Assembly: GCF_009569385.1 (NCBI RefSeq)
Contig: NZ_WBOF01000001.1
Span: 3,110,001-3,174,000, forward strand
Source of the DNA: Streptomyces kaniharaensis
Lineage (GTDB): Bacteria; Actinomycetota; Actinomycetes; Streptomycetales; Streptomycetaceae
Reading direction: 5' to 3'
DNA: 64,000 bases
Part shown: piece by piece, positions 1-64,000 of the stretch
Position numbering within the stretch: the first letter of the stretch is position 1
How the letters are laid out: each line of letters opens with the position of its first letter
Notes under the pieces: generated by a model
Database searches by the model: none
Told to the model about the DNA's origin: nothing
The model's input: the letters and a program-made list of their open reading frames with translations, nothing else
Program-made: the position numbers and the translations under genes

Positions 1-53
1 GTTCGCCTACGCTTGTCACAAGCTTGCGACAGCTTCGGTGCGTCAACATCGTT

Positions 54-67
54 CACTCTTGTGAGTG
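54..67. promoter_or_regulatory. Inverted repeat CACTC-N4-GAGTG, copy 1 (wblA upstream)
   Basis: CACTC TTGT GAGTG, a perfect 5-bp inverted repeat about 320 bp before wblA. The same arms with the same 4-base spacer recur at 212-225. The half-site resembles that of BldD, but BldD's published pseudo-palindrome has a much shorter spacer, so the binder is not established. Confidence 0.4.
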
Positions 68-210
68 CGGAGACTTGCCCGAATTGCCCGACCTTGGGCG
101 AGTTTTGAGGCGGCCGCAGTCCATCGCGTCGATGTGAACCGGTGACGCTCCGTGATGGCGCGCGTGGTGAGAGTGGTCTTGCTGTGTTTGGCAAGGCTTG
201 CGACCTGCGA

Positions 211-226
211 TCACTCCAACGAGTGA
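211..226. promoter_or_regulatory. Inverted repeat TCACTC-N4-GAGTGA, copy 2 (wblA upstream)
   Basis: TCACTC CAAC GAGTGA, perfect 6-bp arms with a 4-base loop, 157 bp before the wblA start. It shares both arms and spacing with the repeat at 54-67, which is hard to explain by chance and suggests one DNA-binding protein with two operators. Confidence 0.45.
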
Positions 227-382
227 GCTGACCGCCACCCATAGTCCAATCGGGTCATTCGAGATTGAGCCCGAAGGGGCTGTTGCAAGCTGTCGTTCTT
301 CCGTAACGTCCTCAACTGGCAACGGTGAATATGCCGTTGCCGCCGTGGGGGAGCCTCGAATACGGGAGAGGACGGCGCCAGC

Positions 383-706
383 ATGGGCTGGGTTGACGAC
401 TGGAGTGCGCAGGCTGCCTGCCGCACGAGTGATCCGGACGAACTGTTCGTCCAGGGGGCGGCGCAGAACCGCGCCAAGGCGGTGTGCAGCGGCTGCCCCG
501 TCCGTACGGAGTGCCTCGCGGACGCGCTGGACAACCGGGTCGAGTTCGGGGTCTGGGGCGGGATGACGGAGCGCGAGCGCCGAGCGCTGCTGCGCCGCCG
601 TCCGACGGTGATCTCCTGGCGGAAGCTGCTGGAGACGGCCCGTACGGAGTACGAGGAGTCCCTGGCCACCGGCGTGATACTGACGGACTACGCCCAGGCG
701 GGCTGA
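383..706 (+). CDS. wblA: WhiB-like regulator WblA
   Basis: 107-residue WhiB-family iron-sulfur transcription factor. The four cluster cysteines are C13, C35, C38 and C44 (C-x21-C-x2-C-x5-C), followed by the family turn FGVWGGMTERER and a basic stretch (ALLRRRP) for DNA contact. In Streptomyces WblA acts in the switch to sporulation and in antibiotic control; the neighbouring paired ATPases match the M. tuberculosis WhiB4 locus. ATG start. The long upstream region with paired inverted repeats suggests strong regulation. The assignment as WblA rests on sequence plus the conserved neighbours. Confidence 0.95.
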   Translation: MGWVDDWSAQAACRTSDPDELFVQGAAQNRAKAVCSGCPVRTECLADALDNRVEFGVWGGMTERERRALLRRRPTVISWRKLLETARTEYEESLATGVILTDYAQAG

Positions 707-827
707 CCGGGGCACAGCGGTCCGACACGCAGCGAGCGGACGCGGCGAGCCGACACAGACCCGCGGGCGGCCCCGAGGCAACGGGCGTCCACCCGCGCCG
801 GCGCCCGGCAGCCTCACCGGCCCGGGC

Positions 828-2111
828 CTACGCGGTGCCGCTCAGCCGGTCCCCGATGGCCCGCAGCCCCTCCAGGTCGTGCACGTCGCCCGGCAGCGCG
901 GCGACCTCCACGATCGGCACGTCCGGGTACACCGAGACGAAGCGGTCGCGGGTGCGGCGCTCCCGCGACATGATCTGCATCCGCTCGGCGTGCAGCCGCA
1001 ACAGCCCGGCCGCGAGCAGCTCGGCCTCGGGCGAGGAGTGCTCCGAGCCGTTCTCCTCCAGCGCCTCGGCCGCCGCCAGCGCCCGCTCCGCCGTGAGCTG
1101 CGGGGCGCCCGAGCCGTGCACCCGGTTGAGCACCAGGCCGGCCAGCGGCATCCGGTCCGCGGCCAGCCGGTCGACGAAGTACGCCGCCTCGCGCAGCGCG
1201 TCCCGCTCCGGCGCGGCCACCACCAGGAACGCCGTGCCCGGCGCCTTGAGCAGCTGGTACGTGCGGTCGGCGCGCTCGCGGAAACCGCCGAACATCGAGT
1301 CCATCGCGCTGACGAAGGTCTGCACGTCGGTGAGCAGTTGGGCGCCGAAGATCTTGCCCAGGGTGCCGGTGAAAAGGCCCATGCCGACGTTGAGGAACTT
1401 CATCGCGCTGCGCCCGCCGACCTTGGCCGGGGCCGTCAGGATCCGGATCACCTTGCCGTCGAGGAAGGACCCGAGACGGTTGGGCGCGTCCAGGAAGTCC
1501 AGCGCCGAGCGGGACGGCGGGGTGTCGACGACGATCAGGTCCCACTCCTCGGCCGCGCGCAGCTGGCCGAGCTTCTCCATGGCCATGTACTCCTGCGTGC
1601 CCGCGAAGCCGGCCGACAGGGACTGGTAGAACGGGTTCTCCATGATCGCCTTGGCCCGTTCGGGTTCGGCGTGGGCGAGCACGACCTCGTCGAAGGTCCG
1701 CTTCATGTCGAGCATCATGGCCTGGAGCTCTCCCTCCCGCCGCCCGTCGCCGTTGGAGCCGCCGAGCGGTGCTCCCTCCATGGCCGTGACGCCCTTGACC
1801 AGCCGCGGGGTGTTGTCGAGCTCGGTCAGGCCCATGGACTGGGCGAGCCGACGGGCCGGGTCGATGGTGAGCACCACGACCTTGCGCCCGCGTTCGGCGG
1901 CGCGCAGCCCGATCGCCGCGGCGGTGGTGGTCTTGCCGACCCCGCCAGAGCCGCAGCAGACGATGATCCTGGTCTTCGGGTCGTCGATCAGTCCGTCGAC
2001 CGCGAGCCGACTGCCCGTGCCCCGTACGCCGTTGCCGTCCATCGCGTTCCGCACCCCGTCCGTCCCCTCGCGGGCGTTCGCCCCGCCGCGGTTCGCCCCT
2101 CCGCCGCTCAC
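828..2111 (-). CDS. ArsA/Get3-like ATPase, second gene of a pair
   Basis: 427 residues. A deviant Walker A (GSGGVGKTT, near residues 54-62) and TIDPARRLAQ place it in the ArsA/Get3 (SIMIBI) P-loop family. The GTG start overlaps the stop of the upstream gene as GTGA (2108-2111), so the two ATPases are translationally coupled and probably form a heteromeric unit. The mycobacterial counterparts next to whiB4 (Rv3679-Rv3680) are described as a bacterial Get3-like pair linked to envelope stress and solute export. No arsenic-binding cysteine cluster is evident, so arsenite export is unlikely. The first 45 residues are low complexity. Confidence 0.88.
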   Translation of the reverse strand: MSGGGANRGGANAREGTDGVRNAMDGNGVRGTGSRLAVDGLIDDPKTRIIVCCGSGGVGKTTTAAAIGLRAAERGRKVVVLTIDPARRLAQSMGLTELDNTPRLVKGVTAMEGAPLGGSNGDGRREGELQAMMLDMKRTFDEVVLAHAEPERAKAIMENPFYQSLSAGFAGTQEYMAMEKLGQLRAAEEWDLIVVDTPPSRSALDFLDAPNRLGSFLDGKVIRILTAPAKVGGRSAMKFLNVGMGLFTGTLGKIFGAQLLTDVQTFVSAMDSMFGGFRERADRTYQLLKAPGTAFLVVAAPERDALREAAYFVDRLAADRMPLAGLVLNRVHGSGAPQLTAERALAAAEALEENGSEHSSPEAELLAAGLLRLHAERMQIMSRERRTRDRFVSVYPDVPIVEVAALPGDVHDLEGLRAIGDRLSGTA

Positions 2112-3187
2112 GCCGCCCCCTGCCGCTTGAGTTCGCCCGCCAGCCGGTACAGCCCACCGAGGTCCACGCCCTCGCCCAGCAACGGGAGTTCGTAGGTGGG
2201 GAGCTTCAGCTGCTGGAGATCGGCGCGCTGCTCGCGTTCCAGCTCGACCCGCTCGGCGTGCTCCCGGGCCTGCTCCAGCAGCGGGTCGAGCAGCGGGTCG
2301 ACCACGGCCCGGACGGTCTCCGGCTTGCGCGAGCGCCCCCCGAGCCCGGCCTCGCCGAGGGCGAGGGCGACGTCCTCGCGGTGGTTCCCGTCCACCGCGG
2401 CGACCGCGGCGGCGTCGAGCACCGGCGGCCGGACCATGTTGATCATCACTCCGCCGACCGGGAGGCCGGCCTCGCCCAGCTCGGTGAAGCCGTCGACCGT
2501 CTCCTGCACCGGCATCTCCTCCAGCAGGGTGACCAGGTGCACCGCGGTCTCCGGCGACTTCAGCACCCGCATCACGGCCTGCGCCTGGGTGTGTATCGGC
2601 CCGATCCGGGCCAGTCCGGCCACCTCGGAGTTGACGTTCAGGAAGCGGGTGATCCGGCCGGTCGGCGGCGCGTCCATCACCACCGCGTCGTAGCTGCGAC
2701 GGCCGTCCGGGCCCTTGCGCCGGGAGGCCTCGCAGGCCTTGCCGGTGAGCAGGACGTCCCGGACACCGGGCGCGATGGTGGTCGCGAAGTCGACGAAGCC
2801 GACCTTCTGCAGCGCCTTCCCGGCCCGGCCGAGCTTGTAGAACATCTCCAAGTACTCGAGCAGCGCCGCCTCGGTGTCGATGGCCAGCGCGAAGACCTCG
2901 CCGCCGCCCCCGCCCGTGGAGCCGGCCGGCAGGCCCAGCTGGCTCCTGGACACCGAGGCGATCCGGCGCTCCTCGTACGGCAGCGCGGCGATCCCGAACA
3001 GTTCGGCGATGCCCTGCCGGCCCTCCACCTCGATCAGCAGGACCCGGCCGCCCTCGGCGGCCAGGGCCAGCGCCAGCGCGGCGGCCAGTGTGGTCTTCCC
3101 GGTGCCGCCCTTGCCGCTGACCACGTGCAGCCGGACGCCCTCCCAGTCGGGGTCGCGCCGGGCCGTCTGGCCGGGGGTGCGTGCCAC
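2108..3187 (-). CDS. ArsA/Get3-like ATPase, first gene of a pair
   Basis: 359 residues from the GTG at 3187-3185. A longer frame extends to 3301, but the GTG at 3187 is preceded by a GGAG-type ribosome site and puts the conserved part (LHVVSGKGGTGKTTLAAAL) near the N-terminus, as is usual. Walker A is GKGGTGKTT; LLIEVEGRQG follows as the next conserved strand. It is coupled to the downstream ATPase by a GTGA overlap. Likely role: paired cytoplasmic ATPase of the Get3/ArsA class, inferred from family and synteny; the substrate is unknown. Confidence 0.87.
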   Translation of the reverse strand: MARTPGQTARRDPDWEGVRLHVVSGKGGTGKTTLAAALALALAAEGGRVLLIEVEGRQGIAELFGIAALPYEERRIASVSRSQLGLPAGSTGGGGGEVFALAIDTEAALLEYLEMFYKLGRAGKALQKVGFVDFATTIAPGVRDVLLTGKACEASRRKGPDGRRSYDAVVMDAPPTGRITRFLNVNSEVAGLARIGPIHTQAQAVMRVLKSPETAVHLVTLLEEMPVQETVDGFTELGEAGLPVGGVMINMVRPPVLDAAAVAAVDGNHREDVALALGEAGLGGRSRKPETVRAVVDPLLDPLLEQAREHAERVELEREQRADLQQLKLPTYELPLLGEGVDLGGLYRLAGELKRQGAA

Positions 3188-3389
3188 GCTCCGTCTCCGT
3201 CCGTCTCCGAGAGCCGGGGGCCGCCCCGTCGGCCGGCCCCGCTCTCCGGTAATTGCCCTCTCGCGAGGGTAACCAGGGACCGGGCCGGATGCCCGGAGCA
3301 TCGGGGGGACCGGGCCTGAATCATGCCCGCTTTGTGGGCCACCTCACACGCCGGTCCGCGGGCGGCGCCGATCGCCGCGGCGGCTCGTC

Positions 3390-3395
3390 TAGAGT
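3390..3395 (+). promoter_or_regulatory. -10 element of a probable leaderless promoter (DUF4177-RidA)
   Basis: TAGAGT lies exactly 6 nt before the ATG at 3402, so transcription would begin at or next to the start codon. No Shine-Dalgarno sequence is present. The same geometry is seen before 4087, 8689, 41837 and 56865. Confidence 0.55.
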
Positions 3396-3401
3396 CTGGC
3401 C

Positions 3402-3560
3402 ATGACCAAGTGGGAATACATGACGGCACCCCTGCTCGTGCACGCCACCAAGCAGATCCTGGACAACTTCGGCGAGGACGGCTGGGAGCTCGTCCAGGTC
3501 GTGCAGGGCCCCAACCCGGAGACGCTGGTCGCCTACTTCAAGCGGGAGAAGAACGCATGA
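3402..3560 (+). CDS. DUF4177 small protein
   Basis: 52 residues starting MTKWEYMTAPLLVHATKQIL, with the DUF4177 pattern of a WEY strand, GEDGWELVQV and a short final strand (VAYFKREK). The function of the family is unknown. It overlaps the next gene by ATGA (3557-3560), so it is co-translated with the RidA-type protein; the same pair stands beside the ArsA-like genes in mycobacteria. Start chosen from homology and the -10 box 6 nt upstream. It is too short for most ORF callers but well supported. Confidence 0.88.
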   Translation: MTKWEYMTAPLLVHATKQILDNFGEDGWELVQVVQGPNPETLVAYFKREKNA

Positions 3561-4024
3561 GCAAGGTCGAGTCGAAGCTCGCCGAGCTGGGTCTGAGCCT
3601 GCCGCCGGTGGCCGCGCCGGTCGCCGCCTACGTGCCGGCCCTGCGGTCGGGCGAGTTCGTGTTCACCTCCGGCCAGCTGCCCGTCGTCGGCGGCAAGCTG
3701 CCGAGCACCGGCAAGGTCGGCGCCGAGGTGTCCCCGGAGGAGGGCAAGGAGCTCGCGCAGACCTGCGCGCTCAACGCGCTGGCCGCGATCAAGTCGGTGA
3801 TCGGCGACCTCGACCTGATCGAGCGGGTCGTGAAGGTCGTCGGCTTCGTCGCCTCCGCCCCCGACTTCACCGGCCAGCCGGGCGTGATCAACGGTGCCAG
3901 CGAGCTGCTCGGCAAGGTGCTCGGCGAGGCCGGCGTGCACGCCCGCAGCGCGGTCGGCGTCGCGGTGCTGCCGCTGGACGCCCCGGTCGAGGTCGAGCTC
4001 CAGGTGCGGGTCAAGACCGCCTGA
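3557..4024 (+). CDS. RidA/YjgF-family protein
   Basis: 155 residues. RidA enzymes hydrolyse reactive enamine/imine intermediates made by PLP enzymes. The fold landmarks are visible: VFTSGQLPVVGGKLPSTGKV, a central helix with ALNALAAIKSVIGDLD, and a C-terminal strand (APVEVELQVRV). The Arg of the active RidA subgroup is not obvious near the end, so this is probably one of the divergent Rid subfamilies. The ATG overlaps the DUF4177 stop, giving a two-gene unit. It is followed by a hairpin terminator at 4037. Confidence 0.88.
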   Translation: MSKVESKLAELGLSLPPVAAPVAAYVPALRSGEFVFTSGQLPVVGGKLPSTGKVGAEVSPEEGKELAQTCALNALAAIKSVIGDLDLIERVVKVVGFVASAPDFTGQPGVINGASELLGKVLGEAGVHARSAVGVAVLPLDAPVEVELQVRVKTA

Positions 4025-4036
4025 CCGTGATCACGA

Positions 4037-4064
4037 GGCGGGGTTGGGCCTGTCCAACCCCGCC
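4037..4064 (+). terminator. Terminator after ridA-like gene
   Basis: An 11-bp perfect stem (GGCGGGGTTGG / CCAACCCCGCC) with a 6-nt loop, 12 bp after the RidA stop and 10 bp before the next gene's -10 box, so it insulates two adjacent transcription units. Confidence 0.7.
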
Positions 4065-4074
4065 TTCGTGCGCT

Positions 4075-4080
4075 TAGCAT
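4075..4080 (+). promoter_or_regulatory. -10 element of a probable leaderless promoter (NUDIX, 4087)
   Basis: TAGCAT exactly 6 nt before the ATG at 4087, with no ribosome-binding site. It sits immediately after the terminator of the previous gene. Confidence 0.55.
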
Positions 4081-4086
4081 CCGGGC

Positions 4087-4950
4087 ATGGACCATCGAGC
4101 AACGACGCTCCCGATGCCGCCCGGCTGGCCTGCCCGGATCCGGGCGCTCGACTCCGGCGTGCTGACCCCGCCGGTGCCCCGGCCCGCCGCGACGGTCGTG
4201 CTGCTGCGCGACGCCGCCGCCGGACCGGAGGCCTACCTGCTGCGCCGCCGCACCTCGATGGCCTTCGCCGCCGGCATGTACGCCTACCCGGGCGGCGGGG
4301 TGGACCCGCGGGACGCCGAGGCCGAGCTGGCCTGGGCCGGGCCGGGCCCGCAGGAGTGGGCGCGGCGGCTCGGCGTGGACGCCCGGACGGCGCAGGCGGT
4401 GGTCTGTGCGGCCGTCCGAGAGACCTTCGAGGAGGCCGGCGTGCTGCTGGCCGGCCCGGACGCGGGGAGCATCGCCGAGCCGCGCGACTGGAGCGCCGAG
4501 CGGGCCGCCCTGGAGGCGCACGAGCTGTCCTTCGCCGACTTCCTCCGCGAGCACGGCCTGGTGCTGCGCAGCGACCTGCTGGGGGGCTGGGCCCGCTGGA
4601 TCACCCCGGCGTTCGAGGAGCGCCGGTACGACACCTGGTTCTTCGTCGCGGCCCTGCCCTCGGGCCAGCGCGCCGCCCTGGAGGTCGGCGAGGCCGACCG
4701 GGTGGCCTGGATGACGCCCACCGAGGCCGTCCGGGGCTACGACGAGGGCCGGTTCGGCATGCTGCCGCCGACCGTGACGGTGCTGCGCGAGCTGTCGCCC
4801 GTCCGGACGGCCTCCGACGCGCTGGCCGCGGCCGGGCGCCGCACGCTGGATCCGGTCCTGGGCCGGGCTGAGGTCCGCGGGGACCGCATGACCGTTCGAT
4901 GGCCGGGGTATGACGAGCTGACCATCGACGGGGACTTCCCCGAGGCCTGA
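4087..4950 (+). CDS. NUDIX hydrolase (NUDT19-like)
   Basis: 287-residue NUDIX hydrolase. The box is split by an insertion: YPGGGVDPRD, then after about 45 residues AVRETFEEAGVLL, which supplies the REx2EE-type metal ligands. This long-insertion layout is typical of the NUDT7/NUDT19 side of the family, whose members cleave CoA or related pyrophosphates; the actual substrate is unknown. A C-terminal region with WMTPTEAVRGYDEGR follows. The start has a -10 box 6 nt upstream and no Shine-Dalgarno, consistent with a leaderless mRNA. Confidence 0.88.
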   Translation: MDHRATTLPMPPGWPARIRALDSGVLTPPVPRPAATVVLLRDAAAGPEAYLLRRRTSMAFAAGMYAYPGGGVDPRDAEAELAWAGPGPQEWARRLGVDARTAQAVVCAAVRETFEEAGVLLAGPDAGSIAEPRDWSAERAALEAHELSFADFLREHGLVLRSDLLGGWARWITPAFEERRYDTWFFVAALPSGQRAALEVGEADRVAWMTPTEAVRGYDEGRFGMLPPTVTVLRELSPVRTASDALAAAGRRTLDPVLGRAEVRGDRMTVRWPGYDELTIDGDFPEA

Positions 4951-5040
4951 CCCGCACCGAGCCCGGCCCGTACCGAACCCGACCCGTACAACGGACGACC
5001 CGTACCCGGTCGCACACCACGCAGAGAGGACCGACGCCCG

Positions 5041-5217
5041 ATGACCCACAAGGACGTGGCTCGCCGGACGGCACCCGAGATGCCCGCCCGTCGCCTGACC
5101 CCCCGCACCCCGGCCTGCGACAGCCCGGTCCCGTTCGTCGAGGTCGCCCAGCGGGCCCTCGTCCGGGCCCTCCCGCTGCGCGCCCTGCACCGCGACGGCG
5201 AGGGCGGCGGCCGGTGA
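5041..5217 (+). CDS. Small basic protein coupled to the MBL gene
   Basis: 58 residues, starting MTHKDVARRTAPEMPARR, rich in Arg, Pro and Ala. I recognise no family. Support is indirect: a GAGAGGA ribosome site upstream of the ATG, codon use like the neighbours, and a GTGA overlap (5214-5217) with the following metallo-beta-lactamase gene, which implies translational coupling. It could be a real small protein or only a coupling leader for the downstream gene. Confidence 0.5.
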   Translation: MTHKDVARRTAPEMPARRLTPRTPACDSPVPFVEVAQRALVRALPLRALHRDGEGGGR

Positions 5218-6047
5218 GCGGACTCCTCCCGGGTGACCCCGCCGCCGGCGTCGGCGGCGAGGCCACCCCCCGTGCACTCTGCGTGCTGGCGCCCAACCCG
5301 TCGCCGATGACGCTGGACGGCACCAACACCTGGCTGCTCTCCGAGCCCGGCTCGGACCTCGCGGTGGTGATCGACCCGGGCCCGTTGCACGAGGGCCACC
5401 TGCGCCGGGTGATCGACCTCGCGGAGCAGCAGGGCAAGCGCGTCGCGCTCACCCTGCTCACCCACGGCCACCCCGACCACTCCGAGGGCGCGGCCCGCTT
5501 CGCCGAGCTCACCGGCACCGAGGTCCGCGCCCTGGACCCGGCGTACCGGCTCGGCTCGGAGGGCCTGGTCAACGGGCAGCGCCTGGACGTCGGCGGCCTG
5601 GACCTGCGGGTGGTCGCCACCCCCGGCCACACCTCGGACTCGCTGACCTTCCACCTGCCCGACGACGGCGCGATCCTCACCGGCGACACCGTTCTCGGCC
5701 GCGGCACCACGATGGTCGCCCACCCCGACGGGCGGCTCGGCGACTACCTGGACTCGCTGCGCCGCCTGCACACCATGGCCTCCCGGCACGGCGTGCGGAC
5801 CGTGCTGCCCGGTCACGGACCGGTGCTCGCGGACGCGCTGGGCGCCGTCGACTACTACCTCGCCCACCGGGCCACCCGGCTCGCTCAGGTGGAGACGGCG
5901 GTCGAGGCGGGCTGCCGGACCACGTCCGAGGTGGTGGCCCGGGTCTACGCGGACGTCGACCGCTCGCTCTGGCCGGCCGCCGAGCTGTCCGTCCGGGCCC
6001 AGCTGGAGTACCTGGAGGAGCACGGGCTGATCCCCGACCTCGACTGA
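5214..6047 (+). CDS. Metallo-beta-lactamase-fold hydrolase
   Basis: 277 residues, MBL fold. The zinc motif LTHGHPDHSEG (HxHxDH) lies near residues 84-90; further ligands are VVATPGHTSDS, LTGDTVLG and VLPGHGP. A C-terminal winged-helix-like region with EYLEEHGLI resembles LACTB2-type proteins. The GTG start overlaps the small upstream gene. The same gene stands beside crp in mycobacteria (Rv3677c). The substrate is unknown; an RNase or thioesterase activity is possible for this subgroup. Confidence 0.88.
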   Translation: MSGLLPGDPAAGVGGEATPRALCVLAPNPSPMTLDGTNTWLLSEPGSDLAVVIDPGPLHEGHLRRVIDLAEQQGKRVALTLLTHGHPDHSEGAARFAELTGTEVRALDPAYRLGSEGLVNGQRLDVGGLDLRVVATPGHTSDSLTFHLPDDGAILTGDTVLGRGTTMVAHPDGRLGDYLDSLRRLHTMASRHGVRTVLPGHGPVLADALGAVDYYLAHRATRLAQVETAVEAGCRTTSEVVARVYADVDRSLWPAAELSVRAQLEYLEEHGLIPDLD

Positions 6048-6084
6048 AGCGGGGCCGCGAACGCCGAAGCAGAGCCGCGAAGGC

Positions 6085-6116
6085 CGAAGGGCCCGTCCGA
6101 GCGGACGGGCCCTTCG
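6085..6116. terminator. Bidirectional terminator between the MBL gene and crp
   Basis: CGAAGGGCCCGTCCG and its exact complement with a 2-nt loop, between two convergent genes, so it can serve both strands. Confidence 0.8.
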
Positions 6117-6119
6117 CGG

Positions 6120-6173
6120 TGTTCGTACCGGCGTCGGCTTTCGTGCCGGTGCCGGCGTTCGTACCGGCGTCAG
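6120..6173. repeat. Three tandem 18-bp units at the crp 3' end
   Basis: Three imperfect copies of an 18-bp unit (TTCGTACCGGCGTCGGCT type: 6120, 6138, 6156) start just beyond the terminator and run into the last codons of crp. Similar short arrays follow other stop codons in this window. Confidence 0.55.
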
Positions 6174-6844
6174 CGCGAGCGGCGCGACAGCCGCTCGACG
6201 TCCATCAGGACCACCGCACGCGCCTCCAGCTTCAGCCAGCCGCGGCCGGCGAAGTCGGCGAGCGCCTTGTTGACCGTCTCGCGGGAGGCGCCGACCAGCT
6301 GGGCCAGCTCCTCCTGGGTGAGGTCGTGGGCGACGTGGATGCCCTCGTCGGACTGCACGCCGAAGCGGCGGGAGAGGTCCAGCAGGGCCTTGGCGACGCG
6401 GCCGGGCACGTCGGAGAAGACCAGGTCGGACATCACGTCGTTGGTGCGGCGCAGGCGGCGGGCGATGGCCCGCAGCAGTGCGATGGACACCTCGGGGCGG
6501 GCGTGCAGCCAGGGCTGGAGGTCGCCGTGGCCGAGGCCGAGCAGCTTGACCTCGGTCAGCGCGCTGGCGGTCGCGGTGCGCGGGCCCGGGTCGAACAGGG
6601 ACAGCTCGCCGATCATCTCGCTGGGGCCGAGGACGGCGAGCATGTTCTCGCGTCCGTCCGGCGAGGCGCGGTGGAGCTTGACCTTGCCCTCGGCGACGAC
6701 GTACAGCCGGTCGCCCGGGTCGCCCTCGTGGAACAGCGACTCACCACGGGCGAGGGTGACCTCGGTCATGGAAGCGCGCAGCTCGCCGGCCTGTTCGTCG
6801 TCGAGTGCCGCGAAGAGTGCGGCGCGCCGCAGAACGTCGTCCAC
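6170..6844 (-). CDS. crp: cAMP receptor protein-family regulator Crp
   Basis: 224 residues. An N-terminal cyclic-nucleotide-binding beta-barrel (about 1-120, with GELSLFDPGPRTATASA as the phosphate-binding cassette) is followed by a dimer helix and a winged helix; the recognition motif is EELAQLVGASRETVNKAL (about 178-195). In Streptomyces Crp controls germination, growth and antibiotic production. An AAGGAGG ribosome site precedes the ATG. A GTG-N8-CAC half-site pair lies about 60 bp upstream, consistent with self-control. Orthologue by synteny of M. tuberculosis Rv3676. Confidence 0.95.
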   Translation of the reverse strand: MDDVLRRAALFAALDDEQAGELRASMTEVTLARGESLFHEGDPGDRLYVVAEGKVKLHRASPDGRENMLAVLGPSEMIGELSLFDPGPRTATASALTEVKLLGLGHGDLQPWLHARPEVSIALLRAIARRLRRTNDVMSDLVFSDVPGRVAKALLDLSRRFGVQSDEGIHVAHDLTQEELAQLVGASRETVNKALADFAGRGWLKLEARAVVLMDVERLSRRSR

Positions 6845-6901
6845 GTGCTTCCTCCTTCTCGGCCGTCAGGCGGGTGGGCCGTCCGGCGCAAGTTCCGTTC
6901 A

Positions 6902-6915
6902 GTGTTCTGCATCAC
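6902..6915. promoter_or_regulatory. Crp-like binding site upstream of crp
   Basis: GTG TTCTGCAT CAC, an imperfect GTG-N8-CAC palindrome similar to actinobacterial Crp sites, 58 bp upstream of the crp start. Possible autoregulation; one preferred internal base is not matched. Confidence 0.35.
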
Positions 6916-6996
6916 CAAGCATGGCGCATGTCGCTCCGATCATATGAGGAGGGGGTGTGTCGAGGTGTGCTGCGCGGGGCCATTCGTACCGACCGG

Positions 6997-7215
6997 TTAC
7001 ACGCCGGGGCCGGCCGGACGGCCCGCCCGGTCGAACGCGGACTCGGTCGGGTCGAGCAGGGATTCGGCCACCGCCGTGCGGGCGTAGAGGACGGTGTGGC
7101 CGGCCCGGTGGGCGCTGGTCAGGCCGGCGGCGCGCAGCGCGGTGAGGTGCTGGGAGACCCCTGCGGCGGACAGGCCGGTGCGGCGGGCCAGCTCGGTGGT
7201 CGAGGCAACTCGCCG
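6997..7215 (-). pseudogene. Remnant of an ArsR-family regulator (C-terminal part)
   Basis: Minus-strand translation gives a clear winged-helix piece, STTELARRTGLSAAGVSQHL followed by TALRAAGLTSAHRAGHTVLY, then a stop at 6997-6999. The N-terminal half is missing: homology stops near 7213, where a fragment of a different gene on the opposite strand begins. No start codon or ribosome site serves it. This looks like the 3' part of an ArsR gene left by a deletion. Confidence 0.7.
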
Positions 7216-7364
7216 CCGCGGGGGTGCGGCGGGTCAGCGTCGGCACCGGCCTCGCCCAGCTCGCGTACACCGCCGCCCGCCGGGCCGCGGCCGAACTGCT
7301 GGGCGCCGAGACGCTGGCGGAGCTGGACGGCTCGCTCGGCTTCGGCGAGCTGAACGCGCTGTAG
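7215..7364 (+). pseudogene. Remnant of an isocitrate lyase/PEP mutase-family gene (C-terminus)
   Basis: Plus-strand translation reads GVRRVSVGTGLAQLAYTAAR then RAAAELLG, ending at TAG 7362-7364. This matches the last helix-loop of isocitrate lyase/phosphoenolpyruvate mutase-family proteins (usual form: GVRR-[IV]-SVG-x-GLARAAY). About 49 residues remain of a normal 250-300. It abuts the ArsR remnant head to head at about 7213. Confidence 0.65.
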
Positions 7365-7439
7365 CGGGGTTGATCGGCCCTCGACCGGGCCGCCGCCCGC
7401 GTCTCCTCGCGCCCGGCCGGCGCCACCAGGCTCGGTGGG

Positions 7440-8228
7440 TCAGGCGAAGAACTCGACCAGCACCGGCGCCAGGACCTCGGCGGCCACCTCGTGCGTCTGG
7501 TCCGCGAGCGTCCGGTGCTCGGCGCCCGGGACGGCCGCCGCGACCTCGCGGGCCGGCGCGCGCAGCAGCTCCGGGCTGGCGCCGCCGTCCAGCACGAGCG
7601 CGGGCACGGCGACCTCGGCGAGGATCTCGACCGGGACGGATCCGCCCGTCCCCGCCCCCAGGCAGGCCGCGTCGTACGCGAGCGTCGGAGCCACCGCCTC
7701 GAAGGCCGGCCACATCGGCGCGCCGCGCATCTGGTCGACCATCTCGGCCGGCATGCCGACGATGGTCATGAACCGGGCGGCGGCGTCACCACGCCGCTCC
7801 TCGGCGAGTGCCGCCTCCAGGTCCGTCAGGTACGCGGTGAACCGTGCGCGCTGCCCGTCCTCGGTGCTGAACGGCGGCTCATAGACGGCGATCCGGCTGA
7901 TCCCGACCCCGCTCGCGGCGGCCCGCAGCGCGAGCGCGGCACCGGAGGAGACCCCGACGACGCGGGCCGAGCCACCGGCGGCCTCGATGACGGCCGCCAG
8001 GTCCTCGATCTCGCGCTCGACGGCGAACGGCGAGGTGTCACCGCTCTCCCCGCGCCCGCGGCGGTCGTAGGTGTAGACGGTGTGGTGCGCCGCCAGCTGC
8101 TGGGCCACCGCCGTGCCGGGCCCGAACGCCCGGTGGCAGAGCGCGCCGTCGACGAAGACGACGGCCGGGCCGGAGCCGGTGACGGAGTAGGCGATCTCGG
8201 TGCCGTCGGCGGACACAACGGTGTTCAT
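7440..8228 (-). CDS. Alpha/beta hydrolase
   Basis: 262 residues. Typical alpha/beta hydrolase order: DRRGRGESGDT after strand 4, nucleophile elbow GVSSG (Ser near residue 94), an acid in the ALVLDGG region, and His in LADQTHEVAAEVL. A GAAGGGAAC-type ribosome site precedes the ATG at 8228. It probably forms a one-gene transcript next to gene debris, so it may belong to a more mobile patch than its neighbours. The substrate is unknown. Confidence 0.85.
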   Translation of the reverse strand: MNTVVSADGTEIAYSVTGSGPAVVFVDGALCHRAFGPGTAVAQQLAAHHTVYTYDRRGRGESGDTSPFAVEREIEDLAAVIEAAGGSARVVGVSSGAALALRAAASGVGISRIAVYEPPFSTEDGQRARFTAYLTDLEAALAEERRGDAAARFMTIVGMPAEMVDQMRGAPMWPAFEAVAPTLAYDAACLGAGTGGSVPVEILAEVAVPALVLDGGASPELLRAPAREVAAAVPGAEHRTLADQTHEVAAEVLAPVLVEFFA

Positions 8229-8344
8229 GAGGTTCCCTTCGGGGGTGGCGCTTGGTGTTTCCGTGCTTTCGCAGGGGTGGACCGGGCGCCGCCGCAGAAC
8301 TCATCGCTCCCGGGCGGAAAATTTCTCGGACGCTTCGCAGGGCG

Positions 8345-8569
8345 TCACACCAGGGCGACGACCAGCAGGACGAACGCCGTGACGATGACGGCGACGCGCA
8401 CGTAGTGGAACCGGTTCCGGCGGCCGAGCTGCTGCCGCCAGTCCGTCGGGACGCGCTTCGCCGCGTCCTGACGGCGGGCGCTGAACTCCGGGTCCGTCCA
8501 CAGTCTGTGGACGGACCCGGAGCCGGGGGCGGAGGCGTCAAGGTCCGCCGAGGCCGGTGACCCCCGCAC
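8345..8569 (-). CDS. Small single-pass membrane protein
   Basis: 74 residues from the GTG at 8569; the start is uncertain because no ATG or GTG lies closer to the conserved part, which begins WTDPEFSARRQDAAKRVPTD. A basic stretch (LGRRNRFHYVR) leads into one C-terminal membrane helix (VAVIVTAFVLLVVALV). The same kind of gene lies beside nth in mycobacteria (Rv3675). A 33-bp perfect palindrome (8488-8520) overlaps the codons just before the conserved part, which could mean the true start uses a rarer codon inside it. Function unknown. Confidence 0.7.
   Translation of the reverse strand: MRGSPASADLDASAPGSGSVHRLWTDPEFSARRQDAAKRVPTDWRQQLGRRNRFHYVRVAVIVTAFVLLVVALV
8488..8520. promoter_or_regulatory. 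33-bp palindrome with paired TCCACA boxes, copy 1
   Basis: A perfect 16-bp inverted repeat around one base; the core is GTCCACAG-T-CTGTGGAC. Each arm contains CCGTCCACA, which fits the relaxed Streptomyces DnaA-box consensus. A near-identical element is at 37900-37926. It could be a DnaA-type or regulator site, or an RNA hairpin at the start of the small membrane-protein gene. Confidence 0.55.
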
Positions 8570-8676
8570 GCTCCCACCCGTCCGTCCCGGGTCGGAAGCC
8601 TGACCGGACGCCTCCCGGCCAGCGCCCGGACGTCGCCGACGTGGCCAATGCGGCGCGCGGGTTCGGCCGTCCGGCG

Positions 8677-8682
8677 TAGCCT
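8677..8682 (+). promoter_or_regulatory. -10 element of a probable leaderless promoter (nth)
   Basis: TAGCCT exactly 6 nt before the nth ATG, with no ribosome site between them. Confidence 0.55.
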
Positions 8683-8688
8683 TCGTGC

Positions 8689-9558
8689 ATGGCAGAGAGC
8701 AAGGTCCGCAAGGCGGCGCCGCCGAAGGCGAAGCCGGCCGCGAAACCGAGGAAGCCTGAGACCCGTCTGGCGATGGTGCGGCGGGCACGGAGGATCAACC
8801 GGGAGCTGGCGGAGCTGTATCCGTACGCGCACCCGGAGCTGGACTTCGAGAACCCGTTCCAGCTGCTGGTGGCGACGGTGCTGTCGGCGCAGACCACGGA
8901 CCTGCGGGTGAACCAGACGACGCCCGCGCTGTTCGCGAAGTACCCCACGCCGGAGGACATGGCGGCGGCGAACCCGGAGGAGCTGGAGGAGATCATCCGC
9001 CCGACCGGGTTCTTCCGTAACAAGGCGAAGTCGCTGATCGGCCTGTCGATCGCGCTGCGCGACGAGTTCGGCGGCGAGGTCCCGGGCCGCCTGGCCGACC
9101 TGGTGACCCTGCCCGGTGTCGGCCGCAAGACAGCCAACGTCGTCCTCGGCAACGCCTTCGGCGTCCCCGGGATCACCGTGGACACCCACTTCGGGCGGCT
9201 GGCCCGGCGCTTCGGCTGGACCACCGAGGAGGACCCGGTGAAGGTCGAGGCGGTGGTCGGCGAGATCTTCCCGAAGTCCGAGTGGACGATGCTGTCGCAC
9301 CGGGTGGTCTTCCACGGCCGGCGGATCTGCCACTCCCAGAGGCCCGCCTGCGGGGCCTGCCCGATCGCGCCGCTCTGCCCGTCGTACGGCGAGGGCGAGA
9401 CCGATCCGGAGAAGGCGGGCAAGCTGCTCAAGTACGAACTGGGCGGCCAGCCCGGCCAGCGGCTGAAGCCCCCGGGGAACTTCCCCGGCGAGGCCGCCGC
9501 CCGGGCCGACGCCGCTGCCCACCAGGGGAAGGTCGCGGACATGGCGGTGGGCCAGTGA
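8689..9558 (+). CDS. nth: Endonuclease III
   Basis: 289 residues, about 75 longer than E. coli Nth because of Lys/Ala-rich (1-25) and C-terminal tails. This DNA glycosylase/AP lyase removes oxidised pyrimidines. The helix-hairpin-helix [14 protein letters not shown] carries the catalytic lysine K147; D165 follows in ITVDTHFGR. The 4Fe-4S cluster cysteines are C214, C221, C224 and C230 (C-x6-C-x2-C-x5-C). It is coupled by a GTGA overlap to the next NUDIX gene. The leaderless-type promoter supports the chosen ATG. Confidence 0.96.
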
Positions 9559-10298
9559 CGAACCGGGTGATCGAGCGCGACGGCCTGCCGCAGTGGCTGG
9601 AGCCGGTGCGGGACGCCGCCGAGCGGGTGCTGCCGGAGCAGCTGAGCCGATTCCTGCCGCCGGTGGAGGACGCCCGGGCCGCCGCGGTGCTGATGCTCTT
9701 CGGCGAGAGCGAGGAGGGCCCGGACCTGCTGCTGATCGAGCGGGCACGCTCGCTGCGCTCGCACGCCGGGCAGTCCTCGTTCCCGGGCGGCGCGCTGGAT
9801 CCGGAGGACGGCGACCCGGACGGGCCGGGCCCGATCGCGGCGGCGCTGCGCGAAGCCTGGGAGGAGACGGGCCTGGACCCGGCCGGGGTGCAGGTGTTCG
9901 CCGCGCTGCCGGCCCTGTACATCCCGGTGAGCCGCTTCGTGGTGACCCCGGTGCTCGGCTGGTGGCGCGAGGAGTCGCCCGTCCGGCCGGTGGACAAGGG
10001 GGAGACGGGCGCGGTGTTCCGCGTGACGATCGCGGAGCTGGCCGATCCGGCGAACCGGGTCCGGCTGCGCCACCCGTCCGGTCACGTGGGCCCGGCCTTC
10101 GCGGTCGCGGGGCGGCTGGTCTGGGGTTTCACGGCGGGGGTGATCGACCGGGTGCTGCACCACAGCGGCATGGAGCGGCCCTGGGACCCGTCCCGGATCG
10201 TCTCCCTCTCGGACGACGCACTGGCCCTGGTGCGGGAGGACCGGGAGGACACCGACCGTACCCGCGTGCTGCCGGTGGGCGACGCCGGTCCCTCGTGA
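9555..10298 (+). CDS. NUDIX CoA pyrophosphatase-like hydrolase
   Basis: 247 residues from the GTG that overlaps the nth stop (GTGA, 9555-9558). The CoA-pyrophosphatase signature [20 protein letters not shown] precedes the NUDIX box, [10 protein letters not shown]...[13 protein letters not shown]. The family cleaves CoA or acyl-CoA to phosphopantetheine and ADP derivatives; whether it prefers CoA here is inferred. It sits between nth and the MarP-like protease, as in mycobacteria (Rv3672c). Confidence 0.9.
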
Positions 10299-10344
10299 GG
10301 GCCTGTCCGCACAGCGGCGCCGCCGGTCGTGGGAGGGTGTCCGG

Positions 10345-11529
10345 GTGAACGTCCTGGATGTGCTGCTGATCCTCGCCGCCGTCGGATTCGCCGTGTCGGG
10401 CTACCGGCAGGGCTTCGTGGTCGGCGTCCTGTCGGTCGTGGGGTTCCTCGGCGGCGGCCTGCTGGCGGTCCAGCTGCTGCCGCTGCTGCTCGACCACCTG
10501 AGCCCGGGCACCACGGCCTCGGTGGTGGCCGTGGTGGTGGTGATCGTGTTCGCCGCGATCGGCCAGGCGATCACCACGCACTTCGGCTGGAAGCTGCGCG
10601 GTCACATCGACCGCCGTCCGGCGCGGGTGCTGGACGCGGCCGGCGGCGCGGTCGTCAACGTGATCTCGATGCTGCTGGTGGCCTGGCTGATCGGTTCCGC
10701 GCTCGCCGGAACGTCTCTGCCGACGGTCTCCAAGCAGGTCCGCTCCTCGGCGATCCTCGGAGGCGTCCAGGACGCGCTGCCCGGCGACGCGCCGAACTGG
10801 TTCTCGGACTTCTCCAAGGTGCTCGCCCGCAACGGCTTCCCGCAGGTCTTCAACCCCTTCGAGCACGAGCCGATCACCCAGGTCGACACCCCCGACCCGG
10901 CGCTGGCCGCCAGCCCGACGGTGGCGAAGGCCAGGCAGAGCCTGGTCAAGGTGGTCGGCACCGCCACCTCCTGCGGCAAGACGCTGGAGGGCAGCGGTTT
11001 CGTCTACGCCCCTCACCGGGTGATGACCAACGCGCACGTGGTCGGCGGGGTCGACGAGCCGACCGTCCAGATCGGCGGTGCCGGCCAGCTGTACGACGCG
11101 ACGGTGGTCCGCTACGACTGGCAGCGCGACATCGCGATCCTGGACGTGCCCAAGCTGAACGCACCCCCGCTGGCCTTCGCGGGCGAGGCGAAGACCAACG
11201 ACAGCGCGATCGTGGCCGGCTTCCCGGAGAACGGCGCCTTCAACGTCCAGCCGGCCCGCATCCGCGGCCGGATCCAGGCCAACGGCCCGGACATCTACCA
11301 CCGCGGCCAGGTCGTGCGCGACGTCTACTCGGTCCGCTCGCTGGTCCGCCAGGGCAACAGCGGCGGCCCGCTGCTCACCCCGGACGGCCAGGTGTACGGC
11401 GTGGTGTTCGCCAAGTCGCTGGACAGCGCCGACACCGGGTACGTGCTCACCTCGGCCGAGGTGAAGGACGACGCCGACAAGGGCAGCACCGCGACGGCGC
11501 GGGTGGACACCCAGGGCTGCGCGCTCTGA
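10345..11529 (+). CDS. MarP-like membrane serine protease (CvpA + trypsin fold)
   Basis: 394 residues. Four predicted N-terminal membrane helices (1-125, CvpA/colicin V-production type) anchor a periplasmic chymotrypsin-like protease. The triad is H231 (TNAHVV), D262 (RDIAILDV) and S339 (GNSGGPL); C210 and C392 could form the disulfide seen in mycobacterial MarP, which is nearly collinear. MarP supports acid and oxidative-stress resistance there; the role in this organism is inferred. GTG start about 46 bp after the NUDIX gene, probably the same operon. Confidence 0.92.
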   Translation: MNVLDVLLILAAVGFAVSGYRQGFVVGVLSVVGFLGGGLLAVQLLPLLLDHLSPGTTASVVAVVVVIVFAAIGQAITTHFGWKLRGHIDRRPARVLDAAGGAVVNVISMLLVAWLIGSALAGTSLPTVSKQVRSSAILGGVQDALPGDAPNWFSDFSKVLARNGFPQVFNPFEHEPITQVDTPDPALAASPTVAKARQSLVKVVGTATSCGKTLEGSGFVYAPHRVMTNAHVVGGVDEPTVQIGGAGQLYDATVVRYDWQRDIAILDVPKLNAPPLAFAGEAKTNDSAIVAGFPENGAFNVQPARIRGRIQANGPDIYHRGQVVRDVYSVRSLVRQGNSGGPLLTPDGQVYGVVFAKSLDSADTGYVLTSAEVKDDADKGSTATARVDTQGCAL

Positions 11530-11716
11530 TGCAGGTCGCGCTCTCGTCACGGTCCGCTGGTGCCTGCTCGGTCGTGTTTCGGGCGACGCGCCCGGTAGGA
11601 CGATCCGATATCCGTCGTACCGTCAGTCCGCCCTGGTAGCCTCTGCCGCGTTCACCCGTTCGGCTCAATCCGGCGCCGTACCGGAGTGAGCCCAACGGGG
11701 AGGTCGTGGTAGTCCG

Positions 11717-12418
11717 ATGATGGGTCACTCGCACGCGGTCAGCGGCGCGATGCTGTACGCGGCCTCGGCGCCGTTCCTGCCGCCGCTGCTGCTGGACACC
11801 ACGCTCCAGCCGGCGGACATCCTCATGGGCACGGTCCTGTGCGCGGGCGCCGCCCTGCTGCCGGACCTCGACCACCACGACGGGTCGATCGCCAACTTCC
11901 TCGGCCCGGTCTCCAAGGCCCTCTGCCGCTTCGTGGCCTGGGCCTCCGGCGGTCACCGGCACGCCACCCACTCGCTGCTGTTCGTCGCCCTGATGGGCGC
12001 CGGAACCTGGGCGGGCGTCACCTTCGCAGGCCGCTACTTCACCCTCGGCCTGACGTTCTTCCTGCTCGCGCTGGCGATCAGGGCGCTGCGGCTGTGCCCG
12101 CCCGGCGACGGCCCGGAGGCGTGGATCACCGTCATCGGCCTGGCCGCGCTCGGCACCTTCGGGATGAACGCCTGGATGCCGAACGCCCCGGGCTGGCTGC
12201 CGTACGCGGTGGCGCTGGGCACGCTGGCGCACCTGCTGGGTGACTGCCTGACCAAGAAGGGCGCGCCGCTGCTCTGGCCGCACAAGGAGCGCTACGAGGT
12301 GGTGCTGATCAAGCGCAGCGGCAACGACGTCGAGACCAAGGTGCTGGTGCCGATCATGTCGGTGGCGACCTTCGCCCTGCTCTGGTTCACCGCGCTGTCG
12401 CCGCAGATCGTGAACTGA
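11717..12418 (+). CDS. YdjM/DUF457-type membrane protein
   Basis: 233 residues, resembling the YdjM family of membrane-bound putative metal-dependent hydrolases. Conserved polar sites are visible: GHSHAVSG at the start, LLPDLDHHDG (about 50-60) and HRHATHSLLF (about 80), the last two typical metal-ligand clusters at helix ends. Several membrane helices follow. A GGGGAGG sequence lies 14-20 nt upstream; ATG at 11717 or 11720. The final codons are part of a tandem 19-bp array. Function unknown. Confidence 0.8.
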   Translation: MMGHSHAVSGAMLYAASAPFLPPLLLDTTLQPADILMGTVLCAGAALLPDLDHHDGSIANFLGPVSKALCRFVAWASGGHRHATHSLLFVALMGAGTWAGVTFAGRYFTLGLTFFLLALAIRALRLCPPGDGPEAWITVIGLAALGTFGMNAWMPNAPGWLPYAVALGTLAHLLGDCLTKKGAPLLWPHKERYEVVLIKRSGNDVETKVLVPIMSVATFALLWFTALSPQIVN

Positions 12419-12496
12419 CCCGACGATCGTGGACCGACCCGACGACTGGGGCTTGGGCCGACGACCGGGGCTTGGGGCGACGATCGTGAGCTGACC
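12402..12496. repeat. Five tandem 19-bp units spanning a stop codon
   Basis: Five consecutive 19-bp units begin at 12402, 12421, 12440, 12459 and 12478. Units 1, 2 and 5 carry GATCGTG...TGACC; units 3 and 4 carry GACGA-[CT]-[CT]-GGGGCTTGGG. Unit 1 holds the last codons and stop of the upstream gene, so the array seems to have grown from coding sequence. Confidence 0.7.
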
Positions 12497-12533
12497 GGGG
12501 GCACCCGGATTCGAAGGAACGCGGCGCGAGGCC

Positions 12534-12743
12534 TCAGGTCTCGCGCCGCAGTCGTGCGCCCACCCAGCGGGCGCGCCGGCCGAGGATGCGTGGGATGCCG
12601 AGCTGCCGCTGCGCCGAGCGCTGACGGGGGTCCGTGCCGTCGTAGCCGACGTCGTCCGCCCAGTCGGAACGGTGGGCGGACCGGTGCGAGCTGTTGTGGT
12701 GTCGGCCGCGCGATGCGCCGCCGCGATCGGGCATCCAGGTCAT
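12534..12743 (-). CDS. Small Arg-rich hypothetical protein
   Basis: 69 residues from an ATG at 12743, beginning MTWMPDRGGASRGRHHNSSH and ending in a basic segment (RILGRRARWVGARLRRE). No family recognised. A weak AGGGG ribosome site lies 13-17 nt upstream. Codon bias fits real coding only moderately, so this may be spurious. Confidence 0.35.
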   Translation of the reverse strand: MTWMPDRGGASRGRHHNSSHRSAHRSDWADDVGYDGTDPRQRSAQRQLGIPRILGRRARWVGARLRRET

Positions 12744-12872
12744 ACCGGAATGGATGCCCCTGGGCCGGTCGGGGTAACCGCCCGCGGGGCATCGAAAGTG
12801 GCCTATGCGTTTGTCATATGAGCGCAACATCAAGGCAGTTGGGGTCTTGGTCTGGACCTGGGGTCTCCTGTC

Positions 12873-12900
12873 GGGACCTCGGACCCGGGCCCGAGGTCCC
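12873..12900 (-). terminator. Terminator of the hydrolase gene at 12927
   Basis: GGGACCTCGG / CCGAGGTCCC, a 10-bp perfect stem with an 8-nt loop, 27 bp beyond the stop of the minus-strand hydrolase gene. Confidence 0.7.
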
Positions 12901-12926
12901 CCTGGGAGAGGCGCTCAGCGAGGCGC

Positions 12927-14024
12927 TCACTCCTTGTGCTGGCCCACCCAGTCCAACAGCTCCGCCGTGAACCGCTCCGGCGCCTCCTCGTGCGGGAAGT
13001 GCCCGACACCCGGCAGCAGCCGCCAGCGGTACGGCGCCGACACGTACTCGCCACCGCCGAGTGCGGTGTGCGACAGCAGCACCGGGTCCGCCGCGCCCTG
13101 GACGTGCAGCGTGGGCGCGGTGATGGGCTTCTTCATCCGCCGCGCGAACTGGATGCCGTCCGGGCGGGCCATCGACCGCAGCAGCCAGCGGTACGGCTCG
13201 ATCGAGCAGTGCGCCGTGCTGGGGATCTGGATCGCCTGCCGGTACGCGTGCACCGCCGCCTCGTCCAGCTTCTTCGGCCCGGTCCAGGCGTCCAGGTACC
13301 GGCCGACCACCGCGGCGTCGTCGGCCACCAGGCGGCGTTCCGGTATCCACGGCCGCTGGAAGCCCAGCACGTGCTCGAAGGCGGCCATCTGGCGGCGGTC
13401 GGTGAGCAGCGCCCGGCGCAGGTCCCGGGGGTGCGCGGCGGAGACCACGGTGAGGCTCTGGATGACCGACGGGCGCATCACCGCCGCCACCCAGGCCAGC
13501 GTGCCGCCGGAGGCGTGTCCGACCAGGTGGGCCCGGCGTTCGCCGAGCGAGCGGATCACCCCGGTGACGTCCAGTGCCAGGTTGCCCGGGTCGTAGCCGC
13601 GTGGCGTGCGGTCGCTGCCGCCGATGCCGCGCACGTCGAGTGCGACGGCGCGGTAGCCGGCCTCGGCGAGCGCAGTCATCTGGTGGCGCCAGGCCCACCA
13701 GTACTCGGGCCAGCCGTGCACCAGCAGCACCAGCGGGCCCGCACCCAGCTCGGCGATGTGGAACCGGGCGCCGTTGGCGGCGAGGTCGCGGTGCGTCCAC
13801 GGGCCGCTCTGCCGGATGCTCCAGGCCTCGGCGCCGGCCCCGGCCCCGGCCGAACCCGCAGGCGCCACGCCGGCGCCGCCGTCGACGGCCCCGGCAGAGG
13901 GCTCGGCGGCGACCTCGTCGACCGCGTGGTCGGCGGCCCGGTCGGTGGCCTCGCGGCCGGGCTCCCGGTCGGGACCGGAGTCGGCGGACGGCTGCGCGGG
14001 CACGGGCTTCTGGTCAAGCGGCAT
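12927..14024 (-). CDS. Epoxide-hydrolase-like alpha/beta hydrolase, altered nucleophile
   Basis: 365 residues. After a low-complexity N-terminus (1-65, Pro/Ala/Gly) comes a full alpha/beta hydrolase core: HGWPEYWWAWRHQM (oxyanion HGxP), DVRGIGGSDRTPRGYD, HLVGHASGGTLAW, and GVGHFPHEEAPERF with the catalytic-type His. Epoxide hydrolases have Asp in the elbow (GHDxGG); here that position is Ala followed by Ser (GHASGG). Either the enzyme is inactive or it is a different hydrolase. The gene sits where mycobacteria carry ephE. The terminator is at 12873. Confidence 0.82.
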   Translation of the reverse strand: MPLDQKPVPAQPSADSGPDREPGREATDRAADHAVDEVAAEPSAGAVDGGAGVAPAGSAGAGAGAEAWSIRQSGPWTHRDLAANGARFHIAELGAGPLVLLVHGWPEYWWAWRHQMTALAEAGYRAVALDVRGIGGSDRTPRGYDPGNLALDVTGVIRSLGERRAHLVGHASGGTLAWVAAVMRPSVIQSLTVVSAAHPRDLRRALLTDRRQMAAFEHVLGFQRPWIPERRLVADDAAVVGRYLDAWTGPKKLDEAAVHAYRQAIQIPSTAHCSIEPYRWLLRSMARPDGIQFARRMKKPITAPTLHVQGAADPVLLSHTALGGGEYVSAPYRWRLLPGVGHFPHEEAPERFTAELLDWVGQHKE

Positions 14025-14101
14025 ACCGAGAGCGTGTCACATCCGTGCGCCGGACACGTGCCCGGCACTCGCTGTCGGTGCGTCCAACCGGGGATGCGCC
14101 G

Positions 14102-14578
14102 TTACGGGATGCGGCCCAGCGCCCGGTCGATCTCCTCCTTGGTGGCCGGCCGCGGCCGGGCGTTCTTCAGCACGTCGGCGGTCTTCTGGGCGCCCTCGAT
14201 GGTGCGGACCGGCTTCTCGATCCGCGAGAACGAACGCCACGCCAGCAGTCCGAGCACGACCGCGAGCAGCAGGTACGCGCCGGCCACGATGAGGAACGAC
14301 CAGCCGAGCGACAGACCCAGCGCGTGGATGCCGAAGGCCGCCGCGGCGCTCAGCATCGGGACGGAGGCCAGCGCGACCACGCCGGCGACCGTCAGCGAGA
14401 CCCCGCCGGAGACGCCGCGCTTGACGTCCGCCCGCAGCTCCGCCTTGGCCAGGGCGATCTCGTCGTGGACCAGCGCGGACAGGTCGGCGGTGGCCGCCGC
14501 GAACAACTGGCCCACCGAACGCTCGCCCTCGTAGGGCGCCCGGCCGTTGCTGGACGGGTCTGCGGCTCCTGTGGGCAT
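14102..14578 (-). CDS. Holin-3/DUF1469-type two-helix membrane protein
   Basis: 158 residues from the ATG at 14578, preceded by an AGGAG site about 8 nt away; the frame continues upstream but without a ribosome site. Pattern: an amphipathic helix (VGQLFAAATADLSALVHDEI), Lys/Glu helix, then two membrane helices (VSLTVAGVVALASVPMLSA and WSFLIVAGAYLLLAVVLGL). Annotated as phage holin family (Actinobacteriophage_holin_3) in many actinomycetes, but it is a core gene next to nhaA here. Function not known. Confidence 0.82.
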   Translation of the reverse strand: MPTGAADPSSNGRAPYEGERSVGQLFAAATADLSALVHDEIALAKAELRADVKRGVSGGVSLTVAGVVALASVPMLSAAAAFGIHALGLSLGWSFLIVAGAYLLLAVVLGLLAWRSFSRIEKPVRTIEGAQKTADVLKNARPRPATKEEIDRALGRIP

Positions 14579-14796
14579 CAGGTGTTCTCCTCTGCGGCTG
14601 TGCGGTGCGACGCCGCCGGGTGGTGCGGTTCCGGAGGCCGGAGGGGGCCCGGAGGCGTCAGTGGACTGTCGACAGCTCAGAATCATGCCCGTACCGGTCA
14701 GTCGGACACCACTCCGGGGCCCCGCCGGAGCGACGTGTCCCGGCCGCGGAGGCCTTCGGGAGGGCGGGCGCGGTCCGCGGAGCGGGCCTCGGGACC

Positions 14797-16185
14797 TCAT
14801 TGCGAGGGGCCCGGCCCGCCGTCCGTCCGGTCATCGCCTGCGCGCGGGGCGAACTCGCCCACCCATGCCCGCCACGCCGGGTCGTCCTGCTGGTAGACGT
14901 CCGGAATGCCGTCGCCGTCCAAATCCCGGTCCTCCTCCTCGCACAGCTCCCGGTAGTGCCGGTTGCGCAGCTTGAGCAGCACGGTGGCGACCAGCGCGCA
15001 CAGCAGCGAGCCCACCAGGACGGCGGTCTTGGAGCGGTCGGCCAGCGCCGGGTCCCCGGGGAAGGCCAGCTCGCTGATCAGCAGCGATACCGTGAAACCG
15101 ATCCCCCCGAGCACCGAGACCGCGAACATGTCGGCCCACCTGAGCTGCGGGTTCAGCTCGGCCCGGGTGAACCGGGCGGTCAGCCAGGTGCCGCCGAATA
15201 TGCCCACCGTCTTGCCGACCAGCAGGCCGAGGACGATGCCGAGCGGCGTGGCCTGGGTGAACACCTGGCCGAGCGCCGAGCCGGAGATCGTCACCCCGGC
15301 CGCGAACAGCGCGAACACCGGGACGGCCAGCCCGGCCGAGAGCGGGCGGACGAGGTGCTCGATGTGCTCGCCGGGGGAGTGCTGCTCGTCGCCCTCGCGG
15401 TGGCAGCGCAGCATCAGGCCCATGGCGACGCCCGCCACCGTGGCGTGCACGCCGCTCTCGTGCATCAGCGCCCAGATCACGGCGGCCAGCGGCACGAACA
15501 GGTACCAGCCGTGCACCCCGCGCCGGTGCAGGAACCAGAACAGCACCAGACCGGCGACGGCCAGGCCGAGCGCCCAGAACCGGATGCCGGAGCTGTAGAA
15601 GATCGCGATGATCAGGATCGCGATCAGGTCGTCGACGACGGCCAGGGTGAGCAGGAAGGCGCGCAGTGCCGAGGGCAGGTGGCTGCCGACCACGGCCAGC
15701 ACGCCGAGCGCGAAGGCGATGTCGGTGGCGGTCGGGATCGCCCAGCCGCCGGGGTGGCCGCCGCTGCCGGAGTTGGTGACGGCGAACAGGACCGCGGGAA
15801 TCGCGACGCCGCAGACCGCGGCTGTCACCGGCAGCAGCGCGGCGCTCGGGCTGCGCAGCTCGCCCGCGACGAACTCGCGTTTGAGCTCGATGCCGGCCAC
15901 GAAGAAGAAGATCGTCAGCAGGCCGTCCTCGGCCCACTCGCCCAGGGTGAGGTGGAGGTGGAGCGGGGCGGACGGGCCGACGGCGTGGTCGAGGACGTTC
16001 TCGTAGGCGTGCGGCCAGACGTTGGCCCAGATCAGCGCGATCACGGCGGCGGCCAGCAGCAGCACGCCGCCGACCGTCTCGGTGCGCAACGCATCGGTGA
16101 TGAACGTCCGCTCGGGCAGTGGCAGCCGGCCGAGAAGCTGTCGGCGGCGGGTCGTCGGCTCGTCGACGGGCGGCTGATGGGTCAC
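14797..16185 (-). CDS. nhaA: Na+/H+ antiporter NhaA
   Basis: 462 residues with the NhaA series of about 12 membrane helices. The ion-binding aspartate pair is in LLTLAVVDDLIAILIIAIF; the periplasmic loop ATDIAFALGVLAVVG and FFFVAGIELKREFVAGEL are family signatures. The cytoplasmic tail is acidic (EEEDRDLDGDGIPDVYQQDD) and longer than in E. coli. It exports Na+ in exchange for H+ across the membrane. The 3' end lies 218 bp from the holin-like gene; a weak Shine-Dalgarno (GAGGTCC) precedes the start. Confidence 0.95.
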   Translation of the reverse strand: MTHQPPVDEPTTRRRQLLGRLPLPERTFITDALRTETVGGVLLLAAAVIALIWANVWPHAYENVLDHAVGPSAPLHLHLTLGEWAEDGLLTIFFFVAGIELKREFVAGELRSPSAALLPVTAAVCGVAIPAVLFAVTNSGSGGHPGGWAIPTATDIAFALGVLAVVGSHLPSALRAFLLTLAVVDDLIAILIIAIFYSSGIRFWALGLAVAGLVLFWFLHRRGVHGWYLFVPLAAVIWALMHESGVHATVAGVAMGLMLRCHREGDEQHSPGEHIEHLVRPLSAGLAVPVFALFAAGVTISGSALGQVFTQATPLGIVLGLLVGKTVGIFGGTWLTARFTRAELNPQLRWADMFAVSVLGGIGFTVSLLISELAFPGDPALADRSKTAVLVGSLLCALVATVLLKLRNRHYRELCEEEDRDLDGDGIPDVYQQDDPAWRAWVGEFAPRAGDDRTDGGPGPSQ

Positions 16186-16367
16186 GCGCGGACCTCCTGA
16201 GGACCGACTGGAACGGCGAACGGCTGCACACGTGGTGCGGTTGCCGACCAGACTTCCCGGCGCGCCCTGTGACGCCCGGATTCCCGTTCGAGGATCTTGA
16301 TGCGTCGTTGACAGTCTAACGAGAACGCTCGGACGACCCCGTGCTGGACGAAGTGCAGGAGTGACGG

Positions 16368-16402
16368 CCGTGCCCCGGGCGGTGATCCCGCCCGGGGCAC
16401 GG
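16368..16402 (-). terminator. Terminator of acsA
   Basis: A 15-bp perfect stem (CCGTGCCCCGGGCGG / CCGCCCGGGGCACGG) with a 5-nt loop, 18 bp beyond the acsA stop. Confidence 0.8.
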
Positions 16403-16419
16403 TCTGCTGCTCAGTGCGC

Positions 16420-18375
16420 TCAGTCGTTGGTGTCGGTGGCCGGGAGTTGGGCCTGGATGTGGGTCATGACGGTGCTGTCGGCGAGGGTGGTGGTGTCGCC
16501 GACCTCGCGGCCTTCGGCGATGTCGCGCAGGAGGCGGCGCATGATCTTGCCGGAGCGGGTCTTGGGGAGTTCGCCGACGATCTTGATCTGCTTGGGTTTG
16601 GCGATGGGGCCGAGGGTGCGGCCGACGTGGGCGCGCAGTTCCTCGACGAGTTCGGGGGTTTCGGTGACGCCGCCGCGCAGGATGACGAAGGCGACGATGG
16701 CCTGGCCGGTGGTGGCGTCGCTCGCGCCGACCACGGCGGACTCGGCGACGGAGGAGTGACCGACCAGGGCCGACTCGACCTCGGTGGTGGAGATGTTGTG
16801 GCCGGAGACGAGCATGACGTCGTCGACCCGGCCGAGCAGCCAGATGTCGCCGTCCTCGTCCTTCTTGGCGCCGTCACCGGCGAAGTAGCGGCCGGCGAAG
16901 CGTGACCAGTAGGTGTCGATGTAGCGCTGGTCGTCGCCCCAGATGGTGCGGAGCATGGACGGCCACGGTTCGGTGAGGACGAGGTAGCCGCCGGAGCCGT
17001 TGGGGACCTCGGTGCCGTTGTCGTCGACGACGGTGGCCGCGATGCCCGGCAGGGCGCGCTGGGCGGAGCCGGGCTTGGTCTCGGTGACGCCCGGCAGCGG
17101 GCTGATCATGATCGCGCCGGTCTCGGTCTGCCACCAGGTGTCCACGATCGGGGCCTTGCCGGCGCCGATGTGCTCGCGGTACCAGATCCACGCCTCGGGG
17201 TTGATCGGCTCACCGACACTGCCCAGAACGCGCAGGCTGGAGAGGTCGAACTTCGCGGGGATGTCGTCGCCCCACTTCATGAAGGTGCGGATCGCGGTCG
17301 GCGCGGTGTAGAGGATCGTCACCCGGTACTTGTGGACGATCTCCCAGAACCGGCCCTGGTGCGGGGTGTCCGGGGTGCCCTCGTAGATGACCTGGGTGGC
17401 GCCGTTGGCCAGCGGCCCGTACACGATGTAGGAGTGGCCGGTGACCCAGCCGATGTCGGCGGTGCACCAGTACACGTCGGTGTCGGGCTTGAGGTCGAAG
17501 ACCGCGTGGTGGGTGTAGGCGGCCTGGGTGAGGTAGCCGCCCGAAGTGTGCAGGATGCCCTTGGGCTTACCCGTGGTGCCGGAGGTGTAGAGGATGAACA
17601 GCGGGTGCTCGGCCTCGTGCGCCTCGGGGGTGTGCTGGGTGGACTGGCGGGCGGTGATCTCGTGCCACCACACGTCGCGGCCCTGGGTCCACGGGATGTC
17701 CTGGCCGGTGCGGCGCACGACCAGGACGTGCTCGACGCCGTCGGCCTTGGTGAGGGCCTCGTCGATGGCGGGCTTGAGCGCGGAGGGCTTGCCGCGGCGG
17801 TAGCCGCCGTCGGCGGTGATGACGAGCTTGGCCTTGGCGTCCTGGATGCGGGAGGCGACGGCGTCGGCGGAGAAGCCCCCGAAGACCACCGAGTGGGTGG
17901 CGCCGATGCGGGCGCAGGCGAGGATCGCGACGACGGCCTCGGCGATCATCGGCAGGTAGATCGCGACCCGGTCGCCCTTGGTGACGCCGAGTTCCAGCAG
18001 GGCGTTGGCGGCCTGGCAGACCTCGTCCTTGAGCTGGGCGTAGGTGAGGGAGCGGCTGTCGCCGGGCTCGCCCTCGAAGTGGATGGCGACCCGGTCGCCG
18101 AGGCCGTTCTCGACGTGCCGGTCGACGCAGTTGTAGGCCACGTTGAGCCGGCCGTCGGCGAACCACTTCGCGAACGGCGGGTTCGACCAGTCCAGGGTCT
18201 GGGTGGGTTCGACGGCCCAGTCCAGGCGGCGGGCCTGCTCGGCCCAGAAGCCCAGGCGGTCCTCGGAGGCCTGCGCGTACGCGGCCGCGGTGACGTTGGC
18301 GGCTGCGGCGAGCTCTGCCGGCGGGGCGAAGCGCCGCTCCTCCCTGAGCAGGTTGGCCAGGCTCTCGTTGCTCAA
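16420..18375 (-). CDS. acsA: Acetyl-CoA synthetase
   Basis: 651 residues from a TTG at 18375; GAGGAG lies 6 nt upstream, and the protein then begins LSNESLANLLREERR as in other actinomycetes. An AMP-forming enzyme converting acetate, ATP and CoA to acetyl-CoA. Landmarks: LYTSGTTGKPKGILHT (P-loop), WWQTETGAIM, the hinge region with GRVDDVMLVSGHNISTTEVE, and KTRSGKIMRR with the regulatory acetylation lysine. The promoter region carries two GGGA-N3-TCCC palindromes and a DasR-like site, suggesting control by carbon or aminosugar supply. Confidence 0.95.
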   Translation of the reverse strand: MSNESLANLLREERRFAPPAELAAAANVTAAAYAQASEDRLGFWAEQARRLDWAVEPTQTLDWSNPPFAKWFADGRLNVAYNCVDRHVENGLGDRVAIHFEGEPGDSRSLTYAQLKDEVCQAANALLELGVTKGDRVAIYLPMIAEAVVAILACARIGATHSVVFGGFSADAVASRIQDAKAKLVITADGGYRRGKPSALKPAIDEALTKADGVEHVLVVRRTGQDIPWTQGRDVWWHEITARQSTQHTPEAHEAEHPLFILYTSGTTGKPKGILHTSGGYLTQAAYTHHAVFDLKPDTDVYWCTADIGWVTGHSYIVYGPLANGATQVIYEGTPDTPHQGRFWEIVHKYRVTILYTAPTAIRTFMKWGDDIPAKFDLSSLRVLGSVGEPINPEAWIWYREHIGAGKAPIVDTWWQTETGAIMISPLPGVTETKPGSAQRALPGIAATVVDDNGTEVPNGSGGYLVLTEPWPSMLRTIWGDDQRYIDTYWSRFAGRYFAGDGAKKDEDGDIWLLGRVDDVMLVSGHNISTTEVESALVGHSSVAESAVVGASDATTGQAIVAFVILRGGVTETPELVEELRAHVGRTLGPIAKPKQIKIVGELPKTRSGKIMRRLLRDIAEGREVGDTTTLADSTVMTHIQAQLPATDTND

Positions 18376-18402
18376 CGCGCACTCCTCATCGAGTCTTGAT
18401 CG

Positions 18403-18431
18403 GGGATGATCCCGTGTAGGGGGATTGTCCC
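18403..18431. promoter_or_regulatory. Paired GGGA-N3-TCCC operators upstream of acsA
   Basis: GGGATGATCCC (18403-18413) and GGGATTGTCCC (18421-18431), two perfect-arm palindromes 18 bp centre to centre, within a 17-bp direct repeat. They lie 28-56 bp before the acsA start, a natural place for a repressor overlapping the transcript start. Confidence 0.5.
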
Positions 18432-18490
18432 GTGTGTCCCAGCGCACAGCTCATCAGGCGAACAGGCCGGTTGACAAGAGGCACCAGGAA

Positions 18491-18504
18491 TTGGTGTAGA
18501 CCTT
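18491..18504. promoter_or_regulatory. DasR-responsive-element-like site upstream of acsA
   Basis: TTGGTGTAGACCTT; on the acsA strand AAGGTCTACACCAA. It matches the core of DasR sites (TGGTCTAGACCA type, GGTCTACACC variant) at nearly all positions. It lies 116 bp upstream of acsA. DasR governs N-acetylglucosamine use, which releases acetate, so the link makes metabolic sense. Prediction only. Confidence 0.45.
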
Positions 18505-18541
18505 TGACCGAGAGTCGAACGGACGGCGTCATGGCCGGGGC

Positions 18542-18580
18542 GGGCCCGTGCCCCGGCCCGCACGGCGGGGACACGGGCCC
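18542..18580 (-). terminator. Terminator of the SulP-carbonic anhydrase gene
   Basis: GGGCCCGTGCCCC with GGGGACACGGGCCC, a long GC-rich stem with one bulge and a 12-nt loop, just beyond the stop at 18586. Confidence 0.55.
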
Positions 18581-18585
18581 GGGCC

Positions 18586-20994
18586 TCAGGCGGCCAGCCG
18601 GGGATCCTCCTCACTGCCGTCGGTGCGCACCCCGTCCGCACTCTCGTTCGCCCCATCGGGCGGGTACCCCGCCGGCGCGGCCGGTACCGCCCCCGGGAAA
18701 TCCTCGGTCGGGTGCGCCTCGACGGGGCTGAAGGTGCCGCTCGCCGGGTCGAGCACGTACGCCTGGGCGGTCGCGAAGTCGAAGTACATCCCGACCAGGC
18801 GCAGGGTGCCCTCCTCGACCCGGCGCTCCACGGCCGGGTTCGCCGTCAGCTGGTCCAGCTGCTGGACGACGTTGGTGATGCAGAGCTGCTCCACCAGGTC
18901 CGCCACAGGCCGGGCGGCGAACTCGGCGGGGGCGCGTCGGAGCCGGTCCAGCGAGCCGCGGCCGTTCCGCAGCCAGCGGGTCAGCGGGGTCGGCGGACCG
19001 GGGCGCTCGTGCACGCCGTCCAGCAGGGCCTTCATCGCGCCGCAGCCGGAGTGGCCGCAGACCGTGATCGAGCGCACCTCCAGGGCCTCGACGGCGTACT
19101 GCACCGCGGCGGCCACCGAGTCGTCGGCCGCGCCGGGCTCGAACGGGGCCGGCACCAGGTTGCCGACGTTGCGGACGGTGAACAGGTCGCCCGGGCCGCT
19201 GTTGGTGATCATGCTGGTGACCATCCGCGAGTCCGCGCAGGTCAGGAAGAGCTGGGAGGGGGTCTGCCCCTCCCGGGCCAGCCGGGCGAGTTCGGGCCGG
19301 ATCAGCGGAGCGGTGTGCTGCTGGAACACCCGGACGCCGTCGAGCAGGCGGCCGTGTGGGTCCTCCTGCTGCTCGATGCAGTGGTGGCCGACCCAGGGCG
19401 TCCAGGCCCGGCACCGGTGCGGGCTGGGGGAACTGCCCGCGCGGACCGTCCCGTCGGGGTCGAGCACGTCGTCGTCCTGACGCCTCGTCACCATCGAGAC
19501 CTGCCCGCCCGCGGCCTGGTGTCCGGTGCGCCAGCTGTGCAGCATCTCGTACGCGGCGTGGTCGAGGAGGGAGCCGTCGTGGATCACCGTCACCTCGGCG
19601 CCGGCGGGGATGCCGGCCAGCGCGCGGCTCAGCCGGGGTACGGCGGTGAAGGTGAGCGGGCCGTGCGTCTGGACGGTCACCGAGCCGTCGGGGCCCGTCA
19701 GCACGTCCACGTGGGCGCGGGTCAGCCGGTAGAGCGCGAGCAGGACGGCGGTGACGGCGCCGAGCGTCACGCCCCACAGCACGCCGAACACCACCACGCC
19801 CAGCACGGTGGCCAGGTAGACCGGGAACTCGCGGTGCCGGTGCACGTTGCGGATGTGCGCGAAGCTCATCATCTGCAGCCCGACGACCAGGACCAGCGCG
19901 GCCAGCGCGGCCAGCGGGATCCGGCGCAGCCCGCCAGTCAGCGCCAGTGCGGCGGCGAGTACCCAGACGCCGTGCAGGACCGACGCCCACCTGGTCCGCC
20001 CGCCCGCGCGGACGTTGGCGGTGCTGCGCACCGCGCCGCCGGCGACGGGGAGCCCGCCGATCAGGCCGCTGATCATGTTGGCGACGCCCTGCCCGCGCAG
20101 TTCGCGGTCGAGGTTCCCGGTGCGCTGGGACATCCGGTCGACCGCGACCGCGGAGAGCAGCGACTCGACGCTGGCGACGGCGGTGACGGTGAGGACGGCG
20201 GCGAGCACGCCGACGAGCGGTCCGTGCGGCAGGGCGGGGACGAGTGAGTGCGGCTGCCAGGAAGGGAGTTCGACGTGGGCGAGCCGCAGATCCATGGTCA
20301 CGGCGAGCGCGGTGGCGGCGGCGACGGCCGCCAGTGGGCCGGGTAGCCTGGCCAACCGGGCGCCCGACCCGCCCGCACGTCCGGGGAGGCGGCCGAGCCG
20401 GGGCCAGCCGAGGAGGACGGTCACGGTCACCGCGCCGACCAGCAGCGCCGGCGGGTGCGGGCCCGCCAACTGTCCTGGCAGGGCGCGGAGGTTGGCGATC
20501 GCGGAGCTCTGCGGGGAGCCGCCGAGGACGACGTGCAGCTGTGCGATGGCGATGGTGAGCCCGACCCCGGCCAGCATGCCGTGCACGATGGCGGGCGAGA
20601 CGGCGAGCGCCGTCCGGGCCACCCGGCGTGCACCGAGCAGGAGTTGGAGCAGGCCGGCGGCCATCGTGATGGCGCAGGTCGCCTGCCAGCCGTAGCGGGC
20701 GATCAGCCCGGCGGTGATCACGGTCAGCGCGGCCGAGGGGCCGCTGACCTGGAGAGGCGTGCCGCCGAGCAGGCCGGCGACGATACCGCCGACGGCGGCC
20801 GCGGCGAGTCCTGCGCTGAGCGGGGCGCCGGTGGCGAGCGCGATACCGAGGGAGAACGGCACGGCGATCAGGAAGACCACCAGGGAGGCGGAGAGGTCCT
20901 GCATCCACCGTGTGCGGGTGACGGAGCCGGGGTCCGGCGGCGCGTGATCGGTGGTGTCGGAGGCGTTGGGAGCGCTTGAGATGTCCAGGGTCAT
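18586..20994 (-). CDS. SulP-family transporter fused to beta-carbonic anhydrase
   Basis: 802 residues in two enzymes. Residues 30-425 are a SulP anion permease with about 11-12 membrane helices (signature VASVESLLSAVAVDRM); 437-500 form a short STAS-like segment (FTAVPRLSRAL, EVTVIHDGSLLDHAAYEML). Residues 540-750 are a beta-class carbonic anhydrase: zinc ligands C586, H648 and C651, with the D588-R590 dyad in TCADSRM. Such fusions are thought to couple bicarbonate uptake to CO2/HCO3- interconversion. Single gene, with its own terminator. Confidence 0.9.
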   Translation of the reverse strand: MTLDISSAPNASDTTDHAPPDPGSVTRTRWMQDLSASLVVFLIAVPFSLGIALATGAPLSAGLAAAAVGGIVAGLLGGTPLQVSGPSAALTVITAGLIARYGWQATCAITMAAGLLQLLLGARRVARTALAVSPAIVHGMLAGVGLTIAIAQLHVVLGGSPQSSAIANLRALPGQLAGPHPPALLVGAVTVTVLLGWPRLGRLPGRAGGSGARLARLPGPLAAVAAATALAVTMDLRLAHVELPSWQPHSLVPALPHGPLVGVLAAVLTVTAVASVESLLSAVAVDRMSQRTGNLDRELRGQGVANMISGLIGGLPVAGGAVRSTANVRAGGRTRWASVLHGVWVLAAALALTGGLRRIPLAALAALVLVVGLQMMSFAHIRNVHRHREFPVYLATVLGVVVFGVLWGVTLGAVTAVLLALYRLTRAHVDVLTGPDGSVTVQTHGPLTFTAVPRLSRALAGIPAGAEVTVIHDGSLLDHAAYEMLHSWRTGHQAAGGQVSMVTRRQDDDVLDPDGTVRAGSSPSPHRCRAWTPWVGHHCIEQQEDPHGRLLDGVRVFQQHTAPLIRPELARLAREGQTPSQLFLTCADSRMVTSMITNSGPGDLFTVRNVGNLVPAPFEPGAADDSVAAAVQYAVEALEVRSITVCGHSGCGAMKALLDGVHERPGPPTPLTRWLRNGRGSLDRLRRAPAEFAARPVADLVEQLCITNVVQQLDQLTANPAVERRVEEGTLRLVGMYFDFATAQAYVLDPASGTFSPVEAHPTEDFPGAVPAAPAGYPPDGANESADGVRTDGSEEDPRLAA

Positions 20995-21423
20995 TGTCTT
21001 CCCGTCTGTCCGGGGTGAACGAACGCAGTCAGGTCCGGTGGTGAGTCCGGCGGTGGGGCTCGGGGGCGGATCGGCTGTCGTGGGTCGCGACGGTGTGGCG
21101 GGATGGCGTGGGCGCGGCGGGGAGTGCGGGTGTCACCGGCCGGACCTTGACCATCAGGGCCCGCCACGGGGCCTCGGCGAGGAGCGGGAGCCTCGCAGAG
21201 GGCCGCCGGGACGGACCATCAAGACTCGGTAAACCGAGGGTAATGAAAGCTTTGCACAGCGTCGTTCGGTGAGGAAAGGGGAAAAGGCCCTGGTTCACCC
21301 CATTGGGCGAGGTGCGAGCCGACGGAAAGCCGCTGGTGAGTGCCCTGCATACGCCGAACGGGCCGTGGGCTCCCCGGAGATGGGGAGGCCACGGCCCGTT
21401 CGGGCGCTTGTCGCGGGCCTTGA
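20995..21423. other. Intergenic region between SulP-CA and the CooC-like gene
   Basis: About 430 bp with no credible gene. It should contain the promoter of the SulP fusion gene (a GGGAAG ribosome site lies just upstream of its ATG) and the terminator of the ATPase gene at 21355-21402. A lower-GC stretch near 21225-21290 is the likely promoter area. Confidence 0.5.
21355..21402 (-). terminator. Terminator of the CooC-like ATPase gene
   Basis: CGAACGGGCCGTGG paired with CCACGGCCCGTTCG, with an inner CTCCCC/GGGGAG stem; a 48-nt hairpin 22 bp beyond the stop. Confidence 0.8.
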
Positions 21424-22431
21424 TCAGACGTGCGCGCCGGCCGGAGCGGGCTGCTCGCCGTCGGGCACGAACGCGCCCAGGACGAACGCGCGGTCCACCT
21501 GGGTCGCGAGGTCGACGCCCACCTTGGCGCTGGCCCAGCTCTCCGCGTTGCGCAGGTGGAAGAGCACGGCCTGCTCCGTGTAGCGGTGCGCGTCCCGTCG
21601 GGCGAAGGCGGCGTCGACCTCGGACCTCAGCTGCTCCAGCACGGCCCGGTTGGCCGGCTCCAGGGACTTCAGCGGCGGCTCGGCGCCCTGCTCCAGGCGG
21701 CGCACCCAGTCCGAGTGGCCGAAGGTGGCGAACAGGTCGTCCCCGACCTCGCGGCGCAGGAACTCCAGGTCGTCCGGGCCCTGCACCTTGTTGCCGATCA
21801 CCCGCAGGTGCACGCCGAAGTCGCGGGCGTAGTCCTTGTACTGGCGGTAGACCGAGACTCCCTTGCGGGTCGGCTCGGCGACCAGGAAGGTCAGGTCGAA
21901 GCGCGTGAACAGGCCGGAGGCGAAGGAGTCGGAGCCGGCCGTCATGTCGGTGACCAGGTACTCGTCGGGGCCGTCCAGCAGGTGGTTGAGCAGCAGCTCG
22001 ACCGCGCCGACCTTGGAGTGGTAGCAGGCGACGCCGAGATCCTCCTCGGCGAACGCGCCGGTCGCCAGCAGCCGCACCGAGCCCTCGTCCAGTGCGATCG
22101 GCCGCGCGCAGGCGGCGTAGACCGGGTTCTCCTCGACGATCCGCAGAAGGCGCGAACCCCGGCCGGGCGGCGTGGTTTTGATCATCTCGTCCGCCGAGCG
22201 GATCAGCGGGTTGCTGCCGCGCAGGTACTCCTTGATCTCCGGCAGGTGCGCGCCGAGCGAGGGCAGCCGCGCGGCCTGGGCATCCGTCAGTCCGAGTGCG
22301 GGGCCCAGGTGCTGGTTGATGTCGGCGTCGACGGCGATGACGGGCCGGCCCGAGGCGGCCAGGTGGCGGATGAACAGCGCGGACAGCGTGGTCTTGCCGC
22401 TGCCGCCCTTGCCGACGAAGGCGATCTTCAT
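21424..22431 (-). CDS. CooC/ParA-like ATPase
   Basis: 335 residues from the ATG at 22431 (MKIAFVGKGGSGKTTLSAL), chosen because CGGAG lies 6 nt upstream and the P-loop is then at the N-terminus; a frame to 22542 exists but has no family support. The deviant Walker A is GKGGSGKTT, followed by VDADINQHLG and LVTDMTAGSDSFASGLFTRF. CooC proteins are nickel-insertion ATPases, but this actinomycete branch has no known target. A Zur/Fur-like 15-mer lies 80 bp upstream, hinting at metal control. It is divergent from the Fic-like gene. Confidence 0.82.
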   Translation of the reverse strand: MKIAFVGKGGSGKTTLSALFIRHLAASGRPVIAVDADINQHLGPALGLTDAQAARLPSLGAHLPEIKEYLRGSNPLIRSADEMIKTTPPGRGSRLLRIVEENPVYAACARPIALDEGSVRLLATGAFAEEDLGVACYHSKVGAVELLLNHLLDGPDEYLVTDMTAGSDSFASGLFTRFDLTFLVAEPTRKGVSVYRQYKDYARDFGVHLRVIGNKVQGPDDLEFLRREVGDDLFATFGHSDWVRRLEQGAEPPLKSLEPANRAVLEQLRSEVDAAFARRDAHRYTEQAVLFHLRNAESWASAKVGVDLATQVDRAFVLGAFVPDGEQPAPAGAHV

Positions 22432-22510
22432 CTGGGACTCCGGCTCTCGCTCTGGGCCCTCGCTCGGGGGCTGGCTCGGGTGCCGGCTCCGGGGCCAACT
22501 CGGGACTAAG

Positions 22511-22525
22511 TGGAAATCGTTATCG
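22511..22525. promoter_or_regulatory. Zur/Fur-like 15-mer between ATPase and Fic genes
   Basis: TGGAAATCGTTATCG on the plus strand (CGATAACGATTTCCA on the ATPase strand). It resembles actinobacterial Zur boxes (TGATAACGATTTTCA type) at about 13 of 15 positions, in an otherwise GC-rich region. Which of the two divergent genes it controls is open. Confidence 0.35.
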
Positions 22526-22638
22526 TCTCCGATAGTGGCCATGCTAGCCGGGGTTTGCGCCTCGCTGCGGACGGGAAGTGAGGATTGCCTCTAACGGGTG
22601 ATGCGGGGTTGCTGTTCCGGGAGGGGCGGTCGGTTCAT

Positions 22639-22644
22639 TACTCT
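22639..22644 (+). promoter_or_regulatory. -10 element upstream of the Fic-like gene
   Basis: TACTCT, 7 nt before the GTG at 22652, so again a leaderless or near-leaderless transcript; no ribosome site is seen. Confidence 0.4.
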
Positions 22645-22651
22645 CGGGTAG

Positions 22652-23542
22652 GTGAGCACTGGAACTGATCCCCTCGCCCCGCTGGCCCAGCTCCCCGGGG
22701 TGCCCCACGCGGTGGCCGAGGTGCGCAAGGCCGTCGACCGCCTCTACGGCCACCGGGTGATGCGCCGCCGCGCGGCCGAGGTCACCTCCGAGTCCGCGCT
22801 CCGCGGCGCCCGCGCGTCGGCGGCGCTGGCCGGGGCGGACTGGCCGCTGGAGGAGGTCCGGCGACGCAGCGACTTCGGCGCGGACCCCGAAGCCCGGACC
22901 GTCGGCGCGGCCCTGCGGATCGCCGCCGAGGCCGGCCAGCTGCTCAGCATCTGGCGGCACTCGCCGCTCCAGGTGCTGGCCCGGCTGCACCTGCTCGCGG
23001 TCGGCGACGCCGACCCGTCCGCGGGACGGCCGCGGCGGGCGGGCGAGGCGGCCGAGGAGCTGTTCCCGCTTGAGCTCAAGCCGGTGGAGAGCGTCGACGC
23101 TGCCGTGGTGGACGGCCCGCTGCCGGCACTGCCGCCCGCCCCGGGCGCCGAGGAGGTCGCCGCGCGGCTCGACCAGCTCTCCCGGCTGCTGGTCGCGCGG
23201 GCGGAGGGGCAGGGCGTGGGAACGCCGGCCCTCGTGGTCGCCTCGGTGGTGCACGGCGAACTGCTCGCGCTGCGCCCGTTCGGCTCGTACAACGGAGTGA
23301 TCGCGCGGGCCGCCCAGCGGATCGTGCTGATCGCCGAGGGCCTCGACCCGAAGTCGATCTGCCCGGCCGAGGTCGGGCTCGCGGAGCTCGGCACGGACGC
23401 CTACCGGCGCGCGCTGGCCGGCTACCTGGCCGGGACGGCGGAGGGGATGGAGGCCTGGATCGAGCACTGCGGCAAGGCGTTGCGGCTCGGCGTGCGCGAG
23501 AGCACGGCGGTCTGCGAGGCGATGCAGCGCGGGATGGTCTGA
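22652..23542 (+). CDS. Fic-like protein with degenerate active site
   Basis: 296 residues, all-helical, resembling Fic/Fido-fold proteins. Fic enzymes carry HPFxDGNGRxxR; the corresponding segment here is LRPFGSYNGVIARAAQRIVL, lacking the catalytic His and the GNGR glycine-arginine pair. AMP transfer is therefore doubtful. An inhibitory-helix motif is not obvious. GTG start, -10 box 7 nt upstream. Annotated as oxidoreductase in older genome releases, without support in the sequence. The position next to the HAD and ssd genes is conserved, which suggests a role kept by selection. Confidence 0.65.
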   Translation: MSTGTDPLAPLAQLPGVPHAVAEVRKAVDRLYGHRVMRRRAAEVTSESALRGARASAALAGADWPLEEVRRRSDFGADPEARTVGAALRIAAEAGQLLSIWRHSPLQVLARLHLLAVGDADPSAGRPRRAGEAAEELFPLELKPVESVDAAVVDGPLPALPPAPGAEEVAARLDQLSRLLVARAEGQGVGTPALVVASVVHGELLALRPFGSYNGVIARAAQRIVLIAEGLDPKSICPAEVGLAELGTDAYRRALAGYLAGTAEGMEAWIEHCGKALRLGVRESTAVCEAMQRGMV

Positions 23543-23973
23543 GCGGCTGGGCCCGTGCCCGCGCGCGGGCGCCAGGGCTCATCGAAGCCCGCGGGCGCCT
23601 CGTGGACGTCTCGTGAGCGCAGAGATGCGGCGGCACCTGATCCTGCTGGGTGCCGCCGCTGGCACAGGTACCGGGTGACCATGCATGCACCGGAAGTGCC
23701 GATCAGACGGGGATCCTGCCCGTTCGTCTGGTGCGGCGGCCCGACAGCGGGTCGGCTGCATGTGGGTGCTCGGTTATCTGTACACGCGGTCCGTGGGCCT
23801 GAACTGCGTTGTCGGTTCGACCTCTTCGGGTCCTGACCGGGTCTCGCGGGCCGTGCTTCATTTGTATCGCGTTTCGGGCGAAAGGGGAACCCGAAACAGG
23901 AAGTCTGCTGCAATTTGCCCGTTTTGTCCCAATTGCAGAGATTTGATGGGTTCGGCCTCGACGGGCTCGGAGT
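23543..23973. other. Intergenic region with two tandem hairpins
   Basis: No credible gene. The right half is markedly less GC-rich than the surroundings. Two perfect 8-bp stems follow each other: GTTTCGGG/CCCGAAAC (23871-23897) and CTGCAATT/AATTGCAG (23908-23938). They lie 36-103 bp beyond the stop of the minus-strand HAD gene, so they may be its terminator or a small structured RNA. Confidence 0.45.
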
Positions 23974-24906
23974 TCAGACGGCCGGGCGGCGTCGCCTGGC
24001 CAGGTACCAGATGACCCCGGCGGTCAGCGCGGCCGTCCCGACCGCCACGGCCGTCAGGACCGATCCGCTCGGAGCGGAGAACTCCGGGAGCCGCCGCCGC
24101 AGTTCCACCGGTTTGTCGAAGACCAGCACCGGCCACTCGCGGGCCGCCGCCTCCTTCCGTAGCGCGCGGTCGGGGTTGACGGCCGACGGGTGGCCGACGG
24201 CCGCCAGCAGCGGCAGGTCGGTGGAGGAGTCGCTGTACGCGTAGGACTCGGCCAGGTCGTAGCCCTCGGTCTCCGCCAACTCCCGGATGGCGGCGGCCTT
24301 GTTCTCGGCGTAGGCGTAGTAATCGATCTCGCCGGTGTAGCAGCCGTCCTCGATCTTCAGCCGGGTGGCGATCACGTGGTCCGCGCCGAGCAGGGCGCCG
24401 ATCGGCTCGACCACTTCGGAGCCCGAGCTGCTGACGATCACCACGTCGCGGCCGGCCGCGTGGTGCTGCTCGATCAGCGAGGCGGCCTCGTCGTAGATGA
24501 TCGGGTCGATCAGGTTGTGCAGGGTCTCGGCGACGATCTCGCGGACCTGCTGGACGTTCCAGCCCCGGGTGAGCGACGAGAGGTACTCGCGCATCTTCTC
24601 CATCTGGTCGTGGTCCGCGCCGCCGACCAGGAAGACGAACTGGGCGTACGCGCTGCGGAGTACGGCCCGACGGTTGATCAGACCGCCCTGGTAGAACGGG
24701 CGGCTGAAGGCCAGCGCGCTCGACTTGGCGATGATGGTCTTGTCCAGGTCGAAGAAGGCCGCCGTCCGCGGGCCGCCCGGTCGCGGGAGGCGGGCGAGCT
24801 CGGGGGCCGCTTCGGCGGGCCCGGTGGCGTCGCCTCGGGACTCGTCGGCGTGGTCGTCGGCGTTCTCTGTGGTGTCCACGGGAACCGAGGATAGAGGGAG
24901 CCGCAA
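23974..24906 (-). CDS. HAD-IB-type phosphatase with C-terminal membrane anchor
   Basis: 310 residues if started at the TTG at 24906; a GTG at 24879 is an alternative and neither has a good ribosome site. HAD motifs: AFFDLDKTII (motif I, DxD), VVIVSSSGSEVV (motif II), and AYSDSSTDLPLL (motif IV). SerB-like HAD-IB fold, with the usual insertion domain. A membrane helix (VLTAVAVGTAALTAGVIWYL) and RRRR end the protein. The orthologous gene borders ssd and the 6C RNA in mycobacteria (Rv3661). Substrate unknown. Confidence 0.85.
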   Translation of the reverse strand: MRLPLSSVPVDTTENADDHADESRGDATGPAEAAPELARLPRPGGPRTAAFFDLDKTIIAKSSALAFSRPFYQGGLINRRAVLRSAYAQFVFLVGGADHDQMEKMREYLSSLTRGWNVQQVREIVAETLHNLIDPIIYDEAASLIEQHHAAGRDVVIVSSSGSEVVEPIGALLGADHVIATRLKIEDGCYTGEIDYYAYAENKAAAIRELAETEGYDLAESYAYSDSSTDLPLLAAVGHPSAVNPDRALRKEAAAREWPVLVFDKPVELRRRLPEFSAPSGSVLTAVAVGTAALTAGVIWYLARRRRPAV

Positions 24907-24971
24907 ATCACCCCGCCATTCGGCGTACTCGCGGGCGTGCGGGTTTGTGTTTCTGGCCGCTCGGGTACACC

Positions 24972-25085
24972 ATGGAAGTCACGGATCGTTCGCGACCGTG
25001 CTAACCCGGTCCGGCTCCTCCCCCCCGAGTCGGGCCGTGGATAGACGACCCCCGCTCTCCCCCCCGGCGGGGGTCGTCGCACGTC
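24972..25085 (+). ncRNA. 6C small RNA
   Basis: Two hairpins whose loops each carry seven consecutive C, the defining feature of the actinobacterial 6C RNA. Hairpin 1: GGTCCGGCTC / GAGTCGGGCC (25008-25036). Hairpin 2: GACGACCCCCGC / GCGGGGGTCGTC (25044-25078), a 12-bp perfect stem. The location between the HAD gene and ssd is that of the 6C RNA (B11) of M. tuberculosis and of the Streptomyces counterpart. The 5' end is a guess from a weak -10 (TACACC) at 24966. Hairpin 2 may also act as terminator. Confidence 0.85.
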
Positions 25086-25319
25086 CGGGGCCATTTTCAG
25101 GGCTTGAAGACCCTTCTCGGCAGGTATCGCCGGCTGGTTGCCCGACGGTGTACAGGGGGTGTCGGCGCGGGGCGCCGCGCGCCATCTTTCGTCACTCTGT
25201 GTTGCCGATTGCTCATCACCGTCGGCGATCCCACAGGTGGGAGTCGAGCCACCGGATGATCTCGGTGATCCCGGTTCGTCAATTCTTGACTCTTTAGCCC
25301 CCCGCCCGGGTGAACGTAT

Positions 25320-25346
25320 TTATCCACAGGCTCCGAGTTGTCCACA
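25320..25346 (+). promoter_or_regulatory. Two DnaA boxes upstream of ssd
   Basis: TTATCCACA (25320-25328), the strong E. coli-type box, and TTGTCCACA (25338-25346), the preferred Streptomyces box; same orientation, 18 bp apart. No dnaA or dnaN gene is near, so this is not the main origin. Possible DnaA-titration or transcriptional control site 177-203 bp upstream of ssd. Confidence 0.6.
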
Positions 25347-25404
25347 GGGAATCGGAAGCCGGATGACGGAATCCTGATCACCCCCCACCGTGAGGGTCGG
25401 CGGC

Positions 25405-25452
25405 GGTCGCCGGGCACCCCCTTCAGGGCCCCTCGGGGCTCTCCCGGCGACC
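25405..25452 (+). terminator. Leader hairpin upstream of ssd
   Basis: GGTCGCCGGG / CCCGGCGACC with an inner GGGCCCC-rich stem, 70 bp before the ssd start. It is either the end of a transcript from upstream or an attenuator in the ssd leader. Confidence 0.4.
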
Positions 25453-25522
25453 GTCCGCCGCAACCGTCCGACGTGCGCCGTCGGCCGCTCCGAGCGGTCG
25501 GCGGCGCAGAGGGGAGAGCGCC

Positions 25523-26647
25523 ATGTCGACGCCGATCACCGGCCACGCCACCGTCGGGGAGCCCGAGCCCACCGGCCCGCTCGTCGTCACCGAGGACGAG
25601 CGCCTCGCCGAGCACCTGCTACGGCTCTGCGCGGCCGCGGGCACCGAACCGCAGCTGATCCGGGGTGCCCCGCCGCCGCGAGGCCTCTGGGAGAGCTCCT
25701 CGCTCGTCCTGGTCGGGGACGACCAGGTGGCGCGCTGCGCCGGACTGCCCCGACGCAGCGGTGTGCTGCTGCTCGGGCTGGACCTGGACGACCCGGAGGT
25801 GTGGGTCAGAGCCGTCCAACTCGGCGCCGAGCACGTGCTGTTCCTGCCCGATGCCGAGGCCTGGCTGCTCGACCGGATCGCCGACGCGGCCGAGGGCGTC
25901 GGACCCTCGGCGCTCACCGTCGCCGTGCTCGGCGGCCGCGGCGGGGCCGGGGCCTCCACGCTGGCCTGCGCCCTCGCCGTCACGGCGGCACGGGCGGGCC
26001 GCCGGACGATGCTGATCGACGGCGATCCGCTGGGCGGCGGCCTGGACATCCTGCTGGGCGGCGAGAGGGCCCGCGGGCTGCGCTGGCCCGATCTCGCGGG
26101 CTCGCGCGGTCGGGTCAGCGGGGCCGAGCTGGCCAGGGCGCTGCCGGCGCTCAAACGGCTGTCCTCGCTGTCCTGCCTCTCCTGGGACCGCGGTGACACC
26201 CTGGCCGTGCCACCCGAGGCCATGCGCAGCGTTCTGGCCGCCTCCAGACGGCGCGGCGGGCTGGTGGTGGTCGACGTACCGCGCCATCTCGACGCGGCGG
26301 CCGGGCAAGCGCTGGAGCAGTCCGACCTGGCCCTGCTGGTGGTGCCGGCCGAACTGCGCGCGGTGGCCGCAGCAGACCGGGTCGCGGCGGCGGCGCGGAT
26401 GCGTCTCGGGGACGTCCGGGCGGTGGTGCGTCCGCTGCGGGCCTTCGGACTCCCGGCCCAGCGGATCGCCCGCGGACTGCGACTGGAGCTCGCGGGGGAA
26501 CTGGAGCCGGAGCCGGGGCTGGCCGAGGACGTCGAGAAGGGCGTGCCGCCCGGGATCCGGGAGAGCGGCCCACTGGCGCGCTTCTGCTCCACCTTCCTGG
26601 ACGAGGTGCTGCCGCCGGTACCGGCGGTGGGAGGAGGTGTGTACTGA
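25523..26647 (+). CDS. ssd: Septum-site-determining/TadZ-CpaE-like ATPase
   Basis: 374 residues. The N-terminal part (1-125) is a receiver-like domain without phosphorylation motifs (LVVTEDERLAEHLLRL). Then a ParA/MinD-type ATPase: GGRGGAGASTLACAL (Walker A lacking the signature lysine near its start), LIDGDPLGGGLDILLGG, LVVVDVPRHLD. TadZ/CpaE proteins place Tad pilus machines at the pole; the mycobacterial orthologue (Rv3660c, Ssd) affects septum formation. Stop and tadA start share TGATG. First gene of the Tad-like cluster. Confidence 0.88.
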   Translation: MSTPITGHATVGEPEPTGPLVVTEDERLAEHLLRLCAAAGTEPQLIRGAPPPRGLWESSSLVLVGDDQVARCAGLPRRSGVLLLGLDLDDPEVWVRAVQLGAEHVLFLPDAEAWLLDRIADAAEGVGPSALTVAVLGGRGGAGASTLACALAVTAARAGRRTMLIDGDPLGGGLDILLGGERARGLRWPDLAGSRGRVSGAELARALPALKRLSSLSCLSWDRGDTLAVPPEAMRSVLAASRRRGGLVVVDVPRHLDAAAGQALEQSDLALLVVPAELRAVAAADRVAAAARMRLGDVRAVVRPLRAFGLPAQRIARGLRLELAGELEPEPGLAEDVEKGVPPGIRESGPLARFCSTFLDEVLPPVPAVGGGVY

Positions 26648-28014
26648 TGGTCCGTCTGCGCAGAACGGGTTTCCTTGGCGGTTCGGGCGGCTCGGCCGGC
26701 TCCGGTAGCTCGGGTGGTTCACCGGGTCGGGGCGACGGTGGGCGGGAACGCCGGCTGCTCCGGAGCCTGCCGCCGCTCGGCGGTCCGCCCGAGGCTCCCC
26801 GGCCGTGCCCCTACGGGCGGACGGCCCGGGAGGAGCGGACGGCGGCGCTGGTGGACGCGGTCCGGCTGCGGCTGGCCGAGTCGGGCGCCGCCCCGACGGA
26901 CGGGTCCGTCGCCGCCGCCCTTCGAGCCACCCGGCCGCCGCTCGGTGGGGACGAGGTGCTGGACACCGTGCGCTCGCTGCGCGCTGAACTGGTGGGTGCG
27001 GGCCCGCTGGACCGTCTGCTGGCGGAGCCCGATGTCACGGACGTCCTGGTGAACGGTCCGGACGAGGTGTGGGTCGACCGTGGAGGCGGCCTGCACCGGG
27101 CCACCGGGATCCGGTTCGCCGACGCCGAGGCGGTCCGGCGGCTGGCCCACCGGCTGGCGACCGCGGCCGGGCGGCGGCTGGACGACGCGCGCCCCTGGGT
27201 GGACGCCAGGCTGCCGGACGGCACCAGGCTGCACGCCGTGCTCCCGCCGATCGCCGCCGGCTGCACGCACATCTCGCTGAGGGTCTGCCGGCCCCGCCCG
27301 TTCACGCTCGCCGAGTTGGTGGCGGGCGGGGCACTGCCGCCAGGGGGCGCCGAACTGCTGGCCGGCATCCTGCGGGCGCGGCTGTCGCTCCTCATCTCGG
27401 GCGGCACCGGCACGGGCAAGACCACGCTCCTCGCAGCCCTGCTCGGTCTCGCCGGGCCGGACGAACGGATCGTGGTCGCGGAGGACTCCGCCGAACTGCA
27501 ACCGGCCCATCCGCACGTGGTCCGGCTGCAGAGCCGACCACCCAACCAGGAGGGGCTCGGAGAGCTCACCCTTCGGGACCTCGTCCGGCAGGCGCTGCGG
27601 ATGCGCCCCGACCGGCTGGTCATCGGCGAGGTCCGCGGGGCCGAGGTGTCGGACCTGCTGGCCGCGCTGAACACAGGGCACGGCGGCTGCGGCACTGTTC
27701 ACGCCAACACGGCGGCGGACGTGCCGGTGCGGCTGGAGGCGCTCGGCTCGCTCGCCGGGCTCGACCGGCCGGCATTGCACAGCCAACTCCGCGCCGCACT
27801 CGACCTGGTGGTGCACCTCGTTCGGGAGCCGGGCTCGGGGCGTCGACGGGTGACCGAGATCCACACGCTGGTCGGGGACCGCGACGGCCTGGCCGTGACG
27901 ACTCCGGCGGTGGAGTTCACCGCGGAGGGCGGGATGGTCCTGGGAGCGGGGTGGGCGCGGCTGGTCGGGCTGCTGGCGGCGCGTGGGGTGTCACCCGCGG
28001 TGAGGCCGGAGTGA
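26647..28014 (+). CDS. tadA: TadA/CpaF secretion ATPase
   Basis: 455 residues of the VirB11/CpaF family that powers Tad pilus assembly. After a Gly/Ser-rich start come the N-terminal domain (LDRLLAEPDVTDVLVNGPDE), Walker A ISGGTGTGKTTLL, the Asp box IVVAEDSAEL, Walker B-like PDRLVIGEVRGAEV and the His box TGHGGCGTVHANTA. Full length and apparently intact. The ATG overlaps the ssd stop by one base; the stop is followed at once by a 35-codon coupled frame and tadB. Cytoplasmic, hexameric by family. Confidence 0.93.
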   Translation: MVRLRRTGFLGGSGGSAGSGSSGGSPGRGDGGRERRLLRSLPPLGGPPEAPRPCPYGRTAREERTAALVDAVRLRLAESGAAPTDGSVAAALRATRPPLGGDEVLDTVRSLRAELVGAGPLDRLLAEPDVTDVLVNGPDEVWVDRGGGLHRATGIRFADAEAVRRLAHRLATAAGRRLDDARPWVDARLPDGTRLHAVLPPIAAGCTHISLRVCRPRPFTLAELVAGGALPPGGAELLAGILRARLSLLISGGTGTGKTTLLAALLGLAGPDERIVVAEDSAELQPAHPHVVRLQSRPPNQEGLGELTLRDLVRQALRMRPDRLVIGEVRGAEVSDLLAALNTGHGGCGTVHANTAADVPVRLEALGSLAGLDRPALHSQLRAALDLVVHLVREPGSGRRRVTEIHTLVGDRDGLAVTTPAVEFTAEGGMVLGAGWARLVGLLAARGVSPAVRPE

Positions 28015-28121
28015 TGGCCGCGGGGGCGGGGCTCGCGAGGGCGGGCGTGCGGGTGGTGGAGCTTGGGGCTGAGCAGAGGCGCGAGGCGCGACGAGTCGAC
28101 GGCAAGGAGAATGTGAAGTGA
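28014..28121 (+). CDS. Candidate 35-residue peptide bridging tadA and tadB
   Basis: ATG at 28014 overlaps the tadA stop (TGATG) and the stop at 28119-28121 overlaps the tadB GTG (GTGA). The product is 35 residues, Ala/Gly/Arg-rich, ending RVDGKENVK. No family. The double coupling is suggestive, but the frame may only keep ribosomes on the message across the gap; tadB has its own AAGGAG site inside it. Confidence 0.3.
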   Translation: MAAGAGLARAGVRVVELGAEQRREARRVDGKENVK

Positions 28122-29266
28122 CTGATAGTCAGAACGCCCTGTGGTGCGCCATGGTGCTCTGTGTCGTGGCGTTCGCCGGGTGGTGTGCGTTGCAACAGCA
28201 GGTGTCGGGTGGGCGGCGGTCCAAGCTGGTGCTGGCGGGTACCGGCCCACCGGTGCCGCCCATGGGCCAGGCCGTAACCGGGAGTTCGGCGGGCATGCCC
28301 CGTCCTCCGCAGTGGCTCGTGACCGAACTGCTGCTCCTTCCGGCCGGTTTGGCAGCAGGCCATGCCGTGGCCTCGCCGGTGCCGGTGCTCGCCGCCGCCC
28401 TGGCCGTCCTGCCGTTTCGGCGGTGGCGGCAGCGGCGGCGCACGGTGGCGGAGGCCGGACGCCGCGCGGCCGGTGTCGTCGAACTCTGCGCCGGGCTGGC
28501 CGGGGAACTGCGCAGCGGTTCGACACCGGAGCAGGCGCTGCACCTGGTGACGACACGCATCGCCGCGGACCCGGAGGCGCTTAGCCGGCTGGGCGAGGAG
28601 CCGGTGGCGCGGCTGGCGGCGGGCCGGTACGGCGGAGACGTGCCCGCGGCCCTCCACCTGCTCGCCGAACTCCCGGGCGGCAGCGGTGCGGCGGCGATCG
28701 CGGCCTGCTGGTGGGTCGCCTCCGACGGCGGGTCGGGGTTGGCCGCCGCGCTCGATCGGGTGGCGGAGGCGCTGCGGGGCGAGCAGGCCTTGGCCGAGGA
28801 GATCGCCGGGGAGCTGGCCGGCCCGCGGACGACGATCGCCGTCCTGGCGGCCCTGCCCGTCGCCGGCCTCCTGCTCGGCGTGACCCTCGGGGCGCGGCCG
28901 GTGGACGTCCTCCTGCACACGCCTGCCGGGCTCGGATGCCTCGCGGCAGGAGCGGTGTTGGAGGGGCTGGGCGTGGCCTGGACGGCGCGGATCGTCCGGA
29001 CGGCGGCCCAGGGAGCCCTGGAGGACCCATGGCGGCCCTCCGAGCGGTGGAGCGGCGATGGCATCGCACCCCGCACGTGGATGCCGCGCGGACGGTTCCG
29101 GACGTCGACTGCCGCTGTCAGGTCCGCCTTCGAGACCCTGCCCGGTCCTTCGGGTGGCAGGCCGATGGTGTCGTGCCCTGCCCGTCGGGGCGGCGCCGGA
29201 GGCTCGGGGTGTCGCGGCTCCTCTCCGCCCGGCAGGTCTCGCGGGCGGGCAGGGGGAGATCGGTGA
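28118..29266 (+). CDS. tadB: TadB-like type II secretion F-family membrane protein
   Basis: 382 residues from a GTG with AAGGAG 8 nt upstream. The T2SF domain is visible at about 120-260: VVELCAGLAGELRSGSTPEQ, ALHLLAELPGGSGAAAIAAC, GSGLAAALDRVAEALRGEQ; membrane helices flank it. The usual TadB ends soon after TARIVRTA (about residue 292); here some 75 low-complexity residues rich in Gly, Arg, Pro and Ser follow, which may be a frame extension after a lost stop. Forms the inner-membrane platform with TadC. Confidence 0.85.
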   Translation: MTDSQNALWCAMVLCVVAFAGWCALQQQVSGGRRSKLVLAGTGPPVPPMGQAVTGSSAGMPRPPQWLVTELLLLPAGLAAGHAVASPVPVLAAALAVLPFRRWRQRRRTVAEAGRRAAGVVELCAGLAGELRSGSTPEQALHLVTTRIAADPEALSRLGEEPVARLAAGRYGGDVPAALHLLAELPGGSGAAAIAACWWVASDGGSGLAAALDRVAEALRGEQALAEEIAGELAGPRTTIAVLAALPVAGLLLGVTLGARPVDVLLHTPAGLGCLAAGAVLEGLGVAWTARIVRTAAQGALEDPWRPSERWSGDGIAPRTWMPRGRFRTSTAAVRSAFETLPGPSGGRPMVSCPARRGGAGGSGCRGSSPPGRSRGRAGGDR

Positions 29267-29309
29267 CCGGCCCCGGCGGGGCGGCGCGGGCAGAGGCGGT
29301 GCCGGGGTG

Positions 29310-30077
29310 ATGTGGGGTGTGCTGGCAGCCGCAACGGCAATGCTGGCGGGAATCGTGTTGACGCGCCGATGGGCGAGGCGGCGGCGCGCGTCCGCCTGGC
29401 TTCGGACGATGGCCCGTGCCGAGCCGGCGCGTCGGGCGACCCCGTCCGTCCGGGGCGGCGGCGAGCGGGTGCGGCGAACGGTGACAGCGGTCATGGCGGG
29501 GGCGGGGGCCGCACTGCTGTTCGGCGGTGGCGCCGGCCTGACCGTCGGGGTGGTTCTGGCGGCGGGGACGTACCGAGCACTGGCTCGGGCGCGGTCTGCG
29601 GCGGATCGACGGGCGGAGCGGGAGGAGGAGCTGCTCACCCGGCAACTCCCGCTCAGTGCCGAACTGTTGGCGGCATGCCTCGGCTCGGCGTCTTCGCCCT
29701 CCGCAGCCGTTGTGGCGGTCGGCCGGAGCGTGGGCGCCCCGATGGGGCCACGGCTGGTGGCGATCGGTGCCGAACTCTCGCTGGGCGCACCGCCGGAGCT
29801 GTGCTGGAGCCGGTTGGGCGAGCAGCATCCCTCGCTGGCGCCGCTGGCCCGCTGCATGGTCCGGACGAGCCTCGGCGGAGCCCCGGCCGCCGGGCCGCTG
29901 ATCGGGCTCGCCCACGCCCGGCGGGCGGCGGCCGGCCGGGCCGCCCACGCCCGGGTCCGCCGCGCGGGGGTGCTCGCCACCGCGCCGCTCGGGCTCTGCT
30001 TCCTCCCGGCCTTCGTGCTGATCGGCGTGGTGCCGGTCGTCATCGGGTTGACCACCCGCTTCGCGCAGTTGGTGTGA
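29310..30077 (+). CDS. tadC: TadC-like type II secretion F-family membrane protein
   Basis: 255 residues. N-terminal membrane helix (WGVLAAATAMLAGIVLTRRW), a second helix pair around 60-85, then a T2SF-type domain (LPLSAELLAACLGSASSPSA, ALVGRSVG-like segment, LARCMVRTSLGGAPAAGPL) and a final helix pair (GVLATAPLGLCFLPAFVLIG). Start: ATG at 29310, with GTG one codon before as an alternative; a 15-codon frame (29263-29310) links it to the tadB stop by GTGA and TGATG junctions. Partner of TadB. Confidence 0.85.
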   Translation: MWGVLAAATAMLAGIVLTRRWARRRRASAWLRTMARAEPARRATPSVRGGGERVRRTVTAVMAGAGAALLFGGGAGLTVGVVLAAGTYRALARARSAADRRAEREEELLTRQLPLSAELLAACLGSASSPSAAVVAVGRSVGAPMGPRLVAIGAELSLGAPPELCWSRLGEQHPSLAPLARCMVRTSLGGAPAAGPLIGLAHARRAAAGRAAHARVRRAGVLATAPLGLCFLPAFVLIGVVPVVIGLTTRFAQLV

Positions 30078-30120
30078 CCAGCTGTCACACCTGAATCAAC
30101 CAGATCACAGGAGGAAAACC

Positions 30121-30393
30121 ATGGCTGTAGTGATCACACCCAGGTTCGTCACCGGGCGTCTGCCCCGGCACCTGCTCGGGGTGTGGACGCGCAGGAACCG
30201 TTGGGCGGCGCGCCGGATCCGCCGGATGGCCTTGGCCAGGGGCCGGTCGGACGCGGGGATGACCACGGCGGAGTACGCCGTCGGCACGCTGGGCGCCTGC
30301 GCCCTCGCGGCCGGGCTCTACAAGGTGGTGACCAGTGCGACCGTCACGGGGGCGCTGACCGATCTGCTGGAGCGGGCGCTCCATGCGATTTAG
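30121..30393 (+). CDS. Flp-type prepilin-like protein (DUF4244)
   Basis: 90 residues. A long basic leader (1-46) is followed by GMTTAEYAVGTLGACALAAG, which has the Flp-pilin features: Gly before the cut site, Glu at +5, Tyr next, and a hydrophobic helix. It ends soon after (LLERALHAI), so the mature peptide would be about 44 residues. AGGAGG lies 8-9 nt before the ATG. No prepilin peptidase gene is in the cluster, so processing would need one elsewhere. The next gene overlaps by 11 bp. Confidence 0.85.
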   Translation: MAVVITPRFVTGRLPRHLLGVWTRRNRWAARRIRRMALARGRSDAGMTTAEYAVGTLGACALAAGLYKVVTSATVTGALTDLLERALHAI

Positions 30394-30784
30394 CCGCACG
30401 CCCGGCCACCGACGCGGGGACGCGGGGTTCGTTACGGCGGAGACGGCGGTGGCCCTGCCGGCGCTGGTCCTGCTCGCGGCGATGCTGATCTGGGGCGTGC
30501 TCGCGGCGGCGGCCCAGATCCGCTGCGTGGACGCGGCTCGGATCGGCGCCCGGGCCGCCGCCCGTGGGGAGGTGGATGCCGCCGCGCTCGCCCGCGCGGC
30601 AGCCCCGCTGGGGGCCCAGGTACAGGTCGCCCTGGCCTCCGACACGGTGCGGGTCACGGTGGACGCGCCCAGCACGGCGCCGGGCAGGCTCGGCGGTCTG
30701 CTCTCGGTGCAACTGAGTGCCGTCGCCGTGGCGGCACGGGAGGACACCCTGGTGGGAGGAGGTGAGGGAGCATGGCCGGCCTGA
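30383..30784 (+). CDS. TadE-like pseudopilin
   Basis: 133 residues. TadE layout: short basic start, then GFVTAETAVALPALVLLAAM, where TAETA is the glutamate-bearing processing site ahead of a membrane helix, followed by an extracytoplasmic domain (QIRCVDAARIGARAAARGE). It overlaps the Flp-like gene by 11 bp and the next gene by 13 bp, so all three are translated as a unit. Minor pilin role inferred from family. Confidence 0.85.
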   Translation: MRFSRTPGHRRGDAGFVTAETAVALPALVLLAAMLIWGVLAAAAQIRCVDAARIGARAAARGEVDAAALARAAAPLGAQVQVALASDTVRVTVDAPSTAPGRLGGLLSVQLSAVAVAAREDTLVGGGEGAWPA

Positions 30785-31206
30785 TCGCGGGTCGGATTCG
30801 GACTGCGGCGGGGGGTGGGCGCGGGGCGGACGCCGGCTCGGCGACGGTCTGGCTGCTCGCCTTAGCGGTGCTCGGCTGTTCGGTCTTCACGGCGACGCTG
30901 GCGGTCGGTGCGGTGGTCGCCGCCCGGCACCGGGCCGAGTCGGCGGCCGACCTCGCGGCCCTCGCGGCGGCTGACCGGCTGCTGCTCGATTCGGACGGCG
31001 GGTGTCTGCGGGCGGCGGGGATCGCCGCGGCGCAGGGCGCGGGCCTGGCTTCCTGTGCGGTGGACCGGGAGGAGGACGCCGTCGAGGTGGTGGCCGAAGT
31101 GCCGGTCGGCGGACTGCCCGTGCGCCTTCCGCTCGGTCCCGCGCGCGCCCGGGCCCGCGCCGGACCGGTCCGGGCGCCGGTCATCGCAGCGGAGGAGGGC
31201 TCATGA
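30772..31206 (+). CDS. TadE/TadF-like protein of the helicase-secretion neighbourhood, TTA codon
   Basis: 144 residues. One N-terminal membrane helix after DAGSATVWLLALAVLGCSVF, then a region with AARHRAESAADLAALAAADR, the hallmark of Rv3654c-type proteins found between tad genes and the helicase. Codon 31 is TTA (30862-30864), the rare leucine codon read by the bldA tRNA in Streptomyces; I saw no other TTA in frame in this window. Its stop and the convergent helicase stop share TCATGA. Exported pilus-related protein by inference. Confidence 0.85.
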   Translation: MAGLIAGRIRTAAGGGRGADAGSATVWLLALAVLGCSVFTATLAVGAVVAARHRAESAADLAALAAADRLLLDSDGGCLRAAGIAAAQGAGLASCAVDREEDAVEVVAEVPVGGLPVRLPLGPARARARAGPVRAPVIAAEEGS

Positions 31207-33558
31207 GTCCGTGTCAGCAGGGTCGCTGGCCCCGCCCGCCGCCTTCGGGGCGCCCGCGAGCAGGACGTCCAGGAGGCGGACGGCGGCGCTCTTGTCCAGC
31301 GGTTCGTTCCCGTTGCCGCACTTGGGTGACTGCACGCAGGACGGGCAGCCGCGCTCGCACTCGCAGGCGGCGATCGCCTCGCGGGTGGCCGTCAGCCACC
31401 GGACGGCCTGCTGGAAGCCTCGTTCGGCGAAGCCGGCCCCGCCGGGGTGGCCGTCGTAGACGAACACGGTGGGCAGCTCGGTGTCGGGGTGCAGCGGGAC
31501 GGAGACGCCGCCGATGTCCCAGCGGTCGCACGTGGCGAACAGCGGCAGCAGGCCGATCGAGGCGTGCTCGGCGGCGTGGGCGGCACCGGGCAGCTGGTCG
31601 AGCGGGATGTCCCCGTCGAGCAGCTGGTCCTCGGTGACGGACCACCAGACCGCGCGGGTGCGCAGTGTGCGGGGCGGCAGGTCGAGTTTGCTCTCGCCCA
31701 TGATCTCCCCGGTCGAGATCCGCTTCCGGAGGTAGCCGACCACCTGGTTGACCACCTCCACCGAACCGAAACTGAGCCGGCCCTCGCCCCAGCGGACGGT
31801 GGTGTCGGTGTCGAGCACGGAGATGGAGGTGATGTCGCGGGCGGCCGTGGTGTACGGAGGGTCGGCCGGTTCGACCAGGGCGACCGAGTTCTCCAGGTCG
31901 AGCTCCCGGACCAGGTAGGTGCGCCCCTGATGGAGGTGGACGGCGCCGGTGTGGACGGTGGTGTGGGCGGCGGAGGCGTCCACCGTGCCGAGCAGGCGGC
32001 CGGTTTCGGCCTCGACGATCTGCACCGGGCTGCCGCCGCTGCCCCGCAGGTCGACGGCGTCGGCCGCGCGTTCGCGGCGGGTCCAGTACCAGGAGCCGTC
32101 GCTGCGGCGACGCAGCAGGTCGCGCCGTTCCAGGACTGGCAGCAGCGGTTCGGCAGAGGGCCCGAACAGCTCCAGGTCGCCGTCGGCGAGCGGGAGTTCG
32201 GCGGCTGCGGCGCACAGGTGCGGGGCGAGGACGTGTGGGTTGTCGGGGTCGAGCACGGTGGCCTCGACGGGCGCCGCGAACAGCGCCTCCGGGTGGTGCA
32301 CCAGGTAGGTGTCCAGCGGGTCGTCCCGGGCGATCAGAACGGCCAACGCGCCCTGGGCCTCGCGCCCGGCCCTGCCCGCCTGCTGCCAGAGCGAAGCCCG
32401 GGTGCCGGGGTATCCGGCCATCAGGACGGCGTCGAGGCCGGAGACGTCGACGCCGAGTTCGAGAGCGGAGGTGGAGGCGAGTCCGAGCAGTCGGCCGCTG
32501 TGCAGGGCGCGTTCCAGGGCCCGGCGTTCGTCGGCGAGGTAGCCGCCGCGATAGGCGGCCACCCGGTCGGCGAGCGGTCGGCCGAGCTGGTCCTGGGCCT
32601 GGAGCGCGACCAGTTCGGCGGCGCGTCGGGAGCGGACGAAGACGACGGTGCGGGTCTGCTGCTCGACCAGGTCGGTCAGCAGGTGTGCGGCCTCGGCGGT
32701 GGCGGTCCGCCGGATGGGCGCGCCGTGCTCGCCGACGTTCTCGGTCAGCGGCGGCTCCCAGAGGCCGAAGACCATCGGCCCGCGCGGCGAGGCGTCGTCG
32801 GTGACGGCCACGGCGGGCAGACCGGTCAGGCGACGGGCGGTGTCGGCCGGGTCGGCGGTGGTGGCGGAGGCGAGCAGGAAGGTGGGCGACGAGCCGTAAC
32901 GGGCGCAGATCCGGCGCAGCCGGCGCAGCACCTGGGCGACGTGTGAGCCGAACACGCCGCGGTAGCTGTGGCATTCGTCGACGACGACGTAGCGCAGGAC
33001 TTTGAGGAAGGAGGACCAGCGGGCATGTGCGGGCAGGATGCCGCGGTGCAGCATGTCCGGGTTGGTGAGGACGTACGAGGCGTACTGGCGCACCCACTCG
33101 CGCTCCTCGGGTGGGGTGTCGCCGTCGTAGAGGGCGGCCCGGACCCGGGGCGGGGCGAGTTCGGCGGCCCGGCGGCGCTGGTCGGCGGCGAGCGCCTTGG
33201 TCGGGGCGAGGTAGAGCGCGGTGGCGCCGCGGCCGTTGCGCGCCTCGGTGCCGTCCAGCAGGTCGCTCAGGACCGGGGCCAGATAGCCGAGCGATTTGCC
33301 CGAGGCGGTGCCTGTGGCGATCACCACAGTCTGGCCGGTTTTGGCCAGGTTCATGGCTTCCGCCTGGTGCGCCCAGGGCTGTTCCACGCCGACGTCCGCC
33401 GCGGCGGTCACGATCTCGGGCCGGATCGAGTCCGGCCACGGGGCATAACGCGCAGGTCGGGCGGGAAGATGCTCCGTATGGGTGAGCCGGTCTGATCGCC
33501 CCCGGGCGGTGGACAGGGTCGTGAGCAGTGCCTCGGGCAGGCTGTGTCGGGGCGGCAT
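31201..33558 (-). CDS. SftH-like superfamily 2 DNA helicase
   Basis: 785 residues from the ATG at 33558; a longer frame runs to 33927 but has no support. DEAD/DEAH-type motor: Q-like HQAEAM, motif [21 protein letters not shown], motif [13 protein letters not shown], motif [13 protein letters not shown], motif [14 protein letters not shown]. The C-terminal domain has four cysteines in [20 protein letters not shown] (DUF1998-type zinc site). Same family as mycobacterial SftH and B. subtilis MrfA, which act in DNA repair. Convergent with the Tad cluster, divergent from bldG. Confidence 0.9.
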
Positions 33559-33781
33559 GGGGACCCAGTGTGTCACCGGCGTGACGGAGAATCGTCGTAA
33601 GCCATCGTGCGGGCATGGTCGCAGGTGGTTGAATGTGGCCGTGACGGCCGTATGGCCGTGGGTCGCAGCGCCGAGGCTTGCCACGCGTTGGCTGGGCGCG
33701 CCCGGGGCTCGCGACCATGCGGTGGCGGCCGTCCGGCCGAGGAACGCACATGACGTAGCAAGGCAAGGTGCTGGAGGTTCC

Positions 33782-34123
33782 GTGGACCTGTCCCTGTCGA
33801 CCCGTTCAGTCGGCGATCGCACGGTCGTCGAGGTTGGCGGCGAGATCGATGTGTACACCGCCCCGAAGCTGCGGGAGCAGCTGGTCGAGCTCGTCAACGA
33901 CGGCAAGTACCACCTCGTCGTCGACATGGAGGGTGTGGACTTCCTCGACTCGACCGGCCTGGGCGTGCTGGTGGGCGGTCTTAAGAGGGTGCGCGCTCAC
34001 GAGGGCTCGCTGCGCCTCGTCTGCAACCAGGAGCGCATCCTGAAGATCTTCCGTATTACCGGCCTGACCAAGGTCTTCCCGATCCACACCTCGGTGGACG
34101 ACGCGGTCCAGGCGACCGACTGA
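33782..34123 (+). CDS. bldG: Anti-sigma factor antagonist BldG
   Basis: 113 residues, the exact length of S. coelicolor BldG. A STAS-fold anti-anti-sigma factor: [20 protein letters not shown], then [19 protein letters not shown] with the phosphorylatable serine in DSTGLG. Start: GTG at 33782 with GGAGG 5 nt upstream. BldG is needed for aerial growth and antibiotic production and is controlled by phosphorylation from the partner kinase/anti-sigma gene downstream. Its divergent promoter region (33559-33781) holds a GTCAC-N4-GTGAC repeat at 33572. Confidence 0.96.
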
Positions 34124-34180
34124 CGCGGCCGGGCCGGTCCCCGTGGCCGGCCCGCCTGCCCGATCCATGCGTCCGGGGTG

Positions 34181-34199
34181 CCGGGGCGAACAGCCCCGG
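34181..34199 (+). terminator. Hairpin between bldG and the anti-sigma gene
   Basis: CCGGGGC GAACA GCCCCGG, 57 bp after the bldG stop. No T-run follows. It could allow partial read-through and so give both single-gene and two-gene transcripts. Confidence 0.5.
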
Positions 34200-34284
34200 T
34201 GCCGCCCGGTCGCACCGGGGCCGGTACAGCCGGCCCGCAGGGGCCGCACCGTCGGCCCCGGTCGGAGTACCCCGAGGGGGAGAG

Positions 34285-34704
34285 ATGGCAACCGTCGAAC
34301 TTCGATTCAGCGCGCTTCCCGAGCACGTGCGGACGGCCCGGCTGGTCGCCGCGGCAGTCGCCAGACGAGCCGGGGTCGACGAGTCGGTGCTCGACGAGGT
34401 ACGGCTCGCGGTCGGCGAGGCGTGCTCCCGTGCGGTCGGCCTGCACCAGCGCGGTGGCACCGGCGGCGCGGTCCGGGTCGCGCTGATCGATCAGGAGAAG
34501 CGTTTCCTCATCGAGGTCGAGGACGAGGCCGGTCCGCCTGCCGTCCCGACCGCTGGCGCGGCCGAGGGCGCAGACCCGGACGAGGACACCCTGGGCCTGG
34601 CCGTGATCACCGGCCTGGTCGAGGACCTGGAGGTCAGCAACGGCACGGACGGCGGCGTGATCCGGATGAGCTGGCCGGTCTCGGCCGACGCCGTCGCGGT
34701 CTGA
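34285..34704 (+). CDS. apgA: Anti-sigma factor kinase, BldG partner (ApgA-like)
   Basis: 139 residues of the HATPase_c anti-sigma type (SpoIIAB/RsbW-like). N box: LDEVRLAVGEACSRAVGLHQ; a later G-box region is TLGLAVITGLVEDLEVSNG. Loss of canonical residues is not evident at this length, but the ATP lid is short. AGGGGGAGAG lies upstream of the ATG. Next to bldG, it is expected to bind BldG and possibly phosphorylate it; the target sigma factor is not encoded here. Confidence 0.88.
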   Translation: MATVELRFSALPEHVRTARLVAAAVARRAGVDESVLDEVRLAVGEACSRAVGLHQRGGTGGAVRVALIDQEKRFLIEVEDEAGPPAVPTAGAAEGADPDEDTLGLAVITGLVEDLEVSNGTDGGVIRMSWPVSADAVAV

Positions 34705-34836
34705 GCCGTCAGCCCTGAGGTCCGGGCCTTGCGGTCTGAGCCCCTGCGGTCCGCATCTGTTGCGGCCTGCGCCCATTTCCCGGGATCCCGTTGACAAACT
34801 GTTGAGCGTGGCGGTTCGCTGCTTCCGGCACGACCG

Positions 34837-34857
34837 GGTCCGATCGCTGATCGGACC
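34837..34857. promoter_or_regulatory. Inverted repeat before the frameshifted cyclophilin-like gene
   Basis: GGTCCGATC GCT GATCGGACC, 9-bp perfect arms with a 3-nt loop, ending 20 bp before the ATG at 34878. Either an operator or a leader hairpin next to the ribosome site. Confidence 0.45.
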
Positions 34858-34877
34858 AGTCGCGGAAGAGGACGACC

Positions 34878-35247
34878 ATGCGGATACGCATTCTGTGGCC
34901 GACCGGGCAGGCGACCGCCACCCCTGCGAGCCACCCCCACCGCCGAGGCGCTCTGGGCCGAGCTGCCGATCGGCTCGTCGGCGAGCACCTGGGGCGAGGA
35001 GGCCTACTTCGGTACGCCGGTCAGCGTGCCGTGTGAGGCCGACGCCCGGCAGGTCGTCGAGCCCGGCACGGTGGCGTACTGGACGGACTGCGACAGCCTC
35101 GCGCTGCCGTACGGGCCGACGCCGATCCCGCGCGGTGACGAGTGCCGGCTGGCCGGCCCCTGCAACGTCCTCGGCACGCTGGACGGCGATACCCGGGTGC
35201 TGCGGACGGTCCGGTCGGGCGACCCGATCCGCGTGGAGCGGGCCTGA
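34878..35247 (+). pseudogene. Cyclophilin-like-fold protein gene with a +1 frameshift
   Basis: The ATG at 34878 (AGAGGA upstream) opens MRIRILWPTGQATATP, then runs out of homology. The frame one base on continues with TAEALWAELPIGSSASTWGE, EEAYFGTPVSVPCEADARQV and LPYGPTPIPRGDECRL to the stop at 35247, the pattern of the small cyclophilin-like beta-barrel family. Reading CCC instead of CCCC at 34921-34924 joins the two parts into one normal protein of about 122 residues. So a single extra C disrupts the gene, or the base is a sequencing error in a homopolymer. Confidence 0.8.
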
Positions 35248-35366
35248 GCGGCCCCGAGCGGGCCCTGCGCGGGTCCAGAAGGGCCTGGCCGACCGGGAAC
35301 CGGGGCCGGGTCCGCGGCCGTGTAGGTTCGACGACCGAAGACGATCGAACCGAAAGGCTTCTCCTG

Positions 35367-36110
35367 GTGAACAAGCGACTGCTGGCCGTACCCGCCCTCG
35401 GCGCGCTGCTCGCGTTCGGCGCCGTGGGCTGCGGCGACGACAACAGCAAGCAGCTGGAGTCCTGGGCGTCGAACGTCTGCGGCGCGGCCAAGGACCCGAT
35501 CGCCCAGGCGCAGACGGCGCTCGCCGACACCGGCCAGGTGAAGACCGGCGAGACCCCGGCCGATCTGCAGAAACGACTCTCCACGGACATCGGGCGGCTG
35601 GCCAAGACCAACCAGGACATCGCGAAGTCCATCGACGCGGCCGGGGCCCCCAAGGTCGACGACGGCACGAACCTACAGAAGGACACCGTCGCCGAGCTGA
35701 ACAAGGCGGCCGACGGCTACCTGGACGTCCAGAAGAAGCTGGACGCGCTGTCCAACACCGACCAGGCGAAGTTCGCCGACGGGCTGCGCAGCGTCGCCGA
35801 CCAGGTGCAGCAGCTGGCCTCGCTGTCCACCCAGGCGCAGGCCAAGCTCCAGCGCGGCGAACTCGGCGCGGCGATGGCCAAGCAGGACGGCTGCAAGCCC
35901 GCCGCGAGCACCGCTCCGACCGCCGGGGCGACGGGTACGCCGACTGCCGGTGCGACCGGTGCGCCGACCGCCGGTGCGACCGGCACTCCGGCCCCCGGCA
36001 CCCCCGCCCCGTCCGCCACGGGCGGCGCCAGCCCGGCGGCCACCCCCGGCGCGAGCGCCGGCACCACCCCGGCCGCCGCCCCGTCCACGCCCGCGCCCAG
36101 CGCGAGCTGA
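35367..36110 (+). CDS. Secreted lipoprotein with Ala/Thr/Gly/Pro-rich tail
   Basis: 247 residues from a GTG. The signal peptide ends in the lipobox FGAVGC (Cys at 22), so the protein is lipid-anchored. Residues 25-175 form a helical region (LESWASNVCGAAKDPIAQAQ, DLQKRLSTDIGRLAKTNQDI, KKLDALSNTDQAKFADGLRS) of unknown family. Residues 185-247 are low complexity with a tandem repeat of the TAGATG-x-P type, probably a flexible wall-spanning tail. A TAGGTT -10 lies at about 35323. Hairpin terminator at 36133. Function unknown. Confidence 0.85.
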   Translation: MNKRLLAVPALGALLAFGAVGCGDDNSKQLESWASNVCGAAKDPIAQAQTALADTGQVKTGETPADLQKRLSTDIGRLAKTNQDIAKSIDAAGAPKVDDGTNLQKDTVAELNKAADGYLDVQKKLDALSNTDQAKFADGLRSVADQVQQLASLSTQAQAKLQRGELGAAMAKQDGCKPAASTAPTAGATGTPTAGATGAPTAGATGTPAPGTPAPSATGGASPAATPGASAGTTPAAAPSTPAPSAS

Positions 36111-36132
36111 GCCCGAACCCGCCACGGCACAT

Positions 36133-36159
36133 CCGCCGCGCCCGGCCCGGGCGCGGCGG
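36133..36159 (+). terminator. Terminator after the lipoprotein gene
   Basis: CCGCCGCGCCCG / CGGGCGCGGCGG with a 3-nt loop, 23 bp after the stop. Confidence 0.7.
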
Positions 36160-36179
36160 CCCGGCACCCCGCCCCGAGG

Positions 36180-36185
36180 GACAAT
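36180..36185 (+). promoter_or_regulatory. -10-like element of a probable leaderless promoter (36192)
   Basis: GACAAT 6 nt before the GTG at 36192, the same spacing as at other leaderless-type starts here, though with a weaker hexamer. Confidence 0.35.
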
Positions 36186-36191
36186 GACGGG

Positions 36192-37724
36192 GTGATCAGT
36201 AGCCCCGCTCTCGACCCCACCCGCCTCGCCAAGTTGCGCGAGGCGCTGCTCGCCGCCTCGTTCACCGCCGACGGCTGCCTCGACCTGCTCGGGCCCACCG
36301 GCTACGCGGCACTGGCCCGCAGCGAGGCGGTCCCGGCGCTGCGCGCGACCCGCGGTGGCAGCCCGCTGGAGACGCTGGTCCGGCTGTTCCTCCTCCAGCA
36401 GCCCGTCCCGTACAAGGCGGCCGCCGCCGCGCTGCCGGTCGAGGACTGCCTGGCCGACGGCTGGCTGCGCCCGGACGGCGATCTGGTGCGCGCCACCGTG
36501 GACGTCCGCCCGTACGCCAACGAGGTGGCCGGGATGCCCAGTTCGGACGCCTGGGTGGTCTCCGACCTGGGCTGCGCGGTGGGCGGCGCGGGCGGCATCG
36601 GATCCGGCGAGACCGCGCACGGCGTCGCCCGCAAGGACCTGGTGCTCGGCGTCGGCGGAGCGTCCACGACGCTGGCCAACATCACCGTGCGCCGCCCGGT
36701 CCGGACCGCGCTGGACCTCGGTTCGGGCTCCGGTGTGCAGGCGCTGCACGCGGCCCGGCACGCCCAGCGGGTCACCGCCACCGACCTCAACCCGCGTGCG
36801 CTGCGCTTCTCCGAGCTGACCCTGGCGCTGTCCGGTTTCGACAACACGGAGGCCCTCACCGGCAGTCTCTTCGAGCCGATCGGGGAGCGGAAGTTCGACC
36901 TGATCGTCTCCAACCCGCCGTTCGTCATCTCGCCGGCCGGCCGGTTCACTTACCGCGACGGCGGCATGGCCGGCGACGACCTGTGCCGCAGCCTGGTCCG
37001 CTCCGCCGCTGCCCACCTGGAGCCCGGTGGTTACTGCCAGCTGCTGGCCAACTGGCAACACGTCAAGGGCGAGGACTGGCACGAGCGGCTGGCCGGCTGG
37101 GTCGCCGGCACCAGTCTGGACGCATGGATCGTCCAGCGCGAGGTCCAGGACGTCGCCCAGTACGCCGAGTTGTGGCTGCGCGACGGCGGCGACCACCGCG
37201 GCCCGGGCGGCGACTACCAGGCCCGGTACGGCGAGTGGCTGGACGCCTTCGAGGCGGGCCGGGTCGAGGGCATCGGCATGGGCTGGATCACCCTGCGGGC
37301 GGGCGGCGCCGAGCGCCCGGCGGTCCGGGTGGAGGAGTGGCCGCACCCGGTGGAGCAGCCGCTCGGCCCCCACATCGAGGAGTGGTTCGGCCGGCAGGAC
37401 TTCCTGCGCTCCCACGACGACGCGGGCCTGCTCGCGGCCCGCTACGTGCTGGCCGACGAGGTGGTCCAGGAGCAGGTGGGCGCGCCCGGGGCGGAGGACC
37501 CGGAGCACGTGATCCTGCGTCACAACCGCGGCATGCGGCGCGCCACCAAGGTGGACACGGTGGGCGCGGGCTTCGTCGGGGTCTGCGACGGGACGCTGTC
37601 GGCCGGCGAGATCGTGGACGCCATCGCGCACCTGCTCGGCGAGGACAGGGTGGTCCTGCGGGACCGGGTGCCCGAGTCGCTGCGGCTGCTGACCGAGCAG
37701 GGCTTCATCCACCCGGTCGGCTGA
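36192..37724 (+). CDS. Class I SAM methyltransferase (RlmG/PrmC-like core)
   Basis: 510 residues. An N-terminal helical domain (1-95) and a beta domain (95-160) precede a Rossmann methyltransferase core: ALDLGSGSGVQALHAARHA (motif I), VTATDLNPRAL, and the catalytic NPPF in FDLIVSNPPFVISP. The NPPF motif points to amide or exocyclic-amine nitrogen methylation, as in PrmC, RlmG and RsmC. The C-terminal third (350-510) is less familiar and may bind the substrate. A single copy in actinomycetes near topA. GTG start with no ribosome site. Confidence 0.85.
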   Translation: MISSPALDPTRLAKLREALLAASFTADGCLDLLGPTGYAALARSEAVPALRATRGGSPLETLVRLFLLQQPVPYKAAAAALPVEDCLADGWLRPDGDLVRATVDVRPYANEVAGMPSSDAWVVSDLGCAVGGAGGIGSGETAHGVARKDLVLGVGGASTTLANITVRRPVRTALDLGSGSGVQALHAARHAQRVTATDLNPRALRFSELTLALSGFDNTEALTGSLFEPIGERKFDLIVSNPPFVISPAGRFTYRDGGMAGDDLCRSLVRSAAAHLEPGGYCQLLANWQHVKGEDWHERLAGWVAGTSLDAWIVQREVQDVAQYAELWLRDGGDHRGPGGDYQARYGEWLDAFEAGRVEGIGMGWITLRAGGAERPAVRVEEWPHPVEQPLGPHIEEWFGRQDFLRSHDDAGLLAARYVLADEVVQEQVGAPGAEDPEHVILRHNRGMRRATKVDTVGAGFVGVCDGTLSAGEIVDAIAHLLGEDRVVLRDRVPESLRLLTEQGFIHPVG

Positions 37725-37899
37725 CCGGGGCGGCAGAGGCCGTCCGTAGAGGCCGGATCCGCAAAAGATCCGCGGACGCCGAATCCGCAGACGCCGAAAC
37801 CGCAAAGGCCGGATTCGGCCAACCGGTTCATCTTTCCGTAGCCCCCGCTTCGCTGCGCCGTCGCCGGACGGCCGTCCCCCGTTGGTCCCCGACTGTGAG

Positions 37900-37926
37900 G
37901 CTCTGTCCACAGGCTGTGGACAGAGC
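37900..37926. promoter_or_regulatory. Palindrome with paired TGTCCACA boxes, copy 2
   Basis: GCTCTGTCCACAG G CTGTGGACAGAGC, a perfect 13-bp inverted repeat around one base, 20 bp before the GTG of the next gene. The core TCCACAG-N-CTGTGGA equals that at 8488-8520. Each arm has CTGTCCACA, which fits the Streptomyces DnaA-box consensus. Confidence 0.55.
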
Positions 37927-37946
37927 TGGGGAGCCGGGGGCGAGGG

Positions 37947-38405
37947 GTGGATCCGACGACGGCGACGGTGGGCGGGCTGGTGCTCGCCCTCTTCGGTGGC
38001 GCGTTGTTGCTCTGGTGCGCCGCCGAAGTGCGCCTGCGCCATCGTGTGCGCCGCCGGGGAGTGCCGGCCGTGGCCGTCGTCGTCGCCGAGGCCGACGTGC
38101 ACGGCGAGCTCGACAGCGCGCCGCTGCTCGCCTTCTCCGCCCTGCCGTCGGTCGGCGGTCCCGGAGCGGGGCGGGTCGCCGAGCGGGTGCTCGCCCGTCC
38201 GCGCGGCCACACCCCGCTGCGCCGTCCGGACCGCCTCGCGCCCGGCGCCTCCGTGCGGATCTGCTACGACCCGCGCCGCCCGAGCCGGGTCGTGCTGGCG
38301 GCGGGCGAGGTCAGCCGCCCCGCGGTCGCCGACCTGCTGTGGACCGCGCTCGGCACGGGCTGCCTGGCTGCGGGCGCCGGCCTGCTGGCCGCGGTCATCG
38401 GCTGA
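37947..38405 (+). CDS. Small membrane protein with DUF3592-like layout
   Basis: 152 residues from a GTG. One N-terminal helix (TVGGLVLALFGGALLLWCAA), a central soluble region containing VRICYDPRRPSRVVLA, and a C-terminal helix (LLWTALGTGCLAAGAGLLAA). The YDP-[RK]-x-P motif between two helices is typical of DUF3592 proteins. No close function known. The palindrome at 37900 lies just upstream and may control it. Confidence 0.75.
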   Translation: MDPTTATVGGLVLALFGGALLLWCAAEVRLRHRVRRRGVPAVAVVVAEADVHGELDSAPLLAFSALPSVGGPGAGRVAERVLARPRGHTPLRRPDRLAPGASVRICYDPRRPSRVVLAAGEVSRPAVADLLWTALGTGCLAAGAGLLAAVIG

Positions 38406-38790
38406 GCGCACCGCCGAGAGCCCGGCCGGGGCAGCCGAAGGTCTGGCCGGGGCGCAGCCGGTGGTTCGCATTCATGCGGACCCCTGCGGCCCGCCGAATT
38501 TCCGTTGACAGATCTTGAAATCCGTCATTCCATCCTCCGGAACCCGCCGAAGCCCCCCTCCACGGGGCGCGATCCTCCATCATCGGGTTACCGTTCGAGT
38601 GGCGTCGGTGGGCCTGGCAAGTGAAAAAGCGGGATCCGTCCGTTTGACAAGGGTGGCCGGGGTACGGTCACACTCCGCTGGTGGGGTAGTCGTGCAGCGG
38701 CACCCCGGGACGGTGGAGGGGTCGGGCGGAGCGCAGCCCGTGCTGCCAGCGCCGACCAGCTCACATAACGACCGGGAGAGAAGAGCGAAG
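38406..38790. other. Upstream region of topA
   Basis: No credible gene. Two TTGACA hexamers (38505-38510 and 38644-38649) could be -35 elements; neither has a strong -10 at 17-18 bp, the nearest being TTCCAT for the first and GTCACA for the second. Weak -10 boxes are common at supercoiling-sensitive promoters such as topA. A reading frame continues upstream from topA, but conserved sequence begins only at 38791. Confidence 0.5.
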
Positions 38791-41667
38791 GTGTCCCCGA
38801 GCAGCGAGACCGCGCACGGACAGCGACTCGTCATTGTCGAGTCGCCGGCCAAGGCGAAGACGATCAAGGGCTACCTGGGCCCCGGCTACATCGTCGAGGC
38901 GAGCGTCGGGCACATCCGCGACCTGCCCAGCACCGCGGCCGAGGTGCCGGACAAGTACACCGGCGAGGTGCGCCGCCTCGGGGTGGACGTCGACCACGAC
39001 TTCGCGCCCATCTACGTGGTCAATGCGGACAAGAAGTCCCAGGTCAGCAAGTTGAAGTCGCTGCTCGCGGAGTCCGACGAGCTCTTCCTCGCCACCGATG
39101 AGGACCGCGAGGGCGAGGCCATCGCGTGGCACCTCCAGCAGGTCCTCAAGCCCAAGGTGCCGGTGCACCGGATGGTGTTCCACGAGATCACCAAGACCGC
39201 GATCCAGGAGGCCGTGGCCAACCCGCGCGAGCTGAACCAGCGCCTGGTCGACGCCCAGGAGACCCGCCGCATCCTCGACCGCCTCTACGGCTTCGAGGTC
39301 TCGCCGGTGCTGTGGAAGAAGGTCATGCCGAAGCTGTCGGCCGGCCGCGTGCAGTCCGTCGCGACCCGCCTGGTGGTCGAGCGCGAGCGCGAGCGGATGG
39401 CCTTCCGCAGCGCGTCCTACTGGGACCTGGTCGGCACCTTCGGCACCGGCCGCACCCCGGCCGACGCGGCCAACCCGGAGACGTTCGGCGCCCGGCTCGC
39501 CACGGTCGACGGCAAGCGGATCGCCAGCGGCCGCGACTTCGGCCCGGACGGTCGGCTGAAGGCCGCCAGTGCCAACGCCCTGCACCTGGACGAGCAGGCC
39601 GCCCGGCAGCTGGCCGCCGCCCTGGCGCAGACCGCGTTCAGCGTCCGCAGCGTCGAGTCCAAGCCCTACCGCCGCTCGCCGTACGCGCCGTTCCGCACCA
39701 CCACGCTCCAGCAGGAGGCCAGCCGCAAGCTGGGCTTCGGCGCCAAGCGGACCATGCAGGTGGCCCAGAAGCTGTACGAGAACGGCTTCATCACCTATAT
39801 GCGTACCGACTCCACCACGCTGTCGGACACCGCGATCGCCGCCGCCCGGGCCCAGGTCACCCAGCTCTACGGCGCCGACTACCTGCCGGACGCGCCGCGC
39901 ACCTACGCCAGCAAGGTCAAGAACGCGCAGGAGGCGCACGAGGCCGTCCGCCCCTCCGGCGACCGGTTCCGCACCCCCGCCGAGACCGGCCTGAGCGGCG
40001 ACGACTTCAAGCTGTACGAGCTGATCTGGATGCGCACCGTCGCCTCCCAGATGAAGGACGCGGTCGGCCAGTCCGTCACCGTCCGGGTCGGCGGCACCTC
40101 CGGGGACGGCCGGGACGTCGAGTTCTCCGCGTCCGGCAAGATCATCACCTTCCACGGCTTCCTGAAGGCCTACGTCGAGGGCGCCGACGACCCGAACGCC
40201 GAGCTCGACGACCGCGAGCGCCGACTGCCGCAGGTCGCCCAGGGCGACCCGCTGGGCGCCGAGCGGATCACCCCGGAGGGCCACGCCACCAAGCCGCCGG
40301 CCCGCTACACCGAGGCCTCGCTGGTCAAGGAGCTGGAGGACCGGGAGATCGGCCGCCCCTCCACCTACGCGTCGATCATCGACACGATCATCCAGCGCCG
40401 GTACGTGTTCAAGAAGGGGACGGCGCTCGTCCCGTCCTTCCTCTCCTTCGCCGTGGTCAACCTGCTGGAGAAGCACTTCGGCCGACTGGTCGACTACGAC
40501 TTCACCGCCAAGATGGAGGACGACCTCGACCGGATCGCCGCGGGTGAGGCGCAGTCCGTGCCGTGGCTGAAGCGTTTCTACTTCGGTGAGGGCGAGGGCC
40601 ACGCCACCGGCGGCGCCGCCGAGGCCGGCAACGGCGACGGCGACCACCTGGGCGGCCTGAAGGAGCTGGTCACCGACCTCGGCGCGATCGACGCCCGGGA
40701 GATCAGCTCGTTCCGGATCAGCGACGACCTCACCCTGCGGGTCGGCCGCTACGGCCCGTACGTCGAGCGCGCCTCCGCCGTCGAGGGCGAGCCCGGCCAG
40801 CGCGCCGACATCCCGGACGACCTGCCGCCGGACGAGCTCACCGTCGAGCTGGCCGAGGAGCTGCTGGCCAAGCCCAGTGGCGACTTCGAGCTCGGCCCGG
40901 ACCCGGTCAGCGGCAACATGCTGGTGGCCAAGGACGGCCGCTACGGCCCGTACGTGACCGAGATCCTGCCCGAAGGCACGCCCAAGACCGGCAAGAACGC
41001 GGTCAAGCCGCGCACCGCCTCACTCTTCAAGACGATGTCGCTGGACACCGTCACCCTGGAGGACGCGCTGCGGCTGCTCTCGCTGCCGCGCGTGGTCGGC
41101 ACCGACGCCGAGGGCGCGGAGATCACCGCGCAGAACGGCCGCTACGGCCCATACCTCAAGCGCGGCACCGACTCGCGCTCGCTCACCAGCGAGGACCAGC
41201 TCTTCACGATCACCCTCGACGAGGCGCTGGCGATCTACGCCCAGCCCAAGCAGCGCGGCCGGGCCGCCGCCGCCCCGCCGCTCAAGGAGCTGGGCACCGA
41301 CCCGGTCAGCGAGCGCCCGGTGGTGGTCAAGGACGGTCGCTTCGGCCCGTACGTGACCGACGGCGAGACGAACGCCACGCTGCGCAAGGACGACGACGTC
41401 GAGACCATCACGCCGGAGCGCGGCTACGAGCTGCTCGCCGAGAAGCGGGCGCGCGGGCCGGTGAAGAAGGCGGCGAAGAAGGCCCCGGCTAAGAAGGCGA
41501 CCGCGGCCAAGAAGACGGCGGCGGCCAAGACGGCGGCGAAGAAGACGACCGCCAAGACGACGACCGCGAAGAAGACGGTGGCCAAGAAGACCACGACGGC
41601 CGCGGCGAAGAAGACGGCCGCCGAGAAGACCACCACGAGCAGGACCACGTCCACCGACGAGGGCTGA
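38791..41667 (+). CDS. topA: DNA topoisomerase I
   Basis: 958 residues from the GTG at 38791 (GGGAGAG upstream); conserved sequence begins at LVIVESPAKAKTIKGYL. Type IA topoisomerase relaxing negative supercoils. TOPRIM: the ESPAKAK start and ATDEDREGEAIAW; active-site Y336 in GFITYMRTDST. Instead of zinc fingers, four or more repeats of the DGRYGPYV type (C-terminal Toprim_CRPT) fill residues 640-880, followed by about 65 residues of KKTxA-type lysine repeats, known in S. coelicolor to help processivity and DNA binding. Hairpin terminator at 41681. Confidence 0.96.
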   Translation: MSPSSETAHGQRLVIVESPAKAKTIKGYLGPGYIVEASVGHIRDLPSTAAEVPDKYTGEVRRLGVDVDHDFAPIYVVNADKKSQVSKLKSLLAESDELFLATDEDREGEAIAWHLQQVLKPKVPVHRMVFHEITKTAIQEAVANPRELNQRLVDAQETRRILDRLYGFEVSPVLWKKVMPKLSAGRVQSVATRLVVERERERMAFRSASYWDLVGTFGTGRTPADAANPETFGARLATVDGKRIASGRDFGPDGRLKAASANALHLDEQAARQLAAALAQTAFSVRSVESKPYRRSPYAPFRTTTLQQEASRKLGFGAKRTMQVAQKLYENGFITYMRTDSTTLSDTAIAAARAQVTQLYGADYLPDAPRTYASKVKNAQEAHEAVRPSGDRFRTPAETGLSGDDFKLYELIWMRTVASQMKDAVGQSVTVRVGGTSGDGRDVEFSASGKIITFHGFLKAYVEGADDPNAELDDRERRLPQVAQGDPLGAERITPEGHATKPPARYTEASLVKELEDREIGRPSTYASIIDTIIQRRYVFKKGTALVPSFLSFAVVNLLEKHFGRLVDYDFTAKMEDDLDRIAAGEAQSVPWLKRFYFGEGEGHATGGAAEAGNGDGDHLGGLKELVTDLGAIDAREISSFRISDDLTLRVGRYGPYVERASAVEGEPGQRADIPDDLPPDELTVELAEELLAKPSGDFELGPDPVSGNMLVAKDGRYGPYVTEILPEGTPKTGKNAVKPRTASLFKTMSLDTVTLEDALRLLSLPRVVGTDAEGAEITAQNGRYGPYLKRGTDSRSLTSEDQLFTITLDEALAIYAQPKQRGRAAAAPPLKELGTDPVSERPVVVKDGRFGPYVTDGETNATLRKDDDVETITPERGYELLAEKRARGPVKKAAKKAPAKKATAAKKTAAAKTAAKKTTAKTTTAKKTVAKKTTTAAAKKTAAEKTTTSRTTSTDEG

Positions 41668-41680
41668 TCCCCCGTCGGTG

Positions 41681-41736
41681 CCCCTGCAGGCCCGCGCCCC
41701 CACACCGGGGACGCGGGCCCGAGGTCCGTGCAGGGG
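41681..41736 (+). terminator. Terminator of topA
   Basis: Nested hairpin: outer CCCCTGCA/TGCAGGGG and inner GGCCCGCG/CGCGGGCC, starting 13 bp after the stop. Confidence 0.75.
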
Positions 41737-41824
41737 CCCGAGGGTCTGTGCGGGGATCGTCACAACCCGGTGATGAGCCGGATCCGGAACACCGTTCGTC
41801 TCTTTCCGGCCAACCCCCGCCCGC

Positions 41825-41830
41825 TACGCT
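41825..41830 (+). promoter_or_regulatory. -10 element of a probable leaderless promoter (tmk fusion)
   Basis: TACGCT exactly 6 nt before the ATG at 41837; no ribosome site. Confidence 0.55.
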
Positions 41831-41836
41831 GACCGT

Positions 41837-44800
41837 ATGACGAGCGAGGAGCAGCCCACCCCCAGCGCCGCCCCGGCCGCCAGAGCCGCCATGCCCGACC
41901 TGCCCGAGGTCGTGCCGGCCGGGACCCCGACGGAGCGTGCCCGAGCCCTGCTGCGGACGCGCCCCTACCGGCGCCTCTGGACCACCCAGCTGATCGGCGG
42001 CGCCGCCGACCGGCTCGGTCTGCTGGTCCTGCTCGCGCTCACCGTGATCGCCGCCGCCCTCGGCGGCCAGTTCGGCGACCTGCCGCGCAGCCTGGCCTTC
42101 GCCATCGCCGCCGTCTTCGCCGTCCGGCTGGCCGCGACCGTGCTGGTCGGCGTCCTGCTGCTCGGGCCGGTGCACCAGCTGGTCGCCGGCAAGCTCGACC
42201 GGCGCTGGACGCTGTTCGGCGCGGACGCGCTGCGCGCCGTGCTGATCGCCGTCGCGCCCTGGTGGATCGTCTGGCTGGGCTCCGGCCCGAAGCCGTCCGG
42301 CGCCACCACGTACGTCCTGCTCGCCACCGTCTTCGTGACCGGCGCCGCCGAGCGGGTTTGGGAGATCGCGAAGACCGTGACCGTCCCGGGTCTGCTGCCG
42401 CCCGCCAACCCCTACGCGCCCGCCGCCGAGCAGCGGCCGTCCGCCGCCAACCTGGACACCGTCCGGAGCCTGGACCGGTTCACCGGCTGGGCCACCGTGC
42501 CGCTCGCGGCCGTCGGCCTGATCGGGTTCACCCTGGTCAACAACATCGCCGCGGCGCTCGGCTCGGACTGGTTCCGGGCCCACCAGGTCACCTTCGCCGC
42601 CCTCGGAGCGGCCGGCCTGTTCACCGCCGCCGCCGTCCGCGACTACCTCCAGCAGCTGCCCGGCGGGCCGGTCGCCGCCGCCCCGCACTCGCCGCTTCAG
42701 GGTCTGCGCGCCCCCACCGACGCCACCCCCGGCCCCGCCCTGAGCAAGGGCCGCACCGGCAGCGCCCCGTACTTCACCTTCGCCGTCGCGGCCGGTTTCG
42801 CGTCGATGGCCGGCGTCGCCGCGCTCGCGCTGCTCACCGCCGCCGAGCACCGGGCCGGGCCGATCGGCTACGGCCTGCTCGTGCTCGCCGCCGCCGGGGC
42901 GCCCGCCGTCGGAGCCCGCCTCACCCGGGCGACCCTGCCCGCGCTCTCCCGCCGCCGGCTGCTCGCGCTGGCGCTGCTCGCCGAGGGCGTGACGCTGATC
43001 CTGGCCGGGCTGGTCCTCGACTTCGTGCTCGTCCTGCTGCTCACCGGGCTGGCCGGGCTCGCCGCCGGAATCGTCGTCTCGGCGGGGCGCACCCTGCTCG
43101 CCCAGGAGGTCGAGGAGGCACGGCTGCCCAAGGTCACCGAGCACCTGTACGCGGTGCTGCGGGCCGTGGTCGGCAGCGCGCTGGTCGCCGTCCCGCTGAT
43201 CGCCGCCGCCTACGGGGACGTCGAGTACGGCACCGTCAAGCCCGGTTCCTTCACCTTCATCCACGGTGGCGCGGCCCTCGCCGTCGCCACCACGGGCCTG
43301 CTGACGCTCGTGCTCGCCGCCGTCGTCCTGCTCAAGACCGACGACCGGCGCGGCACCGCCCCGTTCGGCCGTGACCTGCTGGACGCGCTGCGCGGCGACA
43401 GCGGCCCGGCAGCGCACCGGACCACCGGCACCGGCTTCTTCATCGCCCTGGAGGGCGGCGACGGCGCCGGCAAGTCCACCCAGGCCCAGGCGCTCGCCGA
43501 CTGGATCCGCGGCAAGGGCCACGAGGTCGTGCTCACCCGCGAGCCCGGCGGCAGCCCGGTCGGGCAGCGGCTGCGCGGCCTCGTCCTCGACGTCGGCAAC
43601 ACCGGCCTCTCGCACCGCGCCGAGGCCCTGATCTACGCCGCCGACCGGGCCGAGCACGTCGAGAACGTCATCCGGCCGGCCCTCGCCCGCGGTGCCGTCG
43701 TCATCACCGACCGGTACATGGACTCCTCCATCGCCTACCAGGGCGCCGGACGCGACCTCGCCGCGACCGAGGTCGCCCGGATCTCCCGCTGGGCGACCGG
43801 CGGGCTGGTGCCCGACCTGACCGTCGTCCTGGACGTCGACCCGACCAAGGCCCGGGAGCGCTTCACCGAGGCGCTGGACCGGCTGGAGTCCGAGCCGACC
43901 GAGTTCCACCAGCGGGTCCGGTCCGGCTTCCTCGCCCTCGCGGCCGCCGACCCGGCGCGCTACCTCGTCGTCGACGGCAGCCAGGCGCCCGGCCTCGTCA
44001 CCACGGCCATCCGGCACCGGCTCGACCGGGAGCTGCCGCTCTCCGAGCAGGAGAAGGTCGCCCGCGCCGAGCAGGAGCGGCTCGCCCGCGAGGAGGCCGA
44101 GCGGTGCGCCGCCGAGGAGGCCCGCAAGAAGGCCGAGGCGGAGGCCGCCGAACGCAAGCGGCAGGAACTGCTGGAGCAGCTGCGCGCCGAGCAGGCCGAG
44201 AAGGAGCGACTGGCCAAGGAGGAGGCCGAGCGTGCCGCCGCCGAGGCCCGGCGCAAGGCCGAGGAGGAGGCCCGGCGCAAGGCGGAGGAGGAAGCCCGCC
44301 GCCGCGCCGAGGAGGAGGCGAAGCGCCGCGCCGCCGAGGAGGCCCGGCTGGTCGCGGAGGCCGCCGAGCGCAAGCGGCTCGCCGACGAGGCCGCCGCGCA
44401 GGCGGAGCTCCAGCGGCAGCGGGAGCTCCAGCGCGAGGAGCAGCGCCGCCGGGCCGAGGAGGCGCTGCAGCGGGCGGAGGAGGCCCGGCTGGCGCGGGCC
44501 GCCGCGCTCGCCGCGGCCGCGGCTGCGGCTGCGGCGGCGGCCGAGACGGCCAAGGCGACCGGGGCGGCGGCCGATGGCGCCGCGGGCGTGGCCGGCGGAC
44601 GGCCGGGTCCGGGTGGGGGCGCTGCGGGCAGCGGTGCTCCGGGTGCGGTCGGCGACGAGGCGACGCGCGAGCTGTCGCTGCGGGACCGGCAGCCTGCCGT
44701 CCGGGCGGAGGATGCCGCCGAGGAGACGACGAAGCTGCCAGCCGTCCCGGCGACGGCGATGGACGTGACCGCGAAGCTGCCGGCCGTCCCGGCGGAGGCC

Positions 44801-45241
44801 GCGGACGAGACGGCCGTGCTGCCCCGGGTGCCCGCCGAGGCCGACCGGCCCCAGGCCGACCGGACCGAGGTGCTGCCGCGGGTCGAGTCGGGCCGCGCCG
44901 AGGACCGGGTGCCCCCGGGTCTGTGGCGCGAGGAGCCGACGGACACCACGCGGGAGCTGCCGGTGGTGGACGAGGGCCAGGCGCAGCCCGACGCCACCGA
45001 GCCGCGGCCGCGGCCCGAGTGGGCCGAGGAGACGCCGATGGACGACCTGCCGAGCCTCACCGACACGCTGCTCGGCTCGCGTGACGAGTGGACCCGCTGG
45101 GAGCGGAGCGGCGGCGCCGGCCAGGACCCGCAGGGCCCGGCCGGCGGCGCCGGCGACAGCGACGGTGACGCCGACACGGGTGGCGATGACACGGGCGACG
45201 GCGGCAAGGGCAAGGGCCGCCGCTGGGGCCGCCGGGGCTGA
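41837..45241 (+). CDS. tmk: MFS-type membrane domain fused to thymidylate kinase, coiled-coil tail
   Basis: 1134 residues. Residues 30-515 are an MFS-like region with about 12 helices. Residues 530-740 are thymidylate kinase: P-loop FIALEGGDGAGKSTQAQAL, LTREPGGSPVGQRLR, and DRYMDSSIAYQGAGRDL. This makes dTDP from dTMP for DNA synthesis. Residues 740-900 are a highly charged coiled coil of EEARRKAEEEA-type repeats; then an Ala run and an acidic tail with five T-x-x-LP-x-V repeats, ending before EETPMDDLPSLTDTLLGSRD. The kinase is thus tethered to the membrane. Leaderless-type start. Confidence 0.93.
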   Translation: MTSEEQPTPSAAPAARAAMPDLPEVVPAGTPTERARALLRTRPYRRLWTTQLIGGAADRLGLLVLLALTVIAAALGGQFGDLPRSLAFAIAAVFAVRLAATVLVGVLLLGPVHQLVAGKLDRRWTLFGADALRAVLIAVAPWWIVWLGSGPKPSGATTYVLLATVFVTGAAERVWEIAKTVTVPGLLPPANPYAPAAEQRPSAANLDTVRSLDRFTGWATVPLAAVGLIGFTLVNNIAAALGSDWFRAHQVTFAALGAAGLFTAAAVRDYLQQLPGGPVAAAPHSPLQGLRAPTDATPGPALSKGRTGSAPYFTFAVAAGFASMAGVAALALLTAAEHRAGPIGYGLLVLAAAGAPAVGARLTRATLPALSRRRLLALALLAEGVTLILAGLVLDFVLVLLLTGLAGLAAGIVVSAGRTLLAQEVEEARLPKVTEHLYAVLRAVVGSALVAVPLIAAAYGDVEYGTVKPGSFTFIHGGAALAVATTGLLTLVLAAVVLLKTDDRRGTAPFGRDLLDALRGDSGPAAHRTTGTGFFIALEGGDGAGKSTQAQALADWIRGKGHEVVLTREPGGSPVGQRLRGLVLDVGNTGLSHRAEALIYAADRAEHVENVIRPALARGAVVITDRYMDSSIAYQGAGRDLAATEVARISRWATGGLVPDLTVVLDVDPTKARERFTEALDRLESEPTEFHQRVRSGFLALAAADPARYLVVDGSQAPGLVTTAIRHRLDRELPLSEQEKVARAEQERLAREEAERCAAEEARKKAEAEAAERKRQELLEQLRAEQAEKERLAKEEAERAAAEARRKAEEEARRKAEEEARRRAEEEAKRRAAEEARLVAEAAERKRLADEAAAQAELQRQRELQREEQRRRAEEALQRAEEARLARAAALAAAAAAAAAAAETAKATGAAADGAAGVAGGRPGPGGGAAGSGAPGAVGDEATRELSLRDRQPAVRAEDAAEETTKLPAVPATAMDVTAKLPAVPAEAADETAVLPRVPAEADRPQADRTEVLPRVESGRAEDRVPPGLWREEPTDTTRELPVVDEGQAQPDATEPRPRPEWAEETPMDDLPSLTDTLLGSRDEWTRWERSGGAGQDPQGPAGGAGDSDGDADTGGDDTGDGGKGKGRRWGRRG

Positions 45242-45427
45242 GCCCCGGGCGCTGTGCGGAACAGGTGACGGGCGGCGTCGCCGGGTGGCTGAGCCCGGCG
45301 GCGCCGCCCGCGTCGTGGCCGGAGGGTCGGCCGCTCGAACGGCGCGGTCGCTGTCGTGGCGGCCACGTATGCTCGACGCCGGGGAAGAGGCGCCGGGAGC
45401 GCAGCCGTACGGAGCTTGGGAGCAGCA

Positions 45428-46639
45428 GTGGCCGTCTGGGACGACCTGGTGGGCCAGGATCGGGTGGTCGAGCAGCTGACCGCCGCCGCCCGGGCGGCCG
45501 GGGCGACGGTGGCGGCCGGCCGGGGAGCCGCGCCGGAGGAGGGCGCGAACGCCTCCCTGATGACGCATGCCTGGCTGTTCACCGGCCCGCCCGGGGCCGG
45601 GCAGGTCACCGCCGCGCGGGCGTTCGCGGCGGCCCTCCAGTGCACCAGCCCGGACCTCGCGCTCGGCGGCACGCCCGGCTGCGGGTTCTGCGAGGGCTGC
45701 CACACGGTGCTGGCCGGCAGCCACGCCGACGTGAAGTACGTCCGGACCGACGGCCTGTCCATCGGCGTCGGCGACATGCGCGACCTCGTGCTGCGCGCCT
45801 CCAGCTACCCGACCGGCGGGCGCTGGTCGGTGATCCTCGTGGACGCCGCCCACCGGCTCACCGAGGCCGCCGCGAACGCGCTGCTCAAGGGGGTAGAGGA
45901 GCCCTCCCCGCGGACCGTCTGGCTGCTCTGCGCCCCCTCCGTCCAGGACGTGCTGCCGACGATCCGCTCGCGCTGCCGCCTGCTCGTCCTGCGCACCCCG
46001 GCCGCCGAGGCCGTCGCCGACATGCTGGTCCGCCGCGACGGCGTCGAACCGGAGACCGCCCGGCTGGCAGCGCTCGCCGGCCAGGGCGACATCGAGCGCT
46101 CGCGCCGCCTCGCCGTCGACGAGCAGGCCCGCGTCCGGCGCACCGACGTGCTGCGGATCCCGCTGGAGGTCGCCGACATCGGCGGCTGCCTGGCCGCCGC
46201 CCAGCGCCTCGTGGACACCGCCAAGGCCGACGCCGAGGCGCTCGCCGAGACCCAGGACGCCAAGGAGACCGACGACCTGAAGGCCGCCTACGGCGCCGCC
46301 GAGGGCAGCAAGGCGCCGCGCGGCATGGCCGGGGCGGTCAAGGAGCTGGAGAAGCGGCAGAAGAGCCGGGCCACCCGCACCCGGCGGGAGACCCTCGGCG
46401 TCGCCCTGCTCGACCTGCTCGGCTTCTACCGGGACGTGCTCGCGCTTCAGCTCGGCTCCACCGGCGCGCTGGCCAACGAGGACCAGCGGCAGGCGCTGAA
46501 CCGGGTCGCCCAGGCCGGTCCGCCGGAGAGCACGCTGCGCCGGATCGAGGCGGTGCTCGCCTGCCGCGAGGCGCTGGACCGCAACGTCGACCCGCTGCTC
46601 GCGGTCGAGGCGATGACGGTGGCGCTGCGCGCGGGCTGA
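45428..46639 (+). CDS. holB: DNA polymerase III subunit delta'
   Basis: 403 residues from a GTG with GGGAG 6 nt upstream. AAA+ clamp-loader subunit. A four-cysteine zinc module (C-x13-C-x2-C-x2-C in LGGTPGCGFCEGC) is present. Walker A is degenerate (GPPGAGQVTAA: Lys to Gln), as expected for the non-hydrolysing delta' subunit; the SRC motif is in PTIRSRCRLLVL. Helper sequence VILVDAAHRLTEAAANALLK is conserved. About 60 residues of a charged linker (AETQDAKETDDLK) are extra. Same order as topA-tmk-holB in other actinomycetes. Confidence 0.93.
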   Translation: MAVWDDLVGQDRVVEQLTAAARAAGATVAAGRGAAPEEGANASLMTHAWLFTGPPGAGQVTAARAFAAALQCTSPDLALGGTPGCGFCEGCHTVLAGSHADVKYVRTDGLSIGVGDMRDLVLRASSYPTGGRWSVILVDAAHRLTEAAANALLKGVEEPSPRTVWLLCAPSVQDVLPTIRSRCRLLVLRTPAAEAVADMLVRRDGVEPETARLAALAGQGDIERSRRLAVDEQARVRRTDVLRIPLEVADIGGCLAAAQRLVDTAKADAEALAETQDAKETDDLKAAYGAAEGSKAPRGMAGAVKELEKRQKSRATRTRRETLGVALLDLLGFYRDVLALQLGSTGALANEDQRQALNRVAQAGPPESTLRRIEAVLACREALDRNVDPLLAVEAMTVALRAG

Positions 46640-46874
46640 GCCGCCGTCCGTCAGTTTCCGCTGCGCCCCGAGTCCCTGGCGTTCCGCTTCCCGTCGTACC
46701 TCGCCGTCCCACCTTCGAGTGAACGGGCGATACGCGCCGGGCACACCGACGTGTGACTGTCGGGTCGTCTTGCACGCTGGGGGCCGACTGCGCCCCGACG
46801 CCGGGGCCGTCGCGTCCCGTACGGCGCCGGGCCCGTCCCGGTGGTCCGGCCCTCCGCCCGAGGTGGTGCGTCCC

Positions 46875-47987
46875 GTGGTCCGTTCGCTCCTCGTCATTCC
46901 CCTGCTGGCCGCTGCCCTGGGCGGCCTGTGGCTGGCGCGCGGCGCCCATCAGCGCTGGCGCGACCTGCGCGCCGCCGAGTCCTACGAGCTGGCCGGCGAC
47001 CGGTGGCCGATGCTGCTGCGCGCGGCCGGGGCGATGGTGTGCGGGGTGTGCGTCACGGCGCTGACGCTGCTCACGGCCGTCGGCGCGTTCGGCGGCCTGA
47101 GCCGGACCGACCAGGAGCCGGCGGAGAAGGCCGAGCCCGCCGTGGACGCGGCCGCGGGTGCGGGCACCCGGCAGCCGGCGGCGCCGCCCGCGGACGAGGC
47201 CGCGCGCCCGGTGGCCCCCGCCGTGGCCAGCCGGTTCGACAGCGTCGGCCACCCCGGCGGCGGCGAGCTGCTGCAGTCCGCCGTGCTCGGGCCCGACGGC
47301 CGACCGCGCAACGTCCGGGTCTGGCTGCCGCCGCAGTACGCCACGGAGCCGAACGTCCGCTTCCCGGTCGTCGTGATGCAGGCCGCGACCCCGAGCAGGA
47401 CCGCCGACGCCGAGGTCCCGAACGTCTTCGAGGGCATCGGCTGGGCCCTGCAGACCGGCAAGGCCCGGCCGTTCATCCTGGTCGCCCCCGAGGCGCCGAA
47501 CGGCACCGCGCACCCCTGCGACCTGGTCGCCGCCGCTCCGCAGGCGGTCGCCGACGACGCGTCGCTGCGCACCACCGTCGCGGCCTCCTTCCGCGCCCTG
47601 CCGCCCGGCCCGGCCTCCTGGGGCGCGCTCGGCGTCGAGGGCGGAGCGCCGTGCGCCGCCGCGGCCGGACTGGCCCGCCCCGACCTGTACGGCGCGGCGG
47701 CCGCGGTCTCCGGCCGGTACGACGCCGCCGCGATCACCCAGGCGGGCTCCGAGGCGCCCGCGGGTACGGAGGCGAAGCTGCTGCTCGCCGCCGCCAAGGC
47801 CGACACCGCCGGGCTGGACTCGGCCCGCAAGCTCCAGGCCGCGCTGCACGGCGGCGGTGGCCCGGCGGCCAAGGCCGAGGTGCGGATCTCGGACAACGTG
47901 CAGGACTACTCGACCGACCGGGATCGGCTGCGGCTGGTCCGGCAGGCGGCGCAGTACCTGTCCGACGCCCTGGCCAAGGCCTCCTGA
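46875..47987 (+). CDS. Membrane-anchored esterase-like protein, catalytic Ser missing
   Basis: About 370 residues if begun at the GTG at 46875; the frame extends to 46719 and other GTGs lie at 46863 and 46866. Two N-terminal helices (VVRSLLVIPLLAAALGGLWL and AMVCGVCVTALTLLTAVGAF), then an exported esterase-like domain: VRVWLPPQYA, FPVVVMQAATPSRTAD, ILVAPEAPNG. The nucleophile elbow is LGVEGGAPCA where family members have G-x-S-x-GG, so Ser is Glu. A binding or structural role is more likely than catalysis. Confidence 0.75.
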   Translation: MVRSLLVIPLLAAALGGLWLARGAHQRWRDLRAAESYELAGDRWPMLLRAAGAMVCGVCVTALTLLTAVGAFGGLSRTDQEPAEKAEPAVDAAAGAGTRQPAAPPADEAARPVAPAVASRFDSVGHPGGGELLQSAVLGPDGRPRNVRVWLPPQYATEPNVRFPVVVMQAATPSRTADAEVPNVFEGIGWALQTGKARPFILVAPEAPNGTAHPCDLVAAAPQAVADDASLRTTVAASFRALPPGPASWGALGVEGGAPCAAAAGLARPDLYGAAAAVSGRYDAAAITQAGSEAPAGTEAKLLLAAAKADTAGLDSARKLQAALHGGGGPAAKAEVRISDNVQDYSTDRDRLRLVRQAAQYLSDALAKAS

Positions 47988-48085
47988 GCGCCGCCGACCG
48001 CGGCCTTCCGCGGGCACTACGCTGCCCGGTACCCCGGACGGGTACCGGGCAGCTCCTCTTGTCGGACGGTTCGGAGGGATCCTGG

Positions 48086-49735
48086 ATGAACGCCACCGGG
48101 CGGGCCCTGGCCATGGCACTCGCCGCTGCCGGACTGCTGACGGGAGGGTGCAGTGCCACCTCCGCCCCCGCCGGCCCCGGGAACGCGGCGACGACGGCCG
48201 GTCCGGGTGCGGCCTCGTCCGACGCGATGGGGCCCGGCGGGTCGGCCGCGCCCGGGGCCACGCCGTTGCAGCCACTCCCTGCCACGATGCCGCCTGCGCT
48301 CGGCCCCTACTACGGGCAGAAGCTCGCCTGGCAGGCGTGCGACGACGGGTTCGAGTGCACCACCTTCCGGGTGCCGCTCGACTACGACCACCCGGCCGAC
48401 GGCGACCTCACTCTGTCGGCCGTCCGCGCCCCCGCTTCCGGTGGCCCCGCATCCGGTGCCCCCGCTTCCGGCGCCTCGTCCGCGGGCGGGCGACTCGGCT
48501 CGCTGCTGCTCAACCCGGGCGGCCCCGGCGCCTCGGCGGTCGAGTACGTGGAGGCCACCGCCAGGACGTACGACGGCGGCGTGCGCGCCCGTTACGACCT
48601 GGTCGGCCTCGATCCGCGCGGAGTCGGCCGCAGCAGCCCCGTCACCTGCCTGAGCGGTGACCGGATGGACGCCTACACGTCCGTCGGCCTCACCCCCGCC
48701 GACCAGCGCGAGATCGACGCCCTGGTCAGCGCCGACAAGGAGTTCGCCGAGGGCTGCCGGCAGCGCGCCGGCGCGGCGCTCGGCCACCTCGGCACCGTCG
48801 AAGCCGCCCGCGACATGGACGTGCTGCGCGCCCTGCTCGGCGACGAGAAGCTCAACTACGTCGGCAAGTCCTACGGCACCTTCCTCGGCGCCACCTACGC
48901 CGGGCTCTTCCCGGCCCGGACCGGCCGGCTCGTCCTCGACGGCGCGATGGACCCGTCCCTCGACTCGGTCACCGGCAACCGCACCCAGGCAGGCGGCTTC
49001 GAGACGGCCTGGGCTGCCTTCGCGGAGGACTGCGCGCGACGCGACGACTGCCCGCTCGGCCGCACCGAGCAGCAGGTGGGCGACCAGCTCACGGCCCTGT
49101 TCGCGGCCGTCCACGCCCAACCGCTGCCCACCACGGACAACGGCCGCCGGCTCGCTGACGCCCAGGCGACCACCGGCGTCGTCCAGGCCATGTACGCCGA
49201 CTTCCTCTGGCCCAAGCTGCGCACCGCGCTCGCCGAAGCCAAAGCCGGGGACGGCACCGGCCTGCTGAAGCTCTCCGACTCCTACTACGGGCGCGAGGCG
49301 AACGGCTCGTACCCCAACCTGATGTTCGCCAACACCGCGGTGAACTGCCTCGACCTGCCCGCCCCGTTCGGCAGCCCGGAGGACGTCCAGCGGGCGGTGC
49401 CGGACTTCGAGCGGACCTCGCCGCACTTCGGCCGCGACCTGGCCTGGATGGCGCTGACCTGCGCCTACTGGCCGGTCAAGGCCACCGGCGCGGCGCACAC
49501 CATCCGCGCCGCCGGGGCCGCCCCGATCGTCGTCATCGGCACCACCCGCGACCCGGCCACCCCGTACGCGTGGGCCCGGTCGCTCGCCGCGCAGCTGGAG
49601 TCCGGCCGGCTGCTCACCTACGACGGGGACGGGCACACCGCGTACGGACGGCACAACGCGTGCGTGGACGGCGCGGTCAACCGCTTCCTGCTGACGGGCG
49701 AGGCGCCTGAGCAGGGCATGCGCTGCGGGCAGTAG
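48086..49735 (+). CDS. Secreted S33-type peptidase (tripeptidyl aminopeptidase-like lipoprotein)
   Basis: 549 residues. The signal peptide ends at the lipobox LLTGGC (Cys 22). An Ala/Gly-rich linker (25-65) is followed by an alpha/beta hydrolase of the SlpD/TAP type: LNPGGPGASAVEYV (oxyanion loop), LVGLDPRGVGRSSP, KLNYVGKSYGTFLGA with catalytic Ser, GTTRDPATPYAWA with Asp, and DGDGHTAYGRHN with His. It removes N-terminal peptides outside the cell by family inference. GGAGGGA ribosome site 7-8 nt upstream of the ATG, and a TACGCT -10 near 48018. Confidence 0.9.
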   Translation: MNATGRALAMALAAAGLLTGGCSATSAPAGPGNAATTAGPGAASSDAMGPGGSAAPGATPLQPLPATMPPALGPYYGQKLAWQACDDGFECTTFRVPLDYDHPADGDLTLSAVRAPASGGPASGAPASGASSAGGRLGSLLLNPGGPGASAVEYVEATARTYDGGVRARYDLVGLDPRGVGRSSPVTCLSGDRMDAYTSVGLTPADQREIDALVSADKEFAEGCRQRAGAALGHLGTVEAARDMDVLRALLGDEKLNYVGKSYGTFLGATYAGLFPARTGRLVLDGAMDPSLDSVTGNRTQAGGFETAWAAFAEDCARRDDCPLGRTEQQVGDQLTALFAAVHAQPLPTTDNGRRLADAQATTGVVQAMYADFLWPKLRTALAEAKAGDGTGLLKLSDSYYGREANGSYPNLMFANTAVNCLDLPAPFGSPEDVQRAVPDFERTSPHFGRDLAWMALTCAYWPVKATGAAHTIRAAGAAPIVVIGTTRDPATPYAWARSLAAQLESGRLLTYDGDGHTAYGRHNACVDGAVNRFLLTGEAPEQGMRCGQ

Positions 49736-49860
49736 GGCGGGGCGTCGGGGCAGTCCGGGCCGTCGGGCAGTCCGGGTTACCGGATAGTTTTAACTTCAAT
49801 CGATCACTGGTCCGACGATACGATGAGCGCCCCCGCCCCCACGCCTCCCCGGAGCGCACC

Positions 49861-50511
49861 GTGCTCGGAGTCAACGACCTGGCGACGTACGTCCTCGGCG
49901 CCCTCGTCATCATCCTTCTGCCCGGCCCCAACTCCCTGTACGTGCTGTCCGTCGCCGCCCGCAAGGGCATCCGGACCGGCTACCGGGCCGCCGCCGGCGT
50001 CTTCCTCGGCGACTTCACCCTCATCAGCCTCACCTCGCTGGGCGCCGCCTCCCTGCTCAAGGCCAACCCCGCCGTCTTCGCCGTGGTCAAGCTCGGCGGC
50101 GCCGCCTACCTGCTCTGGATCGGCTTCGGCATGCTCCGCGCCGCCCGCCAGCTCTGGCGCGAACGCCACGCCGCAGCCGACCCCGTTGCCGAGCAGGCCC
50201 CCGAACCCATCGAGCACCCGTTCCGCCGCGCCCTCGTGATCAGCCTCCTGAACCCGAAGGCGATCTTGTTCCTGCTCTCGTTCTTCACGCAGTTCGTGGA
50301 CCCGTCGTACGGGCAGCCCGCCCTCTCCTTCGGCCTGCTCGGCGGCATCCTGCAGACCTTCAGCCTCCTCTACCTCTCCCTGCTGATCTTGGCCGGCACC
50401 ACCCTCGCCACCGCCTTCCGCCGCCGCAAGGGCCTCTCCGCCACCCTCACGAGCGGCGTCGCCGTCGTCTTCGCCGGCTTCGCCGCCAAGCTCGCCGTCT
50501 CCTCCGCCTGA
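49861..50511 (+). CDS. LysE-family amino-acid exporter (LeuE-like)
   Basis: 216 residues, six membrane helices. The LysE/RhtB signature PGPNSLYVLSVAARKGIRTG follows the first helix; later SLLNPKAILFLLSFFTQFVD and the last helix complete the fold. It probably exports a neutral amino acid such as leucine; substrate not certain. GTG start. The upstream gap (49736-49860) contains a tight AT-rich patch, GATAGTTTTAACTTCAATC (49782-49800), and TACGAT (49819-49824) as a possible -10, so local regulation is likely. Confidence 0.88.
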   Translation: MLGVNDLATYVLGALVIILLPGPNSLYVLSVAARKGIRTGYRAAAGVFLGDFTLISLTSLGAASLLKANPAVFAVVKLGGAAYLLWIGFGMLRAARQLWRERHAAADPVAEQAPEPIEHPFRRALVISLLNPKAILFLLSFFTQFVDPSYGQPALSFGLLGGILQTFSLLYLSLLILAGTTLATAFRRRKGLSATLTSGVAVVFAGFAAKLAVSSA

Positions 50512-50591
50512 CCCCCACCCACAATCCCGGTACGGATCACGCGCGAAACCTGTGTAGACTGACCCGCGTTGCCAGCACACACGGCAACGGT

Positions 50592-50665
50592 GCCGCCTTA
50601 GCTCAGTTGGCCAGAGCAACGCACTCGTAATGCGTAGGTCGCGGGTTCGAATCCCGCAGGCGGCT
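50592..50665 (+). tRNA. tRNA-Thr (CGT anticodon)
   Basis: Cloverleaf: acceptor stem GCCGCCT/AGGCGGC, D-arm GCTC...GAGC, anticodon stem ACGCA/TGCGT around CTCGTAA (anticodon CGT, reads ACG), T-arm CGCGG-GTTCGAAT-CCCGC, with T as discriminator; CA follows in the genome, which suggests an encoded or near-encoded CCA. A terminator follows directly. The tRNA borders the more variable right part of the window, but no integrase is seen. Confidence 0.95.
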
Positions 50666-50671
50666 CAGAAG

Positions 50672-50707
50672 AAGGCCAGGTCGCGTGCCCCGCGACCTGG
50701 CCTTTTT
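50672..50707 (+). terminator. Intrinsic terminator of tRNA-Thr with T-run
   Basis: A 14-bp perfect stem (AAGGCCAGGTCGCG / CGCGACCTGGCCTT) with a 5-nt loop, followed by a T-run. A canonical Rho-independent terminator, the only one here with a clear T-run. Confidence 0.9.
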
Positions 50708-50782
50708 CCGTGGACGGTCCGCTCAGGGCCCCTGTTGCCGGCGGCACTTCTCAGGTGGGCCCGTACGATCGCCCGCATTTGA

Positions 50783-50932
50783 TCAGCGCTTGAGGTAGGC
50801 GAGGACGGCGAGGACGAGGCGGTTGTCGTCGGCGGCCGGGGCAGGTGCGGCGGGCTTCGAGGGCGGCCTGGAGGCCTTCGTCGGTGAAGGTCGGGGGCAG
50901 GCGGATGTCGACGACGGCGACGTCGGGTTCCA
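50783..50932 (-). pseudogene. Remnant of a NarL/LuxR-type response regulator
   Basis: Minus-strand pieces of one gene: LEPDVAVVDIRLPPTFTDEG and LQAALEARR, the phosphoacceptor region of a receiver domain, then after a frame change PAADDNRLVLAVLAYLKR and a stop, the typical C-terminus of the same family. The middle of the receiver and the HTH (about 150 residues) are gone, as is the N-terminus. So this is an internally deleted response regulator gene. Confidence 0.75.
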
Positions 50933-51043
50933 GTCCGTACGGGGCGTCAGGCCCGTACGTCTCGGGTTCGGCGATTCCGGTTCGCGGACGGGCGGCCATT
51001 GCGTGTAGCTGCCCGAGGGGGGTGTATCCAGCTGTACCCCCGG

Positions 51044-51607
51044 TCACCGGTGGAGGGTGTAACCGCCCTTGATGACCCAGGTGTTGGGGGCGGTGGGCCC
51101 GCATTTGGTGGCCTTGGCCGGGGCGCTGTAGTCGAGTGCGTTTGCGCCCGACCAGCCGACCCGGCGCTCGCCGGTCACGTCGGCGGGGTAGAAGGTGAGG
51201 CTGGTTTCGGGGTGCCAGGTGCTCGGCGCCGGGGCCGGCTGGGTCCCGCCGGGCGGGACGGTGAAGTGGATCGACTCGATGGGGCCGGTCACGGTGACGG
51301 CGCCGTCGGCGCCCGTGGTGAGGCAGTCGATGCTGATCTCGACCCGCACGACGCCACCGTCCGGGAACGCGTGCCGGACGGTGGCGTGGCCACGGGCCTC
51401 GTGGCCGTCGGTGGTGCGGGCGTCGACCATCGTGGTGAGCCGTTCGTGGGGGGTGGGGCCCGTGCCGCGGTCGTTGAGGAGGGTCCAGGCGTGCAGGCGC
51501 TGGTGGCGGGCGTGCTCGGTGGCGTGGGCCGGGGCCGCCGAGGCGGCGGTGCCGGTGAGAGCGGTCACGGCGGTGGTGAGGGCGATTCCGGCGGCGAACT
51601 TCCGCAT
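51044..51607 (-). CDS. Secreted protein of unknown function
   Basis: 187 residues from the second ATG (51607), which has GAAGGA 6 nt upstream; the first ATG overlaps that site. A signal peptide MRKFAAGIALTTAVTALTGT ends in ASA at about residue 25. The mature part contains a repeated His/Arg pattern, a predicted beta-rich stretch (VVRVEISIDCLTTGADGAVT) and WHPETSLTFYPADVTGERRV. Two cysteines could bond. No family recognised. Single gene beside pseudogene debris; the palindrome at 51711 lies upstream. Confidence 0.7.
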   Translation of the reverse strand: MRKFAAGIALTTAVTALTGTAASAAPAHATEHARHQRLHAWTLLNDRGTGPTPHERLTTMVDARTTDGHEARGHATVRHAFPDGGVVRVEISIDCLTTGADGAVTVTGPIESIHFTVPPGGTQPAPAPSTWHPETSLTFYPADVTGERRVGWSGANALDYSAPAKATKCGPTAPNTWVIKGGYTLHR

Positions 51608-51710
51608 GGTCATTCCTTCGTCCTGGTAGGGGAGTTGGGGCCTTCGCCCCTCGCTGCCTCAAAGATCGCAGTGAGGGCGGTGCCCGGACGTCCACCGCAA
51701 GAACGGACCG

Positions 51711-51730
51711 GCTCCCCCGCGCGGGGGAGC
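51711..51730. terminator. 20-bp palindrome upstream of the secreted-protein gene
   Basis: GCTCCCCCGCGCGGGGGAGC, perfectly symmetric, 50-75 bp before the RNA methyltransferase stop and 104 bp from the secreted protein start. It may terminate the minus-strand methyltransferase transcript or regulate the secreted-protein gene. Confidence 0.45.
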
Positions 51731-51804
51731 AAGAACGGGGGCGGGATGAGCCTTTCGGCTACACCCCGCCCCGGATGATCAGGCCCTGATCGGGCGATCG
51801 GGTG

Positions 51805-52374
51805 CTACTCGTCGTCGAGACCGCCGACGTCGCTGCCGTCCGGGGTGCCGCTGATCGCGTACCCCTGGCGGCGCGCCTCGTAGCAGGCCACCGTCGCGGC
51901 GGCGGACACGTTCAGCGAGCCGACCCGGCCCAGCTGCGGGACGAACACCACCTGGTCGCAGAGCGCCAGCGCCTCCGGCGTGATCCCGCGGTCCTCGTGG
52001 CCCAGCACGAAGGCCACCGCCGGGGTCAGCTCGGCCGCGAACATCGGCACCGCCTCGTCCGCCAGCTCCAGGCCGACCACCTTGAAGCCGTCCGCCTTCG
52101 CCGCCGCGACCGCCTCGGCGACGGTTGGGAAGTGCTCCACCTTCAGGTACTTGTCGGTCCCCATCGCGGCCTTCTGCGCACCGGCCGAGCGCACCGACGG
52201 GGTGTCCCCGGTCAGGTACAGCTTCTCGGCGCCCATCGCCGCGCCGGTCCGGACGACCGAGCCGACGTTGAACGGCGACTGCAGGTTCTCCAGGATCATC
52301 GCGAGCCGGAACTCGTTGCTGCGCCGCCACGAGCGGTGCAGACGCTTCAGTTCGGTCCCGCGGAGCTGCTTCAC
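51805..52374 (-). CDS. SpoU/TrmH-family RNA methyltransferase
   Basis: 189 residues from the GTG at 52374, which overlaps the upstream methyltransferase stop (GTGA). SPOUT fold with the deep trefoil knot: motif 1 MILENLQSPFNVGSVVRTGA, motif 2 VAFVLGHEDRGITPEAL, motif 3 VVFVPQLGRVGSLNVSAAAT. A 2'-O-ribose methyltransferase of tRNA or rRNA; which RNA is unclear. A C-terminal segment ends in an acidic run. Coupled to a small-molecule or RNA methyltransferase gene. Confidence 0.9.
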   Translation of the reverse strand: MKQLRGTELKRLHRSWRRSNEFRLAMILENLQSPFNVGSVVRTGAAMGAEKLYLTGDTPSVRSAGAQKAAMGTDKYLKVEHFPTVAEAVAAAKADGFKVVGLELADEAVPMFAAELTPAVAFVLGHEDRGITPEALALCDQVVFVPQLGRVGSLNVSAAATVACYEARRQGYAISGTPDGSDVGGLDDE

Positions 52375-53015
52375 GACGTCGTACCTCGTCCACTCTCGGA
52401 GCCCTCGCCCGCTTCCGGGTGGGGCCGCGCTTCCAGAATCCGGAACCCGTTGACCGACGTGACCCGGGAGGTCGGGTAGCCCTGCTCGTTCAGCCACTTC
52501 TGCAGCGAGTCCGAGCCCAGGTGCTTCTGCACGACCAGGAACGCCGAACCGTCGGGGGTCAGGCGGCCGAGCCAGTGCGTCAGCAGCCGGCGCAGCGCGG
52601 CCTTGCCGATCCGGATCGGCGGGTTGGAGTAGATCGTCGCGAAGCGGACGTCCTCGGGGACGTCGTCGGGCAGCGCGGCGTGCACGTTCCCCAGCTGCAG
52701 TGCCTCGGCGTTCAGCCGCACGAGCTCCAGGGCACGCTCGTTGACGTCCACCGCCCAGACCGGGAGGCGCTTGCGCCGGGTCGCCCAGGTGAGCGCGATC
52801 GGGCCGTAGCCGCAGCCGACGTCCAGGATCGGGCCGCGGACGCGTGGCGGCGGGGCGTGCTCCAGCAGGATCCGGGTGCCCGGGTCGAGCCGGCTGCGCG
52901 AGAACACCCCGGCGTCGGTGGTCAGTTCCAGGGTGACGTCCGGCAGGGAGACCGTGATCGGCCGGCGCTCGCTGGCGACCTCGGGTGCACCCGTGAAGTA
53001 GTGCGAGCCGGACAT
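52371..53015 (-). CDS. RsmC-like class I methyltransferase
   Basis: 214 residues from the ATG at 53015 with GGGGAA 5 nt upstream; the frame extends 12 codons further without support. Rossmann core: PILDVGCGYGPIALTWATRR (motif I), VDVNERALELVRLNAE, and FATIYSNPPIRIGK, the NPP motif of base-amine methyltransferases related to RsmC (16S rRNA G1207). Overlaps the downstream SpoU methyltransferase, so both probably act on RNA. Confidence 0.88.
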   Translation of the reverse strand: MSGSHYFTGAPEVASERRPITVSLPDVTLELTTDAGVFSRSRLDPGTRILLEHAPPPRVRGPILDVGCGYGPIALTWATRRKRLPVWAVDVNERALELVRLNAEALQLGNVHAALPDDVPEDVRFATIYSNPPIRIGKAALRRLLTHWLGRLTPDGSAFLVVQKHLGSDSLQKWLNEQGYPTSRVTSVNGFRILEARPHPEAGEGSESGRGTTS

Positions 53016-53177
53016 GCTGTTCCCCGTCGTTCGTGTGGGCCTCGGGGCCACCGGGTGGGTGTGGGTAAGCCCTGGTACGGCACCGATCGTACCCCCGGCG
53101 GTCCGGGGCGCGTTCCGCCCGGCCCGCGGCGGCCGGGCGGGACAGGGGGCGGGAACGGGACCACGGCCGGGGCTGAA

Positions 53178-53648
53178 CTACAGGGTGCCCGGGGCCTTGC
53201 GGGTGGCCACGTTGATCCGGTTCCAGGCGTTGATGGTGAGGCAGACCGAGATCAGGTGGGCCAGCTCTTCCTCCCCGAAGTGGGCGGCGGCACGCGCGTA
53301 CACCGCGTCCGAGACGCCGCCGCCGATGGCGGCGATCTCCTCGGCGAGCGCCAGGGCGGCCCGCTCGCGCGCGGAGTAGACCCCGGCCGGGGCCTCGTGC
53401 CACACCGGCAGCAGGTAGATCCGCTCGTCGGTCTCGCCGGCCTTGCGGGCGTCCCTGGCGTGCATGTCCAGGCAGTAGGCGCAGCCGTTCAGCTGCGAGG
53501 TGCGCATCTGCACCAGCTCGACCAGGGCCGGGTCCAGGCCCTCGCGGGCGGCGGCGTCCAGGGCGATCATCGCGCGGAACACCTTGGGGACGGTGCGGGC
53601 GTAGTCGAGGCGGCGGGCGGGGGCTTCGGCGATCTCGTTCGTCGTCAT
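53178..53648 (-). CDS. AhpD/carboxymuconolactone decarboxylase-family protein
   Basis: 156 residues from the ATG at 53648. All-helical AhpD-like fold: MRTSQLNGCAYCLDMHARDA with the redox CxxC (CAYC) and the following His, then YLLPVWHEAPAGVYSARERA and LISVCLTINAWNRINVAT. Such proteins are peroxidase-like or thiol-disulfide enzymes, often annotated as alkylhydroperoxidase. Divergent from the small acidic gene at 53845. Start chosen at the conserved MTTNEIAEAP; two upstream Met are in a low-quality stretch. Confidence 0.88.
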   Translation of the reverse strand: MTTNEIAEAPARRLDYARTVPKVFRAMIALDAAAREGLDPALVELVQMRTSQLNGCAYCLDMHARDARKAGETDERIYLLPVWHEAPAGVYSARERAALALAEEIAAIGGGVSDAVYARAAAHFGEEELAHLISVCLTINAWNRINVATRKAPGTL

Positions 53649-53844
53649 GACAACGACTCTAGGATCGGAATGAACCATGTCTGTGTGTCATTCGATCACC
53701 GGATTCGTGGGTCAATTGTGCGGGCGGCGGGCGCCGGACAACACGCCAGGTGGCGTCGGCACGTCGCGTCCGAGCGCCCGGCGGCGGATACTGAGTACCG
53801 CCATCCGGGCCCGTGGGAGCCTCCCTACAGCGAGGACGGACGCC

Positions 53845-54042
53845 ATGCCGCAGAATCACGAGGACTACCTGATCGACGAGGCCGTCGAGACCGTCGAGCC
53901 CGACGACGAGGCACCCGAGAGCGACGAGTACGACGAGGTGGCCGAGCGCCGGGCCGTCGGCGCCGACCCCGCCACCGACGTCGCGGACGCCGCCGAGCAG
54001 AGCCGCGTGGTCCAGCTCGACGAGGACGAGTACCGCGAGTAG
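53845..54042 (+). CDS. Small acidic protein (DUF5709-like)
   Basis: 65 residues with a very low predicted pI: MPQNHEDYLIDEAVETVEPD, then DEYDEVAERRAVGADPATDV and QLDEDEYRE. GAGGA lies 8 nt before the ATG. The pattern of a repeated acidic D/E patch with ERRAVGADP resembles DUF5709 proteins common in actinomycetes. Function unknown. A 16-17-bp repeat array starts 8 bp after its stop. Confidence 0.75.
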   Translation: MPQNHEDYLIDEAVETVEPDDEAPESDEYDEVAERRAVGADPATDVADAAEQSRVVQLDEDEYRE

Positions 54043-54049
54043 GCGGGGG

Positions 54050-54117
54050 CCGTCCCTACTGTCAGGCCGTCCCTACCGTCAGCCGTTCGTACCGTCAGCC
54101 GTTCGTACCGTTGTCAG
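54050..54117. repeat. Four tandem 16-19-bp units after the small acidic gene
   Basis: Units at 54050, 54067, 54083 and 54099, all of the form CCGT[CT]C[CG]TAC[CT]GTCAG with small changes. A further example of short arrays directly behind a stop codon; here it also lies 15 bp beyond the convergent gene's stop. Confidence 0.65.
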
Positions 54118-54131
54118 GACCTGCAGGGCTG

Positions 54132-56645
54132 CTACAGGGCGCGGCGGCGCTGCAGCCACGCGAACGCCGCCCAGCCCGGCAGCACCGGCAGGATCAGCGT
54201 CAGCGAACGGTAGAGGACCACCGCGGCCACCGCGCCGCCCTCCTCCATCGACGCCGCCGACTGCAGCAGTCCCACCAGCACACCGTCCATGACCCCTGCC
54301 CCGCCGGGGGTCGGAGCCGCGTTGCCGACCGGGCTGCCGGTCAGGAACACCACCGCGACCGCCGCGAACGACGGCTCCCGGCCCACCGCCCGGGCACAGC
54401 AGTACAGGCAGGTGGTCAGACACATCGAGACCAGCAGCTGCCCCGCCACGCCGACCGTCAGCCGCCCCGGATTGCGCAGCAGCTCCAGCAGGCGGGGCAG
54501 CACCTCGGCCGTCAGCGGCCGCAGCCGCGCCGCCAGCCACCGCCGGGCCGGCGGCACCGCGGACACGGCCGCGAGCAGCACCGCCGCCCCCGCCAGGCCG
54601 CCCGCCACGGCAGGCAGCGCGTCCAGCTCCGAGCCGCCGGGCTCCTGGCCCAGCAGATAGACGAACGCGCCCAGCTGCAACAGGTGCAGCACCAGGCCGA
54701 TCAGCTGGCCCACCCCGACACTGGACAACGCCTGCGCGGTCGGGATGCCCGCCTGCTGGAGGAGCCGCGTGTTCAACGCGACCCCGCCGACCCCGCCCGG
54801 CGACACCAGCTTCACGAACGACCCGGCGAGCTGCGCGTACACCGCGTTCCGGAAGTCCAACCGCTCCGGTACGAACCCGACGAAGCCCATGGCGGCGGTC
54901 ACGTGGCTCGTCGCGGCGGCGAACAGGGCGAGCAGCAGCCACACCGGATCGGCATCGGCCACGGCGGCGATCGGATTCTGCTCCGTCGCGAACAGCTGCG
55001 GGATCAGCAGCCACCCGGCGACCACCCCGCCCGCCACCGCGAGCAGCGTCCGGGGCCGCAGCCGCTCCAGCCGCACCGGCCTCACCGCCGCCTGCGGCTG
55101 CGCCCGAAGCACCTCGGCCCGGATCGCGTCGAGCAGGTCGACCGGCGGTGAGGCCGCTTGACCGGCCTGCTCGCCGTTCGGCCGCTGGGCGGCGCGTTTC
55201 AGGCAGTGGCGGGTGGTGGGGGCGAGGGCTATGGGCTGGAGGAGGGGGAGGGCGCCGGCGACGGGGTCGGGGCCGAGTGCGGCGACGGCGGTGCGGACGG
55301 AACGGGCGGCGCCGGTGCGGAGCGCGAGCGTGGTGAGGAGCTGGGCGATGTCGCAGCGCAGGACGAGTTCGCTCGCGGCGATGTCGCCGTCCGCGAAGTC
55401 GACCAGGTGCACCGCGCCCGCGTCGTCCACCAGGAGGGCGGAGGGGACGAGCGCGCGGTGGGAGATCTCCCGGCGCTGGAGGCGGGCGAGTTGCTGCCAG
55501 GCGTCGGTGAGGAGGGCGTCGGTGATCTCCTCGTCGGCGAGTTCGTCGAGGGTGCGGCCGGCGAGGTGCTCGTAGGCGATGAGGGCGGTGTCGTGGCCGA
55601 GGCCGGCGGTGGCGGCGATGCGGCGGGTGCGGACGCCGGCGGCGACGGCCGCGTACGAGACCAGGGCCTCGTGTTCCAGGCCGGTGCGCGGGGAGCGCAG
55701 GGCGCGCGGGTGGGGCGCGGTGCGCAGCCGCAGGCGCCGCCAGGCGCGCTGGACGGCCGCGGCGGTGACGGCCTGGCGGTCGAGCAGCTGGACGTCGAGG
55801 TCGGGGCGGCCGTCGGCCTGTCGGACGAGGTAGCGGTCGGGGCCCGCGGGGTGGACGTCGGCGGGGCGTAGGCCGGTTTCGCGCAGGCTGCGGAGGATCT
55901 CGGCGGGCCGCGGCCGGGGATCGGGGGTGCCGAAGGCGTAGAGGACGCCGTGGGCGGCGGTCCAGCCGAGGAGGAGGCCGAGGAGCAGGGCGGTGGGGGT
56001 GGCGTAGCCGCCGGCGAGTCCGGCGAGGCCGGAGAGGGCGAGGACGGCCCGGGACAAGCGGCGTTCGCGGCTGCCGGAGGCCGCCATGAAGGCGAGGACG
56101 GGCGCGAGGTAGCCGTACACCGGCTCGGTGTGGCCGGGGTGGCCGCCCGGCAGGGCCTGGGTGAGGGCGGCGAGCAGGGAGGCCGGGGCGACGCCGTCGG
56201 CCCACAGGTCGACGGCGAGCGAGACGCCGTAGGCGAGGACGGCGGCGAGCAGGCCGTCGGAGACCTGCTGGAGGGCGCGCCGCCGGTCGGGGCCGAGGAG
56301 GCGGCGGGCGGCGAGGCCGGCCGGCAGGAGCAGGACGGCGGCGGTGGTGAGGCCGTCGGCGAGGTCGGCGAGCGGGCGGGGCACGAGTTCGGTGGCCCCG
56401 GCGACGTCGGCGGCGATGCCGACGGTGGTGGCGCGCGCGTAGTCGGCGAGGAGCAGGGTGAGGGCGATGCCGACGAGGCCGGTGACCAGCCGGATCAGGG
56501 CGACCGGCTGGCGGATCCGGCCGCTGTCGGCCACCTGGCCCCGGCCTCGCGGACCCCGCTCGCGTATGCGCCTGGGCGCACCGGCGGTGTCGCTACCGCC
56601 GGTGCCGCCGTCCGTTCTCCCTGTCACGATTGCCACGGGTGGCAT
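54132..56645 (-). CDS. LPG-synthase-like membrane protein with kinase-like domain
   Basis: 837 residues if begun at the ATG at 56645; GTGs a few codons later fit the GGGAG better. Order: about six membrane helices (50-240), a kinase-like domain (270-460), and a lysylphosphatidylglycerol synthase TM (UPF0104-type) domain of 8 helices (530-830). The kinase-like part has YEHLAGRTLDEL, HRALVPSALLVDDAGAVHLV and DFADG; the catalytic HRD Asp is Ala (HRA at 396-398). So it may be a pseudokinase regulating lipid or undecaprenyl flipping. No LysS-like synthetase domain is present. Confidence 0.8.
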   Translation of the reverse strand: MPPVAIVTGRTDGGTGGSDTAGAPRRIRERGPRGRGQVADSGRIRQPVALIRLVTGLVGIALTLLLADYARATTVGIAADVAGATELVPRPLADLADGLTTAAVLLLPAGLAARRLLGPDRRRALQQVSDGLLAAVLAYGVSLAVDLWADGVAPASLLAALTQALPGGHPGHTEPVYGYLAPVLAFMAASGSRERRLSRAVLALSGLAGLAGGYATPTALLLGLLLGWTAAHGVLYAFGTPDPRPRPAEILRSLRETGLRPADVHPAGPDRYLVRQADGRPDLDVQLLDRQAVTAAAVQRAWRRLRLRTAPHPRALRSPRTGLEHEALVSYAAVAAGVRTRRIAATAGLGHDTALIAYEHLAGRTLDELADEEITDALLTDAWQQLARLQRREISHRALVPSALLVDDAGAVHLVDFADGDIAASELVLRCDIAQLLTTLALRTGAARSVRTAVAALGPDPVAGALPLLQPIALAPTTRHCLKRAAQRPNGEQAGQAASPPVDLLDAIRAEVLRAQPQAAVRPVRLERLRPRTLLAVAGGVVAGWLLIPQLFATEQNPIAAVADADPVWLLLALFAAATSHVTAAMGFVGFVPERLDFRNAVYAQLAGSFVKLVSPGGVGGVALNTRLLQQAGIPTAQALSSVGVGQLIGLVLHLLQLGAFVYLLGQEPGGSELDALPAVAGGLAGAAVLLAAVSAVPPARRWLAARLRPLTAEVLPRLLELLRNPGRLTVGVAGQLLVSMCLTTCLYCCARAVGREPSFAAVAVVFLTGSPVGNAAPTPGGAGVMDGVLVGLLQSAASMEEGGAVAAVVLYRSLTLILPVLPGWAAFAWLQRRRAL

Positions 56646-56852
56646 GCTCCCATGCCGGTCTGAAGACGGTCGCCCGTCTACGCCGGGATGCCGGGCCGCA
56701 CACGGAGGGCGCCGGGCCGCGCGCGCCGGTGGGCGAACCGTCGGTGCGCAGCAAGGAGTTCCGCCGGCTCCGGGCGCATCGCCGGTTCGGGAGGAGACCC
56801 ACGGCGGACGCGGGCGGGCGTGTCTTGGGACACAGCCCGGGCCGGCCGTCAC

Positions 56853-56858
56853 TACCCT
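56853..56858 (+). promoter_or_regulatory. -10 element of a probable leaderless promoter (UBP zinc finger)
   Basis: TACCCT exactly 6 nt before the ATG at 56865; no ribosome site. Confidence 0.55.
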
Positions 56859-56864
56859 GCGCTC

Positions 56865-57134
56865 ATGAGTGCCGCCTGCGAAGACCTCGCCATGGCCCCC
56901 CGGACCATCGACCCCCTCCCGCCCACCGACGGCTGCGCCGAGTGCCTGGCACAGGGGCGCCGGGACTGGGTGCACCTGCGGATCTGCCTGGACTGCGGCC
57001 ATATCGGCTGCTGCGACTTCTCGCCACAGCGGCATGCCGCCGCGCACTTCCACGCCACCTCGCACCCGGTGGTCCGCTCGTACGAGCCGGGGGAGGACTG
57101 GCGCTGGTGCTTCGTCCACGAGGTCATGGGCTGA
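56865..57134 (+). CDS. UBP-type zinc-finger protein
   Basis: 89 residues, made almost wholly of a zf-UBP domain: CAECLAQGRRDWVHLRICLD, CGHIGCCDFSPQRHAAAHFH and HPVVRSYEPGEDWRWCFVHE. Cys/His pairs for two or three zinc ions are visible. In eukaryotes this domain binds ubiquitin C-termini; its use in bacteria without ubiquitin is not known. ATG at 56865 fits a leaderless promoter; the ATG at 56892 is an alternative. Confidence 0.85.
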   Translation: MSAACEDLAMAPRTIDPLPPTDGCAECLAQGRRDWVHLRICLDCGHIGCCDFSPQRHAAAHFHATSHPVVRSYEPGEDWRWCFVHEVMG

Positions 57135-57253
57135 GCGCGGGACGCCCGTTCCCCGTGGCGTGGCGGTGTAACCCGGATAAAATCCGGACATAACGCCCGT
57201 GCGGCCCTCCGGTCGGCGCCCGTCCGGCCGGTGACCGCCGAAGGAGGTCGACG

Positions 57254-57526
57254 ATGACCAAGCGAACGACGGCCAGCACCGGCAAGCTCCGCCGGGGCGC
57301 CCAGGAACTGCTGGAGCGCCGTGGCATGGCGAGCAGCCCCAAGTCGCTCGCGCCTCGACTGCGCACCAACGCCCCGCCCGCCGCCACCGCCGGGTACGCC
57401 GCCGGAGACCCCTTCCGGCACGGCGGGCGCGAGACGGGGACGTCCTCGATGCTCGCCGCCCCGGCCATGCACGCCGAGCTCAAGGGCCACCGGCACCGCG
57501 GCGCGGAGAAGCACTCCGCGCACTGA
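57254..57526 (+). CDS. Small basic protein of unknown function
   Basis: 90 residues, strongly basic, starting MTKRTTASTGKLRRGAQELL and ending GHRHRGAEKHSAH. A textbook AAGGAGG ribosome site 6 nt before the ATG suggests high translation. I see no domain; Lys/Arg/His-rich ends and a central Pro/Ala region suggest a nucleic-acid-binding or storage role, but this is only an impression. No obvious partner gene. Confidence 0.65.
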   Translation: MTKRTTASTGKLRRGAQELLERRGMASSPKSLAPRLRTNAPPAATAGYAAGDPFRHGGRETGTSSMLAAPAMHAELKGHRHRGAEKHSAH

Positions 57527-57719
57527 ACGCTCCCGCCGCACAGGGGTGGACGCCCGCACCGGGTGTCCACCCCTGACGTGTGATCAGGGGCGGTTCTCGG
57601 GGGCGGGTGGGGGGTCGTCCCGGATGGGCCGCGCCGCCGCTCTCCCGCAGACTCGTTCGGTCGGCGCCAGTTCTCGGCGCCAGCACCTGCCGGACTAGTC
57701 GCAGTTGGAGAGCATTCAC

Positions 57720-58964
57720 ATGAACACCCGTACGCGCAACCGCCGTTGGACCGTCCTCGTCGCTTCGGGAGCCGTGCTCGCCGCCGTCACGGCCGGGGCG
57801 GCGACGCCCGCCCTCGCGGCGGACGCGGCGGGCGGGGCGGACCGCACACCGATCACCGTCGCTGCCGGCGCCGGCCAGGCCGGACCGGTGGACCGCGCCA
57901 CGCTCGCGGCGACGCTCGACGCCCTGCCGGCGAACGTCACCGGCGCGGTGGTCCGGGTCGGCGGCCGGGACGGGCGGTGGCGCGGCACAGGGGGAGAGGA
58001 CGTCCCGGCGAACGCCGACTTCCGGATCGGCAGCATCTCCAAGGTGTTCACCGCGACCGTGATGCTCCAACTGGCCGCCGAGGGCAGGGTCGACCTGAAC
58101 GGCACCGTGCAGCACTACCTGCCGGGGCTCCTGCCCGAGGGCTACCCGCCGGTCACCGTCGGCCAGTTGCTCGACCACACCAGCGGCCTGCCCGGCGGTG
58201 GCGGCCTGACGTCCGGGGACGGCAGCACGCGGTGGTTCGTCGCGCACAAGGCGGACGCCTTCACGCCCGAGCAGGTGGTGGCGGACATGCTCACCCAGCC
58301 GATGAGCTTCCCGCCCGGCACCGCGCAGCAGTACAACGGGAACAACACCTTCGTCGCCGGGATGGTGATCGAGAAGGTCACCGGCGACACCTTCGCCCAC
58401 CAGGTGGAGCGGCGGATCACCCGCCCGCTCGGCCTGCACGACACCTACGTCCCGGCCGCCGACGACCTCGACCTCCCGGACCCGCACGCGCCCGCCTACG
58501 TGGACGTCCCGGCCGCCGACGGCGCGAGCACCCGGGTGGACGTCACCGAGCAGAGCCCGTACCCGTGGGCCGAGGGAGGCATGATCTCCTCCCCCGCCGA
58601 CCTGGAGCGCTTCTTCACCGCCCTGTTCCGCGGCCGCCTGCTGCCGCCCGCGCAGCAGGCCGAGCTGTTCGCCGTCCCGAACCTGCCGAACCACAACAAC
58701 AAGAACTGCGAGATCGGCCCCACCGCCGGGCACGCGTGCTTCAGCAAGGGCCTGATGCGCGCCGTCCTGCCGAACGGCACGGAGATCTGGGGCAAGGCCG
58801 GCTCCCGGCCCGGCTACAGCAACGGCGTCTTCGCCACCCGCGACCTCTCCCGGACCGTGGTGGTCGCGCTGAACCCGACCGGCATCAGCGGCGAGGAGTT
58901 CCCGACCCTGTGGAAGCTGGCCACCGCCTCGTTCGGCTCGGGGCAGGTGTACCCGCAGCGCTGA
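57720..58964 (+). CDS. Secreted serine hydrolase (beta-lactamase/DD-peptidase fold)
   Basis: 414 residues. Signal peptide with cleavage after ATPALA (about residue 34). Class C beta-lactamase/DD-carboxypeptidase motifs: SISK (S-x-x-K) in FRIGSISKVFTATVML, and WGKAGSRPGYSNGVFA as the third motif. The second motif is YNGNN where the family has Y-x-N (YSN), so the third residue is Gly; a neighbouring Asn might substitute. Possible esterase or peptidase acting on cell wall or D-peptides. GGAGAG lies about 7 nt before the ATG. Confidence 0.87.
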   Translation: MNTRTRNRRWTVLVASGAVLAAVTAGAATPALAADAAGGADRTPITVAAGAGQAGPVDRATLAATLDALPANVTGAVVRVGGRDGRWRGTGGEDVPANADFRIGSISKVFTATVMLQLAAEGRVDLNGTVQHYLPGLLPEGYPPVTVGQLLDHTSGLPGGGGLTSGDGSTRWFVAHKADAFTPEQVVADMLTQPMSFPPGTAQQYNGNNTFVAGMVIEKVTGDTFAHQVERRITRPLGLHDTYVPAADDLDLPDPHAPAYVDVPAADGASTRVDVTEQSPYPWAEGGMISSPADLERFFTALFRGRLLPPAQQAELFAVPNLPNHNNKNCEIGPTAGHACFSKGLMRAVLPNGTEIWGKAGSRPGYSNGVFATRDLSRTVVVALNPTGISGEEFPTLWKLATASFGSGQVYPQR

Positions 58965-59049
58965 GGCGGGCTGTCGGTCGGCTGCGGTACGTTCGTGCCG
59001 TTCACCACGTGCGCGGCCTGAGTGCACGTCAGGACGACGGGGGCGCACG

Positions 59050-60027
59050 ATGGTCGACGCGATCACGGAGGAGCCGGTCGAGCTCCAGCTGGAGCGGCAC
59101 CGGACCGAACTGACCGGCTACTGCTACCGGATGCTCGGCTCGGTCTTCGAGGCCGAGGACGCGGCCCAGGAGACCATGATCCGCGCCTGGCGGGGGCACA
59201 AGGGCTTCGAGGGCCGGGCCGCGCTGCGCTCCTGGCTGTACCGGATCGCCACCAACGTCTGCCTGGACGCGCTGAACGGCCGCAACCACCGGGCCCGCCC
59301 GATGGACCTGGCCGGCCCGGTGACGGTGGCCACCGCGAGCGACACCCAGCTGCCCGAGGTGACCTGGATCGGCCCCGCGCCGGACGGCCGGGTGCTGCCC
59401 GAGACCGGGGATCCGGCCGAGGTGGCCGCCCGGCGCGAGTCGGTGAAGCTGGCCTTCGTCGCGGTGCTCCAGCGCCTCGCGCCCCGGCAGCGGGCGGTGC
59501 TGATCCTGCGCGAGGTGCTCGGCTGGAAGGCCGCCGAGGTGGCCGAACTGCTCGGCGTCACGGTGGCCTCGGTCAACAGCGCGCTCCAGCGGGCGCGCGC
59601 GGTGCTCGCCACGGACGGCGAGTCCGCCCGCCGGGCCGCCGCCCTGGACGACGACCACCGCGCGCTGCTGGCCCGCTACGTGAGCGCGTTCGAGGCGTAC
59701 GACATGGACGGCCTCGCCGCGCTGCTGCACGAGGACGTCACGCTCAACATGCCGCCGTACGCGATGTGGCTGCGGGGCCGGGACGAGATCCGGGCGTGGA
59801 TGCTCGGCCCGGGCCACGGCTGCCGGGGCTCGCGGTTGGTCCCGGTGACGGCCAACGGCGGCCCGGCGTTCGGCCAGTACCGGCCGAGCCCGGCGGGCGG
59901 GTGGGAGCCGTGGGCGCTGATCGTGCCGGAGGTGTCAGAGGGCCGGTTCACCGGGTTCACCAACTTCCTCGACACCGACGTGGTGTTCCCGCTGTTCGGT
60001 CTCCCGCCCCGGCTGGCCGCGGAGTAG
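59050..60027 (+). CDS. ECF sigma factor with C-terminal SnoaL-like domain
   Basis: 325 residues. Sigma region 2: YCYRMLGSVFEAEDAAQETM and RAWRGHKGFEGRAALRSWLY; region 4: LAPRQRAVLILREVLGWKAA and LLGVTVASVNSALQRARAVL. Then a SnoaL-like domain (210-325; LLARYVSAFEAYDMDGLAAL), as in SigJ/SigG-type factors that lack a separate anti-sigma and use this domain for control. The last 93 bp overlap the STAS gene on the other strand. ATG start with GGGGG 8 nt upstream. Confidence 0.88.
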   Translation: MVDAITEEPVELQLERHRTELTGYCYRMLGSVFEAEDAAQETMIRAWRGHKGFEGRAALRSWLYRIATNVCLDALNGRNHRARPMDLAGPVTVATASDTQLPEVTWIGPAPDGRVLPETGDPAEVAARRESVKLAFVAVLQRLAPRQRAVLILREVLGWKAAEVAELLGVTVASVNSALQRARAVLATDGESARRAAALDDDHRALLARYVSAFEAYDMDGLAALLHEDVTLNMPPYAMWLRGRDEIRAWMLGPGHGCRGSRLVPVTANGGPAFGQYRPSPAGGWEPWALIVPEVSEGRFTGFTNFLDTDVVFPLFGLPPRLAAE

Positions 60028-60264
60028 GCGCCCGGGTGCCGCGGGCAGGATCTCCGGCGCCGCGGGCAGGACGTCCGCCAGTCCGCTGAACGCGAGCAGC
60101 TCCCGCAGCGGGCCGCTCGCGTTCAGCAGCCGCACGCCCACGCCGTGCCGGGCGGCGGCGAGCCGCAGCCGGGCGAGGGCGTCGACGACGGCCAGGTCGG
60201 GGGCGGTGAGGGCGCCGAGGTCGCAGGTCAGCGCCGGGGCGGCGGTCGTTCGCTTGGTCTCCAT
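59935..60264 (-). CDS. STAS-domain protein overlapping the sigma gene 3' end
   Basis: 109 residues from the ATG at 60264. A STAS-type core in CDLGALTAPDLAVVDALARL, LRLAAARHGVGVRLLNASGP and LRELLAFSGLADVLPAAPEI, then a Glu/Gly-rich tail. The final 93 bp lie antisense inside the convergent sigma-factor gene, including the region encoding its last 30 residues. STAS proteins of this type oppose anti-sigma factors, so a functional tie to the sigma factor is possible. No strong ribosome site. Confidence 0.78.
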   Translation of the reverse strand: METKRTTAAPALTCDLGALTAPDLAVVDALARLRLAAARHGVGVRLLNASGPLRELLAFSGLADVLPAAPEILPAAPGRLLRGQPGRETEQREHHVGVEEVGEPGEPAL

Positions 60265-60387
60265 GCGGATTGGACTGCGCCGACGGCCCCGGCTCATCGG
60301 TCCGGTGCGAAACGGCCACCGCCCGACCGGCGGCCGGGCGGTGGCAGAGTAGGGCCTCAGAAACCACCGTGCCCGAGGAGGACCGCA

Positions 60388-60879
60388 GTGCCGACCGACC
60401 CCGTGAAGGCCCGTGAAGAGTGGCTGGCGTCCCTGCCCCGGATCTACGCGGCGGCCGGCTGCCTGCTGCGGGACGAGTCCGGCCGGATCCTGATCGTGAA
60501 GGCCGGGTACCGCGAGCACTGGCAGTTCCCGGGCGGCACGATCGACCTCGGCGAGGGCCCGGTCGAGTGCGCCGTGCGGGAGTTGGAGGAGGAGACCGGG
60601 ATCGTCAAGGCCGCCGGTGACCTGCTGGCGATCTCCTGGACCCACCCCTCGGCCGAACTCGACCATCCCGCCGAGCACTTGCTCTTCGACTTCGGCACCG
60701 TTCCGGACGGCACCCCCGTGACCGTCCCGGCCGGTGAGCTCGACGACTACCGCTGGGTCACCGAGGAGGAGGCCTTGGAGCTGCTCGGCCCGGCCCGTTC
60801 GGCGCGGCTGCGGGCCGCGCTGGAGGCGGCCGTCGACGGGCGGGTGCGGATCGTCACCACGCACGTCTCGGGCTTCTGA
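60388..60879 (+). CDS. NUDIX hydrolase (MutT-like)
   Basis: 163 residues from a GTG with GAGGAGG 6-7 nt upstream. NUDIX box: GGTIDLGEGPVECAVRELEEETGI, of which G-x5-E-x7-REx2EExG is intact. A central strand with AISWTHPSAELDHPAEHLLF and the acidic C-terminal helix follow. Hydrolyses a nucleoside diphosphate linked to another moiety; target unknown. Its 3' palindromic terminator (60896) is shared with the convergent Clp_N gene. Confidence 0.87.
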   Translation: MPTDPVKAREEWLASLPRIYAAAGCLLRDESGRILIVKAGYREHWQFPGGTIDLGEGPVECAVRELEEETGIVKAAGDLLAISWTHPSAELDHPAEHLLFDFGTVPDGTPVTVPAGELDDYRWVTEEEALELLGPARSARLRAALEAAVDGRVRIVTTHVSGF

Positions 60880-60895
60880 CGGCGGTTCACGCATG

Positions 60896-60929
60896 CGGGT
60901 CCCGGGACGGTCGACCGTCCCGGGACCCG
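60896..60929. terminator. Bidirectional terminator, 34-bp perfect palindrome
   Basis: A fully symmetric 34-bp sequence with arms CGGGTCCCGGGACGGTC; it lies between the convergent NUDIX and Clp_N genes, 17 and 9 bp from their stops. Confidence 0.8.
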
Positions 60930-60937
60930 TTCGCGGT

Positions 60938-61693
60938 TCACGGCTGCGTCGGGTCCGCGCTCCGGGCGGCGATGATGGCGGTGATCGCCTCCGAGACGAA
61001 GGTCTCCGTCTCGGCCCGGTCCACGTTCAGGTCGGCGAGCACGCCCGTGCCGTTCGCCTGCTCCAGCAGGGCGAGCAGGATGTGCTCGGTGCCGACGTAG
61101 TTGTGCCCGAGCTTGAGGGCCTCGCGGAAGGTCAGCTCCAGCACCTTCTTGGCCTGCGCGTCGAACGGGATCAGCGCGGGCAGTTCGTCGGCGGGGGCCG
61201 GCAGGGCGGCGCCCGCCGCGGTGCGGACCGCCTCCGCGCTGACGCCCTGGGCGGCGAGCGCCTTGGCGCCGATGCCCTCGGGTTCGGCGATCAGGCCGAG
61301 CAGCAGGTGCTCGGCGGTGATCTCGGCGTTGCCCGCCTTCCTGGCCTCCTCCTGTGAGACCACGACGACGTGCCGGGCCCGGTCGGTGAAGCGGGCGAAG
61401 CCCTGGCTGGGGTCGAGGTCGTTGGGGGTGGCGGGGTCCTTGGGGACGAAGCGCTTCTGGGCGGCCTGCTTGCTCACGCCCATGCTCCGGCCGATGTCGG
61501 TCCAGGACGCGCCGGAGCGGCGGGCCTGGTCCACGAAGTGGCCGATCAGGTGATCGGCGAGGTCGCCCAGGTGGTCGGCGGCGATGACCGCGTCGGACAG
61601 CTGGTCGAGCGCGTCGGTGTGGACCTTCTTGATCGCGGTGATCAGGTCGTCGAGGCGCAGCGGAGTCGTGCTGGGAACAACGGGATTCTCCAT
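60938..61693 (-). CDS. Clp N-domain protein with HTH
   Basis: 251 residues. N-terminal helical region, then a helix-turn-helix (RRSGASWTDIGRSMGVSKQA AQKRF, 60-84) and two Clp_N repeats: ARHVVVVSQEEARKAGNAEI/TAEHLLLGLI and LELTFREALKLGHNYVGTEH/ILLALLEQ. No AAA+ domain, so it is not a Clp ATPase; such proteins may bind ClpC-type clients or DNA. Two similar TCAAC palindromes lie at and beyond its start codon and also upstream of the divergent GNAT gene, suggesting autoregulation. Confidence 0.87.
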   Translation of the reverse strand: MENPVVPSTTPLRLDDLITAIKKVHTDALDQLSDAVIAADHLGDLADHLIGHFVDQARRSGASWTDIGRSMGVSKQAAQKRFVPKDPATPNDLDPSQGFARFTDRARHVVVVSQEEARKAGNAEITAEHLLLGLIAEPEGIGAKALAAQGVSAEAVRTAAGAALPAPADELPALIPFDAQAKKVLELTFREALKLGHNYVGTEHILLALLEQANGTGVLADLNVDRAETETFVSEAITAIIAARSADPTQP

Positions 61694-61695
61694 GC

Positions 61696-61740
61696 GTCAA
61701 CCGTAGGTTGTCGATGCAGTGTCGTCAACCGATAGTTGAC
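61696..61740. promoter_or_regulatory. Two GTCAAC palindromes between the Clp_N and GNAT genes
   Basis: GTCAACC GTA GGTTGTC (61696-61712) and GTCAACC GAT AGTTGAC (61724-61740): imperfect palindromes of 17 bp, centres 28 bp apart (2.7 turns). The first begins 3 bp upstream of the Clp_N start codon. They could be operators for the HTH/Clp_N protein, whose gene borders them. Confidence 0.55.
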
Positions 61741-61783
61741 GATGTTGCCGGGTAGGCTTCGAGAGGTCGGAGGACGGAGCGGA

Positions 61784-62383
61784 GTGAACGTGTCGGACAT
61801 GACCGCCGAGCTGCGGATCCTCACCCTGCCCGAGCCCGAGGTGCCCGCCGAACTCAAGCTCCAGGTGGCGGAGTTGCAGGATCTGGCCTGGCCGGGCCCG
61901 CCCGGCCCGTCCGGCGGGCCGGTGCACGATCCGGCCCTGTGCCCGGTCTCGCTGCTGCTCCTGGACGGCGCCCGGGTGGTGGCCGCGCTGGACGTGCTCT
62001 CCAAGGAGCTCGTCCACGCCGGCCGGACTTACGCGGCCAGCGGGCTGTCCACCGTGGTCACCGACCCAGCCTGCCGCGGCCTCGGGTACGGGCGGCGGCT
62101 GGTGGCGGCGGCCCGCGACGCCGCCCGCGAAGGCGGCGCGGACCTCGGACTCTTCACCTGCGACCGCGGGCTCCGGGGCTTCTACGAGAGCGCGGGCTGG
62201 GCGGTGCTGCCGGGCGCGGTGCTGGTCGGGGGCACGGCGGAGGAACCGTTCCCCAGCGACCGGGAGGGCTTCGACAAGGTGACGATGGCGGCCTTCTTCA
62301 CCGCGCACGCCGAGCGCCACCGGGTGGACTTCCCGCACAGCCGGATCGCCCTCCACCCCGGGGCGATTGACCGGCTCTGGTAG
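61784..62383 (+). CDS. GNAT-family N-acetyltransferase
   Basis: 199 residues from the GTG at 61784; GTG 61790 and ATG 61799 are equally plausible. The GNAT core is clear: the acetyl-CoA P-loop TDPACRGLGYGRRLVAAARD (R/Q-x-x-G-x-G/A), then LGLFTCDRGLRGFYESAGWAV, the conserved FY strand-helix. A TAGGCT -10 lies at about 61753. The acceptor substrate is unknown; divergent from the HTH/Clp_N gene and probably co-regulated. Confidence 0.82.
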   Translation: MNVSDMTAELRILTLPEPEVPAELKLQVAELQDLAWPGPPGPSGGPVHDPALCPVSLLLLDGARVVAALDVLSKELVHAGRTYAASGLSTVVTDPACRGLGYGRRLVAAARDAAREGGADLGLFTCDRGLRGFYESAGWAVLPGAVLVGGTAEEPFPSDREGFDKVTMAAFFTAHAERHRVDFPHSRIALHPGAIDRLW

Positions 62384-62402
62384 GCCGTGGCCTGGTAGCC
62401 GC

Positions 62403-63143
62403 TCAGAAGTCCGGCAGCAGGCGGGCGCGGACGGCGGCGATGTCGGCGGGGGAGACCCCGGCGGCGAGCAGGTGGGCGGCCGGGTCGAAGCCGTCGAGCG
62501 CGTCGGCCAGGGCGGCCTCGGCGGTGGTGCCGGCCTCGGCGAGCACCGCGTCGATCCGGTGGTAGGGGTCCGGCAGGCCCAGCATGCCGTACAGCGGGCG
62601 GACGTTGGGGCCGCTGAGCAGGTAGTCCTCGGTGATCGCGGCCGGTTCGACGCCGGCCAGGGCGAGCAGCAGGAGGGTGGCCAGGCCGGTGCGGTCACGG
62701 CCGGCGCCGCAGTGGATGACCAGTCCGCCGGGCCGGGCGCCGGCCACGGTGGTGATCAGCTCGGCGGCGGCGTGCGGGCAGTGGTCCAGGTAGGGGCGCA
62801 GCGCGAGCGGGGTGCCGTCGAGCCGGCCGTACGTCTCCCACCAGGCGGGGCCGGCGAGCTCGTCCAGCGGGATGCGGATCAGGTCGATGCCCTCGGGGAG
62901 CGGGAGGAGCGGCTTGTACTCCTCGACGTTGCGCAGGTCGACGACGGTGCGGATGCCGTGGTCGAGGAGGGCGTCCCAGCCCTCGGCGGTGAGGCGGTCG
63001 AGGTTGTCGGCCCGGACGACGGCGCCGCGGGCGGTGAGCCGGCCGTCGGCGGTGGGCAGTCCGCCCAGGTCACGGACGTTCAGGCAGCCGTCCCAGACGA
63101 GGGTGCGGTCCTCGGTGGTGGTCGGCGTGTACGTCCGGCTCAT
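62403..63143 (-). CDS. Tyrosine/dual-specificity phosphatase-like protein
   Basis: 246 residues, of the actinomycete PTP type that includes MptpB. WDGCLNVRDLGGLPTADGRL opens the domain; the signature HCGAGRDRTGLATLLLLALA carries C-x5-R (CGAGRDR) with the phosphate loop. A general-acid Asp is not marked with certainty. It may act on phosphotyrosine, phosphoserine or phosphoinositides. GGGGAAC lies 5 nt before the ATG. No kinase gene is adjacent. Confidence 0.88.
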   Translation of the reverse strand: MSRTYTPTTTEDRTLVWDGCLNVRDLGGLPTADGRLTARGAVVRADNLDRLTAEGWDALLDHGIRTVVDLRNVEEYKPLLPLPEGIDLIRIPLDELAGPAWWETYGRLDGTPLALRPYLDHCPHAAAELITTVAGARPGGLVIHCGAGRDRTGLATLLLLALAGVEPAAITEDYLLSGPNVRPLYGMLGLPDPYHRIDAVLAEAGTTAEAALADALDGFDPAAHLLAAGVSPADIAAVRARLLPDF

Positions 63144-63249
63144 GGGGTTCCCCGTTCCTCGTTCCGGGGGTCCCGTTACCCCCTCGTTATGAAGGACTCC
63201 CGGGAGATCCGGATGGTTCCTCGCCGTTCGATCCGCCGCTGGGAGCCGT

Positions 63250-63957
63250 TCAGGCGGCGGTGGGGGCGTCGGCCTCGGTGCGGACCAGCTTCTCGATCGG
63301 CTCGGCGGCGATCTGGCCGAGCATCGAACCGGCCACGATGGCGCCGATCAGGAAGACGGTGGACAGCCAGGCCATGGTGGAGACCGGCAGGGTGAACGCG
63401 CCGACCACGCGGGCCACGCACTCGGTCAGCAGCGCGGTGCCCCAGATGCCGGAGAAGAGGCGCTCGTAGCGGCGGAAGGCGCGGGAGCCGGCCGCCCGGC
63501 CCTCGACCAGCCGCTGCCAGGCGCCGGCGCGGTCGCGCTTGCCCTTGGTCATGAAGGGCATCAGCATCGGGGTCATCACCGGCCGTCCGACCAGTGCGGA
63601 GAAGAGGATCGCCAGCGCCACGGTGCCGCTCAGCCCACCGTCCTTGGCGATCATCAGCCGGGCGTCGCCGGTGACGAAGGTGAGCGCCAGGCCGGCCAGG
63701 TTGACGGCCAGCATCAGCGCGGCCCACGTGTTGAGCTTGCGCTCGCGCAGCAGGCCGGCGACGGTCCGGCCGGCCGGGACGGCGCTGCTCCAGGCCAGGG
63801 CGGCGAACTCGCTGAGGCCGCAGGCCGAGTGCAGCAGGTAGTAGCCGGCCAGCGGGGCGGCCACGTCCAGGGCGAGCGGGCGGAGGGCGGAGACCAGCGG
63901 GTTCGGAGCCTCGGCGGCCTCGGCGGTGACGGCGGCGGCGCTGAGGGTCTGGCTCAT
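63250..63957 (-). CDS. VC0807-like integral membrane protein
   Basis: 235 residues, hydrophobic, with about six predicted helices: LDVAAPLAGYYLLHSACGLS, AALMLAVNLAGLALTFVTGD, ALAILFSALVGRPVMTPMLM, LFSGIWGTALLTECVARVVG and MAWLSTVFLIGAIVAGSMLG. The pattern matches VC0807-family membrane proteins of unknown function. GGAGGAA lies 5 nt before the ATG. The gene ends near the window limit and its 5' neighbour is outside. Confidence 0.7.
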   Translation of the reverse strand: MSQTLSAAAVTAEAAEAPNPLVSALRPLALDVAAPLAGYYLLHSACGLSEFAALAWSSAVPAGRTVAGLLRERKLNTWAALMLAVNLAGLALTFVTGDARLMIAKDGGLSGTVALAILFSALVGRPVMTPMLMPFMTKGKRDRAGAWQRLVEGRAAGSRAFRRYERLFSGIWGTALLTECVARVVGAFTLPVSTMAWLSTVFLIGAIVAGSMLGQIAAEPIEKLVRTEADAPTAA

Positions 63958-64000
63958 GGTGGGTTCCTCCCCGGCTGGTGGCCGCGGGCCGGTGCCCGCG

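Follow-up and report, generated by a model that had tools for sequence, protein, structure and literature searches.

The window analysed here is a stretch of 64,000 nucleotides from Streptomyces kaniharaensis (contig NZ_WBOF01000001.1, positions 3,110,001 to 3,174,000), in which a gene for a two-domain regulator and a gene for a GNAT acetyltransferase diverge from a short intergenic region that holds two palindromes. The features of this region are collected in Table 1.

Table 1. Features of the clpC2 locus, in window coordinates.
Feature	Position	Strand	Description
Proximal operator	61696-61712		GTCAACCGTAGGTTGTC; adjoins the regulator ATG, 2 nt apart; -10 hexamer TACGGT inside, on the - strand
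Distal operator	61724-61740		GTCAACCGATAGTTGAC; promoter-side half includes the -35 hexamer TTGACG, on the - strand
Predicted leaderless clpC2 promoter	61700-61728	-	TTGACG-17 bp-TACGGT; start expected at or beside the ATG; predicted from sequence
clpC2	60938-61693	-	251 aa; N-terminal dimerisation/HTH domain aa 14-83; two Clp_N repeats aa 98-235; no AAA+ module
Helix-turn-helix	61445-61504	-	aa 64-83 (W64 to V83); helices 64-71 and 75-82 (AF2 model; second model similar)
Residue 75 (K)	61469-61471	-	First residue of the recognition helix
GNAT acetyltransferase gene	61784-62383	+	Divergent; Pfam Acetyltransf_9 8.5e-8; likely GTG start; SD-like GGAGG just upstream

The regulator was described in the initial annotation as a helix-turn-helix (HTH) protein with Clp_N repeats but without an ATPase, and this description agrees with our analysis: two Clp_N repeats are recognized (Pfam, 4.6e-28), no ATPase follows them, and the open reading frame ends at residue 251. 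Its N-terminal domain (aa 6-73) matches residues 5-72 of Rv2667 (PDB 8ADA, fragment 4-72) with E=1.4e-32, while the closest solved relatives of its C-terminal domain, which has a fold like that of the ClpC1 N-terminal domain, are ClpC2 C-domains (9P2P, 8B9O, and 8AD9; E 2e-48 to 2e-35). No paper associated with PDB entries 9P2P, 9P39, and 9P4H was found in our literature search. On these similarities, the regulator is identified as ClpC2, the homolog of Mycobacterium tuberculosis Rv2667, and among named organisms K. aureofaciens has the most closely related locus (93% protein identity).

The ligand-contact and dimer residues of Rv2667 all have counterparts here. The dimer salt bridge D46-R57 corresponds to D47-R58, both invariant among 52 orthologs, and the cyclomarin contacts F96, F172, E181, and Q94 align with F99, F177, E186, and Q97, of which F99 and E186 are invariant in the same set. 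At residue 177, the pocket phenylalanine, 30 of the 52 have F and 22 have Y, and affinity for cyclomarin-type ligands may vary by species. The arginine pair R185/R189 of Rv2667 is represented by R190, at an invariant position, and by K194, a conservative replacement of a residue that is arginine in 48 of the 52 orthologs. Secondary Clp-like matches in the genome were considered as extra copies of ClpC2 and rejected, as they are ClpC1 and ClpB. The N-terminal domain of ClpC1 resembles ClpC2 in its Clp_N repeats and in the cyclomarin-type pocket residues F, F, and E, but ClpC1 carries AAA+ modules and lacks the HTH. That this genome's own ClpC1 retains the pocket residues indicates that a target to protect exists in this strain.

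Both palindromes could be located exactly as first noted, with a spacing of 28 bp from start to start and the first of them 2 nt from the regulator start codon (ATG at 61693-61691, - strand). Each spans 17 bp, with a gap of 11 bp between them; the distal site is an exact CGTCAAC-n5-GTTGACG, and the proximal site is one base off (GTTGTCG). Exact matches to GTCAACYNNNRGTTGWC are confined to these two palindromes in the window, and a pattern search of the whole 8.77-Mb genome, the method used for all genome-wide operator scans, returned the same two only. Sites with one mismatch were at background genome-wide in this pattern search (23 matches in total versus 18 for the reversed control), and no further operator targets stood above background in the 8.77 Mb.

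The window contains many short palindromes with up to three mismatches (26 matches versus 13.8 expected), which could suggest that the pair arose by chance. However, the exact twin pattern occurs in 142 of 200 genomes of the family, in at most one place each, and the reversed-pattern control gave 0; moreover, all 104 clpC2 loci that we compared carry the pair at fixed spacing. These counts refute chance, which we regard as vanishingly improbable. The 104 loci were gathered by protein similarity alone, independently of the operator, and span Streptomyces, Kitasatospora, Rhodococcus, Micromonospora, Parafrankia, Pseudonocardia, Saccharopolyspora, Actinomadura, and others. In every one of them both sites are present, 11 or 12 bp apart, and the ATG follows the proximal site after 2-3 nt. 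The pair was likewise found in 206 of 206 non-redundant clpC2 loci of an enlarged set, which was partly fetched via the operator pattern. When the family genomes are divided by the presence of clpC2 (protein match at E < 1e-40), the twin pattern falls in 142 of 154 genomes with the gene versus 0 of 46 without it, by a hand tally of two tables, and the listed places of the pattern coincide with clpC2 wherever a genome has a listed clpC2 match, as checked by eye. In one 33.8-kb contig (G000:C18), an identical 17-base sequence recurs five times, at 3498, 9896, 16233, 22630, and 29046, in steps of about 6.4 kb, which resembles a head-to-tail array of long modules.

The two palindromes also frame a putative promoter of clpC2, whose -10 element ends 6 nt from the ATG (TTGACG-17-TACGGT). 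In nearly all of the 104 loci, the distal site contains TTGACR and the proximal site TAnnGT, with a 17/18-bp spacer between the two and 6-7 nt from the latter to the ATG. Only in the proximal site is the central TA fixed (103-104 of 104 loci); in the distal site it varies, as would follow if the TA were required by RNA polymerase and not by the repressor. This geometry fits a leaderless transcript that would be blocked by dimers bound at both sites. A consensus promoter scan missed the clpC2 promoter because its -10 element is too far from TATAAT, and the weaker TCGACA-18-GAGAAT promoter that the scan proposed was judged spurious.

An operator of this kind has a published counterpart. Mycobacterial ClpC2 binds CGTCAAC-n5-GTTGACG located 1-2 nt before its own ORF, with a second copy upstream in many actinobacteria, and these sites overlap the -35 and -10 elements of a promoter that is probably leaderless (Taylor et al. 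2023, PMC10030653). In the same study (PMC10030653), DNA binding and autorepression were demonstrated by EMSA and reporter assays, cyclomarin A bound to the Clp_N domain was shown to lift autorepression, and the released ClpC2 was found to act as a sponge that protects ClpC1 in mycobacteria. The locus described here resembles that of mycobacterial ClpC2 (Rv2667 and the M. smegmatis homolog) in domain plan, length, absence of AAA+, ligand-site and dimer residues, and in a twin CGTCAAC-n5-GTTGACG operator laid over -35 and -10 in leaderless geometry. It differs in belonging to another genus, in the GTTGTCG half of the proximal site, in Lys194 in place of the second C-domain arginine, in the divergent GNAT gene alongside, and in a covariation, described below, that points to the N-terminal HTH as the DNA reader. 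The initial annotation had proposed that the HTH/Clp_N protein uses the palindromes as its operators, that the Clp_N domain serves as the sensor of a transcription factor, and that the circuit might be undescribed. The first proposal is borne out insofar as the ClpC2 family and its operators match the published circuit, and the second agrees, by analogy, with mycobacterial ClpC2. The third does not hold given the findings of Taylor et al. (2023): the circuit was described in that year, and what we have here is a known circuit in a new host, a Kitasatospora-like actinomycete.

The operator pair had further been read as shared with the GNAT gene. The geometry behind that reading is real in this strain and in K. 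aureofaciens, where the GNAT gene lies nearby in divergent orientation. Just past the distal site, a TAGGCT at 61753 resembles a -10 element and could serve the GNAT direction, in which case bound ClpC2 might block it incidentally. As a switch that co-controls clpC2 and GNAT in one circuit, however, the pair finds little correspondence among relatives: across the loci compared, GNAT adjoins the operator only in these two strains. Most other Kitasatospora loci have a Y_phosphatase3 gene on the same strand upstream of clpC2 with no GNAT gene between, in one genome (G189) the GNAT gene lies about 600 bp away with another gene intervening, and no GNAT homolog was found within the flanks fetched for any locus outside Kitasatospora. 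No good -35 element was found in the GNAT direction, and the -10 constraint is seen in the clpC2 direction only. Comparison of intergenic regions thus shows that the clpC2-GNAT pair is not conserved while the operator goes with clpC2 in 206 of 206 loci. Lack of conservation of the pair had been named in the initial annotation as a refuting outcome, and by that standard the shared-circuit proposal fails. The NUDIX gene downstream of clpC2 (60145-60879) and the Y_phosphatase3 gene (62403-63143) are, unlike GNAT, conserved neighbors of clpC2 in Kitasatospora. We therefore consider joint control of the two genes unlikely. The position of GNAT next to the operator is, as judged from these genomic comparisons, an accident of location, with local interference by bound ClpC2 possible.

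The family comparison also bears on which part of ClpC2 recognizes the operator. For the M. tuberculosis protein, DNA reading was proposed to occur through the C-terminal (Clp_N) domain, by a helix at 174-189 bearing R185 and R189, as the R185A/R189A substitution weakens EMSA binding and repression (PMC10030653); the invariance of R190 here is in keeping with that proposal. Nevertheless, the position of R185 is also arginine in this genome's ClpC1, and DNA binding by mycobacterial ClpC1 shows little specificity. Conservation in ClpC2 peaks instead at residues 46-83, a near-invariant block that ends in the HTH. The crystallized fragment of Rv2667 (4-72) stops just before the second, recognition helix of this motif, so the HTH could not be seen in that structure. 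When the N-domain model alone (pLDDT 70.6) was searched with Foldseek, no match was significant (best E 0.9), although HTH proteins headed the list. A related HTH region occurs in the RelI antitoxin (Rv2664, PDB 9SDC; PMC13284704), which matches the N-domain here at E=2.6e-5 but lacks a Clp_N domain, partners the RelS toxin, and in the view of its authors shows no evidence of DNA binding; the 2026 RelI paper had already described this part of ClpC2 as an HTH on the basis of sequence comparison (PMC13284704).

The operators exist in two forms, with an outer base pair of either C..G or T..A, and residue 75 of ClpC2 covaries with this pair, which is the new observation of this work; no earlier report of it was found in the literature searched. 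In a discovery set of 51 orthologs, residue 75 was K with all 35 C..G operators and R with all 16 T..A operators, and all 102 clear cases among further loci followed the same rule, some of them from the same or close species as the discovery set. Among the 206 non-redundant loci, lysine accompanied C..G in 113, a mixed form in 3, and T..A in none, and arginine accompanied T..A in 77, a mixed form in 10, and C..G in 3. Residue 75 is the column most closely tied to the outer base pair: in a Pagel test, run with a tree from which residues 74-75 had been left out and fitted for those 14 of 176 variable columns whose raw correlation was highest, it gave a likelihood ratio of 97.5, followed by residue 74 at 44.6 and the other fitted columns at 31.7 or below. 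Residue 194, within the proposed C-domain reader, shows no covariation with the operator. These are single-gene trees with weak branches, and on strongly supported branches only one independent switch is countable, too few for a sign test; the count of switches was therefore taken from bootstrap replicates. On 60 bootstrap trees, 13-19 changes at residue 75 were counted, and each replicate contained at least 10 independent concordant pairs and 0 opposed.

Two distant relatives stand apart. One of them (L180 in G250:C1; 39% identity) combines R75 with a C..G site and carries QQRF instead of QKRF, and the residue-75 code seems from this case to shift outside the core family. A distant ClpC2-like gene (L173 in G335:C197) has two operators in which one half-site is changed mirror-fashion (GTCAACCATACCTTGAC and GTCAAGGTATGGTTGAC), perhaps a third specificity type.

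Taken with the conservation peak, the covariation leads us to infer that specific contact with DNA is made by the HTH and not by the C-domain. It is highly probable that the N-terminal HTH reads the operator, that K or R at residue 75 forms a one-residue code for C:G or T:A, co-switched at least 10 times in Actinomycetota, and that the C-domain is the ligand sensor and at most a non-specific aid to binding. Specific reading by the C-domain appears improbable, though a helper role through non-specific DNA contact is possible.

We propose that positions 61690-61745 constitute the twin operator and leaderless promoter of clpC2, autorepressed by ClpC2, read by its HTH, and released by ligand, and give this reading as a whole a probability of about 0.9. 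Its basis in this strain is the operators, promoter geometry, family membership, ligand-site residues, and covariation, all drawn from sequence, and by analogy we expect this ClpC2 to behave as its mycobacterial counterpart in binding, autorepression, release, and sponge action. One ClpC2 dimer would occupy each 17-bp palindrome, its recognition helix, starting at residue 75, reading the site and K75 or R75 setting the preference for an outer C:G or T:A pair. Two dimers together would cover the -35 element in the distal site and the -10 element in the proximal site and so keep clpC2 off. A ligand that mimics a Clp substrate, as cyclomarin A does in mycobacteria, would bind the Clp_N domain and cause ClpC2 to leave the DNA, whereupon freed ClpC2, made in excess, would soak up the ligand and protect ClpC1.

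With regard to the physiological signal, damaged or arginine-phosphorylated protein might take the place of a peptide antibiotic. Clp_N domains bind such clients, the structure of a ClpC N-domain with phospho-arginine (5HBN) is among the close fold matches, and in the mycobacterial work heat shock raised clpC2 about twofold and ClpC2 protected casein (PMC10030653). The heat effect is nonetheless small beside the 263-fold effect of cyclomarin (PMC10030653), no test of phospho-arginine on ClpC2 was found in the literature searched, and the sequence here does not separate the ligands. We hold damaged or modified protein to be a doubtful candidate for the signal.

ClpC2 blunts cyclomarin in mycobacteria, and release of its promoter therefore matters for Clp-directed drugs. 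The covariation at residue 75 leads to a corrected view of DNA recognition by ClpC2, one that can be tested directly. More generally, the switch and its geometry are conserved well outside mycobacteria, including in antibiotic-producing actinomycetes.
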